Assembly: GCF_009601025.1 (NCBI RefSeq) | Contig: NZ_WIVE01000015.1 | Coordinates: forward strand, 1-64,000 | DNA: 64,000 bases | Origin: Roseospira navarrensis | GTDB taxonomy: Bacteria; Pseudomonadota; Alphaproteobacteria; Rhodospirillales; Rhodospirillaceae | Reading direction: 5' to 3' | In this document: one piece after another, positions 1 through 64,000 of the stretch | How positions within the stretch are numbered: position 1 is the stretch's first letter | How the letters are laid out: every line of letters begins with the position of its first letter | The notes under the pieces: generated by a model | Databases searched by the model: none | Seen by the model: only the letters and a program-made list of their open reading frames with translations | Told to the model about the DNA's origin: nothing | Translations under genes and position numbers: made by a program

Positions 1-2
1 GC

Positions 3-191
<189 letters not shown>

Positions 192-225
192 GTTGATGAC
201 AATATCTACTAAAAGTGTGTCATCC

Positions 226-263
226 TGAGGGAGCGAAGCGACCGAAGGACCTCGAGAGGTGGG
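226..263. repeat. Dispersed repeat, CCTGAGGGAGCGAAGCGACC type, copy 1
   Basis: The stretch starting CCTGAGGGAGCGAAGCGACC and continuing GAAGGACCTCGAG closely matches a stretch at 61037-61070. Here only the left arm of the potential stem-loop is obvious. It lies between the IS110 fragment and the end of the transketolase gene, so it may also serve as a transcription end for both. Confidence 0.6.
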
Positions 264-329
264 TTCGACCCCATCGGTGTCTCAGAACGGTAATCCGCGT
301 TCGGAGCCCTGGGGCCGGTGCGCGATCGT

Positions 330-2327
330 CTACAGGCGCGCCTTGGCGGCGGCGGCGACCGCCTCGGCCGTGATGCCGAAGTGCTGGTACAGCGCCGGGG
401 CCGGGCCGGAGGCGCCGAAGCCCTCCATGCCGACGAAGGCGCCGGCCTCGCCGGTCCAGCGCTCCCAGCCCATGCCGCCGGCGGCCTCGACGGCCACGCG
501 CACGGTGCCCGGGCCGAGCACGCTGTCCCGGTAGCTCTGGTCCTGGGCGGCGAACAGCTCCCAGCAGGGCATGGAGACCACGGCGGTGGGAATGCCCTCG
601 GCCTGCAGCGCCTCGCGCGCCGTCATGGCGATTTCCACCTCGGAGCCGGTGGCGAGCAGCGTCACCTTGCGGTCGCCGCCTTCGGCCTCGGCCAGCACGT
701 AGGCGCCCTTGGCGCTGGGCATGGCGTCGGCGCCCTCGGCGCGCAGCGTCGGCAGGCCCTGGCGGCTGAGCGCCAGAATGCTCGGGCCGGTCTTGGTCTG
801 CAGCGCCAGCGCCCAGCACTCGGCGGTTTCCACCGCGTCGGCGGGGCGGAAGACGTGGACGTTCGGCATGGCGCGCAGCGAGGCCAGGTGCTCGACCGGC
901 TGGTGGGTCGGGCCGTCCTCGCCCAGGCCGATGGAGTCGTGGGTCATGACGTGGATGACCCGGATGCCCATCAGCGCGGCGAGGCGGATCGACGGACGGC
1001 AGTAGTCCGCGAACACCAGGAAGGTGCCGCCATACGGGATGAACTCGCCGTGCAGGGCCAGGCCGTTCATGGCGGCGGCCATGCCGTGCTCGCGCACGCC
1101 GTAGTGGATGTAATTGCCGCTGAAGTCGCCGGGCTTGACCGGCGTCATGCCGGCGGCCTTGGTGTTGTTGGACCCGGTCAGGTCGGCCGAGCCGCCGATC
1201 ATCGCCGGGACGGACGGCACCAGGGCGTCCAGCGCCTTCTGCGAGGCCACGCGGGTGGCCACCTTGGGCTTGTCGGCGATCAGGGCGGCGATGTGCGCGT
1301 TCAGGGCGGTGTCCCAGCCCTCGGGCAGGTCGCCGGACAGGGCCGTGGTCATGGCGGCGCGCAGGTCGGCCGGCGCGGCATCCAGGCGGGCCTGCCAGTC
1401 GGCGCGGGCCTTCGCGCCGCGCGCGCCGGCGGCGCGCCAGGCGGCCAGCGCGTCCTCGGGCAGGGCGAAGGGCTCATGGCTCCAGCCCAGGGTGCCGCGC
1501 ATGGCGCCGATCTCGTCGTCGCCCAGCGGCGCGCCGTGGGTGGAGTGGCTGCCCTGCTTGGTGGGGGCCCCCCAGCCGATGACGGTCTTGCAGGCGATCA
1601 GGCTCGGCTTGTCGCTCTTCTGCGCGGCGGCGATGGCGGCGGCGACCGCTTCAGGGTCGTGGCCGTCCACGCGGGTGGCCTCCCAGCCGCTGGCCTCGAA
1701 GCGGGCGAGCTGGTCGTCGGAGGTGGACAGGTCGGTGGAGCCGTCGATGGAGATGCTGTTGTCGTCCCACAGCACGATCAGCTTGGACAGCTTCAGGTGG
1801 CCGGCCATCGAAATGGCCTCCTGGCTGATGCCCTCCATCAGGCAGCCGTCCCCGGCGATCACATAGGTGTAGTGATCGGTCAGATCGGCGCCGAAGCGCG
1901 CGGCCGCCATGTGCTCGCCCAGCGCCATGCCGACCGAGGTGGCGATGCCCTGGCCCAGCGGGCCGGTGGTGACCTCGATGCCGGGGGCGTGGCCGTACTC
2001 GGGGTGGCCGGCCGTCTTGGCGCCCACCTGGCGGAAATTCTTGAGGTCCTCGATCTCCATGCCCGGCATGCCGGTCAGGTAGGCCAGGGCGTAGATCAGC
2101 ATGGATCCGTGCCCGGCCGACAGCACGAACCGATCGCGGTCCGGCCAGGTCGGATCGGCCGCGTCGAACTTCATGAAGCGGGTGAACAGCACCGTGGCCA
2201 CGTCGGCCATGCCCATGGGCATGCCGGGGTGGCCGGACTTGGCGGCTTGGACCGCGTCGGCGGCCAGGAAGCGGATGCAGTTGGCCATGTCCGCGTGGCT
2301 GGCGGTGGCGGAAGTCTGGTGCGTCAT
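330..2327 (-). CDS. tkt: Transketolase
   Basis: This 665-residue protein is full length for the family. It transfers two-carbon ketol units between sugar phosphates using thiamine diphosphate, in the pentose phosphate and Calvin cycles in the cytoplasm. Visible signatures are SGHPGMPMG near residue 31, GPLGQG at 122-127, the diphosphate-binding motif GDGCLMEG at 159-166 followed by DDNSISIDG, and the C-terminal half with [10 protein letters not shown] and [11 protein letters not shown]. It is the last gene of a minus-strand run glpX-prk-tkt, which points to a Calvin-cycle role. GAGGAA lies upstream of the chosen ATG. Confidence 0.97.
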
Positions 2328-2468
2328 GGAGCGTTCCTCGTCACGGTGGTCCGCCGGCCGGGGGCCGGGGCGGCGGAGATCGACGGGCCGGTCTTGTGGC
2401 CGGCCTTGGTGAAGGAGAGGCGGCGGCCCGTGCGGGTTGGACCACGCACGGGCGCCGACCGCAAGCCT

Positions 2469-3407
2469 CTAGATCACGTGAATGCCCAGCGCGGCCTTGA
2501 CCATGTGATAGGCGATCAGAAGCTGGGACAGGGCCAGGGGATGGCTGACCACCTGCTCCTTGTCGGCGTTGGTGAACTCGCCGACGTTGTCGCGCAGGTG
2601 GCTGGCTTCCGGGATCAACTCCCACAGCAGGTTTTCCAGGGCCGCCGCGCGCTCGTCCGTCATCGACCCGGACAGGCCCAGCACATCCACGGGCTTGCCG
2701 TCCTCGTCGCGGGTCAGGTCGAGGCTCAGTTCGTTCTTGGCCCCGGCGTCCACCAGCGGCGCCAGGTTCGGGTGGGGCAGGGTGGGGCGCAGGATGTGGC
2801 GCACGTCCAGATGGGCGCCGCGCTCGTCCTCCTGGCCCTCCGGCCGGCGGAACTGCACCACGATGTCGGCGAAGGCCCGCTGCGGGTGGATATAGGTCGG
2901 GCTGTCCGACCGGCGCTTCTCCAGCGACGCCATGACCTGGTCGCGGGTGTAGCCGCGCTCAGCCGTGTCGCGCTGAACCTTCCAGTCCACGCGCAGGTCC
3001 TCCTCGGGGTCCAGGTAGACCTTCACGTCGAAGCAGTCGCGCATCTCCTTGGTGCTGTAGCCCAGCAGACCCTCGACGATGATGAAGGGCTTGGGCGTGA
3101 CGTACTCGGCCGGGGCCAGCGTGCCCGTGGCGTGGTCGTAGACCGGCTTGAGGATGGGCTTGCCCTGGCTCAGCAATCCAAGGTGCTGCTCCAGGATGTC
3201 CATGTAGTTGGCGCGCGGGTCCAGCGCCGACAGGCCGTTCATGGCCCGCTCTGCGCGGGTGTAGCGGTGATAGTCGTCGGTGCGGATGGCGGCGACGCGG
3301 TGTTCGCCCAGGATGCGGGCCACGCCGCGCGCCAGGGTGGTCTTGCCGCTGGCCGAGTCACCGACCATGCCCAGGATGACGGGGCGATCAAAGCGCTTCA
3401 GAGGCAT
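2469..3407 (-). CDS. prk: Phosphoribulokinase (class II-like)
   Basis: This 312-residue kinase should convert ribulose 5-phosphate and ATP to ribulose 1,5-bisphosphate, the Rubisco substrate. A P-loop GDSASGKTT is at residues 16-24, followed by DDYH, ALDPRANYMD, KPVYDH, an I-I-V-E-G Walker-B-like segment and KVQRD. This pattern resembles plant, cyanobacterial and archaeal class II enzymes, not the usual proteobacterial CbbP with its GSSGAGTS loop. The plant redox Cys pair is not obvious. Placement between glpX and tkt supports the assignment. A related uridine-kinase-like activity is the main alternative. Its Shine-Dalgarno can pair with bases next to the ATG. Confidence 0.88.
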   Translation of the reverse strand: MPLKRFDRPVILGMVGDSASGKTTLARGVARILGEHRVAAIRTDDYHRYTRAERAMNGLSALDPRANYMDILEQHLGLLSQGKPILKPVYDHATGTLAPAEYVTPKPFIIVEGLLGYSTKEMRDCFDVKVYLDPEEDLRVDWKVQRDTAERGYTRDQVMASLEKRRSDSPTYIHPQRAFADIVVQFRRPEGQEDERGAHLDVRHILRPTLPHPNLAPLVDAGAKNELSLDLTRDEDGKPVDVLGLSGSMTDERAAALENLLWELIPEASHLRDNVGEFTNADKEQVVSHPLALSQLLIAYHMVKAALGIHVI

Positions 3408-3430
3408 GACGGAGGGTCCCTCCCGTGATC
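3408..3430 (-). promoter_or_regulatory. Ribosome-binding site of prk inside a short hairpin
   Basis: Read on the minus strand, a GGAGG core is followed by GAC and then CCTCC, ending three bases before the prk ATG. The Shine-Dalgarno can therefore fold onto the bases beside the start codon. This is a five-base-pair stem with a possible bulged extension. A regulatory effect is inference only. Confidence 0.35.
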
Positions 3431-3479
3431 GGTGTTCTTCTGCAGTCGGGGTCGGGCCGGGCCGGATGCCCGCCCGGGG

Positions 3480-4442
3480 TCAGCGCGGCCGCCAGTTGGT
3501 GAGGAACTGCCGCTCGCCGCTGGCGCCGGAGATCATCAGGGTGTGCAGGCGGTGATGATCCTTGTGGCGCTGGACCCCGTCCAGCAAAAGCCCCGGGGTG
3601 ATGCCGGTCGCGCAGAAGAACACGTTCTGCGACGAGATCATGTCCTCCATGGCGTACCAGGTCTCGGTGCTCAGGCCGGCGTCGCGCACGGCGATCTGCT
3701 CGCTGGGAAGCTGGGGGTCCAGGCGACCCATGAAGTCGCCGCCGAGCGCGCGCACGGCACAGGCGGTCATGACCCCTTCCGGCGTGCCGCCGGTGCCCAT
3801 CAGGGCGTCGATGCCCGAGTCCGGAATGGCCGCCATCAGCGCGCCGGCCACGTCGCCGGCCGGATAGAGCGCGACGCGGGCGCCGGCCTCGTGGATGCGC
3901 TCGACCATCTTCTTGTGACGCGGCTTGTCCAGCACGTAGATGGTCAGCTCGCCGATCGGCTTGTCCAGCGCCTGAGCGAGCGCGGTCAGGCGCCGTTCCA
4001 CCGGCCAGGACGGATCGATCCTGCCCTTGGCGGCCGGGGGGACCGCCAGCTTCTCCATGTAGAACGCCGGTCCCGGGTCCATCATCGACCCGCGGGGGGC
4101 GGCCGCGATCACGGCCAGCGAGTTGCTCAGGCCCGTCGCCATGTAGGTGGTGCCCTCGATGGGGTCCACCGCGATGTCCAGTTGCACATCGTCGCCGGCG
4201 GTGCCGAGGCGTTCGCCGTTGAAGAGCGCGGGCGCTTCGTCCTTCTCGCCCTCGCCGATCACCACCAGGCCGTCGATGGCGAGCTGGTTGAGGGCGTCGC
4301 GCATGGCGTCCACGGCGGCGCCGTCGCCGTCCTCCTTGCGGCCGCGGCCGATCCAGTCATAGGCGGCGGCCGCCGCCGCCTCGGTCACGGTGCGCAGGGC
4401 ATACAGGAACAGGGGCGCGCTTTCCCCGGTCATGGTCATCAT
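3480..4442 (-). CDS. glpX: Fructose-1,6-bisphosphatase, class II (GlpX)
   Basis: The enzyme dephosphorylates fructose 1,6-bisphosphate, and in this family often sedoheptulose 1,7-bisphosphate too, for gluconeogenesis and the Calvin cycle. Counting from the chosen start, IGRGRKEDGD is at 31-40, GEGEKDEAP at 63-71 and the metal-binding DPIEGTT at 93-99, all typical of GlpX. Length is 320 residues. The frame is open to 4493, but the ATG at 4442 has a GGGGGGGAGAAAG ribosome site ten bases upstream, so I prefer it. It is the first gene of glpX-prk-tkt. Confidence 0.95.
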   Translation of the reverse strand: MMTMTGESAPLFLYALRTVTEAAAAAAYDWIGRGRKEDGDGAAVDAMRDALNQLAIDGLVVIGEGEKDEAPALFNGERLGTAGDDVQLDIAVDPIEGTTYMATGLSNSLAVIAAAPRGSMMDPGPAFYMEKLAVPPAAKGRIDPSWPVERRLTALAQALDKPIGELTIYVLDKPRHKKMVERIHEAGARVALYPAGDVAGALMAAIPDSGIDALMGTGGTPEGVMTACAVRALGGDFMGRLDPQLPSEQIAVRDAGLSTETWYAMEDMISSQNVFFCATGITPGLLLDGVQRHKDHHRLHTLMISGASGERQFLTNWRPR

Positions 4443-4629
4443 GGCCGTCTTTCTCCCCCCCATGGTCATTGGGCGGTGGCGGCCGGCGCGCACACGCCGG
4501 CCAATGTTTATGCGAAATCTCTAATACTCGAACCCGCGCGGCGAAACCCTCGCCCGGGTGGGGGATTAAACTCTTTGGGGGAGGAGGCAGCTACCCGAAC
4601 GAGCGGTCTGCATGGGGCGGGCGCTGGGC

Positions 4630-5268
4630 CTACCGCCGGTCGGAGGCAGCGAGGAACACCGCCACCGCGCCGGCCCGGTTGGAGACGGCCAGCTTGCCGA
4701 ACACGTTCTTCAGGTGGAACTTGACGGTGTGGACGGAGATGCCGAAGCGTTCCGCGATGCGGGCGTTGGACATGCCCTCGGCCAGGCAGGCGAGCAGCTC
4801 CTTTTCGCGCGCCGTCAGGCCGTCCAGCGGCGAGGTCGGGCGCGCCGTCATCCGGGGCACGTCGGTGTACGGAAAGGTCATGTGGCCGCGCGCCACCAGA
4901 TCAATGGCGGCCAGCAGGCGCTCGGGGCTGTCGGCCTTCGGACAGAACCCGGCGCCGCCCAGATCCATGACGCGCCGGGGGATGTCCGGATCGGGATCGC
5001 CGGTGTAGACCAGCATGCGCGGCGCCTGGGGCCGCTCCCGCAACGCCCGCAGCACCGCCGCCCCGTCCATGTAGGGCATGGTCCAGCCGATCACGCCCAC
5101 GTCAAAGCGGAGCCGGTCAACCGCCCGCAAGAACAGCTCGCCGTCTTCCGCCGTGCCCAGCAGATTGAACCGGGGATCGGCCCCCAGCAGGGTCTTCATC
5201 GCCATGCGCACGAGCGGACTCTTGTCGGCGACGAACACGTCTACCAGGGGTCGTTCTCGTGTCTCCAT
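4630..5268 (-). CDS. LuxR-type response regulator with a degenerate receiver
   Basis: This 212-residue protein has an N-terminal receiver-like domain (about 8-125) and a C-terminal LuxR helix-turn-helix (about 148-208: [31 protein letters not shown]). In the receiver, the position normally holding the phosphorylated Asp before the x-x-M-P turn is Gly61, in [10 protein letters not shown]. The second acidic residue of the usual pair is Lys16 (ADKS). Lys111 is kept. It should bind DNA, but conventional phosphorylation looks impossible. It lies 188 bases upstream of glpX on the same strand and is a candidate regulator of the Calvin operon. The ATG at 5268 begins the receiver fold. Confidence 0.85.
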
Positions 5269-5431
5269 TGTCCGCCTCTGGTCCCTCCGTGGGCCTGCCG
5301 TCCGCCCCGGCGCGCCCCGCTGGCGCTCATCCTCGCCCCGATTGAAAGTCGAGCGCAAGGGCTCAGATCGGGAGTGGGGGCGCCCGGTGTCCCCGCGTCC
5401 ACCCATACCGAGTCAAAAAGGATGTCCTGTG

Positions 5432-5851
5432 ATGAAATACCTGCACACCATGGTGCGTGTCTCCGACCTGGAGGCCGCGATGGCGTTCTGGCGCGATACC
5501 CTCGGCCTGACCGAGACCCGCCGCAAGGAGAGCGAAAAGGGCCGCTTCACGCTGGTCTACCTGGGGGCGTCGGAAAACCCCGAGGCCGAAATCGAGCTGA
5601 CCTGGAACTGGGATCCGGAGGAGCTGGACGGCGGGCGCAACTTCGGCCATGTCGCCTTCGCGGTGGACGACGTCTATGCGGCCTGCCAACGCATCATGGA
5701 CCGGGGCGTGACCATCAACCGGCCGCCCCGCGACGGCCGCATGGCGTTCATCCGCTCGCCGGACGGCATTTCGGTGGAGCTGCTGCAGAAGGGCGAGGCG
5801 CTGCCGCCGGCCGAGCCCTGGGCGTCGATGGAGAACACCGGAACGTGGTAG
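5432..5851 (+). CDS. gloA: Glyoxalase I / VOC-family lactoylglutathione lyase
   Basis: This 139-residue cytoplasmic enzyme should isomerise the hemithioacetal of methylglyoxal and glutathione to S-lactoylglutathione. The two beta-alpha-beta-beta-beta halves of the VOC fold are visible, with the four expected metal ligands His5, Glu55, His73 and Glu116. The frame is open far upstream, but the ATG at 5432 starts the conserved YLHTMVRV strand and has an AAAAGGA site ten bases before it. Length is normal. Glutathione-linked genes (gshB, fghA, chaC) elsewhere in the window fit a glutathione-using organism. Confidence 0.93.
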
Positions 5852-5890
5852 GACCGGGGTGCCGTTGACGCACCGCACCCGGGAGCCCTC

Positions 5891-6385
5891 ATGGAGACCC
5901 TGTTCCTGCTCGACCGCACCGAATGGCGCGTGGTCCATGTCGCGGGCATCGCGATCTTCCTGGGCAACGTGATCGTCACGGCGGTCTGGAAGGCGTTGGC
6001 CGACCGGACCGGGGACGCGCGGACCATTGCCTTCGCCCAGCGCCTCGTGACCCTGACCGACTGGGTCTTCACGGCCGGCGGCGTGGCCCTGATCCTGGCC
6101 AGCGGCTACGCCATGGCCGCGCTGACCGGCTGGCTGACCCCCTGGGGCGGCTTCGGGCCGGGGTGGCTGCAATGGGGCTTCGGGCTGTTCCTCGCCTCCG
6201 GCGTGCTGTGGGGCGCGATCCTGATCCCCATCCAGATCGTGCAGGCCCGCATGGCGCGGCGCTTCCAGGACGGCGGCCCGATCCCCGCCGTCTACTGGAC
6301 TCTGTCGCGCGTCTGGTTGTGGGTAGGGATCGTTGCCATCCTTCTTCCGGCGCTCAATCTGTATCTGATGGTGGTCAAGCCCTGA
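5891..6385 (+). CDS. DUF2269-like integral membrane protein
   Basis: This 164-residue protein is strongly hydrophobic, with about four membrane segments (roughly residues 14-34, 57-80, 93-115 and 140-160). A short W-R-V-V-H-V-A-G-I N-terminus resembles DUF2269 proteins. Conserved His and Trp residues in the first helix are compatible with a cofactor, but no function is established. It follows gloA by 39 bases on the same strand and may be cotranscribed with it. Confidence 0.75.
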   Translation: METLFLLDRTEWRVVHVAGIAIFLGNVIVTAVWKALADRTGDARTIAFAQRLVTLTDWVFTAGGVALILASGYAMAALTGWLTPWGGFGPGWLQWGFGLFLASGVLWGAILIPIQIVQARMARRFQDGGPIPAVYWTLSRVWLWVGIVAILLPALNLYLMVVKP

Positions 6386-6497
6386 CGCCCGCGCGGTTGC
6401 GCGGCTCGCGCTTCGGGGGCAGGATGGCGCGGCACCCGGGCGGACCGCGTGCAGCGATCAATTCAAAGATGAATCATCAGGCGAGGAGGGTACGACG

Positions 6498-7754
6498 ATG
6501 TCCCATGGCAAGGTGCTTGTGGCGCAGGGGGGCGGACCCACCGCCGTCATCAACCAGTCGCTCGTGGGCGCGGTCCTGGAATCCCGCAAGTTCCGTAACG
6601 TGGAGCGGGTCTACGGCGCCTTTCACGGGGTCCGCGGCATCGTCAACGAGGATTTCCTGGATTTGACCCAGGAGACCACTCACAACCTGGAAATGGTGGC
6701 CGACACACCGTCGTCCGCTCTGGGGTCCACCCGCGACAAGCCCGACCTGGAATACTGCAAGGAGATCTTCCGCGTCCTGCAGGCGCATCAGGTCGGCTAT
6801 TTCTTCTACGTGGGCGGCAACGACTCGTCCGACACCGTGCGCATCGTCGCCGAGCAGGCGCAAAAGGCCGACTACGATCTGTCCTGCATCCACATCCCGA
6901 AGACGATCGACAACGATCTGGTCATCAACGACCACACGCCGGGCTATCCGTCCGCCGCGCGTTATGTGGCGCAGGCGTTCATGGGCATCAACCTGGACAA
7001 CTGGGCGCTGCCCGGCGTGTACATCGGCGTCGTCATGGGCCGTCACGCGGGCTTTCTGACCGCCGCCTCGGCGCTGGGCAAGAAGTTCAACGAGGACGGC
7101 CCGCACCTGATCTACATGCCCGAGCGCGAGTTCAGCGTGGATCGCTTCATCTCCGACGTGAAGGCGGTGCACGACCGCCTGGGCCGCTGCGTGGTGGCCG
7201 TCAGCGAGGGCATTCACGACGGCTCCGGCAACCCCATCATCACCACGCTGGCCAAGCAGGTGGAGCGCGACGACCACGGCAACGTCCAGCTCTCCGGCAC
7301 CGGCGCGCTGGCCGACCTGCTGGTGCAGGTCGTCAAGGACAAGGCGGGCATCAAGCGCGTGCGCGGCGACACCCTGGGCTATCTGCAGCGCTCGTTCGTG
7401 GGCTGCGTGTCCGACGTGGACCAGCGCGAGGCGCGCGAGGTCGGTGAAAAGGCCGTTCAGTACGCAATGTGGGGCGCCAAGACCGGGTCGGTGACCATCC
7501 ACCGGACCGGCTTCTACTCGGTGGACTACCAGCTCTCCGACCTGACCGCCGTGGCCGGCAAGACCCGCACCATGCCCGACGAATTCATCGCCGACAGCAA
7601 CAACGACATCACCGATGCGTTCCGGCTCTACCTGCGGCCCCTGCTGGGGCGGGGCATGCCGGATGCCTATCGCCTGCGGTCCAGCAACTTCGTCGAGCGC
7701 GTGCTGCACAAGGATAAACCGTGGACCAACGCCCCCTGGTCCACCGCGCTGTAA
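6498..7754 (+). CDS. pfp: Phosphofructokinase, probably PPi-dependent
   Basis: The enzyme phosphorylates fructose 6-phosphate. The glycine loop GGNDSSDT at residues 106-113 carries Asp where ATP-dependent enzymes have Gly, and PKTIDND at 134-140 matches PPi users, so pyrophosphate is the likely donor and the reaction reversible. MGRHAGFL at 180-187 is the substrate-binding segment. At 418 residues it fits the medium-length PPi-PFK subgroup. A GAGGAGG ribosome site is ten bases before the ATG. It leads a plus-strand series with ugd and pgm that routes hexose phosphates. Confidence 0.93.
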   Translation: MSHGKVLVAQGGGPTAVINQSLVGAVLESRKFRNVERVYGAFHGVRGIVNEDFLDLTQETTHNLEMVADTPSSALGSTRDKPDLEYCKEIFRVLQAHQVGYFFYVGGNDSSDTVRIVAEQAQKADYDLSCIHIPKTIDNDLVINDHTPGYPSAARYVAQAFMGINLDNWALPGVYIGVVMGRHAGFLTAASALGKKFNEDGPHLIYMPEREFSVDRFISDVKAVHDRLGRCVVAVSEGIHDGSGNPIITTLAKQVERDDHGNVQLSGTGALADLLVQVVKDKAGIKRVRGDTLGYLQRSFVGCVSDVDQREAREVGEKAVQYAMWGAKTGSVTIHRTGFYSVDYQLSDLTAVAGKTRTMPDEFIADSNNDITDAFRLYLRPLLGRGMPDAYRLRSSNFVERVLHKDKPWTNAPWSTAL

Positions 7755-7771
7755 TGGCCGCGTTGGTCCCT

Positions 7772-7841
7772 TCGGCGTGGCCTTCGTGCCACGTCGGCGG
7801 GACCGTCCGCGCACAGGGGGCGCGCCAGGGCGGGCGCGCCC
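7772..7841 (+). terminator. Two stem-loops after pfp
   Basis: The first hairpin pairs CGTGGC (7776-7781) with GCCACG (7788-7793), and the stem extends by a few weaker pairs. The second pairs GGGCGCGCC (7818-7826) with GGCGCGCCC (7833-7841). There is no U-tract, so intrinsic termination is only a possibility. They fill most of the gap between pfp and ugd. Confidence 0.4.
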
Positions 7842-7940
7842 AGATTGGGGGTGGTCACGGCTCCGGCTTCGCGGTAGAGCGATCCCGGCGGGGGCCGCCG
7901 GCGCCCGTGTCCCGAACCGCTGTCCAGGGTTACACGAGTC

Positions 7941-9266
7941 ATGCGCATTTCCATGATCGGCACGGGCTACGTGGGCCTCGTGTCGGGTACGTGCTTCTCC
8001 GAATTCGGTGTCGATGTCACCTGCGTGGACAAGGACGCCCGCAAGATCGACCGCCTCAACAATGGCGAGATCCCCATCTTCGAGCCCGGCCTTGATGCCC
8101 TGGTGGCAAGCAACGTGGCCGCCGGCCGCCTGTCGTTCACCACCGACCTGAGCGAGGCCGTTGCGGCCTCCGACGCGGTGTTCATCGCCGTCGGCACGCC
8201 CAGCCGGCGCGGCGACGGCCATGCCGATCTGAGCTACGTCTACGCCGCCGCGCGCGAGATCGCGCGGGCCATGACCGGCTATACGGTGGTCGTGACCAAG
8301 TCCACGGTGCCCGTGGGCACCGGCCGCGAGGTGGCCCGCATCATCCGCGAGGAACGCCCGGACGCGGACTTCGACGTGGTCTCCAACCCCGAGTTCCTGC
8401 GCGAGGGCTCGGCCATCCAGGACTTCATGCGCCCGGACCGCGTGGTGATCGGCACCAGCAGCCCGCGCGCCCAGGAGGTCATGCGCCAGCTCTACCGCGT
8501 GCTGTACCTGATCGAGACGCCGATCCTGTTCACCGAACTGGAGACCTCGGAGCTCATCAAGTACGCCGCCAACACCTTCCTGGCGACCAAGATCACCTTC
8601 ATCAACGAGATCGCCGACCTGTGCGAGAAGGTGGGCGCCAACGTCCACGACGTCGCCCGCGGCATCGGCCTGGACAACCGCATCGGCCGCAAGTTCCTGC
8701 ACGCCGGCCCGGGCTACGGCGGATCGTGCTTCCCCAAGGACACCCTGGCGCTGGTCAAGACCGCCCAGGAGGAAGGGGCCCCCCTGCGCATCGTCGAGAC
8801 GGTCGTGGACATCAATGCCAAGCGCAAGAAGGCGATGGCGACCCGCGTGCTGGACGCCTGCGACGGCAGCCTGGAGGGCAAGACGGTCGCGGTGCTGGGC
8901 CTGACCTTCAAGCCCAACACCGACGACATGCGCGACTCGCCCAGCCTGGATATCGTGCCGGCGCTGGTGGAGGCCGGGGCCACGGTCCGCGCCTTCGACC
9001 CCGAGGGCATGGACGAGGCCAGGGGCCTGCTGCCCGACATCACCTATTGCGACGATGCCTACGACGCCATGACCGGGGCGGACGTGGTCGTGCTCCTGAC
9101 CGAGTGGAACGAGTTCCGCGCGCTGAACCTGGAGCGCGCCAAGGCGCTGCTCAAGGCGCCGGTGATGGTGGACCTGCGCAACGTGTATACCCCGGCCGAC
9201 ATGGTGGCGGCGGGTTTCCGCTACACCAGCATCGGCCGTCCGACGCCCGACCCGTCCGAGGGCTAG
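7941..9266 (+). CDS. ugd: UDP-glucose 6-dehydrogenase
   Basis: It oxidises UDP-glucose to UDP-glucuronate with two NAD+, supplying an acidic sugar for envelope polysaccharides. A Rossmann motif GTGYVG is at residues 7-12, the KSTVPVGT loop lies near residue 117, and the catalytic Cys263 sits in GYGGSCFPKD. The C-terminal domain contains TFKPNTDDMRDSPS. Its 441 residues are the standard length. It sits between pfp and pgm. The next step upstream, UDP-glucose pyrophosphorylase, is not in the window. Confidence 0.97.
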   Translation: MRISMIGTGYVGLVSGTCFSEFGVDVTCVDKDARKIDRLNNGEIPIFEPGLDALVASNVAAGRLSFTTDLSEAVAASDAVFIAVGTPSRRGDGHADLSYVYAAAREIARAMTGYTVVVTKSTVPVGTGREVARIIREERPDADFDVVSNPEFLREGSAIQDFMRPDRVVIGTSSPRAQEVMRQLYRVLYLIETPILFTELETSELIKYAANTFLATKITFINEIADLCEKVGANVHDVARGIGLDNRIGRKFLHAGPGYGGSCFPKDTLALVKTAQEEGAPLRIVETVVDINAKRKKAMATRVLDACDGSLEGKTVAVLGLTFKPNTDDMRDSPSLDIVPALVEAGATVRAFDPEGMDEARGLLPDITYCDDAYDAMTGADVVVLLTEWNEFRALNLERAKALLKAPVMVDLRNVYTPADMVAAGFRYTSIGRPTPDPSEG

Positions 9267-10988
<1,722 letters not shown>

Positions 10989-11113
10989 GGGGCTCTCCTC
11001 TGTTCCACCCCACCATCCCCATGGCATCCGCCACCCGGCTGGCGTATGGTCTGCGCTGATCCGGTGGCGCGCCCCAGCGCCAACCCGGTCCGTCCCGAGG
11101 GAGGGAAGGGCGC

Positions 11114-12292
11114 ATGGCGCCGTCCGTCGTGGGGTCCTTACGCGGCCAGCCTGCCCCCAAGCCGGCCAGCACCGACACACCGTCCGGAGTCCGCCCCGCC
11201 ACGCTGGATGATCTGGACGCCCTGGTTGCCCTCGAAACCCGCGCCTTCGACTCCGACCGCCTGTCCCGCCGCAGTTTCCGCCGGTTCATCCACCATGGCC
11301 GGGCGGCGTGCTGCGTGGCCGCGCCCGACGGCCGCATTCTCGGCTACGTCCTGACCCTGTTCCGCTCCGGCACGGCGCTCGCCCGCCTGTACTCCATCGC
11401 GGTGGACCCGCAGGCGCGCGGGCAGGGGATCGGCGCGGTCCTGGTGCAAGCGGCCGAGGCGGCGGCTCTGGAACGAGACCGCGTGCTGCTGCGCCTGGAG
11501 GTGCGCGCCGACAACGCGACCGCCCAGGCGCTGTATCGCCGTCTCGGCTATCGGCCGTTCGGGCGCCTGAAGGGCTATTACGCCGATCAGACCGACGCCG
11601 TCCGCATGCAGCGGGCGCTCCGCCCCGTTGGGTCCGCGCATCCCGCGCCCCGCTACTATGCGCAGACGACGGACTTCACCTGCGGCCCGGCGGCCCTGAT
11701 GATGGGGTTGGGGGCGCTCGACCCGGCCCGCCCGCTGGACCGGCGCCTGGAGTTCCGCCTGTGGCGCGAGGCGACCACCATCTTCATGGCGGCCGGGCAT
11801 GGCGGCTGCGAGCCGTTCGGGCTGGCGCTGGCGGCCGCTCGCCGGGGTGTTTCGGTCCGCATCCACGTGAGCCGTCCGCCCCCGTACTTCCTGGACAGCG
11901 TGCGCGATCCGGACAAGCGCGAGATCATGGCCCTGACCCAGGTGGACTTCCGCGAGCAGGCCGAGGCGGCCGGCCTGCCCGTGACCGAGTCGGCCCTCTC
12001 CATGGAGGACCTGCGCGCGGCGCTTGACGCGGGCCGGGTGGCCGTGCTGCTGGTCAGTCATTACCGCATGCTGGGCACGCGCACACCGCACTGGGTGCTG
12101 GCCTTCGGGCATGACGGGCGGCGGGTGTTCGTTCACGATCCGTGGGTGGAGCCCGACGACCTGGAAACGCCGCTGGCCGCGGCGGATCTGCCGATTCCCT
12201 GGAGCGAACTGGACCGCATGGCCCGCTTCGGCCGCGATCGGCTTCAGGCGGCGTTGGTGCTTGGGCCCGTTGAGGACCGTTCCCGACCATGA
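11114..12292 (+). CDS. GNAT acetyltransferase fused to a C39-like peptidase domain
   Basis: This 392-residue fusion has a RimI-like GNAT domain (about 25-168, acetyl-CoA loop ARGQGIG at 101-107) followed by a C39-type papain-like domain (about 178-385, DUF3335-like). The latter has Cys190 in TDFTCGPAAL, His326 in TPHWVLAFGH and Asp342 in VHDP, a plausible catalytic triad. No signal peptide or membrane segment is seen, so it should act in the cytoplasm. Its stop overlaps the start of the RimK-like ligase by four bases. The pair probably acetylates, ligates and trims a peptide or amide product. The substrate is unknown. Confidence 0.88.
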   Translation: MAPSVVGSLRGQPAPKPASTDTPSGVRPATLDDLDALVALETRAFDSDRLSRRSFRRFIHHGRAACCVAAPDGRILGYVLTLFRSGTALARLYSIAVDPQARGQGIGAVLVQAAEAAALERDRVLLRLEVRADNATAQALYRRLGYRPFGRLKGYYADQTDAVRMQRALRPVGSAHPAPRYYAQTTDFTCGPAALMMGLGALDPARPLDRRLEFRLWREATTIFMAAGHGGCEPFGLALAAARRGVSVRIHVSRPPPYFLDSVRDPDKREIMALTQVDFREQAEAAGLPVTESALSMEDLRAALDAGRVAVLLVSHYRMLGTRTPHWVLAFGHDGRRVFVHDPWVEPDDLETPLAAADLPIPWSELDRMARFGRDRLQAALVLGPVEDRSRP

Positions 12293-13752
12293 CGGACTGG
12301 CTGATTCTGACCGACCAGAGCCGCGACATCCCCCAGGGGGAGACGCCGCACAAGGTCATGACCGTGCGCGAATACTTGGCCCGCCCGCAGTTGTTCGAAG
12401 GGCGGCGGCCCGGGATCATCAACCTGTCGCGCAGCTATGCCTACCAGAGCAGCGGGTATTACGCCGCGCTGCTGGCGGAGGCGCGCGGCCACCGCGCCCT
12501 GCCCACCGTGCAGACCATGCTGGAGTTGAGCCGCAAGGCGCTCTATCGGGCGGCGCTGCCCGACCTGGAAGAGAGCCTGAACGCGCTGGTCCCGAAACTG
12601 GACGACCCGCCGTCCGCGCCGTTCAAGCTGCTGGTGGTGTTCGGCCAGGCCGAGGCCGCGGGCTATGCCCGCTTCGCCCGTCTCCTGTTCGACTGGTTCC
12701 GCTGCCCGATCATCGAGGTCGCCGTGCGCCCGGGCCCGTGGTGGCGAATTGAGCGCTTGCGTCCGCTGTCGCCCATGCGGCTCACAGGTGAGGTGCGCAC
12801 GTTCTTTTTCGACCAGCTCGCCCGCTACACGACCCGGGCGTGGCGCGGCCCGAAGGTGCGCGTGCCGGCCCGCTGGTCTCTGGCGGTGCTGCACAGTCCG
12901 CGCGAGGCCATGGCCCCGTCCAAGACCAGTTCGCTGGAGCGGCTGGCGCAGGTGGGCGCGCGCATGGGCGTCGAGGTGGAGCCGATCCAGAAGACGGACT
13001 TCGCCAGGCTGGCCGAGTTCGACGCCCTGTTCATTCGCGAGACCACCAACATCGACACCCACACCTATCGCTTCGCCCGCCGGGCCGAGCAGGAGGGCAT
13101 GCCGGTCATCGACGACACCCAGTCCATGATCCGCTGCACCAACAAGGTCTACCTGAAGGAACTGCTGGAGGCCGCCCGGCTGCCCATGCCGGACAGCCTG
13201 GTGCTCGCCGGGGCCGCCGACCTAGCGCGGGCCGAGGCGCGGCTGGGCTTTCCCCTCGTGCTGAAGGTGCCGGACGGCTCGTTCAGCCGGGGCGTGCACA
13301 AGATCGACAGCCGCGACACCCTGGCCGAACGCGCCCGGGCGCTGTTCAAGGACACCGATCTGCTGCTCGCCCAGGCGTTCATGCCCACGACGTTTGATTG
13401 GCGCGTGGGCGTGCTGGGGGGCCGGCCTTTGTTCGCCTGTCAGTACCTGATGGCCCGCAACCACTGGCAGATCATCAACCACCGGGCGGACGGCTCGGTG
13501 GTCGAGGGCCGTTTCCGGACCTTCGCGGTCGAGGACGCGCCGGCCGACGTGATCGACATCGCCGTGCGGGCCACCCGGGCCATCGGCGACGGCCTCTACG
13601 GCGTGGACCTGAAGCAGAACGATCGCGGCGTGTTCGTCATCGAGATCAACGACAATCCCAACATGGATACCGCGATCGAAGGCGCCGTGCTCAAGGACGA
13701 GCTGTGGCGTCGCCTGCTGACCTGGTTCCTGGAGCGCCTGGAGCGGCGGTGA
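12289..13752 (+). CDS. RimK-like ATP-grasp amide ligase
   Basis: This 487-residue protein has an N-terminal RimK-associated domain (about 1-200) and a C-terminal ATP-grasp fold. The latter shows TQSMIRCTNKVYL, the nucleotide-binding strand PLVLKVPDGSFSRGVHK and the metal-binding FVIEINDNPNMD near residue 450. RimK enzymes join an amino acid, often glutamate, to a peptide carboxylate using ATP. This one is much longer than E. coli RimK because of the N-terminal domain. ATG overlaps the preceding TGA, so the two proteins are translationally coupled. Whether it modifies a ribosomal protein or makes a free peptide cannot be told. Confidence 0.88.
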   Translation: MTDWLILTDQSRDIPQGETPHKVMTVREYLARPQLFEGRRPGIINLSRSYAYQSSGYYAALLAEARGHRALPTVQTMLELSRKALYRAALPDLEESLNALVPKLDDPPSAPFKLLVVFGQAEAAGYARFARLLFDWFRCPIIEVAVRPGPWWRIERLRPLSPMRLTGEVRTFFFDQLARYTTRAWRGPKVRVPARWSLAVLHSPREAMAPSKTSSLERLAQVGARMGVEVEPIQKTDFARLAEFDALFIRETTNIDTHTYRFARRAEQEGMPVIDDTQSMIRCTNKVYLKELLEAARLPMPDSLVLAGAADLARAEARLGFPLVLKVPDGSFSRGVHKIDSRDTLAERARALFKDTDLLLAQAFMPTTFDWRVGVLGGRPLFACQYLMARNHWQIINHRADGSVVEGRFRTFAVEDAPADVIDIAVRATRAIGDGLYGVDLKQNDRGVFVIEINDNPNMDTAIEGAVLKDELWRRLLTWFLERLERR

Positions 13753-14049
13753 GTCGCGGCCCTCGCGGGGTAGTGGGGAACGCGGGAGCGAACGGTGCGT
13801 TGAGTCGTCAACCCCGGTGTTTCCCTTGGGGGCATGGCGCCCCCGCACGCGGCAGGAACCCCGGCCCGCGTTTCACAGTGCTGACGCAATCCGTATCGCG
13901 GGCACCATCGTCCTGACACAAACCGGGCCTGTCATCCGCGGTGTGCCGAAAGGCGGGCGTGTCACCGGCATCGGCCGATGGTATGCATCCGTCCGGACCG
14001 GCTGAGGTCCGTCCGATCCCGTCGTCTCTCCCTTGGAGCCCGTTCCAGC

Positions 14050-15648
14050 ATGTCGCCTGAGTCGTCGTCCGTCATGTGGCCTCCCCATCTTTCCCGTCGC
14101 CGCGTGCTGTCCGGGCTTGCCGGTCTGGCGGGTGTGACCGCCGCGGGTCTGCCGCCGGTCCGCGTCGTGGCCGCCCCGGACGAGACCACCTTTTTCGCCC
14201 GCCTGGTCGATCGCGCCGCCGCCAAGGCCAACGCGACCTACAAAGCGCCGGCTGACGATTTGCCCGAGGTCCTGGCCGACCTGACCTACGACGACATCCG
14301 CGACATCCGCTTTCGCCGGGACCGCGCCATCTGGCACGGCGAGTCCCCGTTCGAGGTGCACCTGCTGCATCTGGGCCACTACCTGAAGCGGCCCGTCCGC
14401 GTGCACACGGTGGAGAACGGGCGGGTCACGCCGGAGACCTACCGGCCGGATCTGTTCGATTTCGGCCGGACCGGCATTGATGCGTCGGCGTTCGGCGAGC
14501 TGGGCTTCTCCGGGCTGCGTCTGATGTACGCGCTCAACGATCCGACCGTGATGGACGAGTTGATCGTGTTGCAGGGGGCGAGCTATTTCCGCGCCCTGTG
14601 CGCCGGCGCGGTCTACGGGCTGTCGGCGCGGGGCGTGGCGGTGAACACGGCGCGCCCGGACGGCGAGGAGTTTCCCGCCTTCACCGAGCTTTATGTGGAG
14701 CGGCCGGCGGCCGGGGCCGAGTCGATCGTGCTGTATGCCCTGCTCGACGGGCCGTCGCTGGCCGGCGCCTACCGATTCGAGGTGACGCCGGGCATGACCA
14801 CCCGCACGACCGTGCAGGCGCGTCTGTTCGCCCGCCGGCGCGTGGAGCAATTGGGCATGGGGGTCCTCACCAGCATGTTCGACTTCGCGCCCGTGGACCG
14901 GGCCGGCGTCGAGGATTTCCGTCCCCGGGTCCATGACTCCCAGGGGCTGAGCATGCGGACGGAGTCCGGCGAGTGGCTTTGGCGGCCGCTGAACAATCCG
15001 GACCGGCTGGAGGTCAACGTCTTCCAGATGCCGAACCCGGGCGGGTTCGGGCTGATGCAGCGGGTGCGGCAGTTCGACCGTTACCAGGACCTGGAGGCCC
15101 AGTACCACCGGCGCCCCAGCGCCTGGGTCACGCCGCACGGCGATTGGGGCGACGGCGCGGTGATCCTGGTGGAGATCCCGACGCCGGACGAGACCCGGGA
15201 CAACATCGTGGCGTTCTGGAAGCCGGCGATTCCGTTCGAGCCGGGGCTGCCGCTGGCCATGGATTACGATATCGACTGGACGCTGGACGGCCCCCGGCCC
15301 GAACGCGCCTGGTGCGAGGACACCCGCGCCGGTCACTACGGTCTGCCCTCGACCGAACTGGACGAAACCATGCGCCGGTTGGGGCGCAAGTGGGTGATCG
15401 ATTTCGTTGGCGGGCCCGTGCGCAATCTGTGCACCCCGGACGATGTCGCGGTGGTCGCCTCGGTCGATGGCGGCCGGATGGATCGCCCGGTTGCCGTGCT
15501 GAACGACCACACCGGCGGGGTCCGGGTGTTCCTGGATACCGTCGCGAACGGCCATGGCCCCATGAACCTGCGGTGCCATCTTGCGCGGGACGGGGCGCCG
15601 ATCTCGGAGACCTGGACCATGCAGTGGCGGCCTCCGGCGGCTGCGTAG
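14050..15648 (+). CDS. opgG: Periplasmic glucan biosynthesis protein OpgG/OpgD type
   Basis: This 532-residue exported protein of the MdoG family shapes the branches of osmoregulated periplasmic glucans. A twin-arginine signal (SRRRVLSGLAGLAGVTAAGLP) starts near residue 16, which is closer to OpgD than to Sec-exported OpgG. The mature part keeps the family landmarks DDIRDIRFR, FEVHLLHLG and AWVTPHGDWGDG. The frame is open from 13978, and I choose the ATG at 14050, just before the signal. The 297 bases upstream contain no gene. OpgH, which makes the backbone, follows after one small ORF. Confidence 0.93.
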   Translation: MSPESSSVMWPPHLSRRRVLSGLAGLAGVTAAGLPPVRVVAAPDETTFFARLVDRAAAKANATYKAPADDLPEVLADLTYDDIRDIRFRRDRAIWHGESPFEVHLLHLGHYLKRPVRVHTVENGRVTPETYRPDLFDFGRTGIDASAFGELGFSGLRLMYALNDPTVMDELIVLQGASYFRALCAGAVYGLSARGVAVNTARPDGEEFPAFTELYVERPAAGAESIVLYALLDGPSLAGAYRFEVTPGMTTRTTVQARLFARRRVEQLGMGVLTSMFDFAPVDRAGVEDFRPRVHDSQGLSMRTESGEWLWRPLNNPDRLEVNVFQMPNPGGFGLMQRVRQFDRYQDLEAQYHRRPSAWVTPHGDWGDGAVILVEIPTPDETRDNIVAFWKPAIPFEPGLPLAMDYDIDWTLDGPRPERAWCEDTRAGHYGLPSTELDETMRRLGRKWVIDFVGGPVRNLCTPDDVAVVASVDGGRMDRPVAVLNDHTGGVRVFLDTVANGHGPMNLRCHLARDGAPISETWTMQWRPPAAA

Positions 15649-15666
15649 GACGGGAGACTGCCACCC

Positions 15667-16098
15667 ATGATGACGCTTTCACCCCGCACGTTCGAGGGTC
15701 TGCTGGCCGACAAGGCCCGGGTCTACCTCAGCCAGGCCCACCGCCTGGACCCCGACACCGCCGACCGGGTCGCCGGCGAGGCCGCGCGCCAGGTGATGGC
15801 CGGCTTGCGGCCCGCCGCGGTCCAGCAGGCTTATCCGGCCGTCATCCGCGTGGCCCGGCGCATGACCATGGCGCTGCCGGGTCGCGGCCCCGCAGGGGCG
15901 GCTCCGCCGGTGCCGGCGCGCCAGGGCCGGCCCATGCGGCAACAGCCGCTGGATCCCCTGACGCTGGCCGACCTGGGCGACCGCTCCCGCAGTGGCGGCC
16001 GGCGGCTCGTGGGCCAGTTGCCGGCCCTGCGGGCCCTCGTGAGCGCCGGGGCCATCTTCGCGATGGTGCTGCTGGCTCTGCCGAGCCCGACGGGGTGA
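15667..16098 (+). CDS. Small hypothetical protein between opgG and opgH
   Basis: This 143-residue reading frame starts 18 bases after opgG with a GGGAGA site. The N-terminal half looks like a helical domain (TFEGLLADKARVYL, then AADRVAGEAARQVM). A Pro/Arg-rich middle follows, and one probable membrane helix lies near the C-terminus (ALVSAGAIFAMVLLAL). I do not recognise a family. Position suggests cotranscription with the glucan genes and perhaps a role as an OpgH accessory. Another frame could have produced a chance ORF, but start, spacing and helix support a gene. Confidence 0.6.
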   Translation: MMTLSPRTFEGLLADKARVYLSQAHRLDPDTADRVAGEAARQVMAGLRPAAVQQAYPAVIRVARRMTMALPGRGPAGAAPPVPARQGRPMRQQPLDPLTLADLGDRSRSGGRRLVGQLPALRALVSAGAIFAMVLLALPSPTG

Positions 16099-16102
16099 TC
16101 CA

Positions 16103-16335
16103 GCCCGACCGGGCCGGCGCCGCGCAGCGGCGGAGGCCATGACCCGGACGAATCCGGGTCATCGCCGATGAAGACCACCCGGCCCGACCGGGCCGGCGCC
16201 GCGCAGCGGCGGAGGCCATGACCCGGACGAATCCGGCTCATCGCCGATGAAGACCACCCGGCCCGACCGGGCCGGCGCCGCGCAGCGGCGGAGGCCATCA
16301 ACCCGGACGAGTCCGGGTTGATGGCCGATCAAAAC
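16103..16335. repeat. Three tandem copies of a 79-bp three-hairpin element
   Basis: Copies begin at 16103, 16182 and 16261, with an exact 79-base period. The last copy is cut where the opgH leader begins. Each copy carries three stem-loops: GGCCCG-AC-CGGGCC, CGCCGC-GCA-GCGGCG, and an arm such as ATGACCCGGA-CGAA-TCCGGGTCAT. In copy 3 the last stem changes on both sides (ATCAACCCGGA with TCCGGGTTGAT), extends to 15 pairs, and still pairs perfectly. A diverged inverted copy lies at 60902-60970. The array sits in the leader between the small ORF and opgH. Confidence 0.9.
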
Positions 16336-16353
16336 AAAGAAGAGAGGCTCGCG

Positions 16354-18417
16354 ATGCTGACCCGGCGCCGCCTGTTCCTGTTGTGCGTGCTGACGATCAC
16401 GCTGCTGGCGACTCAGTCGTTCGTCCAGGTGCTGGGCGCGAATGGCCTGTCGCTGCTCAACGTGGCGCTGATCGTGGTCTTCGTGCCGCTGGCCGCGTGG
16501 CTGGCGCAGTCGTTCTGCACGCTGACGGCGGGAGCGCTGCTGCTGGCCGGCCATCGCATCCGGGGCGGCGACCTCCTGCATGTGGACCCGGAGGACCGGG
16601 CCGCCGGTCTGGCGCCCCATCTGCCGCGCGTCGCCCTGGTCATGCCGGTCTACAACGAGGACACCGCGCGGGTGTTCGCGGGGGTGGCGGCCATGCGCGA
16701 CGATCTGGCGGCGCTGGGCGTGGCGTCGCGGTTCGATGTGTTCGTGATCTCCGACACCACGGACCCGGACCTGTGGCTGGCCGAGTCCGAGGCGTGGCGG
16801 GCCGAAAGCGCGCGCGACCCCGCCGCCCTGCCGCCGGTGTACTACCGCCGCCGGCTCGACAACACCGGCCGCAAGACCGGCAACATCAAGGACTTCGTGG
16901 AGCGCTGGGGCGGCGCCTACGGCGCCATGGTCACGCTGGACGCGGACAGCCTGCTGGACGCCCGCACCATCTGGCACCTGACCCGGCGGCTGGATGCGCG
17001 GCCGCGCACGGCGCTGATCCAGGCCCCGCCGAAGCTGGTGCGGGGCCAGACGCTGTTCGCCCGCCTGCTGCAGTTCGCCGGTGATGTCTACGGCCCGCTC
17101 AGCGCCGCCGGCATCGCCTTCTGGGCCGGGGGCGAGGGCAACTACTGGGGCCACAACGCCATCATCCGGCTCAGCGCCTTCGCCCGCTGGTGCGGGCTGC
17201 CGAAGCTGCCCGGGCGGGAGCCGCTGGGCGGCGAGATCCTGAGCCACGATTTCGTCGAGGCGGCCCTGTTGCGGCGCGCCGGCTGGCGCGTGGAAATGGC
17301 CTGGGATCTGTCCGGCAGCTACGAGGAGCCGCCGCCCACCCTGTCCGACTTCATGGTGCGGGACCGGCGGTGGTGTCAGGGCAACCTGCAGCATGGCCAT
17401 GTGGTGATCGCACGACGGTTGCACTGGGTCAGCCGGGCCCACTTGCTGACCGGGATCATGAGCTATCTGACCTCGCCGCTGTGGTTTCTGTTCCTGATCC
17501 TGGCGGGCCTGCAGGGCTGGACGCTGTCGGTGGCCGAGCCGGTCTATTTCCAGGAGGGCACGCCCTGGGCCACCTGGCCGATCTCGCGCGAGGGCGAGGC
17601 GGCGGTGCTGCTGGCCGCCATGATGGGGCTGCTGTTCCTGCCGAAGCTCTGGGGGCTGCTGCTGGCCCTGGCCGATGGACCCGGCCGGCGGGCGCGGGGC
17701 GGCGGGCTGCGTCTGGTGGGCGGGGCGCTGGTCGAGACCGTGGTGTCCGCGCTGATCGCGCCGGTGATGATGGTGCGCCACACCCGCTTCGTGATCGCCA
17801 TCCTAACCGGCTCCAAGGTCGCCTGGACCCCGCAGCGTCGCACGGCGGGCGGGCTGACCCTGGCGGACGCCGTGCGGGCGAACCTCGACGTGCTGGTGCT
17901 CGGGGTGGCGGCCACCGTCGCCGTGCTGCTCTACGCGCCGACGCTGGGCTGGTGGCTCGTGCCCGTGCTGGCGGGGCTGGTGGGCGCCCCCGTGCTCAGC
18001 CTGCTGCTGGACAGCGGCGAAGCCCGCGGCTGGGGGCCGTCGCGCGGCGCGTTGACGATTCCGGAGGACCTGGACCCGCTGCCGGTGCTGTCCGCGATCG
18101 ACGCGCATGAAGCCCGCTTCAAGGCCCTCCTGGCGGCGGCGCCGGAAGACCGCTTCCGCGCCGTGCTGGTGGAGCCGGAGACGAACGCCCGCCACTGTGC
18201 CCTGCTGGCCGAGATCGGCGAGGAGTCGCGGCTTTCGGCGGAGATGGCGCAGCGGGCCGAGGTCCTCGCCATGCGCCTGGGGCCCGGGGTGCTGACCCGG
18301 GACGAGCGGCGTGCCCTGCTGGAGCGCGCCGACAGCCTGGCCCGCGTCCATGAGCACATCTGGGCGGCGGATTGCGACGCCGCGCCGGACGCGGGCGCGC
18401 CGACCGCGGCGGCGTAA
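16354..18417 (+). CDS. opgH: Glucan biosynthesis glucosyltransferase OpgH
   Basis: This inner-membrane family 2 glycosyltransferase polymerises beta-1,2-glucose from UDP-glucose for periplasmic glucans. The first membrane helices are near residues 7-60. The catalytic domain shows VMPVYNED, LDADSLLD, SHDFVEAALL and the RDRRWCQGN (QxxRW-like) motif. Further helices follow, then a soluble tail. At 687 residues it is somewhat shorter than E. coli OpgH. The frame is open from 16318, but GAAGAGAGG lies seven bases before the ATG at 16354. The tandem repeat lies directly upstream. Confidence 0.95.
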   Translation: MLTRRRLFLLCVLTITLLATQSFVQVLGANGLSLLNVALIVVFVPLAAWLAQSFCTLTAGALLLAGHRIRGGDLLHVDPEDRAAGLAPHLPRVALVMPVYNEDTARVFAGVAAMRDDLAALGVASRFDVFVISDTTDPDLWLAESEAWRAESARDPAALPPVYYRRRLDNTGRKTGNIKDFVERWGGAYGAMVTLDADSLLDARTIWHLTRRLDARPRTALIQAPPKLVRGQTLFARLLQFAGDVYGPLSAAGIAFWAGGEGNYWGHNAIIRLSAFARWCGLPKLPGREPLGGEILSHDFVEAALLRRAGWRVEMAWDLSGSYEEPPPTLSDFMVRDRRWCQGNLQHGHVVIARRLHWVSRAHLLTGIMSYLTSPLWFLFLILAGLQGWTLSVAEPVYFQEGTPWATWPISREGEAAVLLAAMMGLLFLPKLWGLLLALADGPGRRARGGGLRLVGGALVETVVSALIAPVMMVRHTRFVIAILTGSKVAWTPQRRTAGGLTLADAVRANLDVLVLGVAATVAVLLYAPTLGWWLVPVLAGLVGAPVLSLLLDSGEARGWGPSRGALTIPEDLDPLPVLSAIDAHEARFKALLAAAPEDRFRAVLVEPETNARHCALLAEIGEESRLSAEMAQRAEVLAMRLGPGVLTRDERRALLERADSLARVHEHIWAADCDAAPDAGAPTAAA

Positions 18418-18441
18418 TGCGCGAGATCCTGCCCTTTGCCC

Positions 18442-18906
18442 CTACACCTGCCCCATCCGGGGCACGGGGAACTGGTCCAGGATGCGGCGGACGAGCTGGT
18501 CGCGGACCTCGCGGTAGGCGTCCAGCTTGACCTCGCGGTTGCCTTTGGCCAGCGAGGGATCGAACGTGTTCCAGAACAGCACCTCGCAATGCATGGTCCG
18601 GGTCATGTCCACGGCCTTGTGCTGGGCTTCGGGCGACAGCGAGACGATGACATCGAAGTTCTCGTCCTCAAGCTGTTCGAAGCTGCGCGGGGTGTGGCGG
18701 GTCAGGTCCACGCCGATCTCGTCCATCACCGCGATGGCGAAGCCGTTGGTCTCGCGCGGGCGCACACCCACCGAGTCCACGAAAATGCGGGTGCCGTGGT
18801 AGCGCTGGAGAATGCCGGCGGCCATGGGCGAGCGCACGGCGTTGTGGGTGCAGGCGAACAGCACCGCACCGGGCAGGGGGGGCGGCGGGGCGACGGGCGC
18901 GTCCAC
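18442..18906 (-). CDS. Low-molecular-weight protein-tyrosine-phosphatase-like protein
   Basis: This 154-residue protein has the phosphatase loop CTHNAVRS (Cys19 to Arg25, the CX5R pattern) and a later DP motif in FWNTFDPS, matching low-molecular-weight phosphatase and arsenate reductase folds. No arsenate-type Cys series is evident. The frame is open far upstream, but the GTG at 18906 follows the end of the UPF0262 gene closely (short overlap) and starts just before the fold. It is the last gene of hisG-hisD-UPF0262-phosphatase, a common alphaproteobacterial order. The true substrate is unknown. Confidence 0.85.
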   Translation of the reverse strand: MDAPVAPPPPLPGAVLFACTHNAVRSPMAAGILQRYHGTRIFVDSVGVRPRETNGFAIAVMDEIGVDLTRHTPRSFEQLEDENFDVIVSLSPEAQHKAVDMTRTMHCEVLFWNTFDPSLAKGNREVKLDAYREVRDQLVRRILDQFPVPRMGQV

Positions 18907-18911
18907 GGCGG

Positions 18912-19418
18912 TCAGGCCTTGATATGCAGGACGCAGATCAGCGTGAACAGGCGCCGCGCGGTGTCGTGGTCGATCTCCACCTTGCCGTCCAGACGCTCGC
19001 GCAGCAGGTCGCTGCCCTCGTTGTGGAGCCCGCGCCGGCCCATGTCGATGGACTCGATGCGCGACGGCGAGGCGCCGGACTTGATGGCGCCGTAGTAGCT
19101 CTCGCACACCATGAAGTACTCTTTCACGATGCGCCGGAACGGCTTGGTGGAGAGCAGGAAGCGGTGCAGGGGGGCGCCGTCCTCGGCGCGCACGTCCATG
19201 ACCAGACGGTCGTCCTCCAGGCTCAGGTGCAGCACGAACGGCCCGCGCGCGCCCTTCAGGCGGAAGCTGTTGTCCTCCAGCAGGTCGAAGATCGCCACCG
19301 CGCGTTCGTGTTCCACCTCGGGCCGGCGGCGCACCAGGGTGGTTTCGTCCAGGCGGACGTCAACCAGCCGTTCGTCGGGACGGAACGTCCCGCCGGATGC
19401 GCCGGCCCCCAGCATCAC
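18912..19418 (-). CDS. UPF0262 family protein
   Basis: This 168-residue protein matches UPF0262, a conserved alphaproteobacterial family of unknown function: [17 protein letters not shown], then [16 protein letters not shown], then [15 protein letters not shown]. Its ATG overlaps the hisD stop by four bases, and its end runs into the phosphatase gene, so the genes are translationally coupled. It sits in the usual place for the family, between hisD and the phosphatase. Confidence 0.92.
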
Positions 19419-20737
19419 GCGCCGTCCCGGGCGTCGGGGCGTGGCATGTTCAGGCGGAGGGCGACCGACAGGCCGTGCGCCTGCAGGCCCTCGGCCTCCG
19501 CCAGCCGCACGGCGGCCGGCCCGATGGTGGCCAGGGCGCTGGAATCGCAGCCCAGCAGCGTGGTGCGCTTCATGAAGTCGAGCACGCCCAGCCCGGAGGA
19601 GAACCGTGCGCCGCGCGACGTGGGCAGCACGTGGTTGGGACCGCCCACGTAATCGCCCACGGCCTCCGGCGTGTGCCGGCCCAGGAAGATCGCGCCGGCG
19701 TGGCGCACCCGCGCGGCGAGGGCATCCGGATCGCCGACGGCCAGTTCCAGGTGCTCGGGCGCGATCCGGTTCACCAGCGGCGGAGCCTGTTCCATCAGGT
19801 CCTCGACGACGATCAGCGCGCCGTGCCGGGCCCAGCTTTCGGCGGCGATGGCGGTGCGCGGCAGGGTCTTCAGGTGACCCTCGACGGCGCGGCCCACGGC
19901 GGCGGCGAAGTCGGCATCGTCGGTGATGAGGATCGCCTGGGCGGCTGCGTCATGCTCGGCCTGGCTGAGCAGGTCGGCGGCGATCCAGGCCGGATCGTTG
20001 CCGGCGTCCGCCACCACCAGGATTTCCGACGGGCCCGCGATCATGTCGATCCCGACCGTGCCGAACACCTGCTTCTTGGCCGACGCCACATAGGCGTTGC
20101 CGGGCCCCACGATCTTGTCCACCGGCGCGATGACCCCGGTGCCGTAGGCCAGCGCGCCGATCGCCTGGGCGCCGCCGATGCGGTAGATCTCGTCCACCTC
20201 GGCGAGGCGGGCGGCCGCCATCACCAGCGGATTGATGATGCCGTCGGGAGTGGGCACCACCATCACCAGCCGGCCCACGCCCGCGACCTTGGCCGGGATG
20301 GCGTTCATCAGCACCGAAGAGGGATAGGCCGCCGTGCCGCCCGGCACATACAGCCCGACCGCGTCCACGGGCGTGTGGCGCTGACCCAGGCGCACGCCAG
20401 TCGGGTCGGTGAAGGCGATGTCGGTGGGCTTCTGGTGTTCGTGGAAGCGGGTGATGCGCTCCGCCGCCACGTTCAGCGCCGCCAGCGTCTCCGCGTCCAC
20501 CTGCCCGGCGGCGGCGTCCACGGTCTCGTCGTCCAGGCGGAGGGCATCGGTCGTCAGATGCACCCGGTCGAAGCGCTGGGTGTACTCGACCACGGCGGCA
20601 TCGCCGCGCGCCTTCACGTCGGCCAGGATGTCGGCGACGACGGGGTCCACGCTGGTGTCGAACTCGGCCCGCGCCGCCAGCAGGGCGGCGAACGCGGCCT
20701 CGAAGTCGGGGTCGGCGGTGTTCAGCTCAACGGGCAT
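19415..20737 (-). CDS. hisD: Histidinol dehydrogenase
   Basis: This 440-residue zinc enzyme carries out the last two steps of histidine synthesis, oxidising L-histidinol to histidine with two NAD+. The sequence shows [17 protein letters not shown], the NAD-binding region near [25 protein letters not shown], and the QAEHD segment expected to supply catalytic and zinc ligands. Length is normal. The start overlaps the end of hisG by eleven bases. Confidence 0.97.
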
Positions 20738-21389
20738 TGTTGACGGCCTCGGTCATGGCGTCGATCCAGTGGTTCAACTCGGCGGCGCGGGTCTTCAGGG
20801 CCGGGCGGTTCACGATCAGGCGCGACGTGATGTCGGCGATGTGCTCGATCTCCACCAGTCCATTGGCCCGCAGCGTGCTGCCGGTCGAGACCAGGTCCAC
20901 GATGCGCCGGCACAGGCCCAGGGCGGGGGCGAGTTCCATCGCTCCGTTCAGCTTGATGCATTCGGCCTGCACCCCGCGCGCCTGGAAGTGCCGGCGGGTC
21001 ACGTCCGGATACTTGGTGGCGACCCGCACGTGAGACCACCGGGAGGGGTCGTCATGACCGCTCAGGTGTTTCGGTTCGGCCACAGCCAGTCGGCAGGCGC
21101 CGATGCCCAGGTCCAGCGGCGCATAAAGCTCGGGATAGCCGAACTCCATGATGACGTCCTGGCCACAGATGCCCAACTGGGCGGCGCCGAAGGCCACGAA
21201 GGTCGCCACGTCGAACGAGCGCACGCGGATCAGGTCGATATGCGCATGGTTGGTATGGAACCGCAGCGCCCGCGACTCCGGATCGGTGAAGGCGGGTTCG
21301 GGCTCGATGCCGACGGCGCGCAGCATCGGCATGGCTTCGGACAGGATGCGGCCCTTGGGCAGCGCGATGACCAGTGTGTCCCGGGACAT
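20727..21389 (-). CDS. hisG: ATP phosphoribosyltransferase, short form
   Basis: It catalyses the first step of histidine synthesis, ATP plus PRPP to phosphoribosyl-ATP. At 220 residues from the ATG at 21389 ([12 protein letters not shown]) it is the short HisG form, lacking the C-terminal regulatory domain, so it should need the HisZ partner. No hisZ is in this window. The PRPP-binding segment is [15 protein letters not shown]. The frame is open to 21689, but nothing upstream of 21389 looks conserved. It begins the his operon and is divergent from the cytochrome module. Confidence 0.95.
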
Positions 21390-21853
21390 GAAACGGCTCG
21401 GCAGGTGGACGGTGGGGAAGATCGGCCTCCGAACAGGATGACCCTGTCCGGAGACCGGCCGGCGGGCTCGACGCCTGTTTAGCACGGCCACGGCCCGGGT
21501 TGCCAAGCATGCGCGCAGGGCGGGGCCGCTTTCTGGCGTTCGCGCGCGGCCGGCGGGCAATGTGGGTGCGGTGCAGCACATTTTCTTACAAGTCACGACT
21601 TGATTCGCGACATATGATTGCGGTAACGAGAACGGTGCGGGAACAAAATAACAAGGATGGAACCCGCCACAGGCACCAGGGGGAGACACAAGGGGGGTGG
21701 CGAACGGTTTCGGTCAGTGAATGGCTTCGCTCAGGCCAGTCGGTCGGTTGAGCCGTCCGGAAGGCGGCGGTCGCGGTGCGGCCGGCGTGGGGCTCCGGAC
21801 TCCCGTGAGGGTTCCCCTGGCGCATTCCGCCTATGCGATCAGGGAGACAGATC
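21390..21853. other. Divergent intergenic region between hisG and the cytochrome gene
   Basis: No gene is seen in these 464 bases, which must hold the promoters of both neighbours. The middle is A+T-richer than its surroundings. A perfect inverted repeat, CAAGTC-AC-GACTTG, lies at 21589-21602, followed by TCGCGA and CATATG. I cannot assign a factor. The AGGGAG site at 21841 precedes the cytochrome start. Confidence 0.5.
21589..21602. promoter_or_regulatory. Operator-like inverted repeat CAAGTC-AC-GACTTG
   Basis: The two six-base arms are perfect and two bases apart. The site is about 200 bases from hisG and 250 bases from the cytochrome gene. It could bind a dimeric regulator of either side. 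No factor is recognised. Confidence 0.3.
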
Positions 21854-22966
21854 ATGGAAAGACGAGAGACGCACGGTCCGGCGCGGAGCCCTTTGGGGGG
21901 ACTCGGGAGCCTGTGGGACCGTCCGCTGATGGGGATCATGGGGACCGCGGCCGGCGCCCTGGTGTGGGCTTCAGTGACCACATCGGCGGCGTGGGCCGCC
22001 CAGGACGCGGGGGAGACGCACGCGGTCGACACCGGCTATGTCGAGCCTGTCCGGATGGCCGACAGCGGGTCGGCCGGCGAGGGCGGCATGGACCCGCACG
22101 ACGAGGCCGAGGAGCACGACGAGGCTGAAGAACACGAGGAAGAGGACGGCCACGACGAGGCGGCGGAACACGGCGGCGGGTCCCAGCACGCCGATGACGT
22201 GCTCAGAAACTACTACGCCACGTACGACGAACGCTACGGCAACGGCACCGGCCCCGAATACGCGGTGCAGCGTCTGGTGCAGCAGCGGGACATCACCATC
22301 CCGTATGATTACATCTCCATGTTGATGCGGATTCCGAATGCGTTCGGTGAGGGCGCGGCCTGCGTGCTGTGCCATTCGTCCAACACGCCGCAGCACAGCT
22401 ATCGGGGCCTGGACCTGTCCACCTGCGAGGGCATCAAGCGCGGCGCGATGGAGCCCCCGCAGCGTGTCATCTTCGAGCCCGGCAAGGCCTCTGAGAGCCG
22501 CCTGCGCCGCCACCTGCGCAACAACCGCATGCCCTTCGGCGTGCCGTTCGATGCGCCCACCGACACCGCCAACATCCGCGCGGTCAAGCAGTGGATCGAC
22601 GAGGGCGCCCGGGACGACGACGTCTTCCGCCAGACGGTGCTGCCGCTGTTCAAGGACCGCACCGCCTTCGGCGGGTTCCAGGCCTGTACCGAGTGCCACA
22701 TGTCCAACCAGGAGCCGCCCAGCTTCCACGAACTGGACCTGACCAGCTACGACGGCGTCATGCTCGGCGCCGACGCCATCGCCAAGGCGGAGGAGGGGCT
22801 GCCGCCCGTCAGGATCGTGTTCCCCGGTGATGCCGAGGGCTCGCCCCTGTACCAGCGTCTGGTCGAGAACCGGATGCCCGCCGGAATCGAGCCGAGCGAG
22901 AACCGGGACCATCCGAACCTGCAGATCCTGATGCAGTGGATCGACCAGGGCGCGCCGTGCGACTGA
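21854..22966 (+). CDS. Exported diheme cytochrome-c-like protein with acidic/His-rich linker
   Basis: This 370-residue protein has an N-terminal hydrophobic export segment ending near AWAAQ. A low-complexity linker of repeated H-D-E-A-E-E and E-H-E-E-E-D units follows (about 80-110). Two CxxCH haem sites come next, CVLCH at 170-174 and CTECH at 278-282. Each is followed by similar text ending in NRMP, so the protein contains two repeats of one domain like those in planctomycete-type cytochromes. It should be periplasmic and may carry electrons. The ATG at 21854 has AGGGAG upstream. It is followed by the beta-propeller and EF-hand genes. Confidence 0.82.
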   Translation: MERRETHGPARSPLGGLGSLWDRPLMGIMGTAAGALVWASVTTSAAWAAQDAGETHAVDTGYVEPVRMADSGSAGEGGMDPHDEAEEHDEAEEHEEEDGHDEAAEHGGGSQHADDVLRNYYATYDERYGNGTGPEYAVQRLVQQRDITIPYDYISMLMRIPNAFGEGAACVLCHSSNTPQHSYRGLDLSTCEGIKRGAMEPPQRVIFEPGKASESRLRRHLRNNRMPFGVPFDAPTDTANIRAVKQWIDEGARDDDVFRQTVLPLFKDRTAFGGFQACTECHMSNQEPPSFHELDLTSYDGVMLGADAIAKAEEGLPPVRIVFPGDAEGSPLYQRLVENRMPAGIEPSENRDHPNLQILMQWIDQGAPCD

Positions 22967-23001
22967 TCGGACGCCTCGGCGCGCGGGGGCGGGGCGGCGC
23001 G

Positions 23002-24138
23002 ATGCGCCGTCCCGTCTCCGGCCGTCGGGGGGTTCTGCCGGCCCTGATGGTGCTTCTGCACGTGACGGCCTGGACCGGGCCGGCGGCGGCGGGTGATGCG
23101 GTCCGGACCGTGTGGCGCGTGATCTCCGACAACGGGATCCTGGTCCCGGCGGCGCTGGACGCGGGCACTCTGTTCGCGGCCGGCGACAGCGCGGCCGAGG
23201 CGTGGACCCTGGCCGGGGATCTGGTCTGGCGGACGACGGTGCAGACACCCGCGCACTATCGCCCCCGGGTGTCCGGGGGGCGGGTCGCGGTGGTCGGGCG
23301 AGCGGGCCTGGCCGTTCTGGATGCCGCCAGCGGCCGCGTTCTCTGGGAAGCCCGGCCCGAGACGGCCTTCGGCGCCCCCTTCCTTCACGACGGCCGTCTT
23401 TTCCTGGGGGACGGCTCCGACCTCGCGGCGTTCCGGGCGGCGGATGGCACGCCGCTGTGGCGGCACAGGGTCGAGGGCAACGCCAAGGTCCATTACGCGC
23501 CGTCGGCGGTGGGCGGCACCCTGTTCCTGGGTGCGGGCGATGGCCGCCTGGTCGCGCTGGATCCTGCGACGGGGGCGGTGCGCTGGTCCGTGGACCGGGG
23601 CGGCCTGTGGCAGTACCTGCGGCAGATGGCGGCCACGGCGGACGGCCGGGTGCTGGTGGCCGGCGGGTATCAGGATGACCTGTACGGCCTGACTCCCCAC
23701 GACGGCGCCATTCTGTGGCGCCATGACGCCGGCAACTTCATCAACAGTCAGCGGGTCGCCGGGGGCCGGGTCTATTTCTGGTCGCCCACCGGCTGGATGG
23801 AGGCCCTGGATGCCCATTCAGGCGCGCGGGTGTGGCGCACCCGCACCCATCGGTTCGGGTCCGATGGCCGCGACGACTGGGGCATGGTGATGGCCGAGCC
23901 CGAGGCCGACCGGGCGCGCCTGTGGGTGCTGGACATGGCCGCCACCCTGCACGGGCTGGACCTGGATACGGGGGCCGAGGTCGCCACCGTCCGCCTGCCG
24001 TTTCCCGCCCGGCCGTTCGTGGTGCCCGTCGGGGACGGGACGGACGTGATCGTGGGCAGTCTGGGGGGTGAGCTCGCCCGCCTGCACGTGCCCGGCCCGA
24101 CAGGGACTCGACAGGACGCCCCGCTGAGCCCAAATTAA
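23002..24138 (+). CDS. Exported PQQ-like beta-propeller repeat protein
   Basis: This protein of about 378 residues has a signal peptide (RRGVLPALMVLLHVTAW, cleavage near PAAAGDA). Repeated blades of the form G-x-x-x-A-L-D-x-x-x-G-x-x-x-W, for example LVALDPATGAVRW, LAVLDAASGRVLW and MEALDAHSGARVW, give about seven or eight propeller blades. No dehydrogenase active-site residues are recognised, so cofactor binding is uncertain. GTG at 22957 is an alternative start overlapping the cytochrome stop. I prefer ATG at 23002 because the signal starts there. It probably works with the upstream cytochrome in the periplasm. Confidence 0.78.
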   Translation: MRRPVSGRRGVLPALMVLLHVTAWTGPAAAGDAVRTVWRVISDNGILVPAALDAGTLFAAGDSAAEAWTLAGDLVWRTTVQTPAHYRPRVSGGRVAVVGRAGLAVLDAASGRVLWEARPETAFGAPFLHDGRLFLGDGSDLAAFRAADGTPLWRHRVEGNAKVHYAPSAVGGTLFLGAGDGRLVALDPATGAVRWSVDRGGLWQYLRQMAATADGRVLVAGGYQDDLYGLTPHDGAILWRHDAGNFINSQRVAGGRVYFWSPTGWMEALDAHSGARVWRTRTHRFGSDGRDDWGMVMAEPEADRARLWVLDMAATLHGLDLDTGAEVATVRLPFPARPFVVPVGDGTDVIVGSLGGELARLHVPGPTGTRQDAPLSPN

Positions 24139-24202
24139 GACAAATGCCAGCGTCTTGAACCGACGGCCCCTCGGGGCGTCCATCGGGGAACGGAGGCAGC
24201 GC

Positions 24203-24745
24203 ATGCTTGTCGAAGCCATCCTGGGCACGCTTTATGATCGGTCGGCCGTGACGGAGACCGCGCGGACGGTGCTCGCCCAGCGGTTCCAGGCCGCCGACGC
24301 GGATGGCAGCGGGGGCCTGTCGCGCGCCGAATTCGCGGACATGCGGGCCAATGGCCCCGGGCCGGAGGGGCCTGGCGGCGCACGCCTGACCGAAGACGAG
24401 GCGTTCGCGCAACTCGACGCGAACGCCGACGATGCGCTCAGCCTGCCGGAACTGCAGTCCGGGCCGCCCCGGGCGCTGTCGGGTCTGGTGTCGCCGGAGA
24501 TGATGTCCGCCCTGCTGACGGCGCAGGAAGACGCGCCCGCACCGGCCGCACCCATCGTCACCGCCCTTTCGGCGGGCCGGTATGACCCGGACGCCGGCGC
24601 CTTTGATGCGGGCTCCACGGCCGGCCTGCTGAACAGCGGCCGCCGCCTCGGGGATGAGGACGAGTCCGGACCGCTCCGCACCCTGGCCGACACCACGGCG
24701 GGCGTGCGCGATGATATCGGGCCGCCCACCGGGCCGGGCGGCTGA
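24203..24745 (+). CDS. EF-hand calcium-binding protein
   Basis: This 180-residue protein has two EF-hand loops, [12 protein letters not shown] at 32-43 with canonical residues and [12 protein letters not shown] at 72-83, the second a weaker match. The remainder is Ala/Pro-rich and looks disordered. No signal peptide is obvious. A GGAGG site six bases before the ATG at 24203 decides the start. It ends the cytochrome/propeller/EF-hand series and is convergent with murA. Its function is unknown. Confidence 0.72.
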
Positions 24746-24787
24746 GGGCTGTTCGGTCGCGGCCGTGATGCGTGACGGATGGCGGGA

Positions 24788-26071
24788 TCAATCCCGCAGG
24801 CGGGCGATGGTGGCGCCGCAGGCGGCCAGCTTCTCTTCAACCGTTTCGTAGCCGCGGTCCAGGTGGTAGACGCGGTTGATGGTGGTCTCGCCTTCGGCCG
24901 CCAGCCCCGCCAGCACCAGACAGACCGAGGCCCGCAGGTCGGTCGCCATCACCTCGGCGCCCGAAAGCCGGGAGCGGCCGCGCACAATGGCCGAGCCGCC
25001 GTGGATGTTGATGTCCGCCCCCATGCGGGCCAGTTCCGGCACATGCATGAAGCGGTTCTCGAAGATGCTTTCCGTAATCATCGACGCCCCCTCGGCGGTG
25101 GCCATCAGGGCCATCCACTGGGCCTGCATGTCCGTCGGAAAGCCGGGGTAGGGCTTGGTCATCACGTCCACGCCGACCAGGGCGCGGTCGCGGGCATCCA
25201 CCATGAACCCGTCGTCATGGCGGGTGACGGTCGCGCCGGTCTCCTCCAGCGCCTCGATCACCGCATGCAGCAGGTCCGCCCGGGTGTTGCGCAGGCGGAC
25301 ACAGCCGCGCGTGATCGCGGCGGCGAGGGCGTAGGTGCCGGTCTCGATGCGGTCGGGCAGGATGGCATGGGTCGCCGCGTGCAGGGCGGGCACCCCCGTC
25401 ACCCGCAGGGTGTTCGTGCCGATGCCCTCGATCCGCGCCCCCATGGCGGTCAGGCAGGCGGCGAGGTCGGCGATCTCCGGCTCCCGCGCCGCGTTCTCGA
25501 TTACCGTTTCGCCCCGGGCCAGGGTGGCCGCCATCAGCGCGTTCTCGGTCCCGCCCACGGTCACGGTGGGGAACACGATCTCCGCCCCGACCAGCCCGCC
25601 CGGGGGCGCCGTCGCCTCGATGTAGCCGCCCTGCAGCTCGATGCGCGCCCCCAGGGCCTCCAGCGCCTTCAGATGCAGGTCCACCGGCCGCGTGCCGATG
25701 GCGCAGCCGCCGGGCAGCGAGACGCGCGCGTGGCCATGGCGGGCGAGCAGGGGGCCGAGCACCAGCACGGACGCCCGCATCTTGCGGACGATGTCATAGG
25801 GCGCGGTGTCGCTGGCGATGGTCCGCGCGTGCAGGACCAGGCGGCGCGACTCCCCGGATCCGTTGCCGAACGACGCATCGGCGGCCGCCCCGTGCTGACC
25901 CAGCAGGCTGGTCATGGACTCGATATCGGCCAGCCGGGGCACGTTGGTCAGCGTCAGCGGCGCATCGGTCAGCAGGCACGCCGGCATCACCGCCAGGGCC
26001 GCGTTCTTCGCGCCGCCGATGGTGATGTCGCCCAGGAGCGGCCCGCCGCCCGTGATGCTGATCCGGTCCAT
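24788..26071 (-). CDS. murA: UDP-N-acetylglucosamine 1-carboxyvinyltransferase (MurA)
   Basis: It transfers enolpyruvate from PEP to UDP-GlcNAc, the committed step of peptidoglycan synthesis. [13 protein letters not shown] near the N-terminus and [15 protein letters not shown] with the catalytic Cys are clear. The 427-residue length from ATG 26071 is typical, and AGGAAGGA precedes that start. The frame stays open to 26170 and would overlap dcd, but the extension is not conserved. In many alphaproteobacteria murA lies near hisD. Here a three-gene module separates them. Confidence 0.97.
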
Positions 26072-26147
26072 GCCTGGGGTCCTTCCTGTCTGCCCCCGGG
26101 CGGGGCCCGCCGGCTCCGGATCCAGCAGGGCCTCGGCGAGGAGCGCG

Positions 26148-26705
26148 TCAGAGACGGGGGAGTGTGACACCTTGTTGTCCTTGATACTTGCCCTTGCGGT
26201 CGGCGTACGACAGGGCGCAGGGCTCGGCCCCCTGCAGGAAGATGAACTGGCACGCGCCCTCGTTGGCGTACACCTTCGCGGGCAGCGGCGTGGTGTTGGA
26301 GAACTCCAGCGTCACGTGCCCTTCCCATTCGGGCTCCAGGGGGGTGACGTTGACGATGATGCCGCAGCGGGCATAGGTGCTCTTGCCCAGGCAGATCACC
26401 AGCACGTCGCGCGGGATGCGGAAGTATTCCACCGTGCGCGCCAGGGCGAAGCTGTTGGGCGGGATGATGACGTGGTCCTGGGCGTCGCGGTTGACGAAGC
26501 TCTTGTCCGAGAAGTGCTTGGGGTCCACCACCGCCGAGTCCACGTTGGTGAAGACCTTGAACTCGTTGGAGACGCGGGCGTCGTAGCCGTAGGACGACAG
26601 CCCGTAGGAGATCACGCCCGCCCGCTCCAGCCGGTCCACGAACGGCTCGATCATGCCGTCGCGTTCGGCGCGCTGGCGGATCCAGGTGTCGGGCATCACG
26701 GGCAT
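26148..26705 (-). CDS. dcd: dCTP deaminase
   Basis: It deaminates dCTP to dUTP, the precursor of dTTP. The 185-residue sequence shows [21 protein letters not shown] (substrate loop) and [16 protein letters not shown] with the catalytic Glu. Length is standard. It lies between murA and a small ORF on the minus strand, and its start overlaps the end of that ORF by ten bases. Confidence 0.97.
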
Positions 26706-26944
26706 GGTCGGGTCTCGCCGTCAGCGGTGGTGTCGCCGTCGTCCGGGGGGTCGGAGGGGGCCGCCGCCGACGGCTCTTCCGCCCGCGCGCGCACCTGGGC
26801 CTTGCGGCGCGCCAGATTGGCGCGCAGCGCGGCGGCGCTGCGGTCTTGGCGGTCCTGTCTGGGGTCCTGTCTGGGGTCCTGTCGGGAGTCCTGCCGAGAG
26901 TCGCTGGGGCGCCCGGATCCCGGGGGTGAGGCGGGGTCTGTCAT
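26696..26944 (-). CDS. Small hypothetical protein with an ALRxNLxRRKAQ segment
   Basis: This 82-residue frame starts MTDPASPPG and contains a repetitive Arg/Gln/Asp tract. A helical [17 protein letters not shown] segment follows, like small uncharacterised proteins I recall from Rhodospirillales and relatives. The tail is acidic and low-complexity. It overlaps the dcd start by ten bases, which suggests coupling. The frame continues upstream into the MocR gene, but the ATG at 26944 lies in the gap between genes. Confidence 0.6.
26849..26897. repeat. Short 12-bp tandem repeat coding for RQD units
   Basis: Units related to GGTCCTGTCTGG occur three to four times in a row. On the minus strand they encode repeated RQDP and RQDS within the small hypothetical protein. 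In-frame length variation between strains is likely but not shown. Confidence 0.6.
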
Positions 26945-26985
26945 GGCGGCACTCTGACCAGATGACAAGACGGCGTCAAGCGGCC

Positions 26986-28434
26986 TCACGGCCCCATGGC
27001 GCGGGCGGCGGGGCCCGCGCTCAGCACCGCGCGCACCACGCCCAGGGCGTGCCGCAGCCGCGCCGGATCCGGCTCCGCGCCCAGGCACAGGCGCACGGCC
27101 TCCGGCATGGTCCCGGGACCCACATGGAAGACGGCGGCCGGCTGCACCAGCACGCCGCGCCGGGTCAGGGCATCGCGGAACGTTTCGGCGCGCCAGGGTG
27201 CGGGCAGGGGCAGCCACAGGTGGGGCGTTCCGGGTGCGCCCTGCCAGGGGAGGCCGTCCAGGGCCTCGGCGGCGAGGTCCAGGCGGGCGGCCAGGGCGCG
27301 GCGCTGGCCCTGCACCAGGGCGTCGGCGGTGCCGTCCTCGATCCAGCGGGTGGTGATCTCCACGGTCAGGGGCGTGGCCATCCAGATGGTGGCGCGCAGG
27401 CACGCGGCAAACAGGGCCCGCCACGGCGGCGGCACCAGCGCGAAGCCGGTGCGCAGGCCGGGGGCCAGGGTCTTGGCGGAACTGGTCAGGAACACGGTGC
27501 GCGCGGGGATCAGCGCGGCCAGCGGCGGCGGCCGGTCGGCCGGCAACAGGCCGTAGATGTCGTCCTCGATGACGGCGAGGCCGTGGCGCGCGGCGACCCC
27601 TGCCAGGGCCTCCCGCCGGGTGGAGGAGGCCACAACCGCCGTCGGGTTCTGCAGCGTGGGCATGCAGAACAGGGCGCGCGCCCCGGTGCGGGCGGCGGCC
27701 TCGTCCACCGCCTCGGGCACCAGCCCTTCAGCGTCGAGCGCCACGCCGTGCAGGGATACGCCCTGCCGGTCCGCCAGCAGCTTGAGGTTCGGATAGGTCA
27801 GGGTGGCGCACAGCAGCGTGTCGCCGGGCCGCAGCAGGGTCATCAGCGCCACCGCGAGCCCGTGCTGCACGCCGGCCGTGATGACCACGGCGTCCGGGTC
27901 GTCGTGCGCCCCCGCCCGCGCCATCCAGGCGGCGGCGGCCGCGCGGTGGCGGGTTTCCTCGTGGTGCAGGTGGTAGTCCAGCAGCGGCGCCAGAGCGGCC
28001 GGCGCGGTGGACAGGTCCGCCAGCGTCTCCGCCAGCCGGCGGCCCAGGCCCAGCGGGACCGGCAGGTTGGGGCCCAGATCCACCGGCGCGCCGGGGTCCG
28101 CCGGCACCCCGGGCGCGTGCGTCTGGGGGAAGTCGAACGTGAGCGGCCCGCGTGGCGGCGCGGTGGCCGCCGGCTCGGTCGGGTGGGGGGCACGGGCGAA
28201 GGTGCCGCGCCCCACGGTGCTTTCGGTCAGGCCACGCCGGGCGGCCTCGGCATAGGCGCGGCTGACGGTGGTCACCGTGACCCCCAGCGACTCGGCCAGC
28301 GCGCGGTGGGTGGGCAGGCGGGCGCCGGCGGGCACGCGCCCGTCCGCCACGTCCGCCGCCAGGGCATCGGCGATGGCGCGATAGACCGGCGTGTCGGGCG
28401 CCAGCGCGCGGGGAGTCCAGGCGGCGTCGCTCAT
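26986..28434 (-). CDS. MocR-type regulator (GntR HTH plus PLP aminotransferase fold)
   Basis: This 482-residue protein has an N-terminal GntR winged helix (about 14-82, with RLPTHRALAESLGVTVTTVSRAY) and a C-terminal class I aminotransferase-like domain. The pyridoxal phosphate lysine is Lys321 in TSSAKTLAPG, and VIEDDIYG lies upstream of it. Such proteins usually sense an amino acid or vitamer and control a divergent gene. Here the divergent gene encodes a PLP-dependent dehydratase, and two inverted repeats lie between them. GabR, PdxR and TauR are relatives. The effector here is unknown. Confidence 0.92.
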   Translation of the reverse strand: MSDAAWTPRALAPDTPVYRAIADALAADVADGRVPAGARLPTHRALAESLGVTVTTVSRAYAEAARRGLTESTVGRGTFARAPHPTEPAATAPPRGPLTFDFPQTHAPGVPADPGAPVDLGPNLPVPLGLGRRLAETLADLSTAPAALAPLLDYHLHHEETRHRAAAAAWMARAGAHDDPDAVVITAGVQHGLAVALMTLLRPGDTLLCATLTYPNLKLLADRQGVSLHGVALDAEGLVPEAVDEAAARTGARALFCMPTLQNPTAVVASSTRREALAGVAARHGLAVIEDDIYGLLPADRPPPLAALIPARTVFLTSSAKTLAPGLRTGFALVPPPWRALFAACLRATIWMATPLTVEITTRWIEDGTADALVQGQRRALAARLDLAAEALDGLPWQGAPGTPHLWLPLPAPWRAETFRDALTRRGVLVQPAAVFHVGPGTMPEAVRLCLGAEPDPARLRHALGVVRAVLSAGPAARAMGP

Positions 28435-28458
28435 GGCGGGACGGGGGCCTTTCAGGGC

Positions 28459-28504
28459 GATTGTCAGTATGACAATCTAAGCATTGACAGCCGAACAATG
28501 TCAA
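28459..28504. promoter_or_regulatory. Two palindromic sites in the MocR/dehydratase intergenic region
   Basis: GATTGTCA-GTA-TGACAATC at 28459-28477 is a perfect inverted repeat. The second site pairs TTGACA at 28484-28489 with TGTCAA at 28499-28504. Both share the core TTGWCA. They sit 25-70 bases from the mocR start and 117-162 bases from the dehydratase start, as expected for a MocR operator pair overlapping divergent promoters. Confidence 0.6.
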
Positions 28505-28620
28505 AGGGAGACTTGGGAATGCGGAACAATCCACGCACTCCGGGATGATTGAGGTAAGACAATGATCGAGAGCCGGGGGGCGTGCCGTGCCGTTTCCGTC
28601 CTGACCGGAGAGATCACGCC

Positions 28621-29646
28621 ATGACCGCCATGCCCCGACAGGCGCCCGAACCCGACGGCCGCGCGCTGGTGGGCCGCGCCGAGCTGGAGGCCGCCCGCGC
28701 CCTGCTGGACGGCCTGCTGAGTCCCACGCCGCAGACCCGCTGGCCCCTGCTGGACGAGGCGACCGGCTGCGAGGTCCTCGTCAAGCACGAGAACCACAAT
28801 CCCACCGGCGCGTTCAAGGTGCGTGGCGGGCTGGTCTACATGACCCGCCTGAAGGCCGAACGCCCGGACGTGTCGGGGGTCGTCTGCGCCACGCGCGGCA
28901 ATCATGGCCAGTCGGTGGCGCTGGCGGCGGCCCGGGTCGGGCTGACGGCCACCATCGTCGTTCCGGGGTGCAACAACCCGGAAAAGAACGCCGCCATGCG
29001 CGCCTATGGCGCCGAGGTGATCGTCCACGGATCCGATTTCGTCGAGGCGTCGGATCACGCCAAGGCGTTGGCCGCCGAACGCGGTCTGCACCCGGTCCCC
29101 TCGTTCCATCCCTGGCTGGTGGCCGGCGTGGGCATCTATGCGCTGGAGCTGTTCACCGCCGCCCCGGACCTGGAGGCCGTGTTCGTGCCCATCGGCATGG
29201 GCTCGGGCATTTGCGGCGTGGTCGCGGCCCGGGATGCCCTGGGCCTGCGGACCAAGGTGTATGGTGTGGTCAGCGAGACAGTGGACGCCTACCGCCGCTC
29301 GTTCCTGGCCGGCGCGCCGGTGCCCTGCGACTGCGCCGACACGCTGGCGGACGGCATCGCGGTGCGCGTGCCCAATCCCACGGCGCTGGAGGCGATCCTG
29401 GCCGGGGTCGCGGACGTGCTGACCGTCAGCGATGCCGAGATCCTGGCCGCCATGGGGCGCTATTTCACCACCGCGCACACCATCGCCGAGGGGGCGGGCG
29501 CCGCGCCCTTGGCCGGGCTGATGCGCTATCGCGATGCCCTGGGGTTGACCGGCCGGCGGGTCGGTCTGATCCTCTCGGGCGGCAATCCCGACCGGGCGCT
29601 GTACGCCCGCGCGCTGGCGACGATGGAGCAGGGGGACCATGACTGA
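28621..29646 (+). CDS. Threonine/serine dehydratase-like PLP enzyme
   Basis: This 341-residue fold-type II PLP enzyme has the lysine in NPTGAFKVRGG (Lys66), a GNHGQSVALAA substrate loop and SGGNPD near the end. It has no C-terminal ACT domain, so it is the short, catabolic or special-purpose type: threonine, serine, hydroxyaspartate and hydroxyectoine-pathway dehydratases are candidates. The ATG at 28621 has GGAGAG upstream. Its end overlaps the AlaX-like gene by eight bases, and the divergent MocR protein probably regulates both. Confidence 0.88.
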   Translation: MTAMPRQAPEPDGRALVGRAELEAARALLDGLLSPTPQTRWPLLDEATGCEVLVKHENHNPTGAFKVRGGLVYMTRLKAERPDVSGVVCATRGNHGQSVALAAARVGLTATIVVPGCNNPEKNAAMRAYGAEVIVHGSDFVEASDHAKALAAERGLHPVPSFHPWLVAGVGIYALELFTAAPDLEAVFVPIGMGSGICGVVAARDALGLRTKVYGVVSETVDAYRRSFLAGAPVPCDCADTLADGIAVRVPNPTALEAILAGVADVLTVSDAEILAAMGRYFTTAHTIAEGAGAAPLAGLMRYRDALGLTGRRVGLILSGGNPDRALYARALATMEQGDHD

Positions 29647-30358
29647 GGAACTGTTCCGGACCGACTCCTACCTCACGACCTGCGAAGCCACGGTGATCGC
29701 GGCCGCGCCGGAGGGCATCCGGCTGGACCGGACCGTGTTCTACCCCATGGGCGGCGGCCAGCCCGGCGACACCGGCCGTCTGGTGGTCGCCGGCGCGGGG
29801 ACGGAGGTGCCCATCGTCGATACCCGCAAGGACCCGGAGAGCGGTGATATCCTCCACCTGCCGGGCGAGGGCGCCGTCCTGCCGGCTGTGGGCGCGACGG
29901 TGACGGCGGAGATCGACTGGGACCGGCGGCACCGCCTGATGCGGATGCACACCTGCCTGCACCTGCTCAGTTCCCTGGTGGCCGGCGGGGTGACCGGCGG
30001 CAGCGTGGGCGACGGCAAGGGCCGACTGGACTTCGATCTGCCCGAAAAGACCGTGGACAAGGAGGGGCTGACCGCCGCCCTCAACGACCTGATCGCGCGG
30101 GACGCGCCGGTCTCCATGCGCTGGATCACCGATGACGAGCTGTCGGCCCAGCCCGAGCTGGTGCGCACCATGTCGGTCGCGCCGCCCACGGGCTCCGGGC
30201 GGGTGCGGCTGATGGAGGTGGCGGGGATCGACCTGCAACCCTGCGGCGGCACCCACGTGGCGCGCACGGGCGAGATCGGGCCGGTCGTGGTCACCAAGAT
30301 CGAGAAGAAGGGCCGCCAGAACCGGCGCGTGAATCTGGCGTTCGCGCCGGTCGGATAG
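29639..30358 (+). CDS. AlaX-like alanyl-tRNA editing protein
   Basis: This 239-residue free-standing editing domain resembles that of alanyl-tRNA synthetase. The zinc site is complete: His104 and His108 in MHTCLHLL, Cys202 and His206 in PCGGTHVA. Relatives hydrolyse Ser-tRNA(Ala) or tRNAs charged with unusual amino acids. The start overlaps the dehydratase stop region by eight bases, so the two are coupled. This suggests that they remove the same Ser/Thr-like amino acid, one as the free form and the other from tRNA. Confidence 0.92.
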   Translation: MTEELFRTDSYLTTCEATVIAAAPEGIRLDRTVFYPMGGGQPGDTGRLVVAGAGTEVPIVDTRKDPESGDILHLPGEGAVLPAVGATVTAEIDWDRRHRLMRMHTCLHLLSSLVAGGVTGGSVGDGKGRLDFDLPEKTVDKEGLTAALNDLIARDAPVSMRWITDDELSAQPELVRTMSVAPPTGSGRVRLMEVAGIDLQPCGGTHVARTGEIGPVVVTKIEKKGRQNRRVNLAFAPVG

Positions 30359-30377
30359 GCAGGGGGGCGGGCGCGGC

Positions 30378-30845
30378 CTAGTCGTCGGGGACGGGTTCGC
30401 CCTTCTTTTCCTTCAGGCCCGACATGGAGCACAGCAGGGCCAGCGCCTTCTTGCGGATGTCGTCCGACGGCAGCTTCCAGTAGGCCGTGACCAGGTTGAT
30501 CTGCTCCGTCGGCACGGTCGAGGGCGCCTCGAACGTCGGGCGCGGCTCGGCCACGCCGTGGCCCTGGGGGCGGTCCTTGATGAAGTCCTCGATATGATCG
30601 AAGAAGAAGTTGATGGGCACGCCCATCACCGAGGCGATGTCGTACAGGCGGCTCGCGCTGATGCGGTTCGCCCCGCGCTCGTACTTCTGGATCTGCTGGA
30701 AGGTCACCCCGACGGCCTGGGCAAGTTGCTCCTGGCTCATGCGCAGGTGCAGCCGCTGGGTGCGCAGCCGTTTGCCCACGTACACGTCCACCGGGTCGGG
30801 ATGGGAGCGCCGGCCCTCGTCCTGATCGTACGTTACTTTGTTCAC
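30378..30845 (-). CDS. XRE-family helix-turn-helix regulator
   Basis: This 155-residue protein has a Cro/CI-type HTH at about 18-75 (KRLRTQRLHLRMSQEQLAQAVGVTFQQIQKYERG, shown here only to locate the helices) followed by an FFFDH turn and a helical C-terminal region. The type is common in alphaproteobacteria, often as short-operon or cell-envelope regulators. GTG at 30845 has AGGAGGGG nine bases upstream, which decides the start. An inverted repeat 67 bases upstream may be its operator. It borders the A+T-richer island. Confidence 0.85.
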   Translation of the reverse strand: MNKVTYDQDEGRRSHPDPVDVYVGKRLRTQRLHLRMSQEQLAQAVGVTFQQIQKYERGANRISASRLYDIASVMGVPINFFFDHIEDFIKDRPQGHGVAEPRPTFEAPSTVPTEQINLVTAYWKLPSDDIRKKALALLCSMSGLKEKKGEPVPDD

Positions 30846-31175
30846 GGCCGAGACCCCTCCTGCCCGGTTGCGGTGGCGGAGCCCGTGTGTCCGACGGCCC
30901 CGGTCCTGCTGTTCGCGGTTGTCCCGCGAAAAGTTGTAGTGCACACGTAGCGTGGCCTCAACGACTTTCCGCGCACGGGCAGGGGATGCGCGTGATCCTG
31001 GCAGGGCGGGACGACGGTGCAGGACGGCGTTTGCGTGGCGACGGTGAACAGGTGCCGCGATCCTTGGTGGAGCAGCGCCGGTTCGGTCGCGTGCGTTGCG
31101 TCGGTCCCGCTGTTCATCCTGCGGGCGCGTGCCCTTGGTTCGGCGCCAGGGCGTTCATTGAAAAGTGTGCCCAAA
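30846..31175. other. Intergenic region between the XRE gene and the methyltransferase
   Basis: I see no gene in these 330 bases. They hold the XRE promoter and the end of the methyltransferase transcript. The base composition falls from GC-rich to A+T-richer toward 31140, marking one edge of the island. Confidence 0.5.
30912..30930. promoter_or_regulatory. Candidate operator TTCGCGG-N5-CCGCGAA
   Basis: A perfect seven-base inverted repeat with a five-base spacer lies 67 bases upstream of the XRE start. Position and symmetry fit autoregulation by the XRE protein. No promoter elements are certain. Confidence 0.4.
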
Positions 31176-32054
31176 TCAATCCAGTTTGTGTTCAAGCTCG
31201 ACGATATCCTGGAAGAAAAGGGCCGGCTGGTCTTTCCAGGATCCAGAGTGAAACCGAGAAATGCGCAAGCCGGCCTTCTCGATCGCATCCAGGAAGGCAT
31301 GCTCCCGAACGCCTATTGCAACTTCCGGAACGCTGACCCAGGCAGGACACAGCCAATTTTTACTTCCATACGCACCTTTATCGAATATCCACTTGTTTTT
31401 TTGTTGGGGATAGTATGGTGAAATCTCATCTGTTTTTCTCGGCAACGCGGCGTCATAGTCCTTGTCCAGGACAAAGAATGAAATGACGGCCTTCCCCCCA
31501 GGAGAAAGAACTCTTTTGACTTCACTCAAGTAGAAGACCCAATCTTCTTCCCGCAGGTGAGTCCATACGGAAAGCGCGGTTACCATATTGAAAGAGTTAT
31601 CCTCAAGTGGCCAAGGCTGGAGGTTGTTTGCCTCTTTGCTCTTGTAGTATGAGTTGTTCGTGCTGTAATAGACAAAGGTCGCATTATCTTCCTTGTATGT
31701 GCTCTTGCATATGTCAATGCAACGTTTGCTCAGATCAAGGCCAGTATAATGGTCTTCTTCGTTCATGCTTGGGCGTGCCGCCAAATACAAGCGGCCGACT
31801 CCGCATCCGACATCCAGTATCTTTAGGGGCCGCTCTGCAGGCAAGGCAAGCTTCAGAATGCCTTGAAACAACCCGACTGTATAGCACCATTCTCCATAGG
31901 TTGTCGTCCCAAGTCCGCCCTGGCGCTTCTTGTATTTTGGAATATCTGCCAATCCAGGAGCACGGCTCAAATTAGAATGCTCATAAATTCGAAAGATAGA
32001 TTCAACTGTACCATAAGTCAGGTTGCCCAGTTTTCGAGCGATCCTGTTAATCAT
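31176..32054 (-). CDS. Class I SAM-dependent methyltransferase
   Basis: This 292-residue protein has the SAM-binding motif ILDVGCGVGRLYLA, a GLDLSKRCIDICK acidic loop and the later LSPGGKAVISFF strand. It is visibly A+T-richer than the flanking genes, with Lys, Asn and Tyr common, so it is probably a recent acquisition. The codon at 32060 is also ATG, but AGGAG lies seven bases before the ATG at 32054. It is transcribed in the same direction as the flippase upstream, so a polysaccharide or lipid-linked sugar substrate is plausible but not shown. Confidence 0.87.
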   Translation of the reverse strand: MINRIARKLGNLTYGTVESIFRIYEHSNLSRAPGLADIPKYKKRQGGLGTTTYGEWCYTVGLFQGILKLALPAERPLKILDVGCGVGRLYLAARPSMNEEDHYTGLDLSKRCIDICKSTYKEDNATFVYYSTNNSYYKSKEANNLQPWPLEDNSFNMVTALSVWTHLREEDWVFYLSEVKRVLSPGGKAVISFFVLDKDYDAALPRKTDEISPYYPQQKNKWIFDKGAYGSKNWLCPAWVSVPEVAIGVREHAFLDAIEKAGLRISRFHSGSWKDQPALFFQDIVELEHKLD

Positions 32055-32206
32055 TACCATTCTCCTAGGCGTCTGAGCGTTTGTGATTGATCTTGTTTTA
32101 TGTCCGCGACAGACGCGATATTAATACTCTGTCTCGAACGAAGCCACCAATTCCTAACAACGGGGACATACTTCTGCGCCCCAGAAAAGGAGAAGAGAGA
32201 TCTTGA

Positions 32207-33628
32207 CTAAGCCAACTTTTTCTTAAGGCGGGTTGAAGCGCCACGATACATCCAGGTCCAAAAATCGACGCAAGACGCAAACAGAAAGACGAGCAACCCT
32301 GTGGCGGTCACCTGGATCCACCAATAGTCAAATGGCAACATTCGAGCAGACAGTACCACAGATGCGATCGCGATTGCTAGAGCTGCAGGGAGCCACATGC
32401 GGTTCGTCGCTTTCCTTAGGGCCAGTCGGTACCGGACCAGTGCGATGCCCACGCCATAGGCAACGACCTCGCCCGCGGCGGCGATGTAGATCAGCGCCAG
32501 AATGGTCCCTCCTGACACTGCGATGCCAAGGGCAACGGGCACAAACGCCATGCGGACGGCGTTGCGGATCGTTACGTTTATGGTGCGGCCGCCGGCCACG
32601 GCCACCACGACGGGTCCAACGGAGGCGAAGCGCGCCCCGAACATCACGCAGAGCGGCACGATCCACGGCAGACCCGCGGCGAACTCCTGTCCGAACGCGA
32701 GCAGAAAGGCCGGCTCGCCGATGAGGGCGCCGCCGATCATGACGGCGCAGCCCAGGACGAGGTTGGCCTGGAGGGTCTCGGAACAGCGCCGTTCAAACAG
32801 CACGGGGTTGTCCCGCTCCCGAGCAATCAGGGGCAGGAACAATTGCCGCATGATATTCGCCCCGGTGCTGACGGGCGTCATGAAAAGGGTGAAGGCGGCG
32901 GTGAACACGCCCAGTTCAAAAGCGGAGAACTGGTTGGCGATGATGATGCGATCCCCCTGCGTGTTCAGGAACATCAGGATGTTCGCGGCCAGCAGGGGCG
33001 CGCCGAACAGGATGGCGCGCTTGAAAATGGGAATGTCCCACCCGAGCCGGAACCGTTCCGAGGCCAGGACATGGCTGAAGACCGTGCGCACGCCGGCGTC
33101 GATGCAGATGATCCACAGGATTACGCGGAAGTCGCCGATCCAGGCGGCCAGGGGCCACAGGAGCAGCAGCGTGCCAAGCACCGTCAGGAACTCGGCGAGC
33201 ACCTGCCGTCCGAACCGCATGCCGCGCTGTTCGCGCATGATGTCCAGGTGGAAGAAGCCCCGGATGAGGGGGACGACGGCGAGGAGTTGATAGGCCCAGC
33301 CCAATTCCGGAAAGCCGAACAGCAGCGCCAGCAGATCGCCGCACAGGTAGACGATCCCCGCGATGAGGATCGAGCGGATCACCACCAGCGTCTGGATGGC
33401 GGAGACGAAGCGCGGGTTGTTGCCCTCGCGGTCCTGGACCACCATGCGTTCGAGGGCCAGATCGCTCACGACCTCAACCATGCTGGCGGCCAACACGAAC
33501 GTGCCCGCGATGCCGTAGTCCTCGACGCCGAGCAGGCGGGCCAACAATACATTGCGCAGGAACCGCAGCAGTGCTTCCGAGGTGCGGCCGCCGAGGAGGA
33601 CCAAGGTGCTTCTGACCATCCCGTTCAT
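32207..33628 (-). CDS. Oligosaccharide flippase family protein (Wzx-like)
   Basis: This protein of about 473 residues has twelve or more predicted membrane helices and resembles MOP-superfamily polysaccharide exporters: LLGGRTSEALLRFLRNVLLARLLG at the start (residue run given only to mark the first helix region), TQGDRIIIANQFSAFELG in the middle. It would move lipid-linked sugars across the inner membrane. The frame is open to 33727. The ATG at 33628 starts MNGMVRSTL just before the first helix. No glycosyltransferases lie nearby, so the sugar is unknown. Confidence 0.88.
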   Translation of the reverse strand: MNGMVRSTLVLLGGRTSEALLRFLRNVLLARLLGVEDYGIAGTFVLAASMVEVVSDLALERMVVQDREGNNPRFVSAIQTLVVIRSILIAGIVYLCGDLLALLFGFPELGWAYQLLAVVPLIRGFFHLDIMREQRGMRFGRQVLAEFLTVLGTLLLLWPLAAWIGDFRVILWIICIDAGVRTVFSHVLASERFRLGWDIPIFKRAILFGAPLLAANILMFLNTQGDRIIIANQFSAFELGVFTAAFTLFMTPVSTGANIMRQLFLPLIARERDNPVLFERRCSETLQANLVLGCAVMIGGALIGEPAFLLAFGQEFAAGLPWIVPLCVMFGARFASVGPVVVAVAGGRTINVTIRNAVRMAFVPVALGIAVSGGTILALIYIAAAGEVVAYGVGIALVRYRLALRKATNRMWLPAALAIAIASVVLSARMLPFDYWWIQVTATGLLVFLFASCVDFWTWMYRGASTRLKKKLA

Positions 33629-34051
33629 ATGCCTATGGATGTGAACCGTCCTTGGGGTCGAAGGCCGGTTCTTGTGAGTCCGGGCGTCATGGGTCCCATC
33701 ACTGGCCGCTGAGTGCAAGCACGCCATTCCGGCGGCGCGACGGATCGCATGATCGCGGGCTTCCGCCTCGCTGCAGGACTGTTTCCATCGGGTCGGCCAA
33801 GGAGTCCAGTCGCCATCGTCGGAGACGTGGGCCGTGGCGCGGCCGTCGGCGCCCCCTGGGTGAGCCCGGTCTGAACATGGTCAAAATAATGCCAAAATTC
33901 AGGCTAAACTGCCGCCTGAAATCAAAATCCAAGCCAAATCAAAAAATTAAAGCTGATTCGTGAGAAAAAAATATGGCCTTGGGGGGAATTCTGTGACGAC
34001 GCCCGAGAAGATGGGCGAACTCCTGAAATTCAAGTTTAGAAAGAGGGGACT
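33629..34051. other. A+T-rich divergent intergenic region before the giant beta-helix gene
   Basis: I see no gene here. The right part is strikingly A+T-rich with several A-runs (33885-33990). An inverted repeat TTCAGG-N11-CCTGAA lies at 33899-33921. The region should hold promoters for the flippase and for the large gene at 34052, which has AGAGGGG just before its ATG. The composition suggests foreign DNA or an H-NS-like silenced promoter. Confidence 0.5.
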
Positions 34052-37000
34052 ATGACAACCTATCACGCCACGAACAGTGAAGAACTGAATTCGATTATTG
34101 AAAAAATAAGAGGTGGCGAGACAATCATTCTTGAAGGTGGTCATTATGGCACGCTGAAACTGGTCGGTGGCAAAGCGCCGAATCTTCAAAACTTGTCTTC
34201 TACCGTGACGATTGTATCAGAGGATCCCAATAATCCTGCCACGTTGTCCGGCCTGGGAATTCATGACGCGATCAATCTGACATTCGACTCCATCGAATTT
34301 TCCTATACGTTTGTTGAGGGTGACACATCCAGGACCAAGCCCTTCTCGGTGACCGAAGCGGCGCGCATCGAATTCCGCAACGCCAGCTTCACCGGCGACG
34401 TGGCCAGTGGCACCGGCTCCCACGCGGACGGCTACGGCACGGGCTTCGGGCTGAATGTCCGCGCGAGCCGGGACGTTGTCATTGAGGACAGCACGTTCGA
34501 CACGTTTCATCGCGCCGCGGTTTTCGGACAAGTGGATGGCCTGACCGTCACCGGCAACACGTTTTCCAACATGTCGTCCGACGGGGTGAACTTCGCGGCC
34601 GTCACCGGCGTGCTGATCGAGGACAACCACTTCCACGACTTCCGGAAGCACCCCGACGATCCGAGCCACATGGACTTCATCCAGTTCTGGACCAACGGCA
34701 CCACCAGCCCCACCACCAACGTGGTGATTCGCGGGAACATCCTGGATCGCGGCGACGGGGACGCGACCCAGTCCATCTTCATGCGCAACGAGGTCGTGGA
34801 CTCCCAAGACGGCGGCTACGACATGTACTACCGGAACGTGTTGATCGAGAACAACGTCATCCACGCGTCTCAGGCGCACGGAATCACGGTTGGCGAGACC
34901 GACGGTTTGGTGATCCGGAACAACACCATCGTGCAATCGGAGAACGGGGATACGGCCACCGTGGCGATCCCGAAGATCAACGCCAATGGCGAGTCCTTCA
35001 ACGTGTCCATCACCGGCAATATCGTGCCGTTCCCGCCGGTTCTGCAGACGCGCGATCCGAGGAGTTCGCTCGGCGACAATTATGTGACGCAGGCCGCCGA
35101 TCCGAATGCGCCGCACTACGTCCAGAGCGTGTTCGTGGACTCCCTGGGCGGGCGCACGGTCTCGGTGCCCGAGGATCTGCAGGTCCTGCCCGGCAGCCCG
35201 GCCGCGGGCTACGGCGCCAGCCTGACACGCTTCGATGCGCGGCCGGATGCCCTGACCGCCGCCATCCACTTTCAGGACAACGAGGTGCTGACGGGCGAAC
35301 CCATGACGTTCGACGCCAGCCTGAGTCGAGGGCCGGGCGGTCCCGTGTCCGGCGATTCGGCGGCCTTCACCTGGACGATCCGCGATGCCGAGGGCACCCA
35401 GGTCGCGACCCAGACCGGGCCCCGCGCCGCCTTTGTGACGGAGGTCCCCGGTCTCTACACCGCCGAGCTTACGGTGACCGGGGCCGACGGCACGCAGGCG
35501 ACCAATCTGACCCAGGTCCACGTCGGCGACAGCGTGCTGATGGCGCTCGACTTTCAATCCGGCCGCATTGATGACCTTTCCCTCTACGACGGGGATGGAT
35601 CGGCCGTGTCAGGTGCGGTGTTCGCCACCGTCGAAGGGATCACCGCCCTGAACCTGTCCGAAACGCAGGGTCTGAACCTTGATCTGGGGCCGAACGAACA
35701 CCTTTACGGGCTGGACGGCTTCACGCTGGATTTTGGCCTGCGCCGCGCCTATGCGCTCGACGGGGAAGGCGACATCTTCCGGATGCATCAATCCTTCACC
35801 GTGTCCGTGACGGAGAAGGCCGAGATCGCGGTCTGGATGGCCACGCAGGATGGCCAGGACGTGACCATCGTCACGCGCGGGGCCGCCCTCAAGAATACCG
35901 ACTGGCACCATGTGGCTGTCAGCTACGACTCGGCGGCGGGTGAGTTGGGCATTTATGTGGACGGCCGGCTGGTCGGCGCCGGCGACATCTCCGGGACGAC
36001 CCTCCTCCGGGCGTCCTGGGACCCCCATATCGGTAACGTCTGGAAGGGCGGGGCTCTGGGGTATCTGTCGCACCTGACCCTGTCGGCCAACGCCAGCGAC
36101 ACGGCGGACGTGCGCGCGTTGGACAGCGCGTTCGACGCCTATCTGACGGGCGCCGGCGCGTCGGTGCCCGAGGTCCTGACCTCGGCCGCCGCCGTCGCGG
36201 ACCCGGTCACTCCGATCGATCCGGTGGACCCGCCGCGCGGAACGGGGCAGCCCGAGACCCGGTTCGCCTTTGCCGCCGATGCCTACGACCCCGCCACGGT
36301 CAGCCTGGAAGGCGAAGCCGCCGTGCGCACTGACGCGGACGGATCCCGGTCCGTGCACACCGCCGACGGCTATGTCAGGGTCCGTGATGACGCGGACATG
36401 ATGGGGCAGGACCAACTGAGCGTCTTTTTCGATGTTCGCGCCGATACGGTGCCGGGTCAGGAGGCCCGCCTGTTCTGGCACCATTTGAACGTGGGCGTGA
36501 TCCTGGGGGACGACGGCGATCTGGTCTTCAGATTCATGGACGGTGACCGTCAGACCGTGACCGTGTCCGACCCCGGCCTGACCGATGGCGGTTGGCACCG
36601 GCTGGGCTTTTCGGTCGACACCGACACCGGGGCCTTCCAGGCCTATATGGACGGCGCGCTGATCGCCAGCGAGACCTTGCGTGGCGTGTCGCTGGCGGAG
36701 ACCTCGGATTACGAAATCTGGTTCGGGGGCACGGCCTGGGGGCGAAGTCTCGACGGCGCCGTGGACAATCTGGCGATTTACAACGCCCATGTGGATCGGG
36801 AGACGGCCGCCGTCCTGTCGGCCCTGACGCCGTGGAGCGCCCCGTCCGATGTGTCCGGACCCGGGTCGCTTCAGGCCGCCCTGAGCTTCGATGGGGTGCA
36901 GGCTCTGGATGGCCAAGGCCGCGCGGCGGCGACCCTGGAGGGGGGCGCCACGATGGTTCGCGACGCCGGTGGCGGCGCAGACGGACCGGGCTACGTGGAC

Positions 37001-37495
37001 ACCACGGATGGGTATGTGAGCTTCTCGGACACATCAGGCCTGACCGGGACCGACCAGCTCAGCGTGTTCTTCGAATTCCGGACGGATGCCGCGCCGTTCG
37101 AGGACGCGCGCCTGTTCTGGCACCACATGAACATGGGGGTGATTCTGGGGCAGGACGGGGATCTGGCCTTCACCTTCCTGGACGGGGACCGTCAGACCGT
37201 GACGGTCTCGGATCCGGGCGTGATCGACGGCCAGTGGCACACGGTGGGATTTGCGGTGGATGCGACAACAGGGGCCTTTCAGGCCTATCTGGACGGCGCC
37301 CTGGTGGCGGACGAGGTCCTTTCGGGGGTGTCCCTGGTCGAGACCTCCCGCTACGACCTGTGGCTGGGCGGTACGGACTGGGGCCGCAGTCTGAGCGGCG
37401 ATGTGGGGTCCCTGGCCATCTACGACGGGTTCGTCGGCCACGACATTGCGGATGCGGTCGTCGCGCCCGTCGGCGGGGATGGTCTGATCGGATAA
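34052..37495 (+). CDS. Large beta-helix, PKD-like and triple LamG-like surface protein
   Basis: This 1147-residue protein begins with a right-handed parallel beta-helix (about 1-400; many N-x-F and I-x-x-N-x-F/I coils, with SHMDFIQFW near residue 208). A PKD-like domain follows (about 405-490), then three LamG/concanavalin-like domains (about 490-700, 730-925, 945-1140). Domains two and three are close duplicates sharing LFWHH, GDRQTVTVSDPG and GAFQAY. There is no signal peptide and no clear GGxGxD array, so export, if any, would be by type I or another route. Polysaccharide binding, lyase or epimerase activity is possible. The N-terminal third is A+T-richer than the rest. Confidence 0.8.
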   Translation: MTTYHATNSEELNSIIEKIRGGETIILEGGHYGTLKLVGGKAPNLQNLSSTVTIVSEDPNNPATLSGLGIHDAINLTFDSIEFSYTFVEGDTSRTKPFSVTEAARIEFRNASFTGDVASGTGSHADGYGTGFGLNVRASRDVVIEDSTFDTFHRAAVFGQVDGLTVTGNTFSNMSSDGVNFAAVTGVLIEDNHFHDFRKHPDDPSHMDFIQFWTNGTTSPTTNVVIRGNILDRGDGDATQSIFMRNEVVDSQDGGYDMYYRNVLIENNVIHASQAHGITVGETDGLVIRNNTIVQSENGDTATVAIPKINANGESFNVSITGNIVPFPPVLQTRDPRSSLGDNYVTQAADPNAPHYVQSVFVDSLGGRTVSVPEDLQVLPGSPAAGYGASLTRFDARPDALTAAIHFQDNEVLTGEPMTFDASLSRGPGGPVSGDSAAFTWTIRDAEGTQVATQTGPRAAFVTEVPGLYTAELTVTGADGTQATNLTQVHVGDSVLMALDFQSGRIDDLSLYDGDGSAVSGAVFATVEGITALNLSETQGLNLDLGPNEHLYGLDGFTLDFGLRRAYALDGEGDIFRMHQSFTVSVTEKAEIAVWMATQDGQDVTIVTRGAALKNTDWHHVAVSYDSAAGELGIYVDGRLVGAGDISGTTLLRASWDPHIGNVWKGGALGYLSHLTLSANASDTADVRALDSAFDAYLTGAGASVPEVLTSAAAVADPVTPIDPVDPPRGTGQPETRFAFAADAYDPATVSLEGEAAVRTDADGSRSVHTADGYVRVRDDADMMGQDQLSVFFDVRADTVPGQEARLFWHHLNVGVILGDDGDLVFRFMDGDRQTVTVSDPGLTDGGWHRLGFSVDTDTGAFQAYMDGALIASETLRGVSLAETSDYEIWFGGTAWGRSLDGAVDNLAIYNAHVDRETAAVLSALTPWSAPSDVSGPGSLQAALSFDGVQALDGQGRAAATLEGGATMVRDAGGGADGPGYVDTTDGYVSFSDTSGLTGTDQLSVFFEFRTDAAPFEDARLFWHHMNMGVILGQDGDLAFTFLDGDRQTVTVSDPGVIDGQWHTVGFAVDATTGAFQAYLDGALVADEVLSGVSLVETSRYDLWLGGTDWGRSLSGDVGSLAIYDGFVGHDIADAVVAPVGGDGLIG

Positions 37496-37571
37496 CGCGC
37501 CGGGGCACGGGCCGGGGTCTGGGCCCCTCTTCGGCGTTGCGGGCGCGGGCGCGCTGCCGCATGGTGTCGCC

Positions 37572-38465
37572 ATGTCTTCCCGTCCTGCTTCCTCCGACGC
37601 CGCGCCCACGCTCGGGCAGGCCCTGTCCGATGTCGTGCGCCGGCTGACCGAAGCCGGCGTGCCCGAACCGCGTCTGGATGCCCGGCTGCTGGCGGCGCAC
37701 GTGCTGGGGCTGCCGTCGCCGGGCGCTCTGTCCGTACGGATGGGCGATCCCGTCCCGGAGGGGGCGGACTGCGCCCTTGCGGCGCTGGTCGCACGGCGGG
37801 CGGCGCGCGAGCCGGTGGGGCGCATCCTGGGCCGGCGCGGCTTCTGGACTCTGGACCTCGCTCTGGGGCCGGACACCCTGGAGCCCCGGCCCGATACCGA
37901 AACGGTGGTGACCGCCGTGCTCGACCGCCTGCCGGATCGGGGGGCGCCGCTGACGCTGCTCGACCTGGGCACCGGGACGGGCGCGATCGTGCTGGCGCTG
38001 CTGGCGGATCTGCCTCGGGCGCGGGGCATCGGCGTCGATATCGCCCCCGGTGCGGTGGCCGTGGCCGAGGACAACGCCCGCCGGCACGGTCTCGCGGACC
38101 GGGCCCGGTTCCTCTGCGCCGATTGGGCGGACGGACTGGCGGAGGCGCCGGGGCCGTTCGATGTCATCGCGTCCAATCCGCCGTATATCGAGACCGCCGC
38201 GCTGGACACCCTGGATCCCGAAGTGCGCGGCCATGATCCCCGGGGGGCGCTGGATGGCGGCGCAGACGGCCTTGCGGCCTACCGGACCCTGATCCCGCTC
38301 GCCGCGGCGCGGCTGGGACCGGGCGGGTGGCTGGCCCTGGAGGTGGGGGCCGGACAGGCGGCGGCCGTCTCGGCCCTGGTGGCCGCGGCCGGGCTGGGCG
38401 CGCCGGCCCTGGTCCGGGACCTGGCGGGGATCGACCGCTGCGTCATCGCCCGGCGCGACGGCTGA
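37572..38465 (+). CDS. prmC: Peptide chain release factor N5-glutamine methyltransferase
   Basis: It methylates the GGQ glutamine of release factors using SAM. An N-terminal helical domain is followed by LDLGTGTGAIVLALL and the diagnostic NPPYIE motif. The 297-residue length is normal. In most bacteria prmC directly follows prfA. Here the gene upstream is the large beta-helix gene and no prfA is in view, so the conserved pair has been split. The DUF4167 gene that usually follows prmC in alphaproteobacteria is still downstream. Confidence 0.95.
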   Translation: MSSRPASSDAAPTLGQALSDVVRRLTEAGVPEPRLDARLLAAHVLGLPSPGALSVRMGDPVPEGADCALAALVARRAAREPVGRILGRRGFWTLDLALGPDTLEPRPDTETVVTAVLDRLPDRGAPLTLLDLGTGTGAIVLALLADLPRARGIGVDIAPGAVAVAEDNARRHGLADRARFLCADWADGLAEAPGPFDVIASNPPYIETAALDTLDPEVRGHDPRGALDGGADGLAAYRTLIPLAAARLGPGGWLALEVGAGQAAAVSALVAAAGLGAPALVRDLAGIDRCVIARRDG

Positions 38466-39115
38466 CCCGACCGGGGCGCGATGGGCGGGCCTGCCCTGCC
38501 GTGACGCGGAAGAATCACGCACGTGCGGCGAAAAAAGGCTTGGAATGCCGCCGCGTTCGCCCTACGGTCTTTCCGACACGCCTGCTGGCACGTCGTAACC
38601 CGTTGGCGCATAAGCCATGCACGCGGGTGTCTTCGAATCAGGCGTTCGAATGGTGGGCTTGGGAATTTCCCGCCCAACCCAGGCGACGAGGATGCCCGAA
38701 CGTGGTCCGGGGCCCTGGGTGCTCCAGACCGACGAAAACGGTCCCCTCTCTGTTCCCGCGAGAGACAGGTCGCGCGAAGCTCTGCGGCGCCCCAGTCGGG
38801 GCATGGGTTTCCGTCCAGTCCTCAGGGCAACCGATGACGGACAGGGCTGGTCCGGCGACCGGCGCGGGCCGAGAGAACGGCGCCGCGGTTCGGCCGGATC
38901 GGGTCGGGCAGGACGCTCCGCCGAGGGACGGCGGACCCTGGCCGGAACCAGCGCCATCGGGGCTGCTGCACTTGGAACGGGCCGGAGGGCGTGCCCCCGG
39001 CCAGGACAGGACCGGAGTGCGGTCCGAATGCCGTGTCGATCCGGCTCCATCGGTTCTTCCGGACGGTGATACAGGCAGAATGTGAACCTCATCTCGAATC
39101 GAACTTGACGGACTC
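38466..39115. other. 650-base gap between prmC and DUF4167
   Basis: I find no convincing gene. The reading frames here are Arg/Gly-rich and unlike any family I know. TTCGAA occurs twice, seven bases apart, at 38632-38650. The region should hold the DUF4167 promoter. It is unusually long for this junction. Confidence 0.45.
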
Positions 39116-39976
39116 ATGAAACAAGGCTCGAACACCAGGGGACGCCCTCGCGGCCGTGTCGGCGGCGGAAGTGGCGGCAAGCGGACTCCGAACAGGAACC
39201 AGACCTTCGACAGCAACGGGCCGGGGATCCGGCTGCGGGGCAATGCGATGCAGCTGGTGGAAAAGTACACCGGCCTGGCCCGCGACGCCGGGTCCCAGGG
39301 TGATCGGGTCTTGTCCGAGAACTATTTGCAGCACGCCGACCACTATTACCGTGTCTACATGGCCCTGACCGGCCAGGCGGATGCGGCCCGTCCGGGACAG
39401 GGCGGGGGGGCGCGGCCCTCCAACGCCAACGGCGGCGCCGACGACATCGGCGGCTTCGAGGGCTCCGGCTCGCGGCGTGACGGTGACGGCACGGGCGACG
39501 CCGAAGGCGACGATGACTTTGCCGCCGACGCCCCACGGCGTGGCAACGGGCGCGATCAGGTCGGTCGGGATCGTGGCCGTCGCGGCAACGGGACATCGCG
39601 CGGGGGCGCGTCGTCTGACGAAGCGCGGACCATGTCGGCCGGCAACGATGGTGAGCCCGGCGGCGACGGTGACACCGACGCCCAGGACGGGGCGGACGAG
39701 TCGGCCCGTTCGGACGAGGGCCAGGCGCCACGCCGACGCACCTCGCGTCGCTCGGTCCGGTCCTCGACCCGCTCGGCCGGGCGCGATGACGGAACCGCCG
39801 AGGACAGCGGGTCCGGCGACGAGGATGCGTCCGCCACGGCGGGTGAGGACGCGGCGCCGCCCCGCCGCAGCCGCCGCAATCCGCGTCGCACCGCATCCTC
39901 GGGCGGCAAGGGCGCCGATGGCGAGCGCGCGGCCGAGGCATCGGATGGCCCGGCGGCGGACGGCTCCTCGGCCTGA
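39116..39976 (+). CDS. DUF4167 domain protein
   Basis: This 286-residue protein has the conserved N-terminal DUF4167 region (about 1-90): a basic start, NQTFDSNGPGIRLRGNAMQLVEKY, and LSENYLQHADHYYRVY. A long low-complexity Gly/Asp/Arg-rich and probably disordered tail follows. The family is nearly restricted to alphaproteobacteria and lies beside prmC. An RNA- or ribosome-related role is suspected for it, not proven. No strong ribosome site is seen. Confidence 0.9.
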   Translation: MKQGSNTRGRPRGRVGGGSGGKRTPNRNQTFDSNGPGIRLRGNAMQLVEKYTGLARDAGSQGDRVLSENYLQHADHYYRVYMALTGQADAARPGQGGGARPSNANGGADDIGGFEGSGSRRDGDGTGDAEGDDDFAADAPRRGNGRDQVGRDRGRRGNGTSRGGASSDEARTMSAGNDGEPGGDGDTDAQDGADESARSDEGQAPRRRTSRRSVRSSTRSAGRDDGTAEDSGSGDEDASATAGEDAAPPRRSRRNPRRTASSGGKGADGERAAEASDGPAADGSSA

Positions 39977-39996
39977 CCGATCCCGCGATCCGGCAC

Positions 39997-40021
39997 CCCG
40001 GGCGTCGTCGCGACGCCCGGG
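39997..40021. terminator. Bidirectional stem-loop between convergent genes
   Basis: CCCGGGCGTCG pairs perfectly with CGACGCCCGGG across a TCG loop, an 11-pair stem. It lies between the end of the DUF4167 gene (39976) and the end of the minus-strand small gene (40038), so it can serve both. There is no U-tract. Confidence 0.6.
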
Positions 40022-40037
40022 CCCGGACGGGCCGCGC

Positions 40038-40322
40038 CTACTTCTTCGGTGAGATCATCACCATGAACGGGATGTCGCCGTGCGCGAGGCGCAGGGCGCC
40101 CATGGCCGTGACCACCTTCAGGTCGCGGTTCTTGAAGGCCGAGTAGATCTCGTAGCCGACGTCTTCCTTCGGCAACTCCACGTGATCCACGTGGTCCATG
40201 AACCGGGCGATGAGTTCCATGCGCGGGCGGTCGAACAGGGTGTCGTCGGCCTCGAATTCGTAGGTCGCATCCGGGCCGGCGGCGGCGTCGAGCATCTGGG
40301 CCATATAGGTGATGGTGGCCAT
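40038..40322 (-). CDS. Small conserved-looking hypothetical protein
   Basis: This 94-residue acidic protein has no signal or membrane segment. It has a balanced composition (ATITYMAQML at the start, MELIARFMDHVDHV in the middle, IPFMVMISPKK at the end), unlike shadow ORFs. I do not recognise its family. It is convergent with DUF4167 and followed by chaC on the same strand upstream. Confidence 0.65.
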   Translation of the reverse strand: MATITYMAQMLDAAAGPDATYEFEADDTLFDRPRMELIARFMDHVDHVELPKEDVGYEIYSAFKNRDLKVVTAMGALRLAHGDIPFMVMISPKK

Positions 40323-40444
40323 GGCAGCGGGTCATCCTTGTTTGGGCGGGGGCCGCGCGGGCGGGGCGGTGTGCCCACGGCAGGGTAGCCTAGTCCAGGA
40401 CCGGCGCGCGGACCAATGCGGCGGTCGCGGCCGTTCGTCAGTCT

Positions 40445-41044
40445 TCATCGAACCGCAACAGGGCCGCCGGCCGCCCGCCGGCCGTCCACGTAATCCAGCA
40501 GATCATGCATGTGGCCGTCGCGGATGCCCAGCGCGTCCAGATGCTCCACCGTGCTCGCCAGATAGTCCCGGGCCGAGCCCTTCGGCCCCACGCCCTGGCG
40601 CAGCAGGCGGATGCGGTCCTCCAGGCTCAGGTGCCCGGCGTACTGGTCGTGGCGCGGATCGGCGACATAGGTGTGCACCATGACCCGGCGGCCGTCGTCC
40701 AGGCGCACCCGCAGCCGGCGGGGGATATAGGCGTATGTGGTCATCTCCCGCTCATGCAGATAGGCGCTGACCTCCGGCCACCGCTCGGGCGCCACCCGGT
40801 AGGCGATGCCCCGGCACGAGCCGCGCCCGCGCAGGCCCAGGACGAGGCCCGGACGCTCGGGCGTGCCCCGGTAGCGCAGGGACAGCACGCACATGTCGCG
40901 GTGATAGCCCGACAGCAAAGCGGCGTGGCGATCCTCGAAGACGAACCCGGGATTCCACATCAGGGACCCGTATCCGAACACCCAATACGCCCCGTCCCCT
41001 TCGGTGGTCGTCGCCGGGTCCCCGATGGCTCCGTTGCCCGTCAT
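40445..41044 (-). CDS. chaC: ChaC-like gamma-glutamylcyclotransferase
   Basis: This 199-residue cytosolic enzyme should split glutathione to 5-oxoproline and Cys-Gly. It has the substrate-binding VFGYGSLMWNPGF near residue 20, a GLRGRGSCRGIAYRV segment and the catalytic Glu in SAYLHERE. The frame is open to 41146. The ATG at 41044 (MTGNGAIGD) is preferred as the later in-frame start before the fold, at normal length. It is divergent from the DUF2125 gene. Confidence 0.92.
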   Translation of the reverse strand: MTGNGAIGDPATTTEGDGAYWVFGYGSLMWNPGFVFEDRHAALLSGYHRDMCVLSLRYRGTPERPGLVLGLRGRGSCRGIAYRVAPERWPEVSAYLHEREMTTYAYIPRRLRVRLDDGRRVMVHTYVADPRHDQYAGHLSLEDRIRLLRQGVGPKGSARDYLASTVEHLDALGIRDGHMHDLLDYVDGRRAAGGPVAVR

Positions 41045-41175
41045 GTCCGCTCCCGTGTTCTGCCGCGACGGAACCGTGCCGCCGATTGACCGATGCGATC
41101 GCACCCAGGGGTCGTGTATACCATCACCCCCGGGGGGGCATGCCAACCCCTCGCCGCGACACGGGAGATCTCGAC

Positions 41176-42498
41176 ATGCGACAGCCGCGATCCAGCTCAG
41201 ACCGGACCGCCGGGTCCGCGCGGGGAGGCCGCCGGGAGACGGCGGATCGCCGAACGGGACCAGCCGGACGCGACGGCAAGGCGGCGCGCGCTCCGGAAGA
41301 CGACGCGGCGGGCAAAGGGGACGCCCCGGCTGGCAAGACGCGCCGTCGGCGGCGGCGCTTCCGGCTGTCTCCGCTGGTGCTGGCCAACATCCTGTTCGGG
41401 CTGCTGCTGCTGGGGTACGGCGGGGCCTGGGTGGTCACGGCGCGCGGCATGCAGAGCGGCCTGGAAGCCTGGGTGGCCCAACAGCGGGCGGCCGGTGTTG
41501 ATGTGACCTACGGGCCGGCCGAGATCGGCGGCTTTCCTCTGAAGGTCACGGCCACGGTCGAGGACATGCGGGCGCAGGCCACGCCGGAAAACGGGGGCTG
41601 GACCTGGAGTACCCCAAGGATCCGGTTCGAGGTGGCGCCCTGGAACCCGTCGAAGCTGACGGTTCACCTGCACGCGGCTCCCCATCAGGTCACGGTGCCG
41701 ACCCGGGGACGGACCCTGCGGTTCAGCGGGCTGGCGGGCGAGGCCACGTTGACCATGGCCCTGCGCTTCGACGGGCCGCCGGACGGGGTGGGCCTGACCG
41801 TGCGGGATGCCGTGGTGGAGTCGCCGGCCTGGCCGGAGGGGCCGGTGACCCTGGCCGCGCTTGACGTTGCGTATACAGCGAATCAACAAAAGGGGTTTTT
41901 TGACGATGCCGTGCCGGAAGAGGTGTCCCAGTCCCTGACCGGCCGCCTGGAAGGCCTGCACCTGCCCGCGGGTCCCGAGGGACCGTTCGCCGCCACGGTG
42001 CAGACCGCCGGATTGGACGCCGACGTGATGGGTCCGCTGGACCTGACCGAACCGCTGGAGACGGCGTTGCGGTCCTGGAAGGCCGAGGACGGACGCCTGC
42101 GCGTGAACAGCCTGTTCGTGGAGTGGGCGCCGTTGACCATGGACGCGGGCGGGTCGCTGGCCCTGGACATGGCGCTTCAGCCGGAAGGGACCCTGCGGAC
42201 CCGTGTTTCCGGCTTCCTGCAGACCATCGACGGGCTGGCCCGCGAGGGGGTCATGCGGGGCCGCGACGCCACCATGGCCAAGGTCGTCCTGGGCACGATG
42301 TCCCGACCGGGACCGGAGGGAGAGCCGGTTCTGGAAATCCCCGTGGTGCTGCGGGACGGCATGCTGTGGGCCGGCCCCATCGCCCTGATGCCGCTGCCGC
42401 GCATGCCCTGGGGGCCGCCGCCGGGCAGTCTGGGCGACGCCGGGGTGCGGCCGGGCTTCACCATCGACCGCGACGGCGCCGTGATCCCGAATGAATAG
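41176..42498 (+). CDS. DUF2125 domain protein
   Basis: This 440-residue protein has a charged, disordered N-terminus, one membrane helix (LSPLVLANILFGLLLLGYGG, about residues 65-84) and a large periplasmic part matching DUF2125: YGPAEIGGFPLKVTATVEDM, then repeated AsmA-like beta strands. Function is unknown. Membrane anchoring and AsmA-like character suggest an envelope role. The ATG at 41176 has GGGAG upstream. The in-frame start at 41086 is less likely. Confidence 0.85.
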   Translation: MRQPRSSSDRTAGSARGGRRETADRRTGPAGRDGKAARAPEDDAAGKGDAPAGKTRRRRRRFRLSPLVLANILFGLLLLGYGGAWVVTARGMQSGLEAWVAQQRAAGVDVTYGPAEIGGFPLKVTATVEDMRAQATPENGGWTWSTPRIRFEVAPWNPSKLTVHLHAAPHQVTVPTRGRTLRFSGLAGEATLTMALRFDGPPDGVGLTVRDAVVESPAWPEGPVTLAALDVAYTANQQKGFFDDAVPEEVSQSLTGRLEGLHLPAGPEGPFAATVQTAGLDADVMGPLDLTEPLETALRSWKAEDGRLRVNSLFVEWAPLTMDAGGSLALDMALQPEGTLRTRVSGFLQTIDGLAREGVMRGRDATMAKVVLGTMSRPGPEGEPVLEIPVVLRDGMLWAGPIALMPLPRMPWGPPPGSLGDAGVRPGFTIDRDGAVIPNE

Positions 42499-42501
42499 CC
42501 G

Positions 42502-42530
42502 GCGACTTGTCGCCCACTCCGGCGAGTCGC
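42502..42530. terminator. Stem-loop between convergent DUF2125 and AhpD-like genes
   Basis: GCGACT pairs with AGTCGC and, after a three-base bulge, CGCC pairs with GGCG across a six-base loop. It is placed as a shared terminator for two convergent genes. There is no U-tract. Confidence 0.4.
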
Positions 42531-42543
42531 GTCGGCTCGACGG

Positions 42544-42948
42544 CTAGCCATCCGCCTGGAACGCAGGATCCACCGGCACGTCCATGGCGCCGAGCAGCGC
42601 GTTCAGCCGCGATGCCGTACCCACCACGCGCAGCAGATCCGCGTGCTCTTCGGGGGTCATGCCCTTGGCCTTGGCGGCGGCGGTGTGCGAGTGGGTGCAG
42701 TATCCGCAGCCATTGGCGATGGAGACCGCGACGTAGATCATCTCCTTGGTCTTGGGGTCGATCGCGGAGGGCGTGGCCATCACCGCCTTGACCTCGGACC
42801 ACACACTCTCCAGAAGGGCGGGGTCGAAGGCGAGATACCGCCAGACATTGTTGATGAAGTCGGTGCCGCGCGTGGCGCGGATGTCGTCGAAGACCGCCTT
42901 GACGCGCGGGTTCTCTTCGGGGGCGGCGGGCGGCGTGATGGTGGCCAT
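42544..42948 (-). CDS. AhpD-like / carboxymuconolactone decarboxylase family protein
   Basis: This 134-residue all-helical protein has the CxxC-plus-His motif CGYCTHSH at about residues 81-88, as in AhpD-type alkylhydroperoxidases that use a redox Cys pair. It probably acts in peroxide detoxification or disulfide exchange. The normal electron partner is not in the window. Length is typical. Confidence 0.9.
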   Translation of the reverse strand: MATITPPAAPEENPRVKAVFDDIRATRGTDFINNVWRYLAFDPALLESVWSEVKAVMATPSAIDPKTKEMIYVAVSIANGCGYCTHSHTAAAKAKGMTPEEHADLLRVVGTASRLNALLGAMDVPVDPAFQADG

Positions 42949-43186
42949 GGCGCTGTGTCTCCAGGTGCGGTATCGAACGGGGCGCGAGCGGCCCGGGCCG
43001 GGATCGACCCGCCGGGGTCGGGACGTCTGGGGCCGGGCTCACGGGTTGCCCCAGCATGGTGACGGGGCTCCCTGGCCGATGATATACTCCGAATGATGGG
43101 CAGGAGGGCGGCCATCAGTCGGGCCGGACGCCTTTGGTTGATAAAGCGCGTGTCAGTGCACGCTTTCCGTGGAGGACCAAGTCGAA

Positions 43187-43570
43187 ATGACCGTCGTGTG
43201 GACCGATGAACGGGTCGAGGAACTGAAACGCCTCTGGGGGGAGGGGCTGACCACCGGCGAGATCGGCAAGGCCCTGGGCGTGTCCAAGAATGCCGTGGTG
43301 GGCAAGGCGCATCGTCTCGGGCTGAAGGGCCGGCCGTCTCCGATCAAGCGGGCCAAGCAGACCAAGCCCAAGCAGGAACCGAAGATCCGCTCCGTGATCG
43401 ACCTGTCCGCGCACACCTGCCGATGGCCGATCGGCGATCCGCGCGAGCCGGGCTTCCACTTCTGCGGCAAGCCCGCGATTCCCGCCAAGCCGTATTGCCC
43501 CGAGCATGCGGCCGTCGCCTATGTCTCCTCGTCCAGCCGTGGCAGCAACAAGGACGAGGACGCCGCGTGA
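43187..43570 (+). CDS. gcrA: GcrA cell-cycle regulator
   Basis: This 127-residue protein has the diagnostic GcrA N-terminus TVVWTDERVEELKRLWGEG, an HTH (GEIGKALGVSKNAVVGKAHRLG) and a C-terminal segment with ACxWPIGDP-like CRWPIGDPREPGFHFCG. GcrA works with sigma-70 at methylated GANTC sites and CcrM in alphaproteobacterial cell-cycle control. GTG at 43169 is in frame, but the ATG at 43187 begins the conserved domain and GGAGG lies upstream of it. A structured repeat follows immediately. Confidence 0.95.
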   Translation: MTVVWTDERVEELKRLWGEGLTTGEIGKALGVSKNAVVGKAHRLGLKGRPSPIKRAKQTKPKQEPKIRSVIDLSAHTCRWPIGDPREPGFHFCGKPAIPAKPYCPEHAAVAYVSSSSRGSNKDEDAA

Positions 43571-43575
43571 AAAAG

Positions 43576-43714
43576 GGCGGATGAGTATGACTCATCCGCC
43601 GAGCGGCACCGGCCCTCTCCCCCACCCGGCCACCCAACGTGAGTATCCTGTGGGAGGCCGGGTGGGGGAGAGGGCCGGCAACGGACGTCAACGGTCATCG
43701 TCAGAGGCCGTTGG
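43576..43714. repeat. Two-hairpin dispersed element, copy B1
   Basis: The first stem-loop (43576-43600) pairs GGCGGATGAGT with ACTCATCCGCC around ATG. The second pairs the 23 bases at 43609-43631 perfectly with 43656-43678. A similar, inverted element lies at 47260-47398 with homologous flanking sequence beyond the stems. It begins five bases after the gcrA stop, so it may also terminate gcrA. Confidence 0.9.
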
Positions 43715-43791
43715 CACAACGGGTCTCGGCCCCGGTCCGCGCCAGCGGGCGCGGTGGCGCGGACCCGAGACCCCGAAAGACCGCCAGTCCC

Positions 43792-45108
43792 ATGACCGAT
43801 GACCTTCCGGCGGGCGCGGCCGACCCGGCGATGGCCGCCGCGCGCGGCCGCTTTCCGGATCCCCGCTCGCGCACCGTCGCCGTCCTGCTGACCGCCCTGG
43901 TGGCGTTCGGTCCCGTCTCCACGGACCTCTATCTGCCGTCGCTGCCGGCGATGGTGGATGCGTTCGGCACGTCCGTCAGCCGCGCCCAGCTCACCCTGTC
44001 CATGTTCATGGCCGGATTCGCCGTGGGCATGCTGATCTATGGACCGCTCGCGGACCGCTTCGGACGCCGGCCGGTGCTGCTCGGCGGCATCCTGGTCTAC
44101 GTCGCCGCCTCGATCGCCTGTCTGGTGGCCGACGGAATCGACGCGCTTATTGCCGCGCGCTTCTTCCAGGCGGTGGGGGCCTGTTGCGGGCCGGTGATCG
44201 GCCGCGCCGTGGTGCGCGACGTGCATGACCGCGCCCAGGCCGCGCGCATGCTGTCCACCATGGCGTCGGCGATGGCCCTGGCGCCCGCGATCGCGCCCAT
44301 CGTCGGCGGCTGGATGTTCACCCTGTTCGGCTGGCGGGCGAACTTCGTGCTGCTGACCCTGTTCGGCGTGGCGGTCCTGGTCGCCACCTGGCGTCTTCTG
44401 GGCGAGACCAACCGGCACAAGGACCCGGGCGCCCTCCGGCCGGCGCGGGTGATCGGCACTTTCGGGCTGCTGCTGCGCAACCGGACGTTCCTGGGCTACA
44501 CCCTGGTGGTGAGCTTCGGGTTCGCCGGGCTGTTCTCGTTCATCAGCGGGTCGTCGTTCGTCATCATCGATGTGCTGGGTCTGCCGCCGCAGTATTTCGG
44601 GTTCGCGTTCATGGCGGTGGTTGTCGGCTACATCATCGGCGCCTTCAGCGGCGGTCGCCTGAGCGGGCGCGTCGGCATCGACCGGCTGCTGGCCCTGGGG
44701 ACCGCGCTCGCCGTCGTGGCGGGCGGGGCGGCGGCGGTGCTGTCCTGGCTGGGGCTGCAGTCGCTGGCCACCTTGATCCCCTTCATCAGCGTGTATTTCT
44801 TCGCGACGGCCTGGATCATCCCGCTGGGCACCGCCGGGGCCATGGGACCGTTCCCGCGCATCGCGGGCGCGGTGAGTTCGCTGCTCGGCTTCATCCAGAT
44901 GACCATCGGGGCCACGGCGGGCTATCTGGTGGGCGCGCTGCACGACGGCACCACCCATTCCCTGACCACCATCATGGCGGTGATGGGGGTGGCGTCCGCG
45001 CTGGCCTATTGGGGACTGGTGCGCCCGGCGGCGGCCGCATCCGCCGACGGATCTGCCGACGCCTCCGCGACCGGATCCGGACCGACCGAGCCGTCCGGCC
45101 CCAGGTAG
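43792..45108 (+). CDS. Bcr/CflA-type drug efflux MFS transporter
   Basis: This 438-residue protein has about twelve membrane helices. It has the Bcr/CflA motifs STDLYLPSLPAM and LSMFMAGFAVGMLIYGPLADRFGRRPVL, the latter containing the MFS loop ADRFGRRP. It is likely a proton-driven exporter of drugs or metabolites. The frame is open from 43639, across the repeat, but the ATG at 43792 gives the normal N-terminus. Its last 35 or so codons overlap the convergent patatin gene by 103 bases. Confidence 0.92.
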   Translation: MTDDLPAGAADPAMAAARGRFPDPRSRTVAVLLTALVAFGPVSTDLYLPSLPAMVDAFGTSVSRAQLTLSMFMAGFAVGMLIYGPLADRFGRRPVLLGGILVYVAASIACLVADGIDALIAARFFQAVGACCGPVIGRAVVRDVHDRAQAARMLSTMASAMALAPAIAPIVGGWMFTLFGWRANFVLLTLFGVAVLVATWRLLGETNRHKDPGALRPARVIGTFGLLLRNRTFLGYTLVVSFGFAGLFSFISGSSFVIIDVLGLPPQYFGFAFMAVVVGYIIGAFSGGRLSGRVGIDRLLALGTALAVVAGGAAAVLSWLGLQSLATLIPFISVYFFATAWIIPLGTAGAMGPFPRIAGAVSSLLGFIQMTIGATAGYLVGALHDGTTHSLTTIMAVMGVASALAYWGLVRPAAAASADGSADASATGSGPTEPSGPR

Positions 45109-46142
45109 TCGTGGTGCAGGTCCACGGTGGAGCGCGCGCCCACATCGTCGAAATGGGCCTGCATCCAGGAGTCCGCCGCGGCCCGGCCGCGGTCGCGCAG
45201 GTCGCACAGGAAATCCCAGCCGGTGTTGAACTTGCTCGCCACCGACAGGTCGCACATGACCTGATCGGCCCGGATGGCGTGGAACCGCACGCGGCGCAGC
45301 TTGCCCTTGTGGGCGTCGTTGAGCCAGTCCTCGTCGATCAGCTTCTGCACGAAGGCGATGGCCCGCATCTCGCCCAGCAGCGGGCTGTTGAAGCTGATCT
45401 CGTTGACCCGGTTCATGATGTCCGGGGCGGTGCGGGGGACCTCCTGGCGCTCGATCGGGTTGATGTTGATGATGAGCACGTCGTCGGTGCCGGTGTGATA
45501 GTAGAACGGGAACAGCGACGGATTGCCCATGTACCCGCCGTCCCAATACGCCTCGCCGTCGATCTCCACGGCCCGGAACAGGAACGGCAGGCAGGCCGAG
45601 GCCATGACCACGTCGGCCGTCATCTCCGGCGCGGTGAATACCCGCACCCGGCCGGTGCGCAAGTTGGTGGCGCTGATGAACAGGCGGGCGCAGTCGCAGT
45701 GCACCAGCCGCTCGAAGTCCACGGCGCGGGTCAGCACGTCGCGCAACGGGTTGAAGTCGAACGGGTTCAGGACATAGGGCGAGACCGCCCGCGTCAGGGC
45801 GTCGAACGCCAGGTACAGCGGCGAGGCGTCCATGTTCCACGACCCGGTCCAGCGCTCCCAGGGCAGCATGCGCACGGGGGAGAAGCGGTCGCCGGCGCGG
45901 CTGATGTCCGCCCAGAAGTCGTGCAGCGCGGCGCGGGCGCCGTCCCGCCCGCCCGTCATCCGCCCGTAGGCGTAGACGACGGCGTTCATCGACCCGGCGC
46001 TGGTGCCGGACAGGCCGTCGATGTCGATCCGGTCGTCCTCGATCAGGCGGTCGATCACGCCCCAGGTGAACGCCCCGTGCGCGCCGCCGCCCTGCAGGGC
46101 CACGTTGATCGATTTGGTCGTGCCGGTCCGTGATCCCGCCAT
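45006..46142 (-). CDS. Patatin-like phospholipase
   Basis: This 378-residue hydrolase has the oxyanion loop GGGAHG (18-23), the nucleophile GTSAG with Ser48 and the DGG Asp at 201-203, a complete Ser-Asp dyad. It probably cleaves acyl chains from lipids. No signal peptide is seen. The C-terminal tail (DPVAEASADPSADAAAAG) is low-complexity and is read from the DNA that encodes the end of the opposite transporter gene. Confidence 0.92.
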   Translation of the reverse strand: MAGSRTGTTKSINVALQGGGAHGAFTWGVIDRLIEDDRIDIDGLSGTSAGSMNAVVYAYGRMTGGRDGARAALHDFWADISRAGDRFSPVRMLPWERWTGSWNMDASPLYLAFDALTRAVSPYVLNPFDFNPLRDVLTRAVDFERLVHCDCARLFISATNLRTGRVRVFTAPEMTADVVMASACLPFLFRAVEIDGEAYWDGGYMGNPSLFPFYYHTGTDDVLIININPIERQEVPRTAPDIMNRVNEISFNSPLLGEMRAIAFVQKLIDEDWLNDAHKGKLRRVRFHAIRADQVMCDLSVASKFNTGWDFLCDLRDRGRAAADSWMQAHFDDVGARSTVDLHHDYLGPDGSVGPDPVAEASADPSADAAAAGRTSPQ

Positions 46143-46217
46143 GGCGCGGCCCCCTTCAGCCCTGGTGATCGGTTCAGGGACACATGTGGGGGTGCCCGGG
46201 CAGGAGGACCAGCGGGT

Positions 46218-46526
46218 CTACCCCTCCAGTCGTTGCACCGTGCGCACCACGGGCCAGGAGGCGAACCGGGCCGCCAGATGCGCGGCCTCCTGCGCGCCGG
46301 ACAGCGTGACCGAGAGGGTCACCCACTGCGCCTCGGGATCGCCCGGCACCGGGGCCGACTCCAGGTGCTCGGGCACGCAGGACCGGCGGCAAAGCTCCCC
46401 GACGATGCGGGACAGGAGGTTGGGATCGCGCGCCCCCTCGATCCGGCAGCGCAGCCGGCCGGGGTGGGACGGGGTGTCGAAGGTCGGGGCCGGGTCGCGA
46501 TCCAGCACGGCGGCGGTGTCGAACAT
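46218..46526 (-). CDS. Small ACT-like domain protein
   Basis: This 102-residue protein starting MFDTAAVLDRD reads like a single ACT-type domain: RLRCRIEGARDPNLLSRIVGEL (strand, loop, helix), then WVTLSVTLSGAQEAAHLAARF. ACT domains bind amino acids. The fold assignment is inference from this pattern. The frame is open to 46565, but 46526 is the better start. It is divergent from the Lrp-type regulator next door, which also contains a ligand-binding domain. Confidence 0.6.
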   Translation of the reverse strand: MFDTAAVLDRDPAPTFDTPSHPGRLRCRIEGARDPNLLSRIVGELCRRSCVPEHLESAPVPGDPEAQWVTLSVTLSGAQEAAHLAARFASWPVVRTVQRLEG

Positions 46527-46690
46527 GGGGAGTGGTCCTGTGCGGGGGTGTGATCCTGTCCCCACTCTATTCCGGATGGCGGGAAAGCGGGTGCTGAAGT
46601 TTTCCCCGATGTCACGCGCTCTGGAAATCCTTTGGCGGACGGCGCATATTCCGGGAGCACATTCTTTCCCGCCGGCTCGGGAGGCCGCTC

Positions 46691-47215
46691 ATGTCACCTC
46701 CGGACGAGTCCTCCGACGCCGGCCCGTCGTCGGTTCGACTGGACGCCATCGACCGCCGCATCCTGCGGACCCTGTCCACCGAGGGTCGCATCAGCAACGC
46801 CGATCTGGCGGCGCGCGTCGGCCTGTCGCCCAGCCCGTGCTGGAAGCGGGTCAAGGCGCTGGAGGCGCGCGGGTTCATCATCGGCTACGGCGCCCGCCTC
46901 AGCCGCGAGGCCCTGGGGTTCCCGGAGACCGTCATCATCAACGTCACGCTGGAAAGCCACAACGAGGACACGCTCGCGCGCTTCGGGCAGGTGCTGGCGG
47001 ACATCCCGGAGGTGATGGAGGCCTATCTGGTGACGGGCGACTATGACTACCTGATCCGCGTGGCGGTGGCGGGGACGCGGCATTACGAGAGCTTCCTGCG
47101 CGAGACCCTGTACAAGATCCCCGGTATCCGGCACTCGCGCTCCAGCTTCGTGCTGCGGGAGTTGAAGACCGAAACGTCGCTGCTCGATGCACGGGCCGGC
47201 GGCGTTGCGCGATAA
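46691..47215 (+). CDS. Lrp/AsnC-family transcriptional regulator
   Basis: This 174-residue protein has an N-terminal HTH (LDAIDRRILRTLSTEGRISNADLAARVG, about residues 16-43) followed by the RAM ligand-binding fold (EAYLVTGDYDYLIRV near 115). It should bind DNA as a dimer or octamer and respond to an amino acid. Length is slightly above the usual 150 because of an N-terminal extension. A structured repeat begins about 45 bases downstream. Confidence 0.93.
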   Translation: MSPPDESSDAGPSSVRLDAIDRRILRTLSTEGRISNADLAARVGLSPSPCWKRVKALEARGFIIGYGARLSREALGFPETVIINVTLESHNEDTLARFGQVLADIPEVMEAYLVTGDYDYLIRVAVAGTRHYESFLRETLYKIPGIRHSRSSFVLRELKTETSLLDARAGGVAR

Positions 47216-47259
47216 GGGCCGGGACACCGATGGTCCGCACGCGGCGGTGCTCCGTACCA

Positions 47260-47398
47260 CCACCGGCATCTGATGATGACCCTTGAAGTCCGTGGCCCGC
47301 CTTCTCCTCCACCCGACCCCCCACGAGAGTATCCGATGGGGGGTCGGGTGGGGGAGAGGGCCGGTGCCGTTCGGTGGGTGAGTCACACTCACCCGCCG
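47260..47398. repeat. Two-hairpin dispersed element, copy B2 (inverted relative to B1)
   Basis: This is the reverse-orientation counterpart of 43576-43714. The small stem pairs GGGTGAGT with ACTCACCC (47376-47394) around CAC, where the other copy has ATG and A-T pairs in place of G-C. The long stem spans about 47298-47364 and is nearly perfect. Homology continues outside the stems, with a sequence reading CGGACTTCAAGGGTCATCAT on the complementary strand. Confidence 0.88.
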
Positions 47399-47438
47399 CT
47401 GGTATTAAGTCCGGCACAGGACGGGAGACCTTGACGCA

Positions 47439-47819
47439 ATGCCCAACCAGATCGCCGACCCTCGCAATGTGCTTGGCGGACGCCTGGAACCCTGTTCCAT
47501 GCGCCCCCTGACCGGCTTTTTTCGCGACGGCTGCTGCAACACCGGCGCGGCGGACATGGGCGCGCACACCGTGTGCGCGGTCATGACCCTGGAGTTCCTG
47601 GAGTTCAGCCGACGGGCGGGCAACGACCTGCTCACCCCCCGGCCGGAGTTCGGCTTCCCCGGCCTGAAGCAGGGCGACCGCTGGTGCCTGTGCGCGACCC
47701 GCTGGCTTGAGGCGTTCGAGGCCGGGCTGGCCCCGCCGGTGGTGCTGGAGGCAACCCACGAGCGCGCCCTTGAGGTCCTGGAACTGCCGGAACTGAAGGC
47801 CTACCGCGCACGGGTGTGA
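47439..47819 (+). CDS. DUF2237 family protein
   Basis: This 126-residue protein is a good match to DUF2237: RNVLGGRLEPCSMRPLTGFFRDGCCNTG at the start, HTVCAVMTLEFLEFS and LKQGDRWCLCATRWLEA later, with several conserved Cys residues. It has no signal or membrane helix. Function is unknown. The conserved Cys and the small size suggest a metal site. It follows the structured repeat and is convergent with the SAM hydrolase gene. Confidence 0.9.
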   Translation: MPNQIADPRNVLGGRLEPCSMRPLTGFFRDGCCNTGAADMGAHTVCAVMTLEFLEFSRRAGNDLLTPRPEFGFPGLKQGDRWCLCATRWLEAFEAGLAPPVVLEATHERALEVLELPELKAYRARV

Positions 47820-47831
47820 TCGCCCGGCGGA

Positions 47832-48566
47832 TCATCGCACCGTGATCGGGTCGCCCACCTTGAGCCCCAGGCCGGTGTCGGCGCGGCACTGGTTGACGGC
47901 CAGTTCGGCGAGGCCGTTGGCGTTTTCGTACCAGAACACCTGTCCCACGGGGACGTCGGAGAACGTGCGCGCCCGTCGTGCCGGGCGACCGTGGGCGATC
48001 AGGTCGGTCGCGCCCTTCAGGGTCCAGGCCCGGCGGCCCGTCATCACGTTGCCGTAGCGGTCCACGTACACGACGCGGTCCAGGTCGTCCGGCCAGTCGG
48101 GGCGATCGACCGTGCCCGGGGGCAGCGCGGTCGCCGCGTCCGGACGCTCCCCCCGTGCCAGCCGGGCGGCGGCGGGGGCGAAGATGTCGCGGCCGTGGAA
48201 GCTGGCGCTGACCGCGCCTTCGGCCGCAAAGGCGGGGAAGGCCCGCACCGTCTCGGCCCGTCTGGCGATCAGCGCGAACAGGCCGTTGTCCGGTCCCACG
48301 AACCAGCGGCCGTCGGCCTCCAGCATGATCGTGCCCCGGTCCGAACCCACGCCGGGGTCCACCACGCCCACGACGATCGCCTCTCTCGGCAGGATCGGCG
48401 CCAGCGCCGCCAGCAGGTAGGCCGCGCCCATGGGGTCGAACAGGGGCGCGTCCGCGCACAGGTCCACCACGGGCACATCGGGCGCGGCCGCGTGCAGGAC
48501 GGCCTTCATCTGGCCGGTGTATGGGCCGTCCAGCCCGAAATCCGTGAACAGGGCGATCAGGGTCAT
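47832..48566 (-). CDS. SAM hydroxide adenosyltransferase (DUF62)
   Basis: This 244-residue enzyme of the DUF62 / SAM hydroxide adenosyltransferase family would split SAM to adenosine and methionine using water, or halide in the fluorinase/chlorinase branch. It has LIALFTDFGLDGPYTGQMK, VVGVVDPGVGSDR and NGLFALIA. The short loop of the halogenase branch is not obvious, so the hydrolase form is more likely. The frame is open to 48854. The ATG at 48566 starts the conserved strand. It is divergent from the TRAP operon. Confidence 0.88.
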   Translation of the reverse strand: MTLIALFTDFGLDGPYTGQMKAVLHAAAPDVPVVDLCADAPLFDPMGAAYLLAALAPILPREAIVVGVVDPGVGSDRGTIMLEADGRWFVGPDNGLFALIARRAETVRAFPAFAAEGAVSASFHGRDIFAPAAARLARGERPDAATALPPGTVDRPDWPDDLDRVVYVDRYGNVMTGRRAWTLKGATDLIAHGRPARRARTFSDVPVGQVFWYENANGLAELAVNQCRADTGLGLKVGDPITVR

Positions 48567-48859
48567 GGACGAGAGCGGTCCTTTGCTTGAGTCCGGGGTG
48601 AGGGCGGGGCCGGGCGCGTTCGGACGGGCCGCGCAACGACCGGGCGGTGCGCGAGACGTCGTGCGATCGATTGTTTTACTCTGATCGTCCGATCCTGGCC
48701 ATTGTTCCCCGTTCCCGTCCATGTGTATGCTGCGGACGAACCACTTCGGGGACGGCACGGGGGACCACCCACCGGCGCCCCGGGCCCGTTTCAGCCGGGG
48801 GGCGGACGGGCAATCGGACGGTGCGGCCGTCCGCAACAGATCGAGGGAGAACACTGTCC

Positions 48860-49960
48860 ATGAAACGTCGTGAGTTCCTCTCCGGCGCCGCCGTCGCCGG
48901 TGCCGGCGCCGCAGCGTCCACGCTGGCCACGCCCGCGATCGCGCAGGACATGCGCGAACTGAAGATGGTGACCACCTGGCCGAAGAACTTCCCCGGCCTG
49001 GGCACCAGCGCCGAGCGTCTGGCCCAGCGCATCACCGCCATGTCCGGCGGCCGCCTGACCGTGAAGGTGTTCGCGGCCGGTGAACTGGTGCCGCCGTTCG
49101 AGGCGTTCGACGCGGTGTCGTCCGGCACGGCCGACATGTACCACGGGGCCGAGTACTACTGGCAGGGCAAGTCCAAGGCGTTCAACTTTTTCGCCGCGGT
49201 GCCGTTCGGCCTGACCGCGACCGAAATGAGTTCCTGGATCCACCACGCCGGCGGCCAGGCCCTGTGGGACGAGCTGTCCTCCGGCTTCAACATCAAGCCG
49301 ATGATGGTGGCCAACACCGGCGTGCAGATGGGCGGCTGGTTCAACAAGGAAATCAACAGCCTGGAGGACTACAAGGGCCTCAAGATCCGCATGCCCGGCC
49401 TGGGCGGCGAGGTGCTGCGCCGCATCGGCGCCGCCGCCGTGTCGCTGCCCGGCGGCGAGATCTTCCCGGCGCTGCAGTCCGGCGCCATCGACGCCACCGA
49501 GTGGGTCGGCCCCTGGAACGACCTGGCGTTCGGCTTCTACAAGGTCGCCAAGTTCTACTACTACCCGGGCTTCCACGAGCCGGGCACCACGCTGTCGGGC
49601 GGCGTCAACCTGGATGTCTGGAACGGCCTGAGCAGCGAGGACAAGGCCATCATCGAGGCCGCCGCCACCGCCGAGAACGACTATTCCCTGGCCGAGTTCA
49701 ACGCCCGCAACGGCGACGCGCTGGACACGCTGGTGAACGAGCACGGCGTCGAACTGCGGAAGTTCTCCGACGAGGTGATGACCGCCATCGGCGGGGCCGC
49801 CGGCGAGGTGGTGGCCGAGGTCGCCGCCGAGGATCCGATGACGCAGAAGGTCTACGACTCGTTCCTGGACTTCCGGACCAAGGCCATGGGCTGGGCCCGC
49901 ATCGCGGACCAGGCGTACTGGAACGCCCGCGAGCTGCCCTACGAGTACACCAAGGGCTGA
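48860..49960 (+). CDS. TRAP transporter substrate-binding protein (DctP/TakP-like)
   Basis: This 366-residue periplasmic receptor has a twin-arginine-type signal (RREFLSGAAVAGAGAAAS) followed by MRELKMVTTWPKNFPGLGTSAERL, typical of the dimeric TakP-like subgroup that binds 2-oxo acids. The conserved Arg in GLKIRMPG and the later EWVGPWNDLAFG match substrate-binding positions. It starts the dctP-dctQ-dctM operon. The precise ligand cannot be deduced. The frame extends upstream, but 48860 has GAGGGAG 12 bases before it. Confidence 0.94.
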   Translation: MKRREFLSGAAVAGAGAAASTLATPAIAQDMRELKMVTTWPKNFPGLGTSAERLAQRITAMSGGRLTVKVFAAGELVPPFEAFDAVSSGTADMYHGAEYYWQGKSKAFNFFAAVPFGLTATEMSSWIHHAGGQALWDELSSGFNIKPMMVANTGVQMGGWFNKEINSLEDYKGLKIRMPGLGGEVLRRIGAAAVSLPGGEIFPALQSGAIDATEWVGPWNDLAFGFYKVAKFYYYPGFHEPGTTLSGGVNLDVWNGLSSEDKAIIEAAATAENDYSLAEFNARNGDALDTLVNEHGVELRKFSDEVMTAIGGAAGEVVAEVAAEDPMTQKVYDSFLDFRTKAMGWARIADQAYWNARELPYEYTKG

Positions 49961-50119
49961 TCGGCGGCGGGGGGCTCCCCGCGTGCCCTCTTCCTGGGCG
50001 GCGCGCCCTGCCTTCCCTCGGGACAGGCGGGGGGCGCCGTTCCCCGTATCGGCGGGACGCCAGTCAAGGGCGTCCGCCCCCCGGACCACCCCCTTTCATC
50101 GCAGCTATAGGAGTTGGCG

Positions 50120-50668
50120 GTGTCCTCGCTCTCCGCGTTGGCTCGTGCCATAGACCGCTTCAGCCGGGGCGTCGGACAGACGGTCGCCTGGCTGGCGCTC
50201 ATCATGGTGCTGGTGCAGTTCCTGGTCGTCGTTCTGCGCTACGTCTTCGGGCTTGGCTTCATCTGGATGCAGGAAAGCATCACATACATGCACGGCCTGC
50301 TGTTCATGGTGGGGGCCGGGTATACGCTGCTGATGGACGGGCACGTGCGCGTGGACGTGTTCTACCGAGAGGCCTCGCCGCGCCGGAAGGCGCTGGTCAA
50401 CCTGCTGGGCAGCCTGCTGTTCCTGATTCCGTTCTGTGTGCTGATCCTGTGGGTCTCGTTCGGCTATGTGGCGAACTCCTGGCGGGTCCTGGAGGGATCG
50501 AAGGAGACCAGCGGCATTCAGGGCATCTACCTGTTGAAATCGGTGATCCTGGTGTTCGGCGGCCTGGTGATCCTGCAGGGCCTTTCCATGATCGCCCGTT
50601 CGGTCCTGACCCTTGCGGGGGTCGATGACGAGGACACGTCGGCCCGAAGCGGGGAGGCCGCGCGATGA
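50120..50668 (+). CDS. TRAP transporter small permease (DctQ-like)
   Basis: This 182-residue protein has four membrane helices and the family pattern FIWMQESITYMHGLLFMVGAGYTL. It connects the receptor to the large permease. GTG at 50120 has GGAG seven bases upstream and is preferred to TTG at 50114. Its end overlaps the dctM start by four bases. Confidence 0.92.
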   Translation: MSSLSALARAIDRFSRGVGQTVAWLALIMVLVQFLVVVLRYVFGLGFIWMQESITYMHGLLFMVGAGYTLLMDGHVRVDVFYREASPRRKALVNLLGSLLFLIPFCVLILWVSFGYVANSWRVLEGSKETSGIQGIYLLKSVILVFGGLVILQGLSMIARSVLTLAGVDDEDTSARSGEAAR

Positions 50669-52248
50669 GCCTCCTCGAACGCGAGATTTTCGCGCTCATC
50701 ATGTTCGCCGGGACCTGCCTGTTTCTGATCTGCGGGTTTCCGGTGGCCTTCACGCTGGGTGGCTCGGCCCTGCTGTTCGGCATCATCGGCTGGGTCATCG
50801 GCGCTTTCGACATGAGCTTCGTGGCGGCGATGCCCCAGCGCATCTTCGGCACCATGACCAACGAAGTGCTGATCGCGGTGCCCCTGTTCGTGTTCATGGG
50901 GGTGATGCTGGAGCGCTCGCGGGTCGCCGAAGACCTGCTGGACAGCATGGGCAAGCTGTTCGGCACGCTGCGGGGCGGCCTGGGCATTTCGGTGTGCATT
51001 GTCGGCGCGCTGCTGGCGGCCTCCACCGGCATCGTCGGCGCCACCGTGGTGACCATGGGCCTGCTGTCCCTGCCCACCATGCTGCGCCGGGGCTACGATC
51101 CCGCCCTGTCGTGCGGCACCATCTGCGCCGCCGGCACGCTGGGCCAGATCATCCCGCCGTCCATCGTGCTGGTGCTGCTGGGCGACCAGATCTCCAACGC
51201 CTACACCGACGCCCAGCGGGCGATCGGCAACTGGTCACCCGAGCCCGTCTCGGTCGGCGACCTGTTCGCCGGCGCCCTGCTGCCGGGCCTGGGGCTGGTC
51301 GTGCTGTACATCACCTATGTGGCGCTGACCGCATGGCTGCGCCCGAAGGCCGCGCCCTCGATCCGGGACGAGGCCGATGCCGACATGAGCGCCTGGGAGA
51401 CCATCCAGACCCTGGCCAACGCGCTTCTGCCGCCCGTCATCCTGATCGTGGCGGTGCTGGGCTCGATTCTGACGGGCGTGGCCACCCCCACGGAGGCCGC
51501 CGCCGTGGGCGCGGTGGGCGCCCTGCTGCTGGGCGGGATGAAACTGGAGCATAGCCGCCGGTGGCCGATCATGCTGACCTTCGCCGCGCTGGTGGTCATG
51601 CTGATGCTGGCCCGCTGGGTGGACCTCCGCGTCGCCCGCGACACCATCGGGCAGGGCGACATGATCGGCATCTGGGTCGCGGTGGTCTGCACCGGGATCG
51701 TCTTCCTGGGCATCGGCGAAAGCCTGCGCCGGGTGTGGTCCATGGGCATCCTGCAGGAGGTCATGCGCCAGACCCTGATGATCTCCTCGATGGTGTTCGT
51801 CATCATCGTGGGCGCCGGCCTGTTCTCGCTGGTGTTCCGGGGCCTGGGCGGCGAGGAGATGGTGCACGAGTTCCTGACCAACCTGCCCGGCGGCGTGTTC
51901 GGGGCCATGCTGGTGGTCATGCTGGTGATGTTCGTGCTGGGCTTCTTCCTGGACTTCATCGAGATCATCTATGTGGTGGTGCCCATCGTCGGGCCGGTGC
52001 TGCTGCGCATGGACATCGACCCGGTGTGGCTGGGGGTGATGATCGCCATGAACCTGCAGACCTCGTTCCTGACGCCGCCGTTCGGCTTCGCGCTGTTCTA
52101 CCTGCGCGGGGTCGCACCGCCGGAGATCCGGACCATGTCCATCTACAAGGGCGTGGCGCCGTTCATCCTGATCCAGATTATCGGGCTGGGTGTGCTCGCG
52201 GCCTGGCCGGAACTGGCCACCTGGCTGCCGGATGTGATCTTCGGGTAG
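50665..52248 (+). CDS. TRAP transporter large permease (DctM-like)
   Basis: This 527-residue, mostly hydrophobic protein carries out sodium-driven uptake with the receptor. Motifs GLGISVCIVGALLAASTGIVGAT and QIIPPSIVLVLLGDQ are typical. It is about 100 residues longer than most DctM proteins. The extra length falls in a middle region (about 225-350) with an additional hydrophobic stretch, as in some TakM relatives. Coupled to dctQ by an ATGA overlap. HEPN and nucleotidyltransferase genes follow nine bases later. Confidence 0.93.
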   Translation: MSLLEREIFALIMFAGTCLFLICGFPVAFTLGGSALLFGIIGWVIGAFDMSFVAAMPQRIFGTMTNEVLIAVPLFVFMGVMLERSRVAEDLLDSMGKLFGTLRGGLGISVCIVGALLAASTGIVGATVVTMGLLSLPTMLRRGYDPALSCGTICAAGTLGQIIPPSIVLVLLGDQISNAYTDAQRAIGNWSPEPVSVGDLFAGALLPGLGLVVLYITYVALTAWLRPKAAPSIRDEADADMSAWETIQTLANALLPPVILIVAVLGSILTGVATPTEAAAVGAVGALLLGGMKLEHSRRWPIMLTFAALVVMLMLARWVDLRVARDTIGQGDMIGIWVAVVCTGIVFLGIGESLRRVWSMGILQEVMRQTLMISSMVFVIIVGAGLFSLVFRGLGGEEMVHEFLTNLPGGVFGAMLVVMLVMFVLGFFLDFIEIIYVVVPIVGPVLLRMDIDPVWLGVMIAMNLQTSFLTPPFGFALFYLRGVAPPEIRTMSIYKGVAPFILIQIIGLGVLAAWPELATWLPDVIFG

Positions 52249-52257
52249 GGCAGGAGC

Positions 52258-52677
52258 ATGATCGCGGATCGCAGGGCAACGGCATGGCTGAGGCAGGCGG
52301 AGCGGGATCTGGCGCACGCTCGTCGTTCCGCCGAGCTTGGGGACCCCGAATGGGCCTGCAATGCCGCCCAGCAGTGCGCCGAGAAAGCCCTCAAGGCCGC
52401 GCTGATCGACCAGGGAACCCGACCGCCGTCGGTCCATGACCTGATGGCGCTGGCGCGTCGTCTGGTGCAGTCGGGAGTGATGGAGGCGGGCACCCTGGCC
52501 AGCTTGGGCGACCTCTCCGCCCTCACCGAGTACAGCATTACCGCGCGGTATCCGCTGGGCGACGGCCTCACGGCGCCCGGGGATGCCATCAGCCCCCGTC
52601 GCGTGGACGAGGCCGTGGAGACCGCCGGTCGCGTCCTCGACTGGGCGCGCGCGGTTCTGGGCGAGACCGGCGCATGA
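52258..52677 (+). CDS. HEPN-domain protein (toxin-like)
   Basis: This 139-residue helical protein is a HEPN family member: WLRQAERDLAHARRSAE at the N-terminus, then AAQQCAEKALKAALI and the RX4H motif RPPSVH (Arg55, His60), the expected ribonuclease signature. HEPN proteins paired with MNT nucleotidyltransferases act as toxin-antitoxin systems or related RNA-processing units. It starts nine bases after dctM and overlaps the MNT gene by four bases. Confidence 0.9.
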   Translation: MIADRRATAWLRQAERDLAHARRSAELGDPEWACNAAQQCAEKALKAALIDQGTRPPSVHDLMALARRLVQSGVMEAGTLASLGDLSALTEYSITARYPLGDGLTAPGDAISPRRVDEAVETAGRVLDWARAVLGETGA

Positions 52678-53018
52678 CCCGCGCGCCCGCCCTGCAACAC
52701 GCCCGAGAGAGGGTTCGCGACGGTCTGATCGCGGCGCTGCGGGCGGCCTGCGCCGCCGCCGTCCGTGATCCGGCGCGGATCGAGGCCGTGATGCTGGTGG
52801 GATCGGTGGCGCGGGGGGATTTCGACGGTCTGTCGGACGCCGACATCGTGGTCATCGGCGCGCGCGAGGCGTTCGAGTCCGGTGTGTTCGCCGACATCGA
52901 CCGGCCCGTGGATGTGCTGGTCGTTCCGCCCGCCCAATGGCACGGGGCAGGAGAGGCCGACGCCGACGCCGGCATGGTGGCGGATCTCCGCGCCGACGCG
53001 GTGCCGCTCTGGCCCTGA
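52674..53018 (+). CDS. MNT-type minimal nucleotidyltransferase
   Basis: This 114-residue protein has the nucleotidyltransferase motif GSVARGDFDGLSDADI (Gly43-Ser44 and Asp55, Asp57) and a third acidic residue Asp80 in PVDVLVV, so it is probably active. In HEPN-MNT pairs the MNT partner blocks the HEPN protein, in some by adding AMP. ATGA overlap with the HEPN gene shows coupling. It may act as the antitoxin. Confidence 0.9.
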   Translation: MTRAPALQHARERVRDGLIAALRAACAAAVRDPARIEAVMLVGSVARGDFDGLSDADIVVIGAREAFESGVFADIDRPVDVLVVPPAQWHGAGEADADAGMVADLRADAVPLWP

Positions 53019-53140
53019 CCCACCGACAGGCCCGATCCTTTTGATTCGCGCCGTCTCCTTCCAATGCGCCGATTGACCGCGCCGCCGGACTGTTGCGATC
53101 CTTGACCGATGGGGGGGATTCATCGTCGGAGGGCATTGGG

Positions 53141-53617
53141 ATGTCACCGCGAGACGCTGCGACCAGTTGGCTGCGACAGGCCCGGAACGATCTTGTTCAT
53201 GCGCACTGGTCCCTGCAGGCCGGCCATGCGGACTGGGCGTGCCTCGCGGCGCACCATGCCACAGCGATGGCGCTGAAGGGTCTGATCGTGGATGCGGGGC
53301 ATCGGCCTTTGGCGACCGACAATCCGGCGCTGCTGGCGATGGACCTGATGGAACTGGGGGTCCTGGACGAAGACGATGTGGCCGGTCTGGGCGATTTGGA
53401 CACCCTGCCGGCCACGGCCCTCCGCGTGCGCAACCCGGAACGGGCCGCAGGGGGCGGGTCTCGCGACGAAACGGCCTCGCTGGCCGCGACGGCCGTGGCC
53501 CTCAGCCAGCGGGTGCTGGCGCTGGTGACGACCGTCACCCGCAGTCGGGGCCTGCCGCTGGGGCCGGAACTGGCGGGGCCCGGCTTCGTTGCGGGGCCCC
53601 GGCAGATGACGGGGTGA
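53141..53617 (+). CDS. Second HEPN-like protein, motif degenerate
   Basis: This 158-residue protein aligns along the first HEPN (TSWLRQARNDLVHAHWSLQ, then ADWACLAAHHATAMALKGLIV). At the motif it reads RPLATD, with Arg55 kept and Asp60 where the first has His60, so the RNase centre is probably lost. It may be a regulator or a decaying paralogue of the 52258 gene. The ATG at 53141 is chosen. The frame opens from 53093. It is convergent with gshB. Confidence 0.78.
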   Translation: MSPRDAATSWLRQARNDLVHAHWSLQAGHADWACLAAHHATAMALKGLIVDAGHRPLATDNPALLAMDLMELGVLDEDDVAGLGDLDTLPATALRVRNPERAAGGGSRDETASLAATAVALSQRVLALVTTVTRSRGLPLGPELAGPGFVAGPRQMTG

Positions 53618-53645
53618 CCCGGGTTCCCGCCGAGACCGGGGGCGG

Positions 53646-54599
53646 TCACCCCCCGGTCGGCATCACCCGCCGCTCGATGGCGTCCCACAGGGCCACTTCC
53701 AGACGCGGCCCGCCCAGGCGCGCCACCTCCTGCAGCCCGGTGGGCGAGGTGACGTTGATCTCGGTCAGGTGGTCGCCGATCACGTCGATGCCGACGAAGA
53801 TCAGCCCGCGGTCGCGCAGGTCCGGGCCGATGGCGGCGCAGATCTCGCGGTCGCGGGCGGTCAGGTCGGTGGCCACGGGCCGCCCGCCCACGTGCATGTT
53901 GGAGCGCGCCTCGCCGTCCGCCGGGATGCGGTTGATGGCCCCCATGGGCTCGCCGTCCACCAGGATGATGCGCTTGTCGCCCTGACGGATCTCCGGCAGA
54001 TAGCGCTGCACCATCAGCGGCTCGCGAGAGATCGAGCCGAACATTTCGACCAGCGCGCCCAGGTTCTCGTCGCCGGGCTTGAGGTGGAACACGCCGGCGC
54101 CGCCGTTGCCGAACAGCGGCTTGACGATGATGTCCTTGTGGACCTCGCGGAAGGCCTTGATCTCGGCCAGGCCGCCGCTGACCAGCGTGGGCGGCATCAG
54201 GTCCGGCCAGCGGCACACGAACAGCTTTTCCGGCGCGTTGCGGACCTCGGTCGGGTTGTTGACCACCAGCGTCCGCGGGTGGATGTGATCCAGGATGTGG
54301 GTGGCCGTGATGTAGGCCATGTCGAAGGGCGGGTCCTGGCGCATCAGCACCACATCCACCGTGGCCAGATCCAGCACCGCGGAGTCGCCCAGCGTGAAGT
54401 GATCGCCAGCCAGACGTCGCACCTCCATGGGGCGAGCGCGGGCCAGCACCTTGCCGTCCCGGAAGCTGAGGTCGCGTGGGCCATAATGCCACAGGGTATG
54501 GCCGCGCGCCTGGGCCTCCAGCGCCAGCACGAAGGTGCTGTCGGCGGTGATGTCGATATGGGTGATGGGGTCCATCTGGATGGCGACGGACAGGGACAT
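53646..54599 (-). CDS. gshB: Glutathione synthetase
   Basis: This 317-residue ATP-grasp enzyme joins glycine to gamma-glutamylcysteine. The start [22 protein letters not shown], the grasp loop [15 protein letters not shown] and ATG-end [13 protein letters not shown] are diagnostic. The frame is open to 54773. The ATG at 54599 begins the conserved strand, with GAGGAA upstream. It is the downstream gene of a minus-strand run with the PII-like, cyclodeaminase-like and ubiK genes. Glutathione is used by gloA, fghA and chaC in this window. Confidence 0.97.
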
Positions 54600-54727
54600 G
54601 GACGGGGTTCCTCGCGCAGCGGGTCTCATATGAACAGGGTCCGACGATGACCGTTCGGCCCCGTCCGAGCAACCGGGAAACTGCGTGATGGTTCGGGCCG
54701 GACCTTGAAGATGCCCGCGCCGAGACG

Positions 54728-55045
54728 CTAGGTGAATCGCTCCGGCCGCAGCACCTGGATGTCCGAGGCGCACACCACGCCGGGCCAGGTTTCCAGCAGG
54801 GCGCCCATGCCCTCCAGGATGGCGTCGGCCTTGGCCTCGTTGGTCAAAACGACCACCTGCACCATGTGCTGGGCGTCCACCGGCTGTCCGTCCTGCCAGG
54901 CCCCGTCGAGTCCGCGCCCCTCCAGCGCCGGCAGAACGGTGTAGCGCCGCGCGCCGCTGGTCTTGACCACCTCCAGCACCCGCTTCAGCAGCGGCCGCTC
55001 GACCAGCATTTCCACTTTCTTCCGGGTATGCGTGCGCACCGCCAT
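54728..55045 (-). CDS. PII-like signalling protein
   Basis: This 105-residue protein has the PII-like ferredoxin-fold outline: [37 protein letters not shown], then [19 protein letters not shown] (stretch positions about 9-45 and 62-80). The T-loop with a uridylylation Tyr of true GlnB is absent. The LL, GxxxYTV and GRG spacing is more like SbtB or the carbon-linked PII-like proteins. It may sense a nucleotide or carbon signal. It sits between gshB and the cyclodeaminase-like gene. No transporter partner is adjacent. Confidence 0.72.
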
Positions 55046-55131
55046 GGCTCGGCCCCTCTTCTGCGCTCCAGTATGCCCCTATCAGGTGTGTGGCTATACT
55101 GGAGCGCGGGGCGCGGCTTGGCCAGCCCGAT

Positions 55132-56091
55132 TCAGGCGGAGACGGTTTCGTAGGCCAGGGCGGCCCCCGCCAGATCCTCCAGGGCGGTGCCCACGGACTT
55201 GAAGATGGTGATCTCGTCGGCGCGGCCGCGCCCGGGCCGTTCGCCGCGCGTCAACTGGAACAGATCGCCCTGGATGTCGTCGCGGGTGATGACCCCGGCC
55301 TTCAGCGGATCGACCAGATCGCCGCACTCGACCAGAGCGCCTTCGGTGTCGATGAACACCCGGGACCGGCGCATGGCCTCGTCGTCGGTCTCGCGCATCA
55401 GGGGCGTGAAGCCGCCGGCCATGTCCAGGTGCTGGCCGGGCCGCAGGTCTGCGCCCGGCACCACCGCCGTGCTGGCGGAGGTCACGCAGGAGATCACGTC
55501 GGCGGCCGCCATGCCCTCCCGCAGGTCCGGGACGGCCGAAACGGTCGTGCCGGCCGGCAGGTCCGGCGTCACGCCCTCGGCCACGGCGGCGGCCTTGGCC
55601 GGGTCGCGCCCCCACACCAGGACGGTGCGGTAGTCCCGCACGGCGGCGTGATGGCGGATGAAGTGGGGGGCGAGCGCGCCGGTGCCTACGACCAGCAGGG
55701 TTTCGGCATCGGGCCGGGCCAGATAATCCGCGCCCAGCGCGGACGCCGCGGCCGTCCGCAGGCGGGTGAGCAATGTGCCGTCGATCAGGGCCAGGGGCCG
55801 GCCGCTGCCGCCCTCGGCCAGATAATAGAGCGCGGTGACGGCGGACAGGTCGCGACGGCCCGGATTGTCGGGGAACACCGTGGCCACCTTGACCCCGATG
55901 TAGCCCTGGCCGGCGGCCTGCCACGCGGGCATGAGCAGCAGGGTGCCCGGGCGCTCGTCATCGCGCGACGGCAGGGTGTGGTGATGGCGCAGCGGCGCGT
56001 CCGCCCCGGCCTTGAACATGCCCCGCAGGGCCTCGACAAGCGCGCGCGGCGGCAGCGCGCGCCCGAGCGCGTCGGCATCCAGATGCAGCAT
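55132..56091 (-). CDS. Ornithine cyclodeaminase / mu-crystallin family protein
   Basis: This 319-residue NAD(P)-dependent enzyme has [39 protein letters not shown] and the Rossmann loop [16 protein letters not shown]. The family includes ornithine cyclodeaminase, ketimine reductase, and alanine and tauropine relatives, so substrate is uncertain. Length is normal. It follows ubiK by 15 bases and precedes the PII-like gene. Confidence 0.9.
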
Positions 56092-56106
56092 GGGTCCGGC
56101 CGCGCC

Positions 56107-56484
56107 CTACTCGGATCCGCTGTCGGACCCGGCATCGCCCCCGGAGGCGGCCTTGCCGCCGCTCCCGGTCTTGCGGCGGGCGGTCTTGGCTCCGGTGCTC
56201 GCCTTGGTTCCGCCGCCGGCGGCGGCCTTGGTCAGGTCGGCCACCTGTTCCTCCAGCACCGCGAGACGGGCCGTCAGGACCTCGTTCTCGGCGCGGGCCT
56301 CGGCCGCCATCTCGCGGGCGATCTCGAAATCCTCCCGCGTGACCAGGTCCAGTTCGTTCGCCACGCGCTCCACGCGCTGGCGCACCAGCTCTTCGATCTC
56401 GCTGCGCAGCCCCCCGACGGCGCCCAGCGCCCCTCCGGCAAGCCGGCTCAGATCGTCGAGAACTTTGGGACCCCCGCTGGACAT
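56107..56484 (-). CDS. ubiK: UbiK-like accessory factor (BMFP domain)
   Basis: This 125-residue protein has the BMFP/UbiK pattern: SEIEELVRQRVERVANELDLVTREDFEIAREMAAEARAEN in the first half (about residues 30-70), then a coiled coil and a basic, Ala/Gly-rich tail. Family members help the ubiquinone-synthesis complex and can bind membranes. The ATG at 56484 (MSSGGPKVL) has GGGAG upstream. It is divergent from hldD. Confidence 0.85.
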   Translation of the reverse strand: MSSGGPKVLDDLSRLAGGALGAVGGLRSEIEELVRQRVERVANELDLVTREDFEIAREMAAEARAENEVLTARLAVLEEQVADLTKAAAGGGTKASTGAKTARRKTGSGGKAASGGDAGSDSGSE

Positions 56485-56625
56485 TGTGACACTCCCATCC
56501 CTGGCACCGCTGAAACACACCTTGCCCCGGGCCGGTTTCGCGCTCCGGGGGTCAAGGACCGACCCAGACTATGGGGATCGAACCGTCTCTTGACAACAGC
56601 CGGAGCGAGGGGGCCTTCTGCCGCC

Positions 56626-57615
56626 ATGTATATCGTCACCGGCGGCGCCGGCTTCATCGGATCGAACATCGTCGCGGGCCTGGAGGCGCGGGGCCTGGGG
56701 CCGGTCGTGATCTCCGACCGTTTGCGGGATGGCGCCAAGTGGCGCAACATCGCCGGGCGGGCGCTGCACGACATCATCCGCCCCGAAGACCTGATGGACT
56801 ACCTGGAGCACCACCGGGGCGCGGTGAAGGCCATCGTCCACATGGGCGCGATCTCGGCCACCACCGAGACGGACGTGGACCGCATCCTGGTCAACAACTT
56901 CCGCCTGTCATTGGACCTGTGGACCTGGTGCACGCGCAACCAGACCCGGTTCCTGTACGCCAGTTCGGCGGCCACCTACGGCGACGGCGCGACCGGGTTT
57001 GACGATGATTTCTCGCCCGAGGCGCTGGCCCGCCTGCGTCCCTTGAACCCGTACGGCTGGTCCAAACATCTGTTCGACCGCCGGGTGCGGGCCGACATCG
57101 ACGCCGGCCGGGTGACCCCGCCGCAGTGGGCCGGCCTGAAGTTCTTCAACGTCTACGGCCCCAACGAGTACCACAAGACCGGGCAGATGAGCGTGGTCGC
57201 CCAGGTTCACCCGGTGGCCCGCCGGGGCGAGCCGTTTCCGCTGTTCCGGTCGCACCGCCCGGACGTGCCCGACGGCGGCCAGTCCCGCGATTTCGTCTGG
57301 ATCGAGGACGTGGTGGACGTGGTGCTGTGGCTGCTGTCGTCGCCCAAGGTCAGCGGGCTGTTCAATCTGGGCACCGGGCAGGCGCGGAGTTTTCTGGATC
57401 TGGCCTCGGCCGTCTATCGCGCGCTCGGGCGCGAGCCCGCCATCGCGTGGCGGGACACGCCCGAGGCGATCCGCGACAAGTACCAGTATTTCACCCAGGC
57501 CAACATGGACCGGCTGCGCGCCGCCGGCTACAACCAGCCGTTCACGTCCCTGGAAGAGGGCGTCGGCCGCTACGTCCGCGACTTCCTGGAGCATACGGAC
57601 AATCCGTACCGCTAG
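56626..57615 (+). CDS. hldD: ADP-L-glycero-D-manno-heptose 6-epimerase
   Basis: This 329-residue NAD(P)-dependent epimerase of the SDR family acts in LPS inner-core heptose synthesis. It has the Rossmann GGAGFIGSNI at the N-terminus, YGDGATGFDDD, the YxxxK catalytic pair in NPYGWSKHLFD and VYGPNEYHKTGQMSV, typical of HldD. Length is normal. The other heptose genes are not in the window. Confidence 0.96.
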   Translation: MYIVTGGAGFIGSNIVAGLEARGLGPVVISDRLRDGAKWRNIAGRALHDIIRPEDLMDYLEHHRGAVKAIVHMGAISATTETDVDRILVNNFRLSLDLWTWCTRNQTRFLYASSAATYGDGATGFDDDFSPEALARLRPLNPYGWSKHLFDRRVRADIDAGRVTPPQWAGLKFFNVYGPNEYHKTGQMSVVAQVHPVARRGEPFPLFRSHRPDVPDGGQSRDFVWIEDVVDVVLWLLSSPKVSGLFNLGTGQARSFLDLASAVYRALGREPAIAWRDTPEAIRDKYQYFTQANMDRLRAAGYNQPFTSLEEGVGRYVRDFLEHTDNPYR

Positions 57616-57648
57616 CGGCCGGGGCAGGGCGGTTCGAGCCGCGCTCCC

Positions 57649-58485
57649 TCAGCGCGCCAGCAGGCGGGCATGGTGCGCCATGTGATCGGCCATGAACGAC
57701 GCGATGAAATAATAGCTGTGGTCATACCCCGGCTGCATGCGCAGCGTCACCGGGATGCCGCCGGCCTGCGCGGCGCTCACGAACGCCTCGGGGGTCAACT
57801 GGGTCCCCAGGAAGGGGTCGGCGTCGCCCTGGTCGATGAGGATCGGCGCCCGCCACGCCGAGTCCGCCGCCAGCTCGGCCGCGTCATACGCGGTCCAGGC
57901 CGCCCGATCGTCGCCCAGATACCCGGCAAAGGCCTTTTCGCCCCATGGCACCCGGGTGGGCGAAACGATGGGCGCGAACGCCGAGACGGAGCGGAATCGA
58001 TCCGGATCGCGCAGCGCCATGACCAGGGCGCCATGCCCGCCCATGGAATGACCGAAGATGCCCTGTCGGGCCGGGTCCACGGGAAAGCGGGCGGCGACCA
58101 GCGCCGGCAGCTCTTCGGTCACGTAGCTGTCCATGCGGTAGTGCGAGGCCCAGGGCGCCTGGGTGGCGTCCACGTAGAACCCCGCGCCGCTGCCGAAGTC
58201 ATAGGCGTCGTGTTCCCCGGGCAGGTCCAGCCCGCGCGGGCTGGTGTCCGGGGCCACCAGGGCGAGCCCGTGCTCGGCGGCGTATCGCTGCGCCCCGGCC
58301 TTGGTGATGAAGTTTTCTTCGGTGCAGGTCAGGCCCGACAGCCACCACAGCACCGGCACCGGCCCCCGGCGGGCCTGGGGTGGCAGATAGACGGCGAAGC
58401 GCATGGGCGTGCCCGTCGCCGTGGACTCGTGGCGATAGACGCCCTGCACGCCGTCGAAGCATCTGGTTTCGGACACGGTTTCCAT
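57649..58485 (-). CDS. fghA: S-formylglutathione hydrolase
   Basis: This 278-residue esterase hydrolyses S-formylglutathione to formate and glutathione in formaldehyde oxidation. It has the nucleophile GHSMGG with Ser147, ENFITKAGAQ, SPRG and the PGYDHSYYFI ending with the catalytic His. The ATG at 58485 has CAGGAG upstream. The glutathione-dependent formaldehyde dehydrogenase partner is not in the window. Confidence 0.95.
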   Translation of the reverse strand: METVSETRCFDGVQGVYRHESTATGTPMRFAVYLPPQARRGPVPVLWWLSGLTCTEENFITKAGAQRYAAEHGLALVAPDTSPRGLDLPGEHDAYDFGSGAGFYVDATQAPWASHYRMDSYVTEELPALVAARFPVDPARQGIFGHSMGGHGALVMALRDPDRFRSVSAFAPIVSPTRVPWGEKAFAGYLGDDRAAWTAYDAAELAADSAWRAPILIDQGDADPFLGTQLTPEAFVSAAQAGGIPVTLRMQPGYDHSYYFIASFMADHMAHHARLLAR

Positions 58486-58821
58486 GAAGACCAACTCCTG
58501 ATCTGACCGACACGGTCTTGAACCTGGGTCCCGGTGTCTCCGGAGATTGCCGGAGTCTGACGGAGAATTCATCCAAACTCCCTGAATTCGCCGTATTTCA
58601 ATCCTGTATTGGGATCCGGGTCCCAGGGCGGTCCCAGGCCGTCGGTCCGACCGACGGTCCGGGCAGTCGCGCGGCACGGGGTCGGTTGATTGGCCCCGCC
58701 CCGCAGCCTACATCACCCGGGTGCGCTGCCGCCGCGCCAGGGCCGACCCCATGACCCGATCATGGAAGACGGGGCGGAGCAACAGGTCTGATCCGCCCCA
58801 CCATTTCCGGGAGGTATTCTC
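58486..58821. promoter_or_regulatory. Divergent region between fghA and the Do protease, with hairpins
   Basis: No gene is seen in these 336 bases. Two stem-loops lie at 58610-58625 (TGGGA-N6-TCCCA) and 58639-58657 (CCGTCGGT-CCG-ACCGACGG), in the leader side of the protease gene. GGGAGG at 58809 precedes the GTG start. Extracytoplasmic-stress promoters are expected for Do proteases, but I cannot identify one safely. Confidence 0.45.
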
Positions 58822-60363
58822 GTGTCACGCCATTCTCGTTCCCCAGTCGTCGCGCGGTCCCTGGCCGCTGACCGCCAGCATCGCGCCGTGGCCGTCTGGA
58901 TCGTCAGCGCTGTCGTGGCGCTGGCGGTTGTTCTGACCACCATCGCCGCGCCGGTGCAGGCGCAGGCGCGCCCGGCGCCGGAGAGCTTCGCCGACATGGC
59001 GGAGCAGCTTCTGCCGTCGGTGGTCAACATTTCGACCACCCAGTCCATCGACCCCGAGCGGGGACCCTCCATCCCGAACTTCCCCGAGGGCTCCCCGTTC
59101 CGCGATTTCTTCGACGAGTTCTTTGACCGGCACGGCCAGCGCCCGATGCCCGGGCCGCGGCAGGCCACGTCGCTGGGCTCCGGCTTCATCATCGACGCCA
59201 GCGGCTACATCGTGACCAACAATCACGTGATCGCCGACGCGGACGAGGTGACCGTGACCCTGAGCGACGACACCGCCCTGAAGGCGGAGATCGTCGGGCG
59301 CGACACCAAGACGGATGTGGCGCTGCTGAAGGTGGAGGCCGACAAGCCTCTCCCGGCGCTGGGGTGGGGCGACTCCGAGGTGGCTCGCGTGGGCGACTGG
59401 GTGATGGCCATCGGCAACCCGTTCGGCCTGGGCGGCTCGGTGACCGTGGGCATCATCTCCGCCCGCGCCCGCGATATCAACGCCGGGCCCTATGACAACT
59501 TCATCCAGACCGATGCCAGCATCAACCGGGGCAACTCGGGCGGTCCGCTGTTCGACATGGACGGCAACGTGATCGGCATCAACACGGCCATCTTCAGCCC
59601 CTCCGGCGGCAGTGTCGGCATCGGCTTCGCCGTGCCGGCCAATCTGGCCAAGCAGGTCATCAACGACCTGAAGGAATACGGCCGCACCCGGCGCGGGTGG
59701 CTGGGTGTCCGCATCCAGACCGTGACGCCGGAGATCGCCGACAGCCTGGGCCTGGACGCCGCCGCGGGCGCCCTGGTCGCTTCCGTCACCGAGGGCGGCC
59801 CCGCCAAGGAGTCCGGCATCCAGGCCGGCGATGTGATCCTGACCTTCAATGGCCGGGACATCGAGGAAATGCGCCGGCTGCCGCGCATCGTCGCGGAGAC
59901 CGAGGTGGGCGCGTCCGTGCCGGTCGAGGTCTGGCGCAACGGCGAGCGGGAGACCGTCGAGGTGGAACTGGGCGAACTGGAAGCCGCCGAGGAGTCCGGT
60001 CTGTTGGCCTCGGACGAGTCCGGTCCGGGCGGTCCCGGCAGCGCCACGCCGGACACCACCGGATCGACGGTGCTGGGCATGACCCTGCGCCCGCTCACGG
60101 GCGACCTGGCCCAGGAGTTCGACCTGCCCGAGGGCGCGTCCGGCGTCGTCATCACCGACGTGAACGCGGACAGCGACGCCGCGACCAAGGGTCTGCGTCC
60201 CGGCAACGTCATCGTCGAGGTGCACCAGCGCCCCGTCGAGACCCCGGACGACGTGCGCGCGGCCGTCGATGAGGCCCGCGGCAGCGGCCGCAGTTCGGTG
60301 CTCATGCTGGTCCAGCGCGAGGGATCCACGTCCTCGTTCCTGGCCCTGAAGCTTGAGGACTGA
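58822..60363 (+). CDS. Do-type periplasmic serine protease (DegP/DegQ/MucD)
   Basis: This 513-residue protein has a signal-anchor segment (residues about 23-47), a trypsin-like domain with His135, Asp165 and Ser239 (GNSGGP) and two PDZ domains (about 295-400 and 415-510). It degrades or refolds misfolded periplasmic proteins. A GTG start with GGGAGG seven bases upstream is chosen. It is upstream of holC on the same strand. Confidence 0.95.
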   Translation: MSRHSRSPVVARSLAADRQHRAVAVWIVSAVVALAVVLTTIAAPVQAQARPAPESFADMAEQLLPSVVNISTTQSIDPERGPSIPNFPEGSPFRDFFDEFFDRHGQRPMPGPRQATSLGSGFIIDASGYIVTNNHVIADADEVTVTLSDDTALKAEIVGRDTKTDVALLKVEADKPLPALGWGDSEVARVGDWVMAIGNPFGLGGSVTVGIISARARDINAGPYDNFIQTDASINRGNSGGPLFDMDGNVIGINTAIFSPSGGSVGIGFAVPANLAKQVINDLKEYGRTRRGWLGVRIQTVTPEIADSLGLDAAAGALVASVTEGGPAKESGIQAGDVILTFNGRDIEEMRRLPRIVAETEVGASVPVEVWRNGERETVEVELGELEAAEESGLLASDESGPGGPGSATPDTTGSTVLGMTLRPLTGDLAQEFDLPEGASGVVITDVNADSDAATKGLRPGNVIVEVHQRPVETPDDVRAAVDEARGSGRSSVLMLVQREGSTSSFLALKLED

Positions 60364-60415
60364 TTCGGGAGCGGCCGCGCCGGGTCCCCTGGGATCCGGC
60401 GCGGCCGGCGCACGC

Positions 60416-60892
60416 ATGGCCCGCCTCGACTTCTATCACCTGTATCAATGGCCCCTTGAACGGGCGTTGCCGCTGTTGCTGACCCGCGCCTACCGGACGG
60501 AGGCGCGGGTTCTTGTGCTGGCGGCCTCCATGGATCGGGTGCGGGCGCTGAATGCCCTGCTGTGGACGTTCGACCCCAAAAGCTGGCTGCCTCACGGATG
60601 CCGCGACGACGGCTATCCCGAACACCAGCCGATCTGGCTGAGCGACCGCGAGGAGCGCCCCAACGGCGCCACGCTCGCCGTGCTCACCGAGGGCATGACG
60701 GTGGCCGACGCGGGCGGCTGGGACCGTGTGCTGGACCTGTTCGACGGCCGCGACGAGGCCGCCGTGGCCGCCGCCCGCGACCGCTGGCGCACCGGCCGGG
60801 ACGCCGGCCACGAACTGCACTACTGGCAGCAGACCGAGCAGGGCGGCTGGACGGAAAAGGCCAGCGCGAACGTCACCCGCGACGATGCGTGA
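60416..60892 (+). CDS. holC: DNA polymerase III chi subunit
   Basis: This 158-residue protein matches HolC: DFYHLYQWPLERALPLLL, ALLWTFDPKSWLPHG and the NGATLAVLTEGM segment. Chi binds psi and SSB in the clamp-loader complex. Length is normal. The start ATG at 60416 lies 52 bases after the protease stop. The structured repeat follows the stop by about ten bases. Confidence 0.93.
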   Translation: MARLDFYHLYQWPLERALPLLLTRAYRTEARVLVLAASMDRVRALNALLWTFDPKSWLPHGCRDDGYPEHQPIWLSDREERPNGATLAVLTEGMTVADAGGWDRVLDLFDGRDEAAVAAARDRWRTGRDAGHELHYWQQTEQGGWTEKASANVTRDDA

Positions 60893-60901
60893 TACTGATC
60901 G

Positions 60902-60970
60902 ACGATGAACCGGACTCGTCCGGTTCATCGCCTCCGCCGCTTCGCGGCGCCGGCGCAGTCGCGCCGGCCT
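60902..60970. repeat. Three-hairpin element, single inverted copy
   Basis: Read on the complementary strand this is the same element as the 79-bp units at 16103. Stem one pairs CGATGAACCGGA with TCCGGTTCATCG around CTCG (60903-60930). Stem two is CGCCGC-TTC-GCGGCG (60935-60949). Stem three is GCCGGCGC-AGTC-GCGCCGGC (60949-60968). Bases differ from the array copies, yet the stems stay perfect. Confidence 0.88.
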
Positions 60971-61036
60971 GTCGCTTTCCTGCTGCAAGAAGGAATGACC
61001 GTCAGGACGGGCGCTCCGAAAAAAATCAAGGTGTCG

Positions 61037-61139
61037 TCCTGAGGGAGCGGAGCGACCGAAGGATCTCGGGCCGGGGTGTGCGTCTGCCGGCCTGGAGTCA
61101 CCCTTTCTTCCGAGATCCTTCGCCGCTGTCAGCGACTCA
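61037..61139. repeat. Dispersed repeat, CCTGAGGGAGCGGAGCGACC type, copy 2
   Basis: The left part (61037-61070) closely matches the repeat at 226. The right part carries CCGAGATCCTTCG and GACTCAGG, which pair with CGAAGGATCTCGG and CCTGAG at the left. It is a long imperfect stem-loop of a type seen in many alphaproteobacterial genomes. The 294 bases from 60893 to 61186 hold this and the previous repeat but no gene. Confidence 0.6.
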
Positions 61140-61186
61140 GGTTGACGCCAAAGAGCCAGCGAGAGCCGGACCCTCACCAGTTGGCC

Positions 61187-61732
61187 TCACTCCTGCGGCG
61201 GGTCGCCGAACATGGGGTGGCGCACATCGTCGCCCGGTTCGATGCCGAGCAGGCGGCAGGTGCCGGCCTTCAGTTCCAGGGCCGCGCGGATCGGACCGTC
61301 CGCGACGATGTTGTCCTCGGACAGTGGTGTGGTGTCGCTGGCGATGGACCAGATGCGGCCGTCCGCCTCCAGGAACAGGATGTCCAGCGGAATGTAGGTG
61401 TTCTTCATCCAGAACGCGCGCGGCCGCACGCCGTCGAAATCGAACAGCATGCCATGATCGGCCGCCATTTCGCGGCGGTACATCAGGCCTCGCGCGCGCT
61501 GGGCGCGGGTGCGGGCGATCTCCACCGTGAACGGATAGCGCCGGCCGTCGTGGGTCACGATGCTGACCCGGCCCCGCTCGAACACGATGTCGGACTGGGC
61601 CCACGCGGCGCCGCGTCCGGCAAGAGGACCGCCCGCCACGGCCAGACCGGCCCCGGCGGCCAGACCGGCCAGGACGCGCCGCCGCGTCGGATGAAGGGGG
61701 ACGGCCGGATGCGGACGATCAAGTGCGGGCAT
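61187..61732 (-). CDS. DUF192 domain protein, exported
   Basis: This 181-residue protein has a twin-arginine-like signal (TRRRVLAGLAAGAGLAVAGG) followed by the DUF192 domain: FTVEIARTRAQRARGLMYRREM, GMLFDF, FWMKNTYIPLDILFL and CRLLGIEPGDDV. Function is unknown. Export to the periplasm is likely. The ATG shares bases with the divergent GGCT-like ORF if that gene used an earlier start. Confidence 0.93.
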   Translation of the reverse strand: MPALDRPHPAVPLHPTRRRVLAGLAAGAGLAVAGGPLAGRGAAWAQSDIVFERGRVSIVTHDGRRYPFTVEIARTRAQRARGLMYRREMAADHGMLFDFDGVRPRAFWMKNTYIPLDILFLEADGRIWSIASDTTPLSEDNIVADGPIRAALELKAGTCRLLGIEPGDDVRHPMFGDPPQE

Positions 61733-61811
61733 GGGCGGACCTTCCGGGTGGTGCGACGAGGGACTGAGTCCCTTATACTGCCCGGATCGCGTGACGGAAC
61801 AAGGGCAAGCC

Positions 61812-62294
61812 GTGCCTCTGCGAGATCAGGCGCAGCCGGGTGTGCTGTACTTCGCCTATGGCTCCAACCTCAGCCGGACGCGCATGGCCGGGCGGTGTCC
61901 CGCGTCCCGGCCCTTGTGGCGGGCCTGGGCGCCCGGCTGGGCGCTCCGGTTCGAGCGGGTTGCGACCATCGTGCCGGCGCCCTCGGCGTGCGTGCCGGGC
62001 GCGGTGTACCGCCTGACCGAGGCCTGCGAGGCGGCGCTGGACCGGATCGAGGGTATCCACGAGGGGCGCTACCGGCGGCACAGTCTGACGGCGGTGGATG
62101 CCCACGGTCGGCCCATGCCCGCGCTGACCTATGTGAAAATCGACGCACGGCGCGGGCCGCCGGTGCCCGCGTACCTGGGCCATATCGAGGCCGGATATCG
62201 GGACTGGACCCTGGAGGTGTGGGCCTTGTCGCAGGCCGTGTCGGCCGCGGATGCCGCCGAACCGTCCTCAACCGACGGGGGCGGAACGCTGTAG
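61812..62294 (+). CDS. Gamma-glutamylcyclotransferase-like (GGCT/AIG2) protein
   Basis: This 160-residue protein has the GGCT signature FAYGSNLS near its start, AGRCPASRPLW, and CEAALDRIEGIHEGRYRR with the catalytic-type Glu. It resembles GGCT family proteins rather than ChaC, which this window also has. GTG at 61812 has AAGGG upstream, and the stretch TTATACT at 61771-61777 looks like a -10 element. GTG at 61791 is the alternative. It is divergent from DUF192. Confidence 0.8.
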   Translation: MPLRDQAQPGVLYFAYGSNLSRTRMAGRCPASRPLWRAWAPGWALRFERVATIVPAPSACVPGAVYRLTEACEAALDRIEGIHEGRYRRHSLTAVDAHGRPMPALTYVKIDARRGPPVPAYLGHIEAGYRDWTLEVWALSQAVSAADAAEPSSTDGGGTL

Positions 62295-62379
62295 CCCCAC
62301 CGGGCTGAAGCGTGTAGCGTCAAGGGGTCATGGGGGATGTGGGCGTGCCGCCGCGGCGGTACCGCGAAGACGGTGTGTT

Positions 62380-64000
62380 ATGGGCGTAGGGCGGGCGTTG
62401 AAGCAATGGGCTCCGGGACTGGCGCTCATCCTGGCCGGACTCGGCGGGGCGGCGGTCGTCGGGCTGGGCGTGGAGGAGGCGGAGCAGGCGCGGGCCTCGG
62501 CCGACTTCCGCTCGGCCGTGGCCCTGGGCGCCGAAGCGGTTCGGGACGACGCCACCGCCGCGCTGGATCGGCTGGTTGCCGCGCAGGCGTTCTGGACCGC
62601 CCGCCCTGACTCCACGGCGTCGGATTTTCACCAGTTCGTCCGGGGCTTCCCGGGGATCGACCCGGGCGGCCCGCTGCGCGCCGTTGCTCTGGCGCCCCGG
62701 GTGGATCGGCGGGACGCGACCGGGTTCCTGGCGCACATGGCCCATGAAACCCAGACCCTGAGGGCGATCGGATACCCGCCGTTCCGCATCTGGCCGGACT
62801 CGGATACGGCCCTGGGATTTCCGGCGATCTATGTGGAGCCCCCCGAGGCCCGACAGGGCGTGCTCGGCTACGACATGTTCACCAACCCGGCCCGCCGGGC
62901 GGCCATGCGGCGGGCCGCCGGCGAAGGCCGCGTGATCGCGTCCGCGCCGGTGCTGCTGACACAGGATCGGCCCGAGCCCCGGTCCAGCGTGCTGCTCGTC
63001 GCCCCTCTGTACGCGCAGGCAATGCCGGGTGCGGGGGCGCCGCGGCCTTGGTGGTATGCCGCGTCATGGGGGGAGCCGGGCGGCGACTCCGGGGGCATGG
63101 CGGCTGGCAGGTCCGGGCGCGGTCGTCATGTCGGTTTCGTGGCCATGGGCTACAGTCCGTCCATCGGGCTGGCGGAGAAGGTCCAGGACCGGATCGCCAA
63201 CGCGGATCTGTCGGTGGCGATCTGGGACGGGGGCAGTGTCACGAACGTGCTGCGCGGGACCATGCCCCGGCGCCCGCCGCCGCTGGGGGATCCGGCCCTG
63301 TTCCATGTCTCGGGTCCCGTGTTCCGGGACGGCGTCGCGCAGGCGCCGCTGGAAGCGGTCGAGCGGTTCGACTTCGCCGGGCGGGTCTGGTGGGTCGGGT
63401 TCCACGGTCAGGCGGCCTTCCGCCCGCTGCTGTCGCGGCTGGTGCCCTGGGGCATGGCGGCCGCGATCCTGTTCGGCGCGGTGGCGCTGGCCGTGCTCAG
63501 TCAGCGTCTGGTGGCGCAGCGCGTGCTGCTGGAGCAGGGCGTGGCGGAGCGCACCCGCGAGCTGGTGCGGGCCAACACCGCCCTGCGCGACAGCCAGGCC
63601 CGGGCCGAGGCCGCCAACGCCGCCAAGACCCAGTTCCTCTCGTCCATGAGCCATGAACTGCGCACGCCGCTCAACGCCATCATCGGGTTCGCCCAGATGC
63701 TGAGCGGCGGCATCGGCATGGGGCCGGATCCGGACAGTCGCAACGCCAAGGTGCGGCAATACGCGGACTACATTCTCAGCGCGGGGCAGAGCCTGCTCGC
63801 CCAGGTGGGCCGGGTGCTCGACCTGTCGCGGATCGAGGCCGGGCGGCTGTCCCTGAAGCCCGAGCGCATCGACATCGCGCCCGTCGTCAAGGACAGCGTG
63901 GCCATCATGCGTCCGGTGGCGGCGGCCCAGTCGATTCGGCTGGCGGTTGACGTCGCCCCCGGTGTGTCGCCCTGCTTCGCCGACCCGCAGGCGGTGCGCC
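62380..64000 (+). CDS. CHASE-domain sensor histidine kinase, 3' end cut by the window
   Basis: The frame is open to the window edge, so at least 540 residues. A membrane helix (about 9-30), a periplasmic CHASE-like region (about 40-345; GYPPFRIWPDSD), a second helix (about 353-375), a short coiled coil and a HisKA dimerisation domain follow, with the phospho-His425 in SSMSHELRTPLNAIIG. The ATPase half begins to appear at the edge (ADPQAVR). It senses an unknown small molecule outside the membrane. Confidence 0.92.
   Translation, partial: MGVGRALKQWAPGLALILAGLGGAAVVGLGVEEAEQARASADFRSAVALGAEAVRDDATAALDRLVAAQAFWTARPDSTASDFHQFVRGFPGIDPGGPLRAVALAPRVDRRDATGFLAHMAHETQTLRAIGYPPFRIWPDSDTALGFPAIYVEPPEARQGVLGYDMFTNPARRAAMRRAAGEGRVIASAPVLLTQDRPEPRSSVLLVAPLYAQAMPGAGAPRPWWYAASWGEPGGDSGGMAAGRSGRGRHVGFVAMGYSPSIGLAEKVQDRIANADLSVAIWDGGSVTNVLRGTMPRRPPPLGDPALFHVSGPVFRDGVAQAPLEAVERFDFAGRVWWVGFHGQAAFRPLLSRLVPWGMAAAILFGAVALAVLSQRLVAQRVLLEQGVAERTRELVRANTALRDSQARAEAANAAKTQFLSSMSHELRTPLNAIIGFAQMLSGGIGMGPDPDSRNAKVRQYADYILSAGQSLLAQVGRVLDLSRIEAGRLSLKPERIDIAPVVKDSVAIMRPVAAAQSIRLAVDVAPGVSPCFADPQAVR

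Follow-up and report, generated by a model that had tools for sequence, protein, structure and literature searches.

The triple repeat in front of the opgH-like gene of Roseospira navarrensis is very probably one shortened copy of a transposable element that has been triplicated in tandem, the element being specific to the genus, non-coding, built from hairpins and, as a MITE-like satellite, derived from an IS630-type (DDE_3) insertion sequence (IS). The idea of a mobile hairpin element, one of two readings offered by the initial annotation of this DNA, is supported by dispersed copies throughout the genus, by a TNA target-site duplication and by ends which are common to the element and an IS630-type IS. 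Coordinates given without a further designation refer to the window, i.e., the whole stretch of 64,000 nucleotides that was analyzed.

Results

The Array in Front of opgH

The three tandem copies of 79 bases that had been described for this locus are real. They are detected by TRF (score 402, period 79) as three direct copies of 79 nt on the forward strand, at positions 16100–16178, 16179–16257 and 16258–16336. The array occupies a gap of 255 bp between the stop codon (16096–16098) of an ORF of 143 amino acids (15667–16098, +), which is without Pfam match, and the ATG (16354) of an opgH-like gene for a family-2 glycosyltransferase (16354–18417, +; searched from 16351, in frame). The 143-aa ORF itself lies between opgG (MdoG; 13978–15648, +; PF04349) and opgH.

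Each unit contains three stem-loops in the same order, as had been proposed from the sequence: H1, H2 and H3 are found at 16100–16117, 16118–16132 and 16135–16166 in unit 1 (followed by the tail GATGAAGACCAC), at 16179–16196, 16197–16211 and 16214–16245 in unit 2, and at 16258–16275, 16276–16290 and 16293–16326 in unit 3. These hairpins were recovered when units 1, 2 and 3 were folded as single-stranded DNA (−25.8, −25.7 and −36.5 kcal/mol, with z of −3.7, −2.9 and −7.3), H1 being reduced to four pairs in the fold of unit 1. H1 reads CCGGCCC-GACC-GGGCCGG in units 2 and 3 and has CCAGCCC in unit 1, while H2 is CGCCGC-GCA-GCGGCG in every unit. Copy 2 shares 97% identity with copy 1, and copy 3 equals copy 2 across the first 41 nt and diverges thereafter. 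The last stem of copy 3 (ATCAACCCGGA...TCCGGGTTGAT) is indeed altered on both arms compared with that of copy 1 (ATGACCCGGA...TCCGGGTCAT). The further claim that pairing is kept applies in part: solely copy 3 has a perfect H3 (a stem of 15 bp, one pair more than in copy 1), whereas H3 of copies 1 and 2 contains mismatches.

Dispersal Within the Genus

When the array was used as a blastn query, 43 matches were obtained in its own genome (40 of 218 candidates scored). A covariance model (R1), which was built from 35 aligned copies and lacks the pair of column 44 with column 67, gave 101 matches in this genome at E ≤ 0.001 (150 of 16,291 candidates scored). The set of 100 copies used for the statistics below is not exactly identical to these 101 matches, as it comprises 99 matches from a rescan of 92 fetched sources plus the middle unit of the array, which overlaps its neighbors; the three array units are counted as three copies in this set. 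A second, separate copy in the window lies on the reverse strand at 60891–60970 (102.5 bits). It has TCA at both recognized ends, and the right-hand TCA is the stop codon of a gene called at 60416–60892 (+).

A covariance search with stricter filters found the element in all six Rhodospira/Roseospira genomes (the own genome, G000, and G001 to G005), in one of 30 other members of the family (weakly, 2e-4) and in none of 24 members of the order. Such a search in related genomes had been suggested by the initial annotation, and it revealed wide occurrence in the genus and not only local copies. Among GTDB contigs, a 22-base core was found in 26 stretches, all of them titled Rhodospira or Roseospira; unlike this core, a 30-base pattern had no match in the same collection, which may omit records near the source genome. 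No match to a type B copy (see below) was present in the plasmid and phage collections. Rfam yielded no family at gathering scores in the 64-kb window; at ten loci of the elements themselves (E up to 1), the matches over the elements all stayed well short of gathering. In the titles and abstract openings retrieved from the open-licence literature, no repeat family of either Rhodospira or Roseospira is described. The copies have also not turned out to be a known REP class without conserved pairing, the result which had been named in advance as speaking against a structured element: the tested GTAG-REP features are missing and no Rfam family fits.

Anatomy of Long and Short Forms

The copies are modular in build. 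Types A and C measure ~110 bp, type B ~180 bp and the longest forms, which occur in three species, ~230–275 bp; the G+C-content of the copies is 0.54–0.84 (mostly ~0.7). Short, non-coding and numerous (110–275 bp, ~100 copies in the own genome), the element has these general properties of a MITE. Many copies contain a further 5′ hairpin, H0. In the short forms H0 consists of the left end and its inverted copy, and H3 of the right end and its inverted copy; types A and C keep both ends in this way, as two hairpins that enclose H1 and H2. Among the 76 copies with a clean five-pair H2 stem, 66 carry the stem CGCCGC, and there are others in which both arms are altered. Most copies have a C(GNA)G triloop in H2 (55 of the 76 have GAA and 10 have GCA), a motif also found in d(GCGAAGC), a DNA hairpin of very high stability. 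The commonest apex of H3 is GACGAGTC (28 of 57 scored), and the DNA fold of one long copy had a z of −6.9.

Another tandem triplet with a 79-bp period and a type B-like core was observed elsewhere in the own genome (L214; G000 C147 19304–19543), immediately after a TGA stop. The opgH array begins one base past such a stop, the L214 triplet directly past it.

Ends and Target Duplication

The termini of the element are TAC...GTA. Long forms, ~180–275 bp in length, start with TACC, finish with GGTA and carry an imperfect inverted repeat of ~12 bp (majority TACCGGCCGACG/CGTCGGCCGGTA). Twelve copies were compared for this repeat: eleven of them have 8–11 of 12 bases matching, and the remaining one, with 7 matching bases, is without H0. 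Terminal inverted repeats (TIR), as they are typical for MITEs, are accordingly a property of the long forms, and in types A and C perfect inversion is limited to TAC/GTA.

The trinucleotides flanking the element are TNA and form a 3-bp direct duplication outside of it, i.e., the target-site duplication of a MITE. Both ends were recognized in 20 of the 100 copies: N was equal on both sides in 19 of them and the whole trinucleotide in 17, and 19 equal N were reached by none of 100,000 shuffles, the search pattern having partly fixed the T and A of TNA and left N free. When only exact ends were considered, N was equal in seven of eight cases. When plain end patterns were searched for in a second scan of all available loci, N was equal in 12 of 16 cases (reached by 4 of 20,000 shuffles), and in one of three and none of four at wider spacings. 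Compared with a backward pattern, the pattern of TIR and TNA (at most one mismatch) was found 34 times versus once in the own genome, 53 versus once in G003, 37 times versus never in G002 and 11 times versus once in G004; it was not enriched over this control in G001 (3 versus 4) or G005 (6 versus 4). As no pair of filled and empty sites was found, insertion of the element is not directly demonstrated. The opgH orthologues yield no empty site, since the gap sequences of the relatives are not alignable by eye.

The opgH array itself has degenerate ends and no recognizable target duplication, which counts against its interpretation as a MITE. Its left end reads TCCAGCCC in place of TACCGGCCC, following the TGA stop of the 143-aa ORF (16096–16098, +). 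This TGA occupies the left TNA target position of intact copies and, judged by comparison with other left ends, would be the counterpart of the left target trinucleotide.

On two contigs of G003 (L082 and L085), a right end is joined to a left end via a single TTA (GGTATTATACC), which suggests head-to-tail neighbors sharing one target trinucleotide. Two more elements (L128 1315–1468 and L218 1337–1505) show TACC...GGTA ends and matching TNA flanks in combination with other internal hairpins (TACCAGCGGCGGGTGAGTGTGACTCACCCGCC and TACCAACGGCATCTGACGATGACCGTTG); perhaps these represent other families of a like kind.

A Probable IS630-Type Partner

In Rhodospira trueperi (G002), an IS of ~1.17 kb (C14, 14070–15243) possesses element-like ends and TCA on both sides. 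It encloses HTH_33, HTH_32, HTH_29 and DDE_3 domains in two frames, which we take to be those of an IS630-type transposase; the reading frame of this copy is broken. A second IS630-type element of the same genome (C23, L260 1391–2556) has similar ends, but its unequal flanks, TTA and TCA, argue against the proposed link between the family and IS630-type IS.

For the comparison of ends, 13 element ends were picked by hand and the 12 in register were used; the end left out (B_L136_R) was 3 bases out and was seen in register in a separate alignment. The right ends of long forms matched the left end of the IS at 23, 20, 20 and 19 of 25 positions, those of type A at 18 and 17 and that of type C at 15 of 25, values reached by at most 3 of 20,000 shuffles. 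The left ends of the element matched the right ends of the IS at 18, 17 and 16 and, for the second IS, at 19 of 25 positions (at most 2 of 20,000 shuffles). The expected end of the IS, i.e., the left one for right ends and the right one for left ends, was the best match for 11 of the 12 element ends, the exception being the left end of L226 with 17 of 25 matches to the left end of the second IS against 16 to a right end. Due to this exception, and because the ends of the IS resemble each other, the handedness of the match is not absolute. Both ends of the element are nevertheless common to an autonomous IS, as is expected of a MITE.

The other DDE_3 loci (in G000, G001, G003, G004 and G005 and a fragment in G002), several of which are cut by contig ends, did not exhibit such a pair of ends; they had no end match at all or a single one in which 2 of 12 bases were mismatched. 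The own genome contains only a decayed, sub-threshold DDE_3 fragment (25.3 bits against 28.6). As this fragment is all that was seen of DDE_3 in the draft genome, movement of the element in R. navarrensis may have stopped. PF01609 and PF13586 had no match in the own genome, and 3–9 and 1–5 matches, respectively, in the other five genomes of the genus.

Covariation of the Hairpin Arms

Changes on both arms of a stem also occur across the family. In 35 copies, which were chosen for their similarity to the array and in which conserved parts are therefore over-represented, 94.6% of the cells are paired and nine pairs are changed on both sides. The number of both-side-changed cells was 32, compared to 7.6 in shuffles, with a clear drop when the partner was slid. 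Further pair types gave a weak signal (18 against 14.9; reached by 18 of 500 shuffles). The paired-arm change is real. The initial annotation had seen in it a mark of selection on structure; the covariation holds across the 35 copies, but it is by itself not proof of selection.

Another source of the paired changes, which is compatible with the MITE interpretation, could be a templated correction from arm to arm (quasipalindrome repair) instead of structural selection. We regard this as a possibility, but a rather doubtful one. Among the compensated cells of the 35 copies are swaps of G-C to C-G, for which there is no G.U intermediate, and in the seven best-preserved type C copies, which are similar to each other, the 13 pairs of H1 and H2 are invariant, while H3 with its four variable pairs has eight compensated cells and one mismatch. 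When seven further copies were added (14 type C-like copies), the mismatched cells of H3 (19) outnumbered its compensated ones (ten), and five mismatches were present in H1 and H2; many copies bear uncorrected changes of a single arm. As decayed copies bear such changes, neither selection nor arm-to-arm copying is proved, and the same picture would result if entire H3 modules were swapped or if selection acted on master copies. It appears unlikely that, in a stricter form of this idea, each transposon end was turned into a snap-back hairpin (the end plus its inverted copy), with one arm being copied from the other whenever the element moves or is repaired, so that the arms stay matched. In that case templated resynthesis of the hairpins, rather than selection, would have left the paired changes behind, and the IS630-type enzyme would act on single-stranded or cruciform ends.

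Position Relative to Genes and to opgH

Both neighboring genes were called for 92 of the 100 copies, of which 36 lie in convergent, 51 in tandem and five in divergent gaps; in the background, made up of gaps ≥40 bp in 27 sources that contain elements themselves, the corresponding numbers are 22, 86 and 32. The remaining eight copies, which are without a called neighbor and include L028, called inside a gene, were left out, and the gene calls are approximate, with ORFs of high GC3 as training set. In tandem gaps 26 copies are oriented sense and 25 antisense. The family favors the 3′ ends of genes without a preference for either strand. A preference for stop codons as such was considered and rejected: 17 of 60 copies lie exactly on the stop codon of a neighbor against 18.5 expected from a random choice of TNA in the gap, and thus no stop preference exists beyond the targeting of TNA.

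Two copies were observed in the vicinity of RNA genes. A long element (L215 1356–1454) lies no more than ~60 bases from the gene for a small SRP RNA, with the SRP RNA match beside the element, and another one (L228 1031–1106) is separated by ~0.4 kb from a match to tmRNA that narrowly misses its gathering score.

opgH is present in four of the six genomes of the genus. Upstream of it, three units are found in the own genome and one decayed copy (51.5 bits) directly upstream in G004, while no element was found before opgH in G001 and G002. A leader RNA specific for opgH would be conserved before this gene and confined there; the element precedes opgH in two of four genomes and its copies are dispersed. 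The element upstream of opgH is optional and, as ~100 copies exist throughout the genome and the family also occurs in close relatives, the array is not a dedicated opgH switch.

It is very unlikely that selection maintains the element as a cis-acting RNA structure (a stabilizer, a terminator or an attenuator) in 5′ or 3′ UTRs, that of opgH included. Such a role would be in line with the covariation described above, with the depletion of copies from divergent gaps and with single-strand DNA folds far below those of shuffles (z of −14.7 for a type C copy). Yet, the equal numbers of sense and antisense insertions, the lack of the element before two of the four opgH orthologues and the lack of an Rfam family at gathering scores, both in the window and at the ten element loci, speak against it. 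Furthermore, RNA selection on one strand should favor G.U on that strand. A.C and G.T mismatches in the stems are alike, with 25 versus 20 overall and, at small counts, 4 versus 5 in sense and 7 versus 4 in antisense copies. As neither a strand preference nor a surplus of G.U relative to A.C mismatches is seen, the data do not support a role as RNA. An RNA structure controlling opgH, the second reading of the initial annotation, is likewise unsupported, as the element is dispersed and occurs in both orientations.

That the copies are REP/BIME-type palindromes moved by the RAYT (an IS200/IS605-like Y1 transposase) of the genome is highly improbable: their high copy number, hairpins, mosaic build and location at 3′ ends would fit, and the own genome contains one Y1_Tnp (RAYT-like) gene (L107; G000 C106 245627–245965), but this single locus, which was rejected as a partner, lacks an R1 match (E up to 1) and is flanked by a different GTAG-type repeat (GTAGGGCGGGTTCGCGCC-GAA-GGCGCAACCCGCC, with GNA triloops), whereas the present element lacks a GTAG tag and has TNA target duplications and ends in common with a DDE_3 IS. 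The repeat flanking L107 is a separate REP-like repeat of the same genome.

Discussion

Among known systems, RUP (repeat unit of pneumococcus) with IS630-Spn1 is the closest in kind to the interpretation favored here, a MITE-like satellite of an IS630-type IS. RUP is described as a non-coding, intergenic repeat of ~100 bp and ~100 copies with IS630-family-like ends and TA at its termini, which inserts at TA and is proposed to be mobilized by IS630-Spn1 (PMC2229807). The present family resembles it in size, copy number, non-coding and intergenic nature, IS630-like ends, terminal TA and a partner with an IS630-type transposase (HTH and DDE_3), and differs in being rich in G+C, in its three or more hairpins, its other ends, its TNA duplication and its occurrence in Rhodospira/Roseospira. 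The TNA target is a point against the link to IS630, as RUP is described to insert at TA (PMC2229807); in the present family TNA is duplicated, and TA is found at both termini within the element.

Correia/NEMIS and other bacterial MITEs share with the family TIR, target duplication, long and short forms and hairpins (PMC2229807). By description, not by sequence, the series of separate short hairpins sets the present family apart from Correia/NEMIS. GTAG-REPs and BIMEs with their RAYT are similar in the many dispersed hairpins near gene ends and in stems varying on both arms (PMC3733652). The present element differs from GTAG-REPs by its ends, TNA|TAC...GTA|TNA, with TIR and a TNA duplication and without the GTAG tag. 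The CGTC-tagged REPs of alphaproteobacteria are palindromic repeats as well, and the TIR of the present family, read outward, begins with CGTC (CGTCGGCCGGTA). CGTC-tagged REPs are described as single stems of 8–9 bp with loops of 4–5 nt and without an associated transposase (PMC3733652). The present elements, with 110–275 bp and an IS630-type partner, are set apart from them by this description. Rhizobial intergenic mosaic elements (RIME, ABC-type) are hairpin mosaics in alphaproteobacteria, and the family is similar to them in this respect by description rather than by sequence. Taken together, the family is a new IS630-linked MITE family of an already known kind, with hairpin ends and a TNA target.

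How the array may have come about can be pictured as follows. An IS630-type transposase would have bound the ends of the element in trans and moved it into TNA trinucleotides. An insertion at the stop codon of a gene would rebuild the stop via the duplicated TNA, while insertions in promoters and coding sequences would be lost. The 3′ ends of genes would be tolerable sites, since any TNA reads as a stop, TAA or TGA, on one of the two strands and insertion duplicates it. At opgH, slippage or unequal exchange would later have duplicated the copy locally to give the 79-bp tandem array, and H3 of units 1 and 3 may have diverged or been exchanged.

A convincing-looking covarying leader RNA has thus turned out to be a dispersed transposable element, and covariation among dispersed repeats can mislead RNA discovery. 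Copy number, orientation, the comparison of G.U with A.C mismatches and end duplication are simple checks that sort such cases. For the element itself, a TNA duplication restoring the stop at the end of the gene that is hit might be a simple route to harmlessness, as every TNA is a stop on one strand and its duplication rebuilds the stop.
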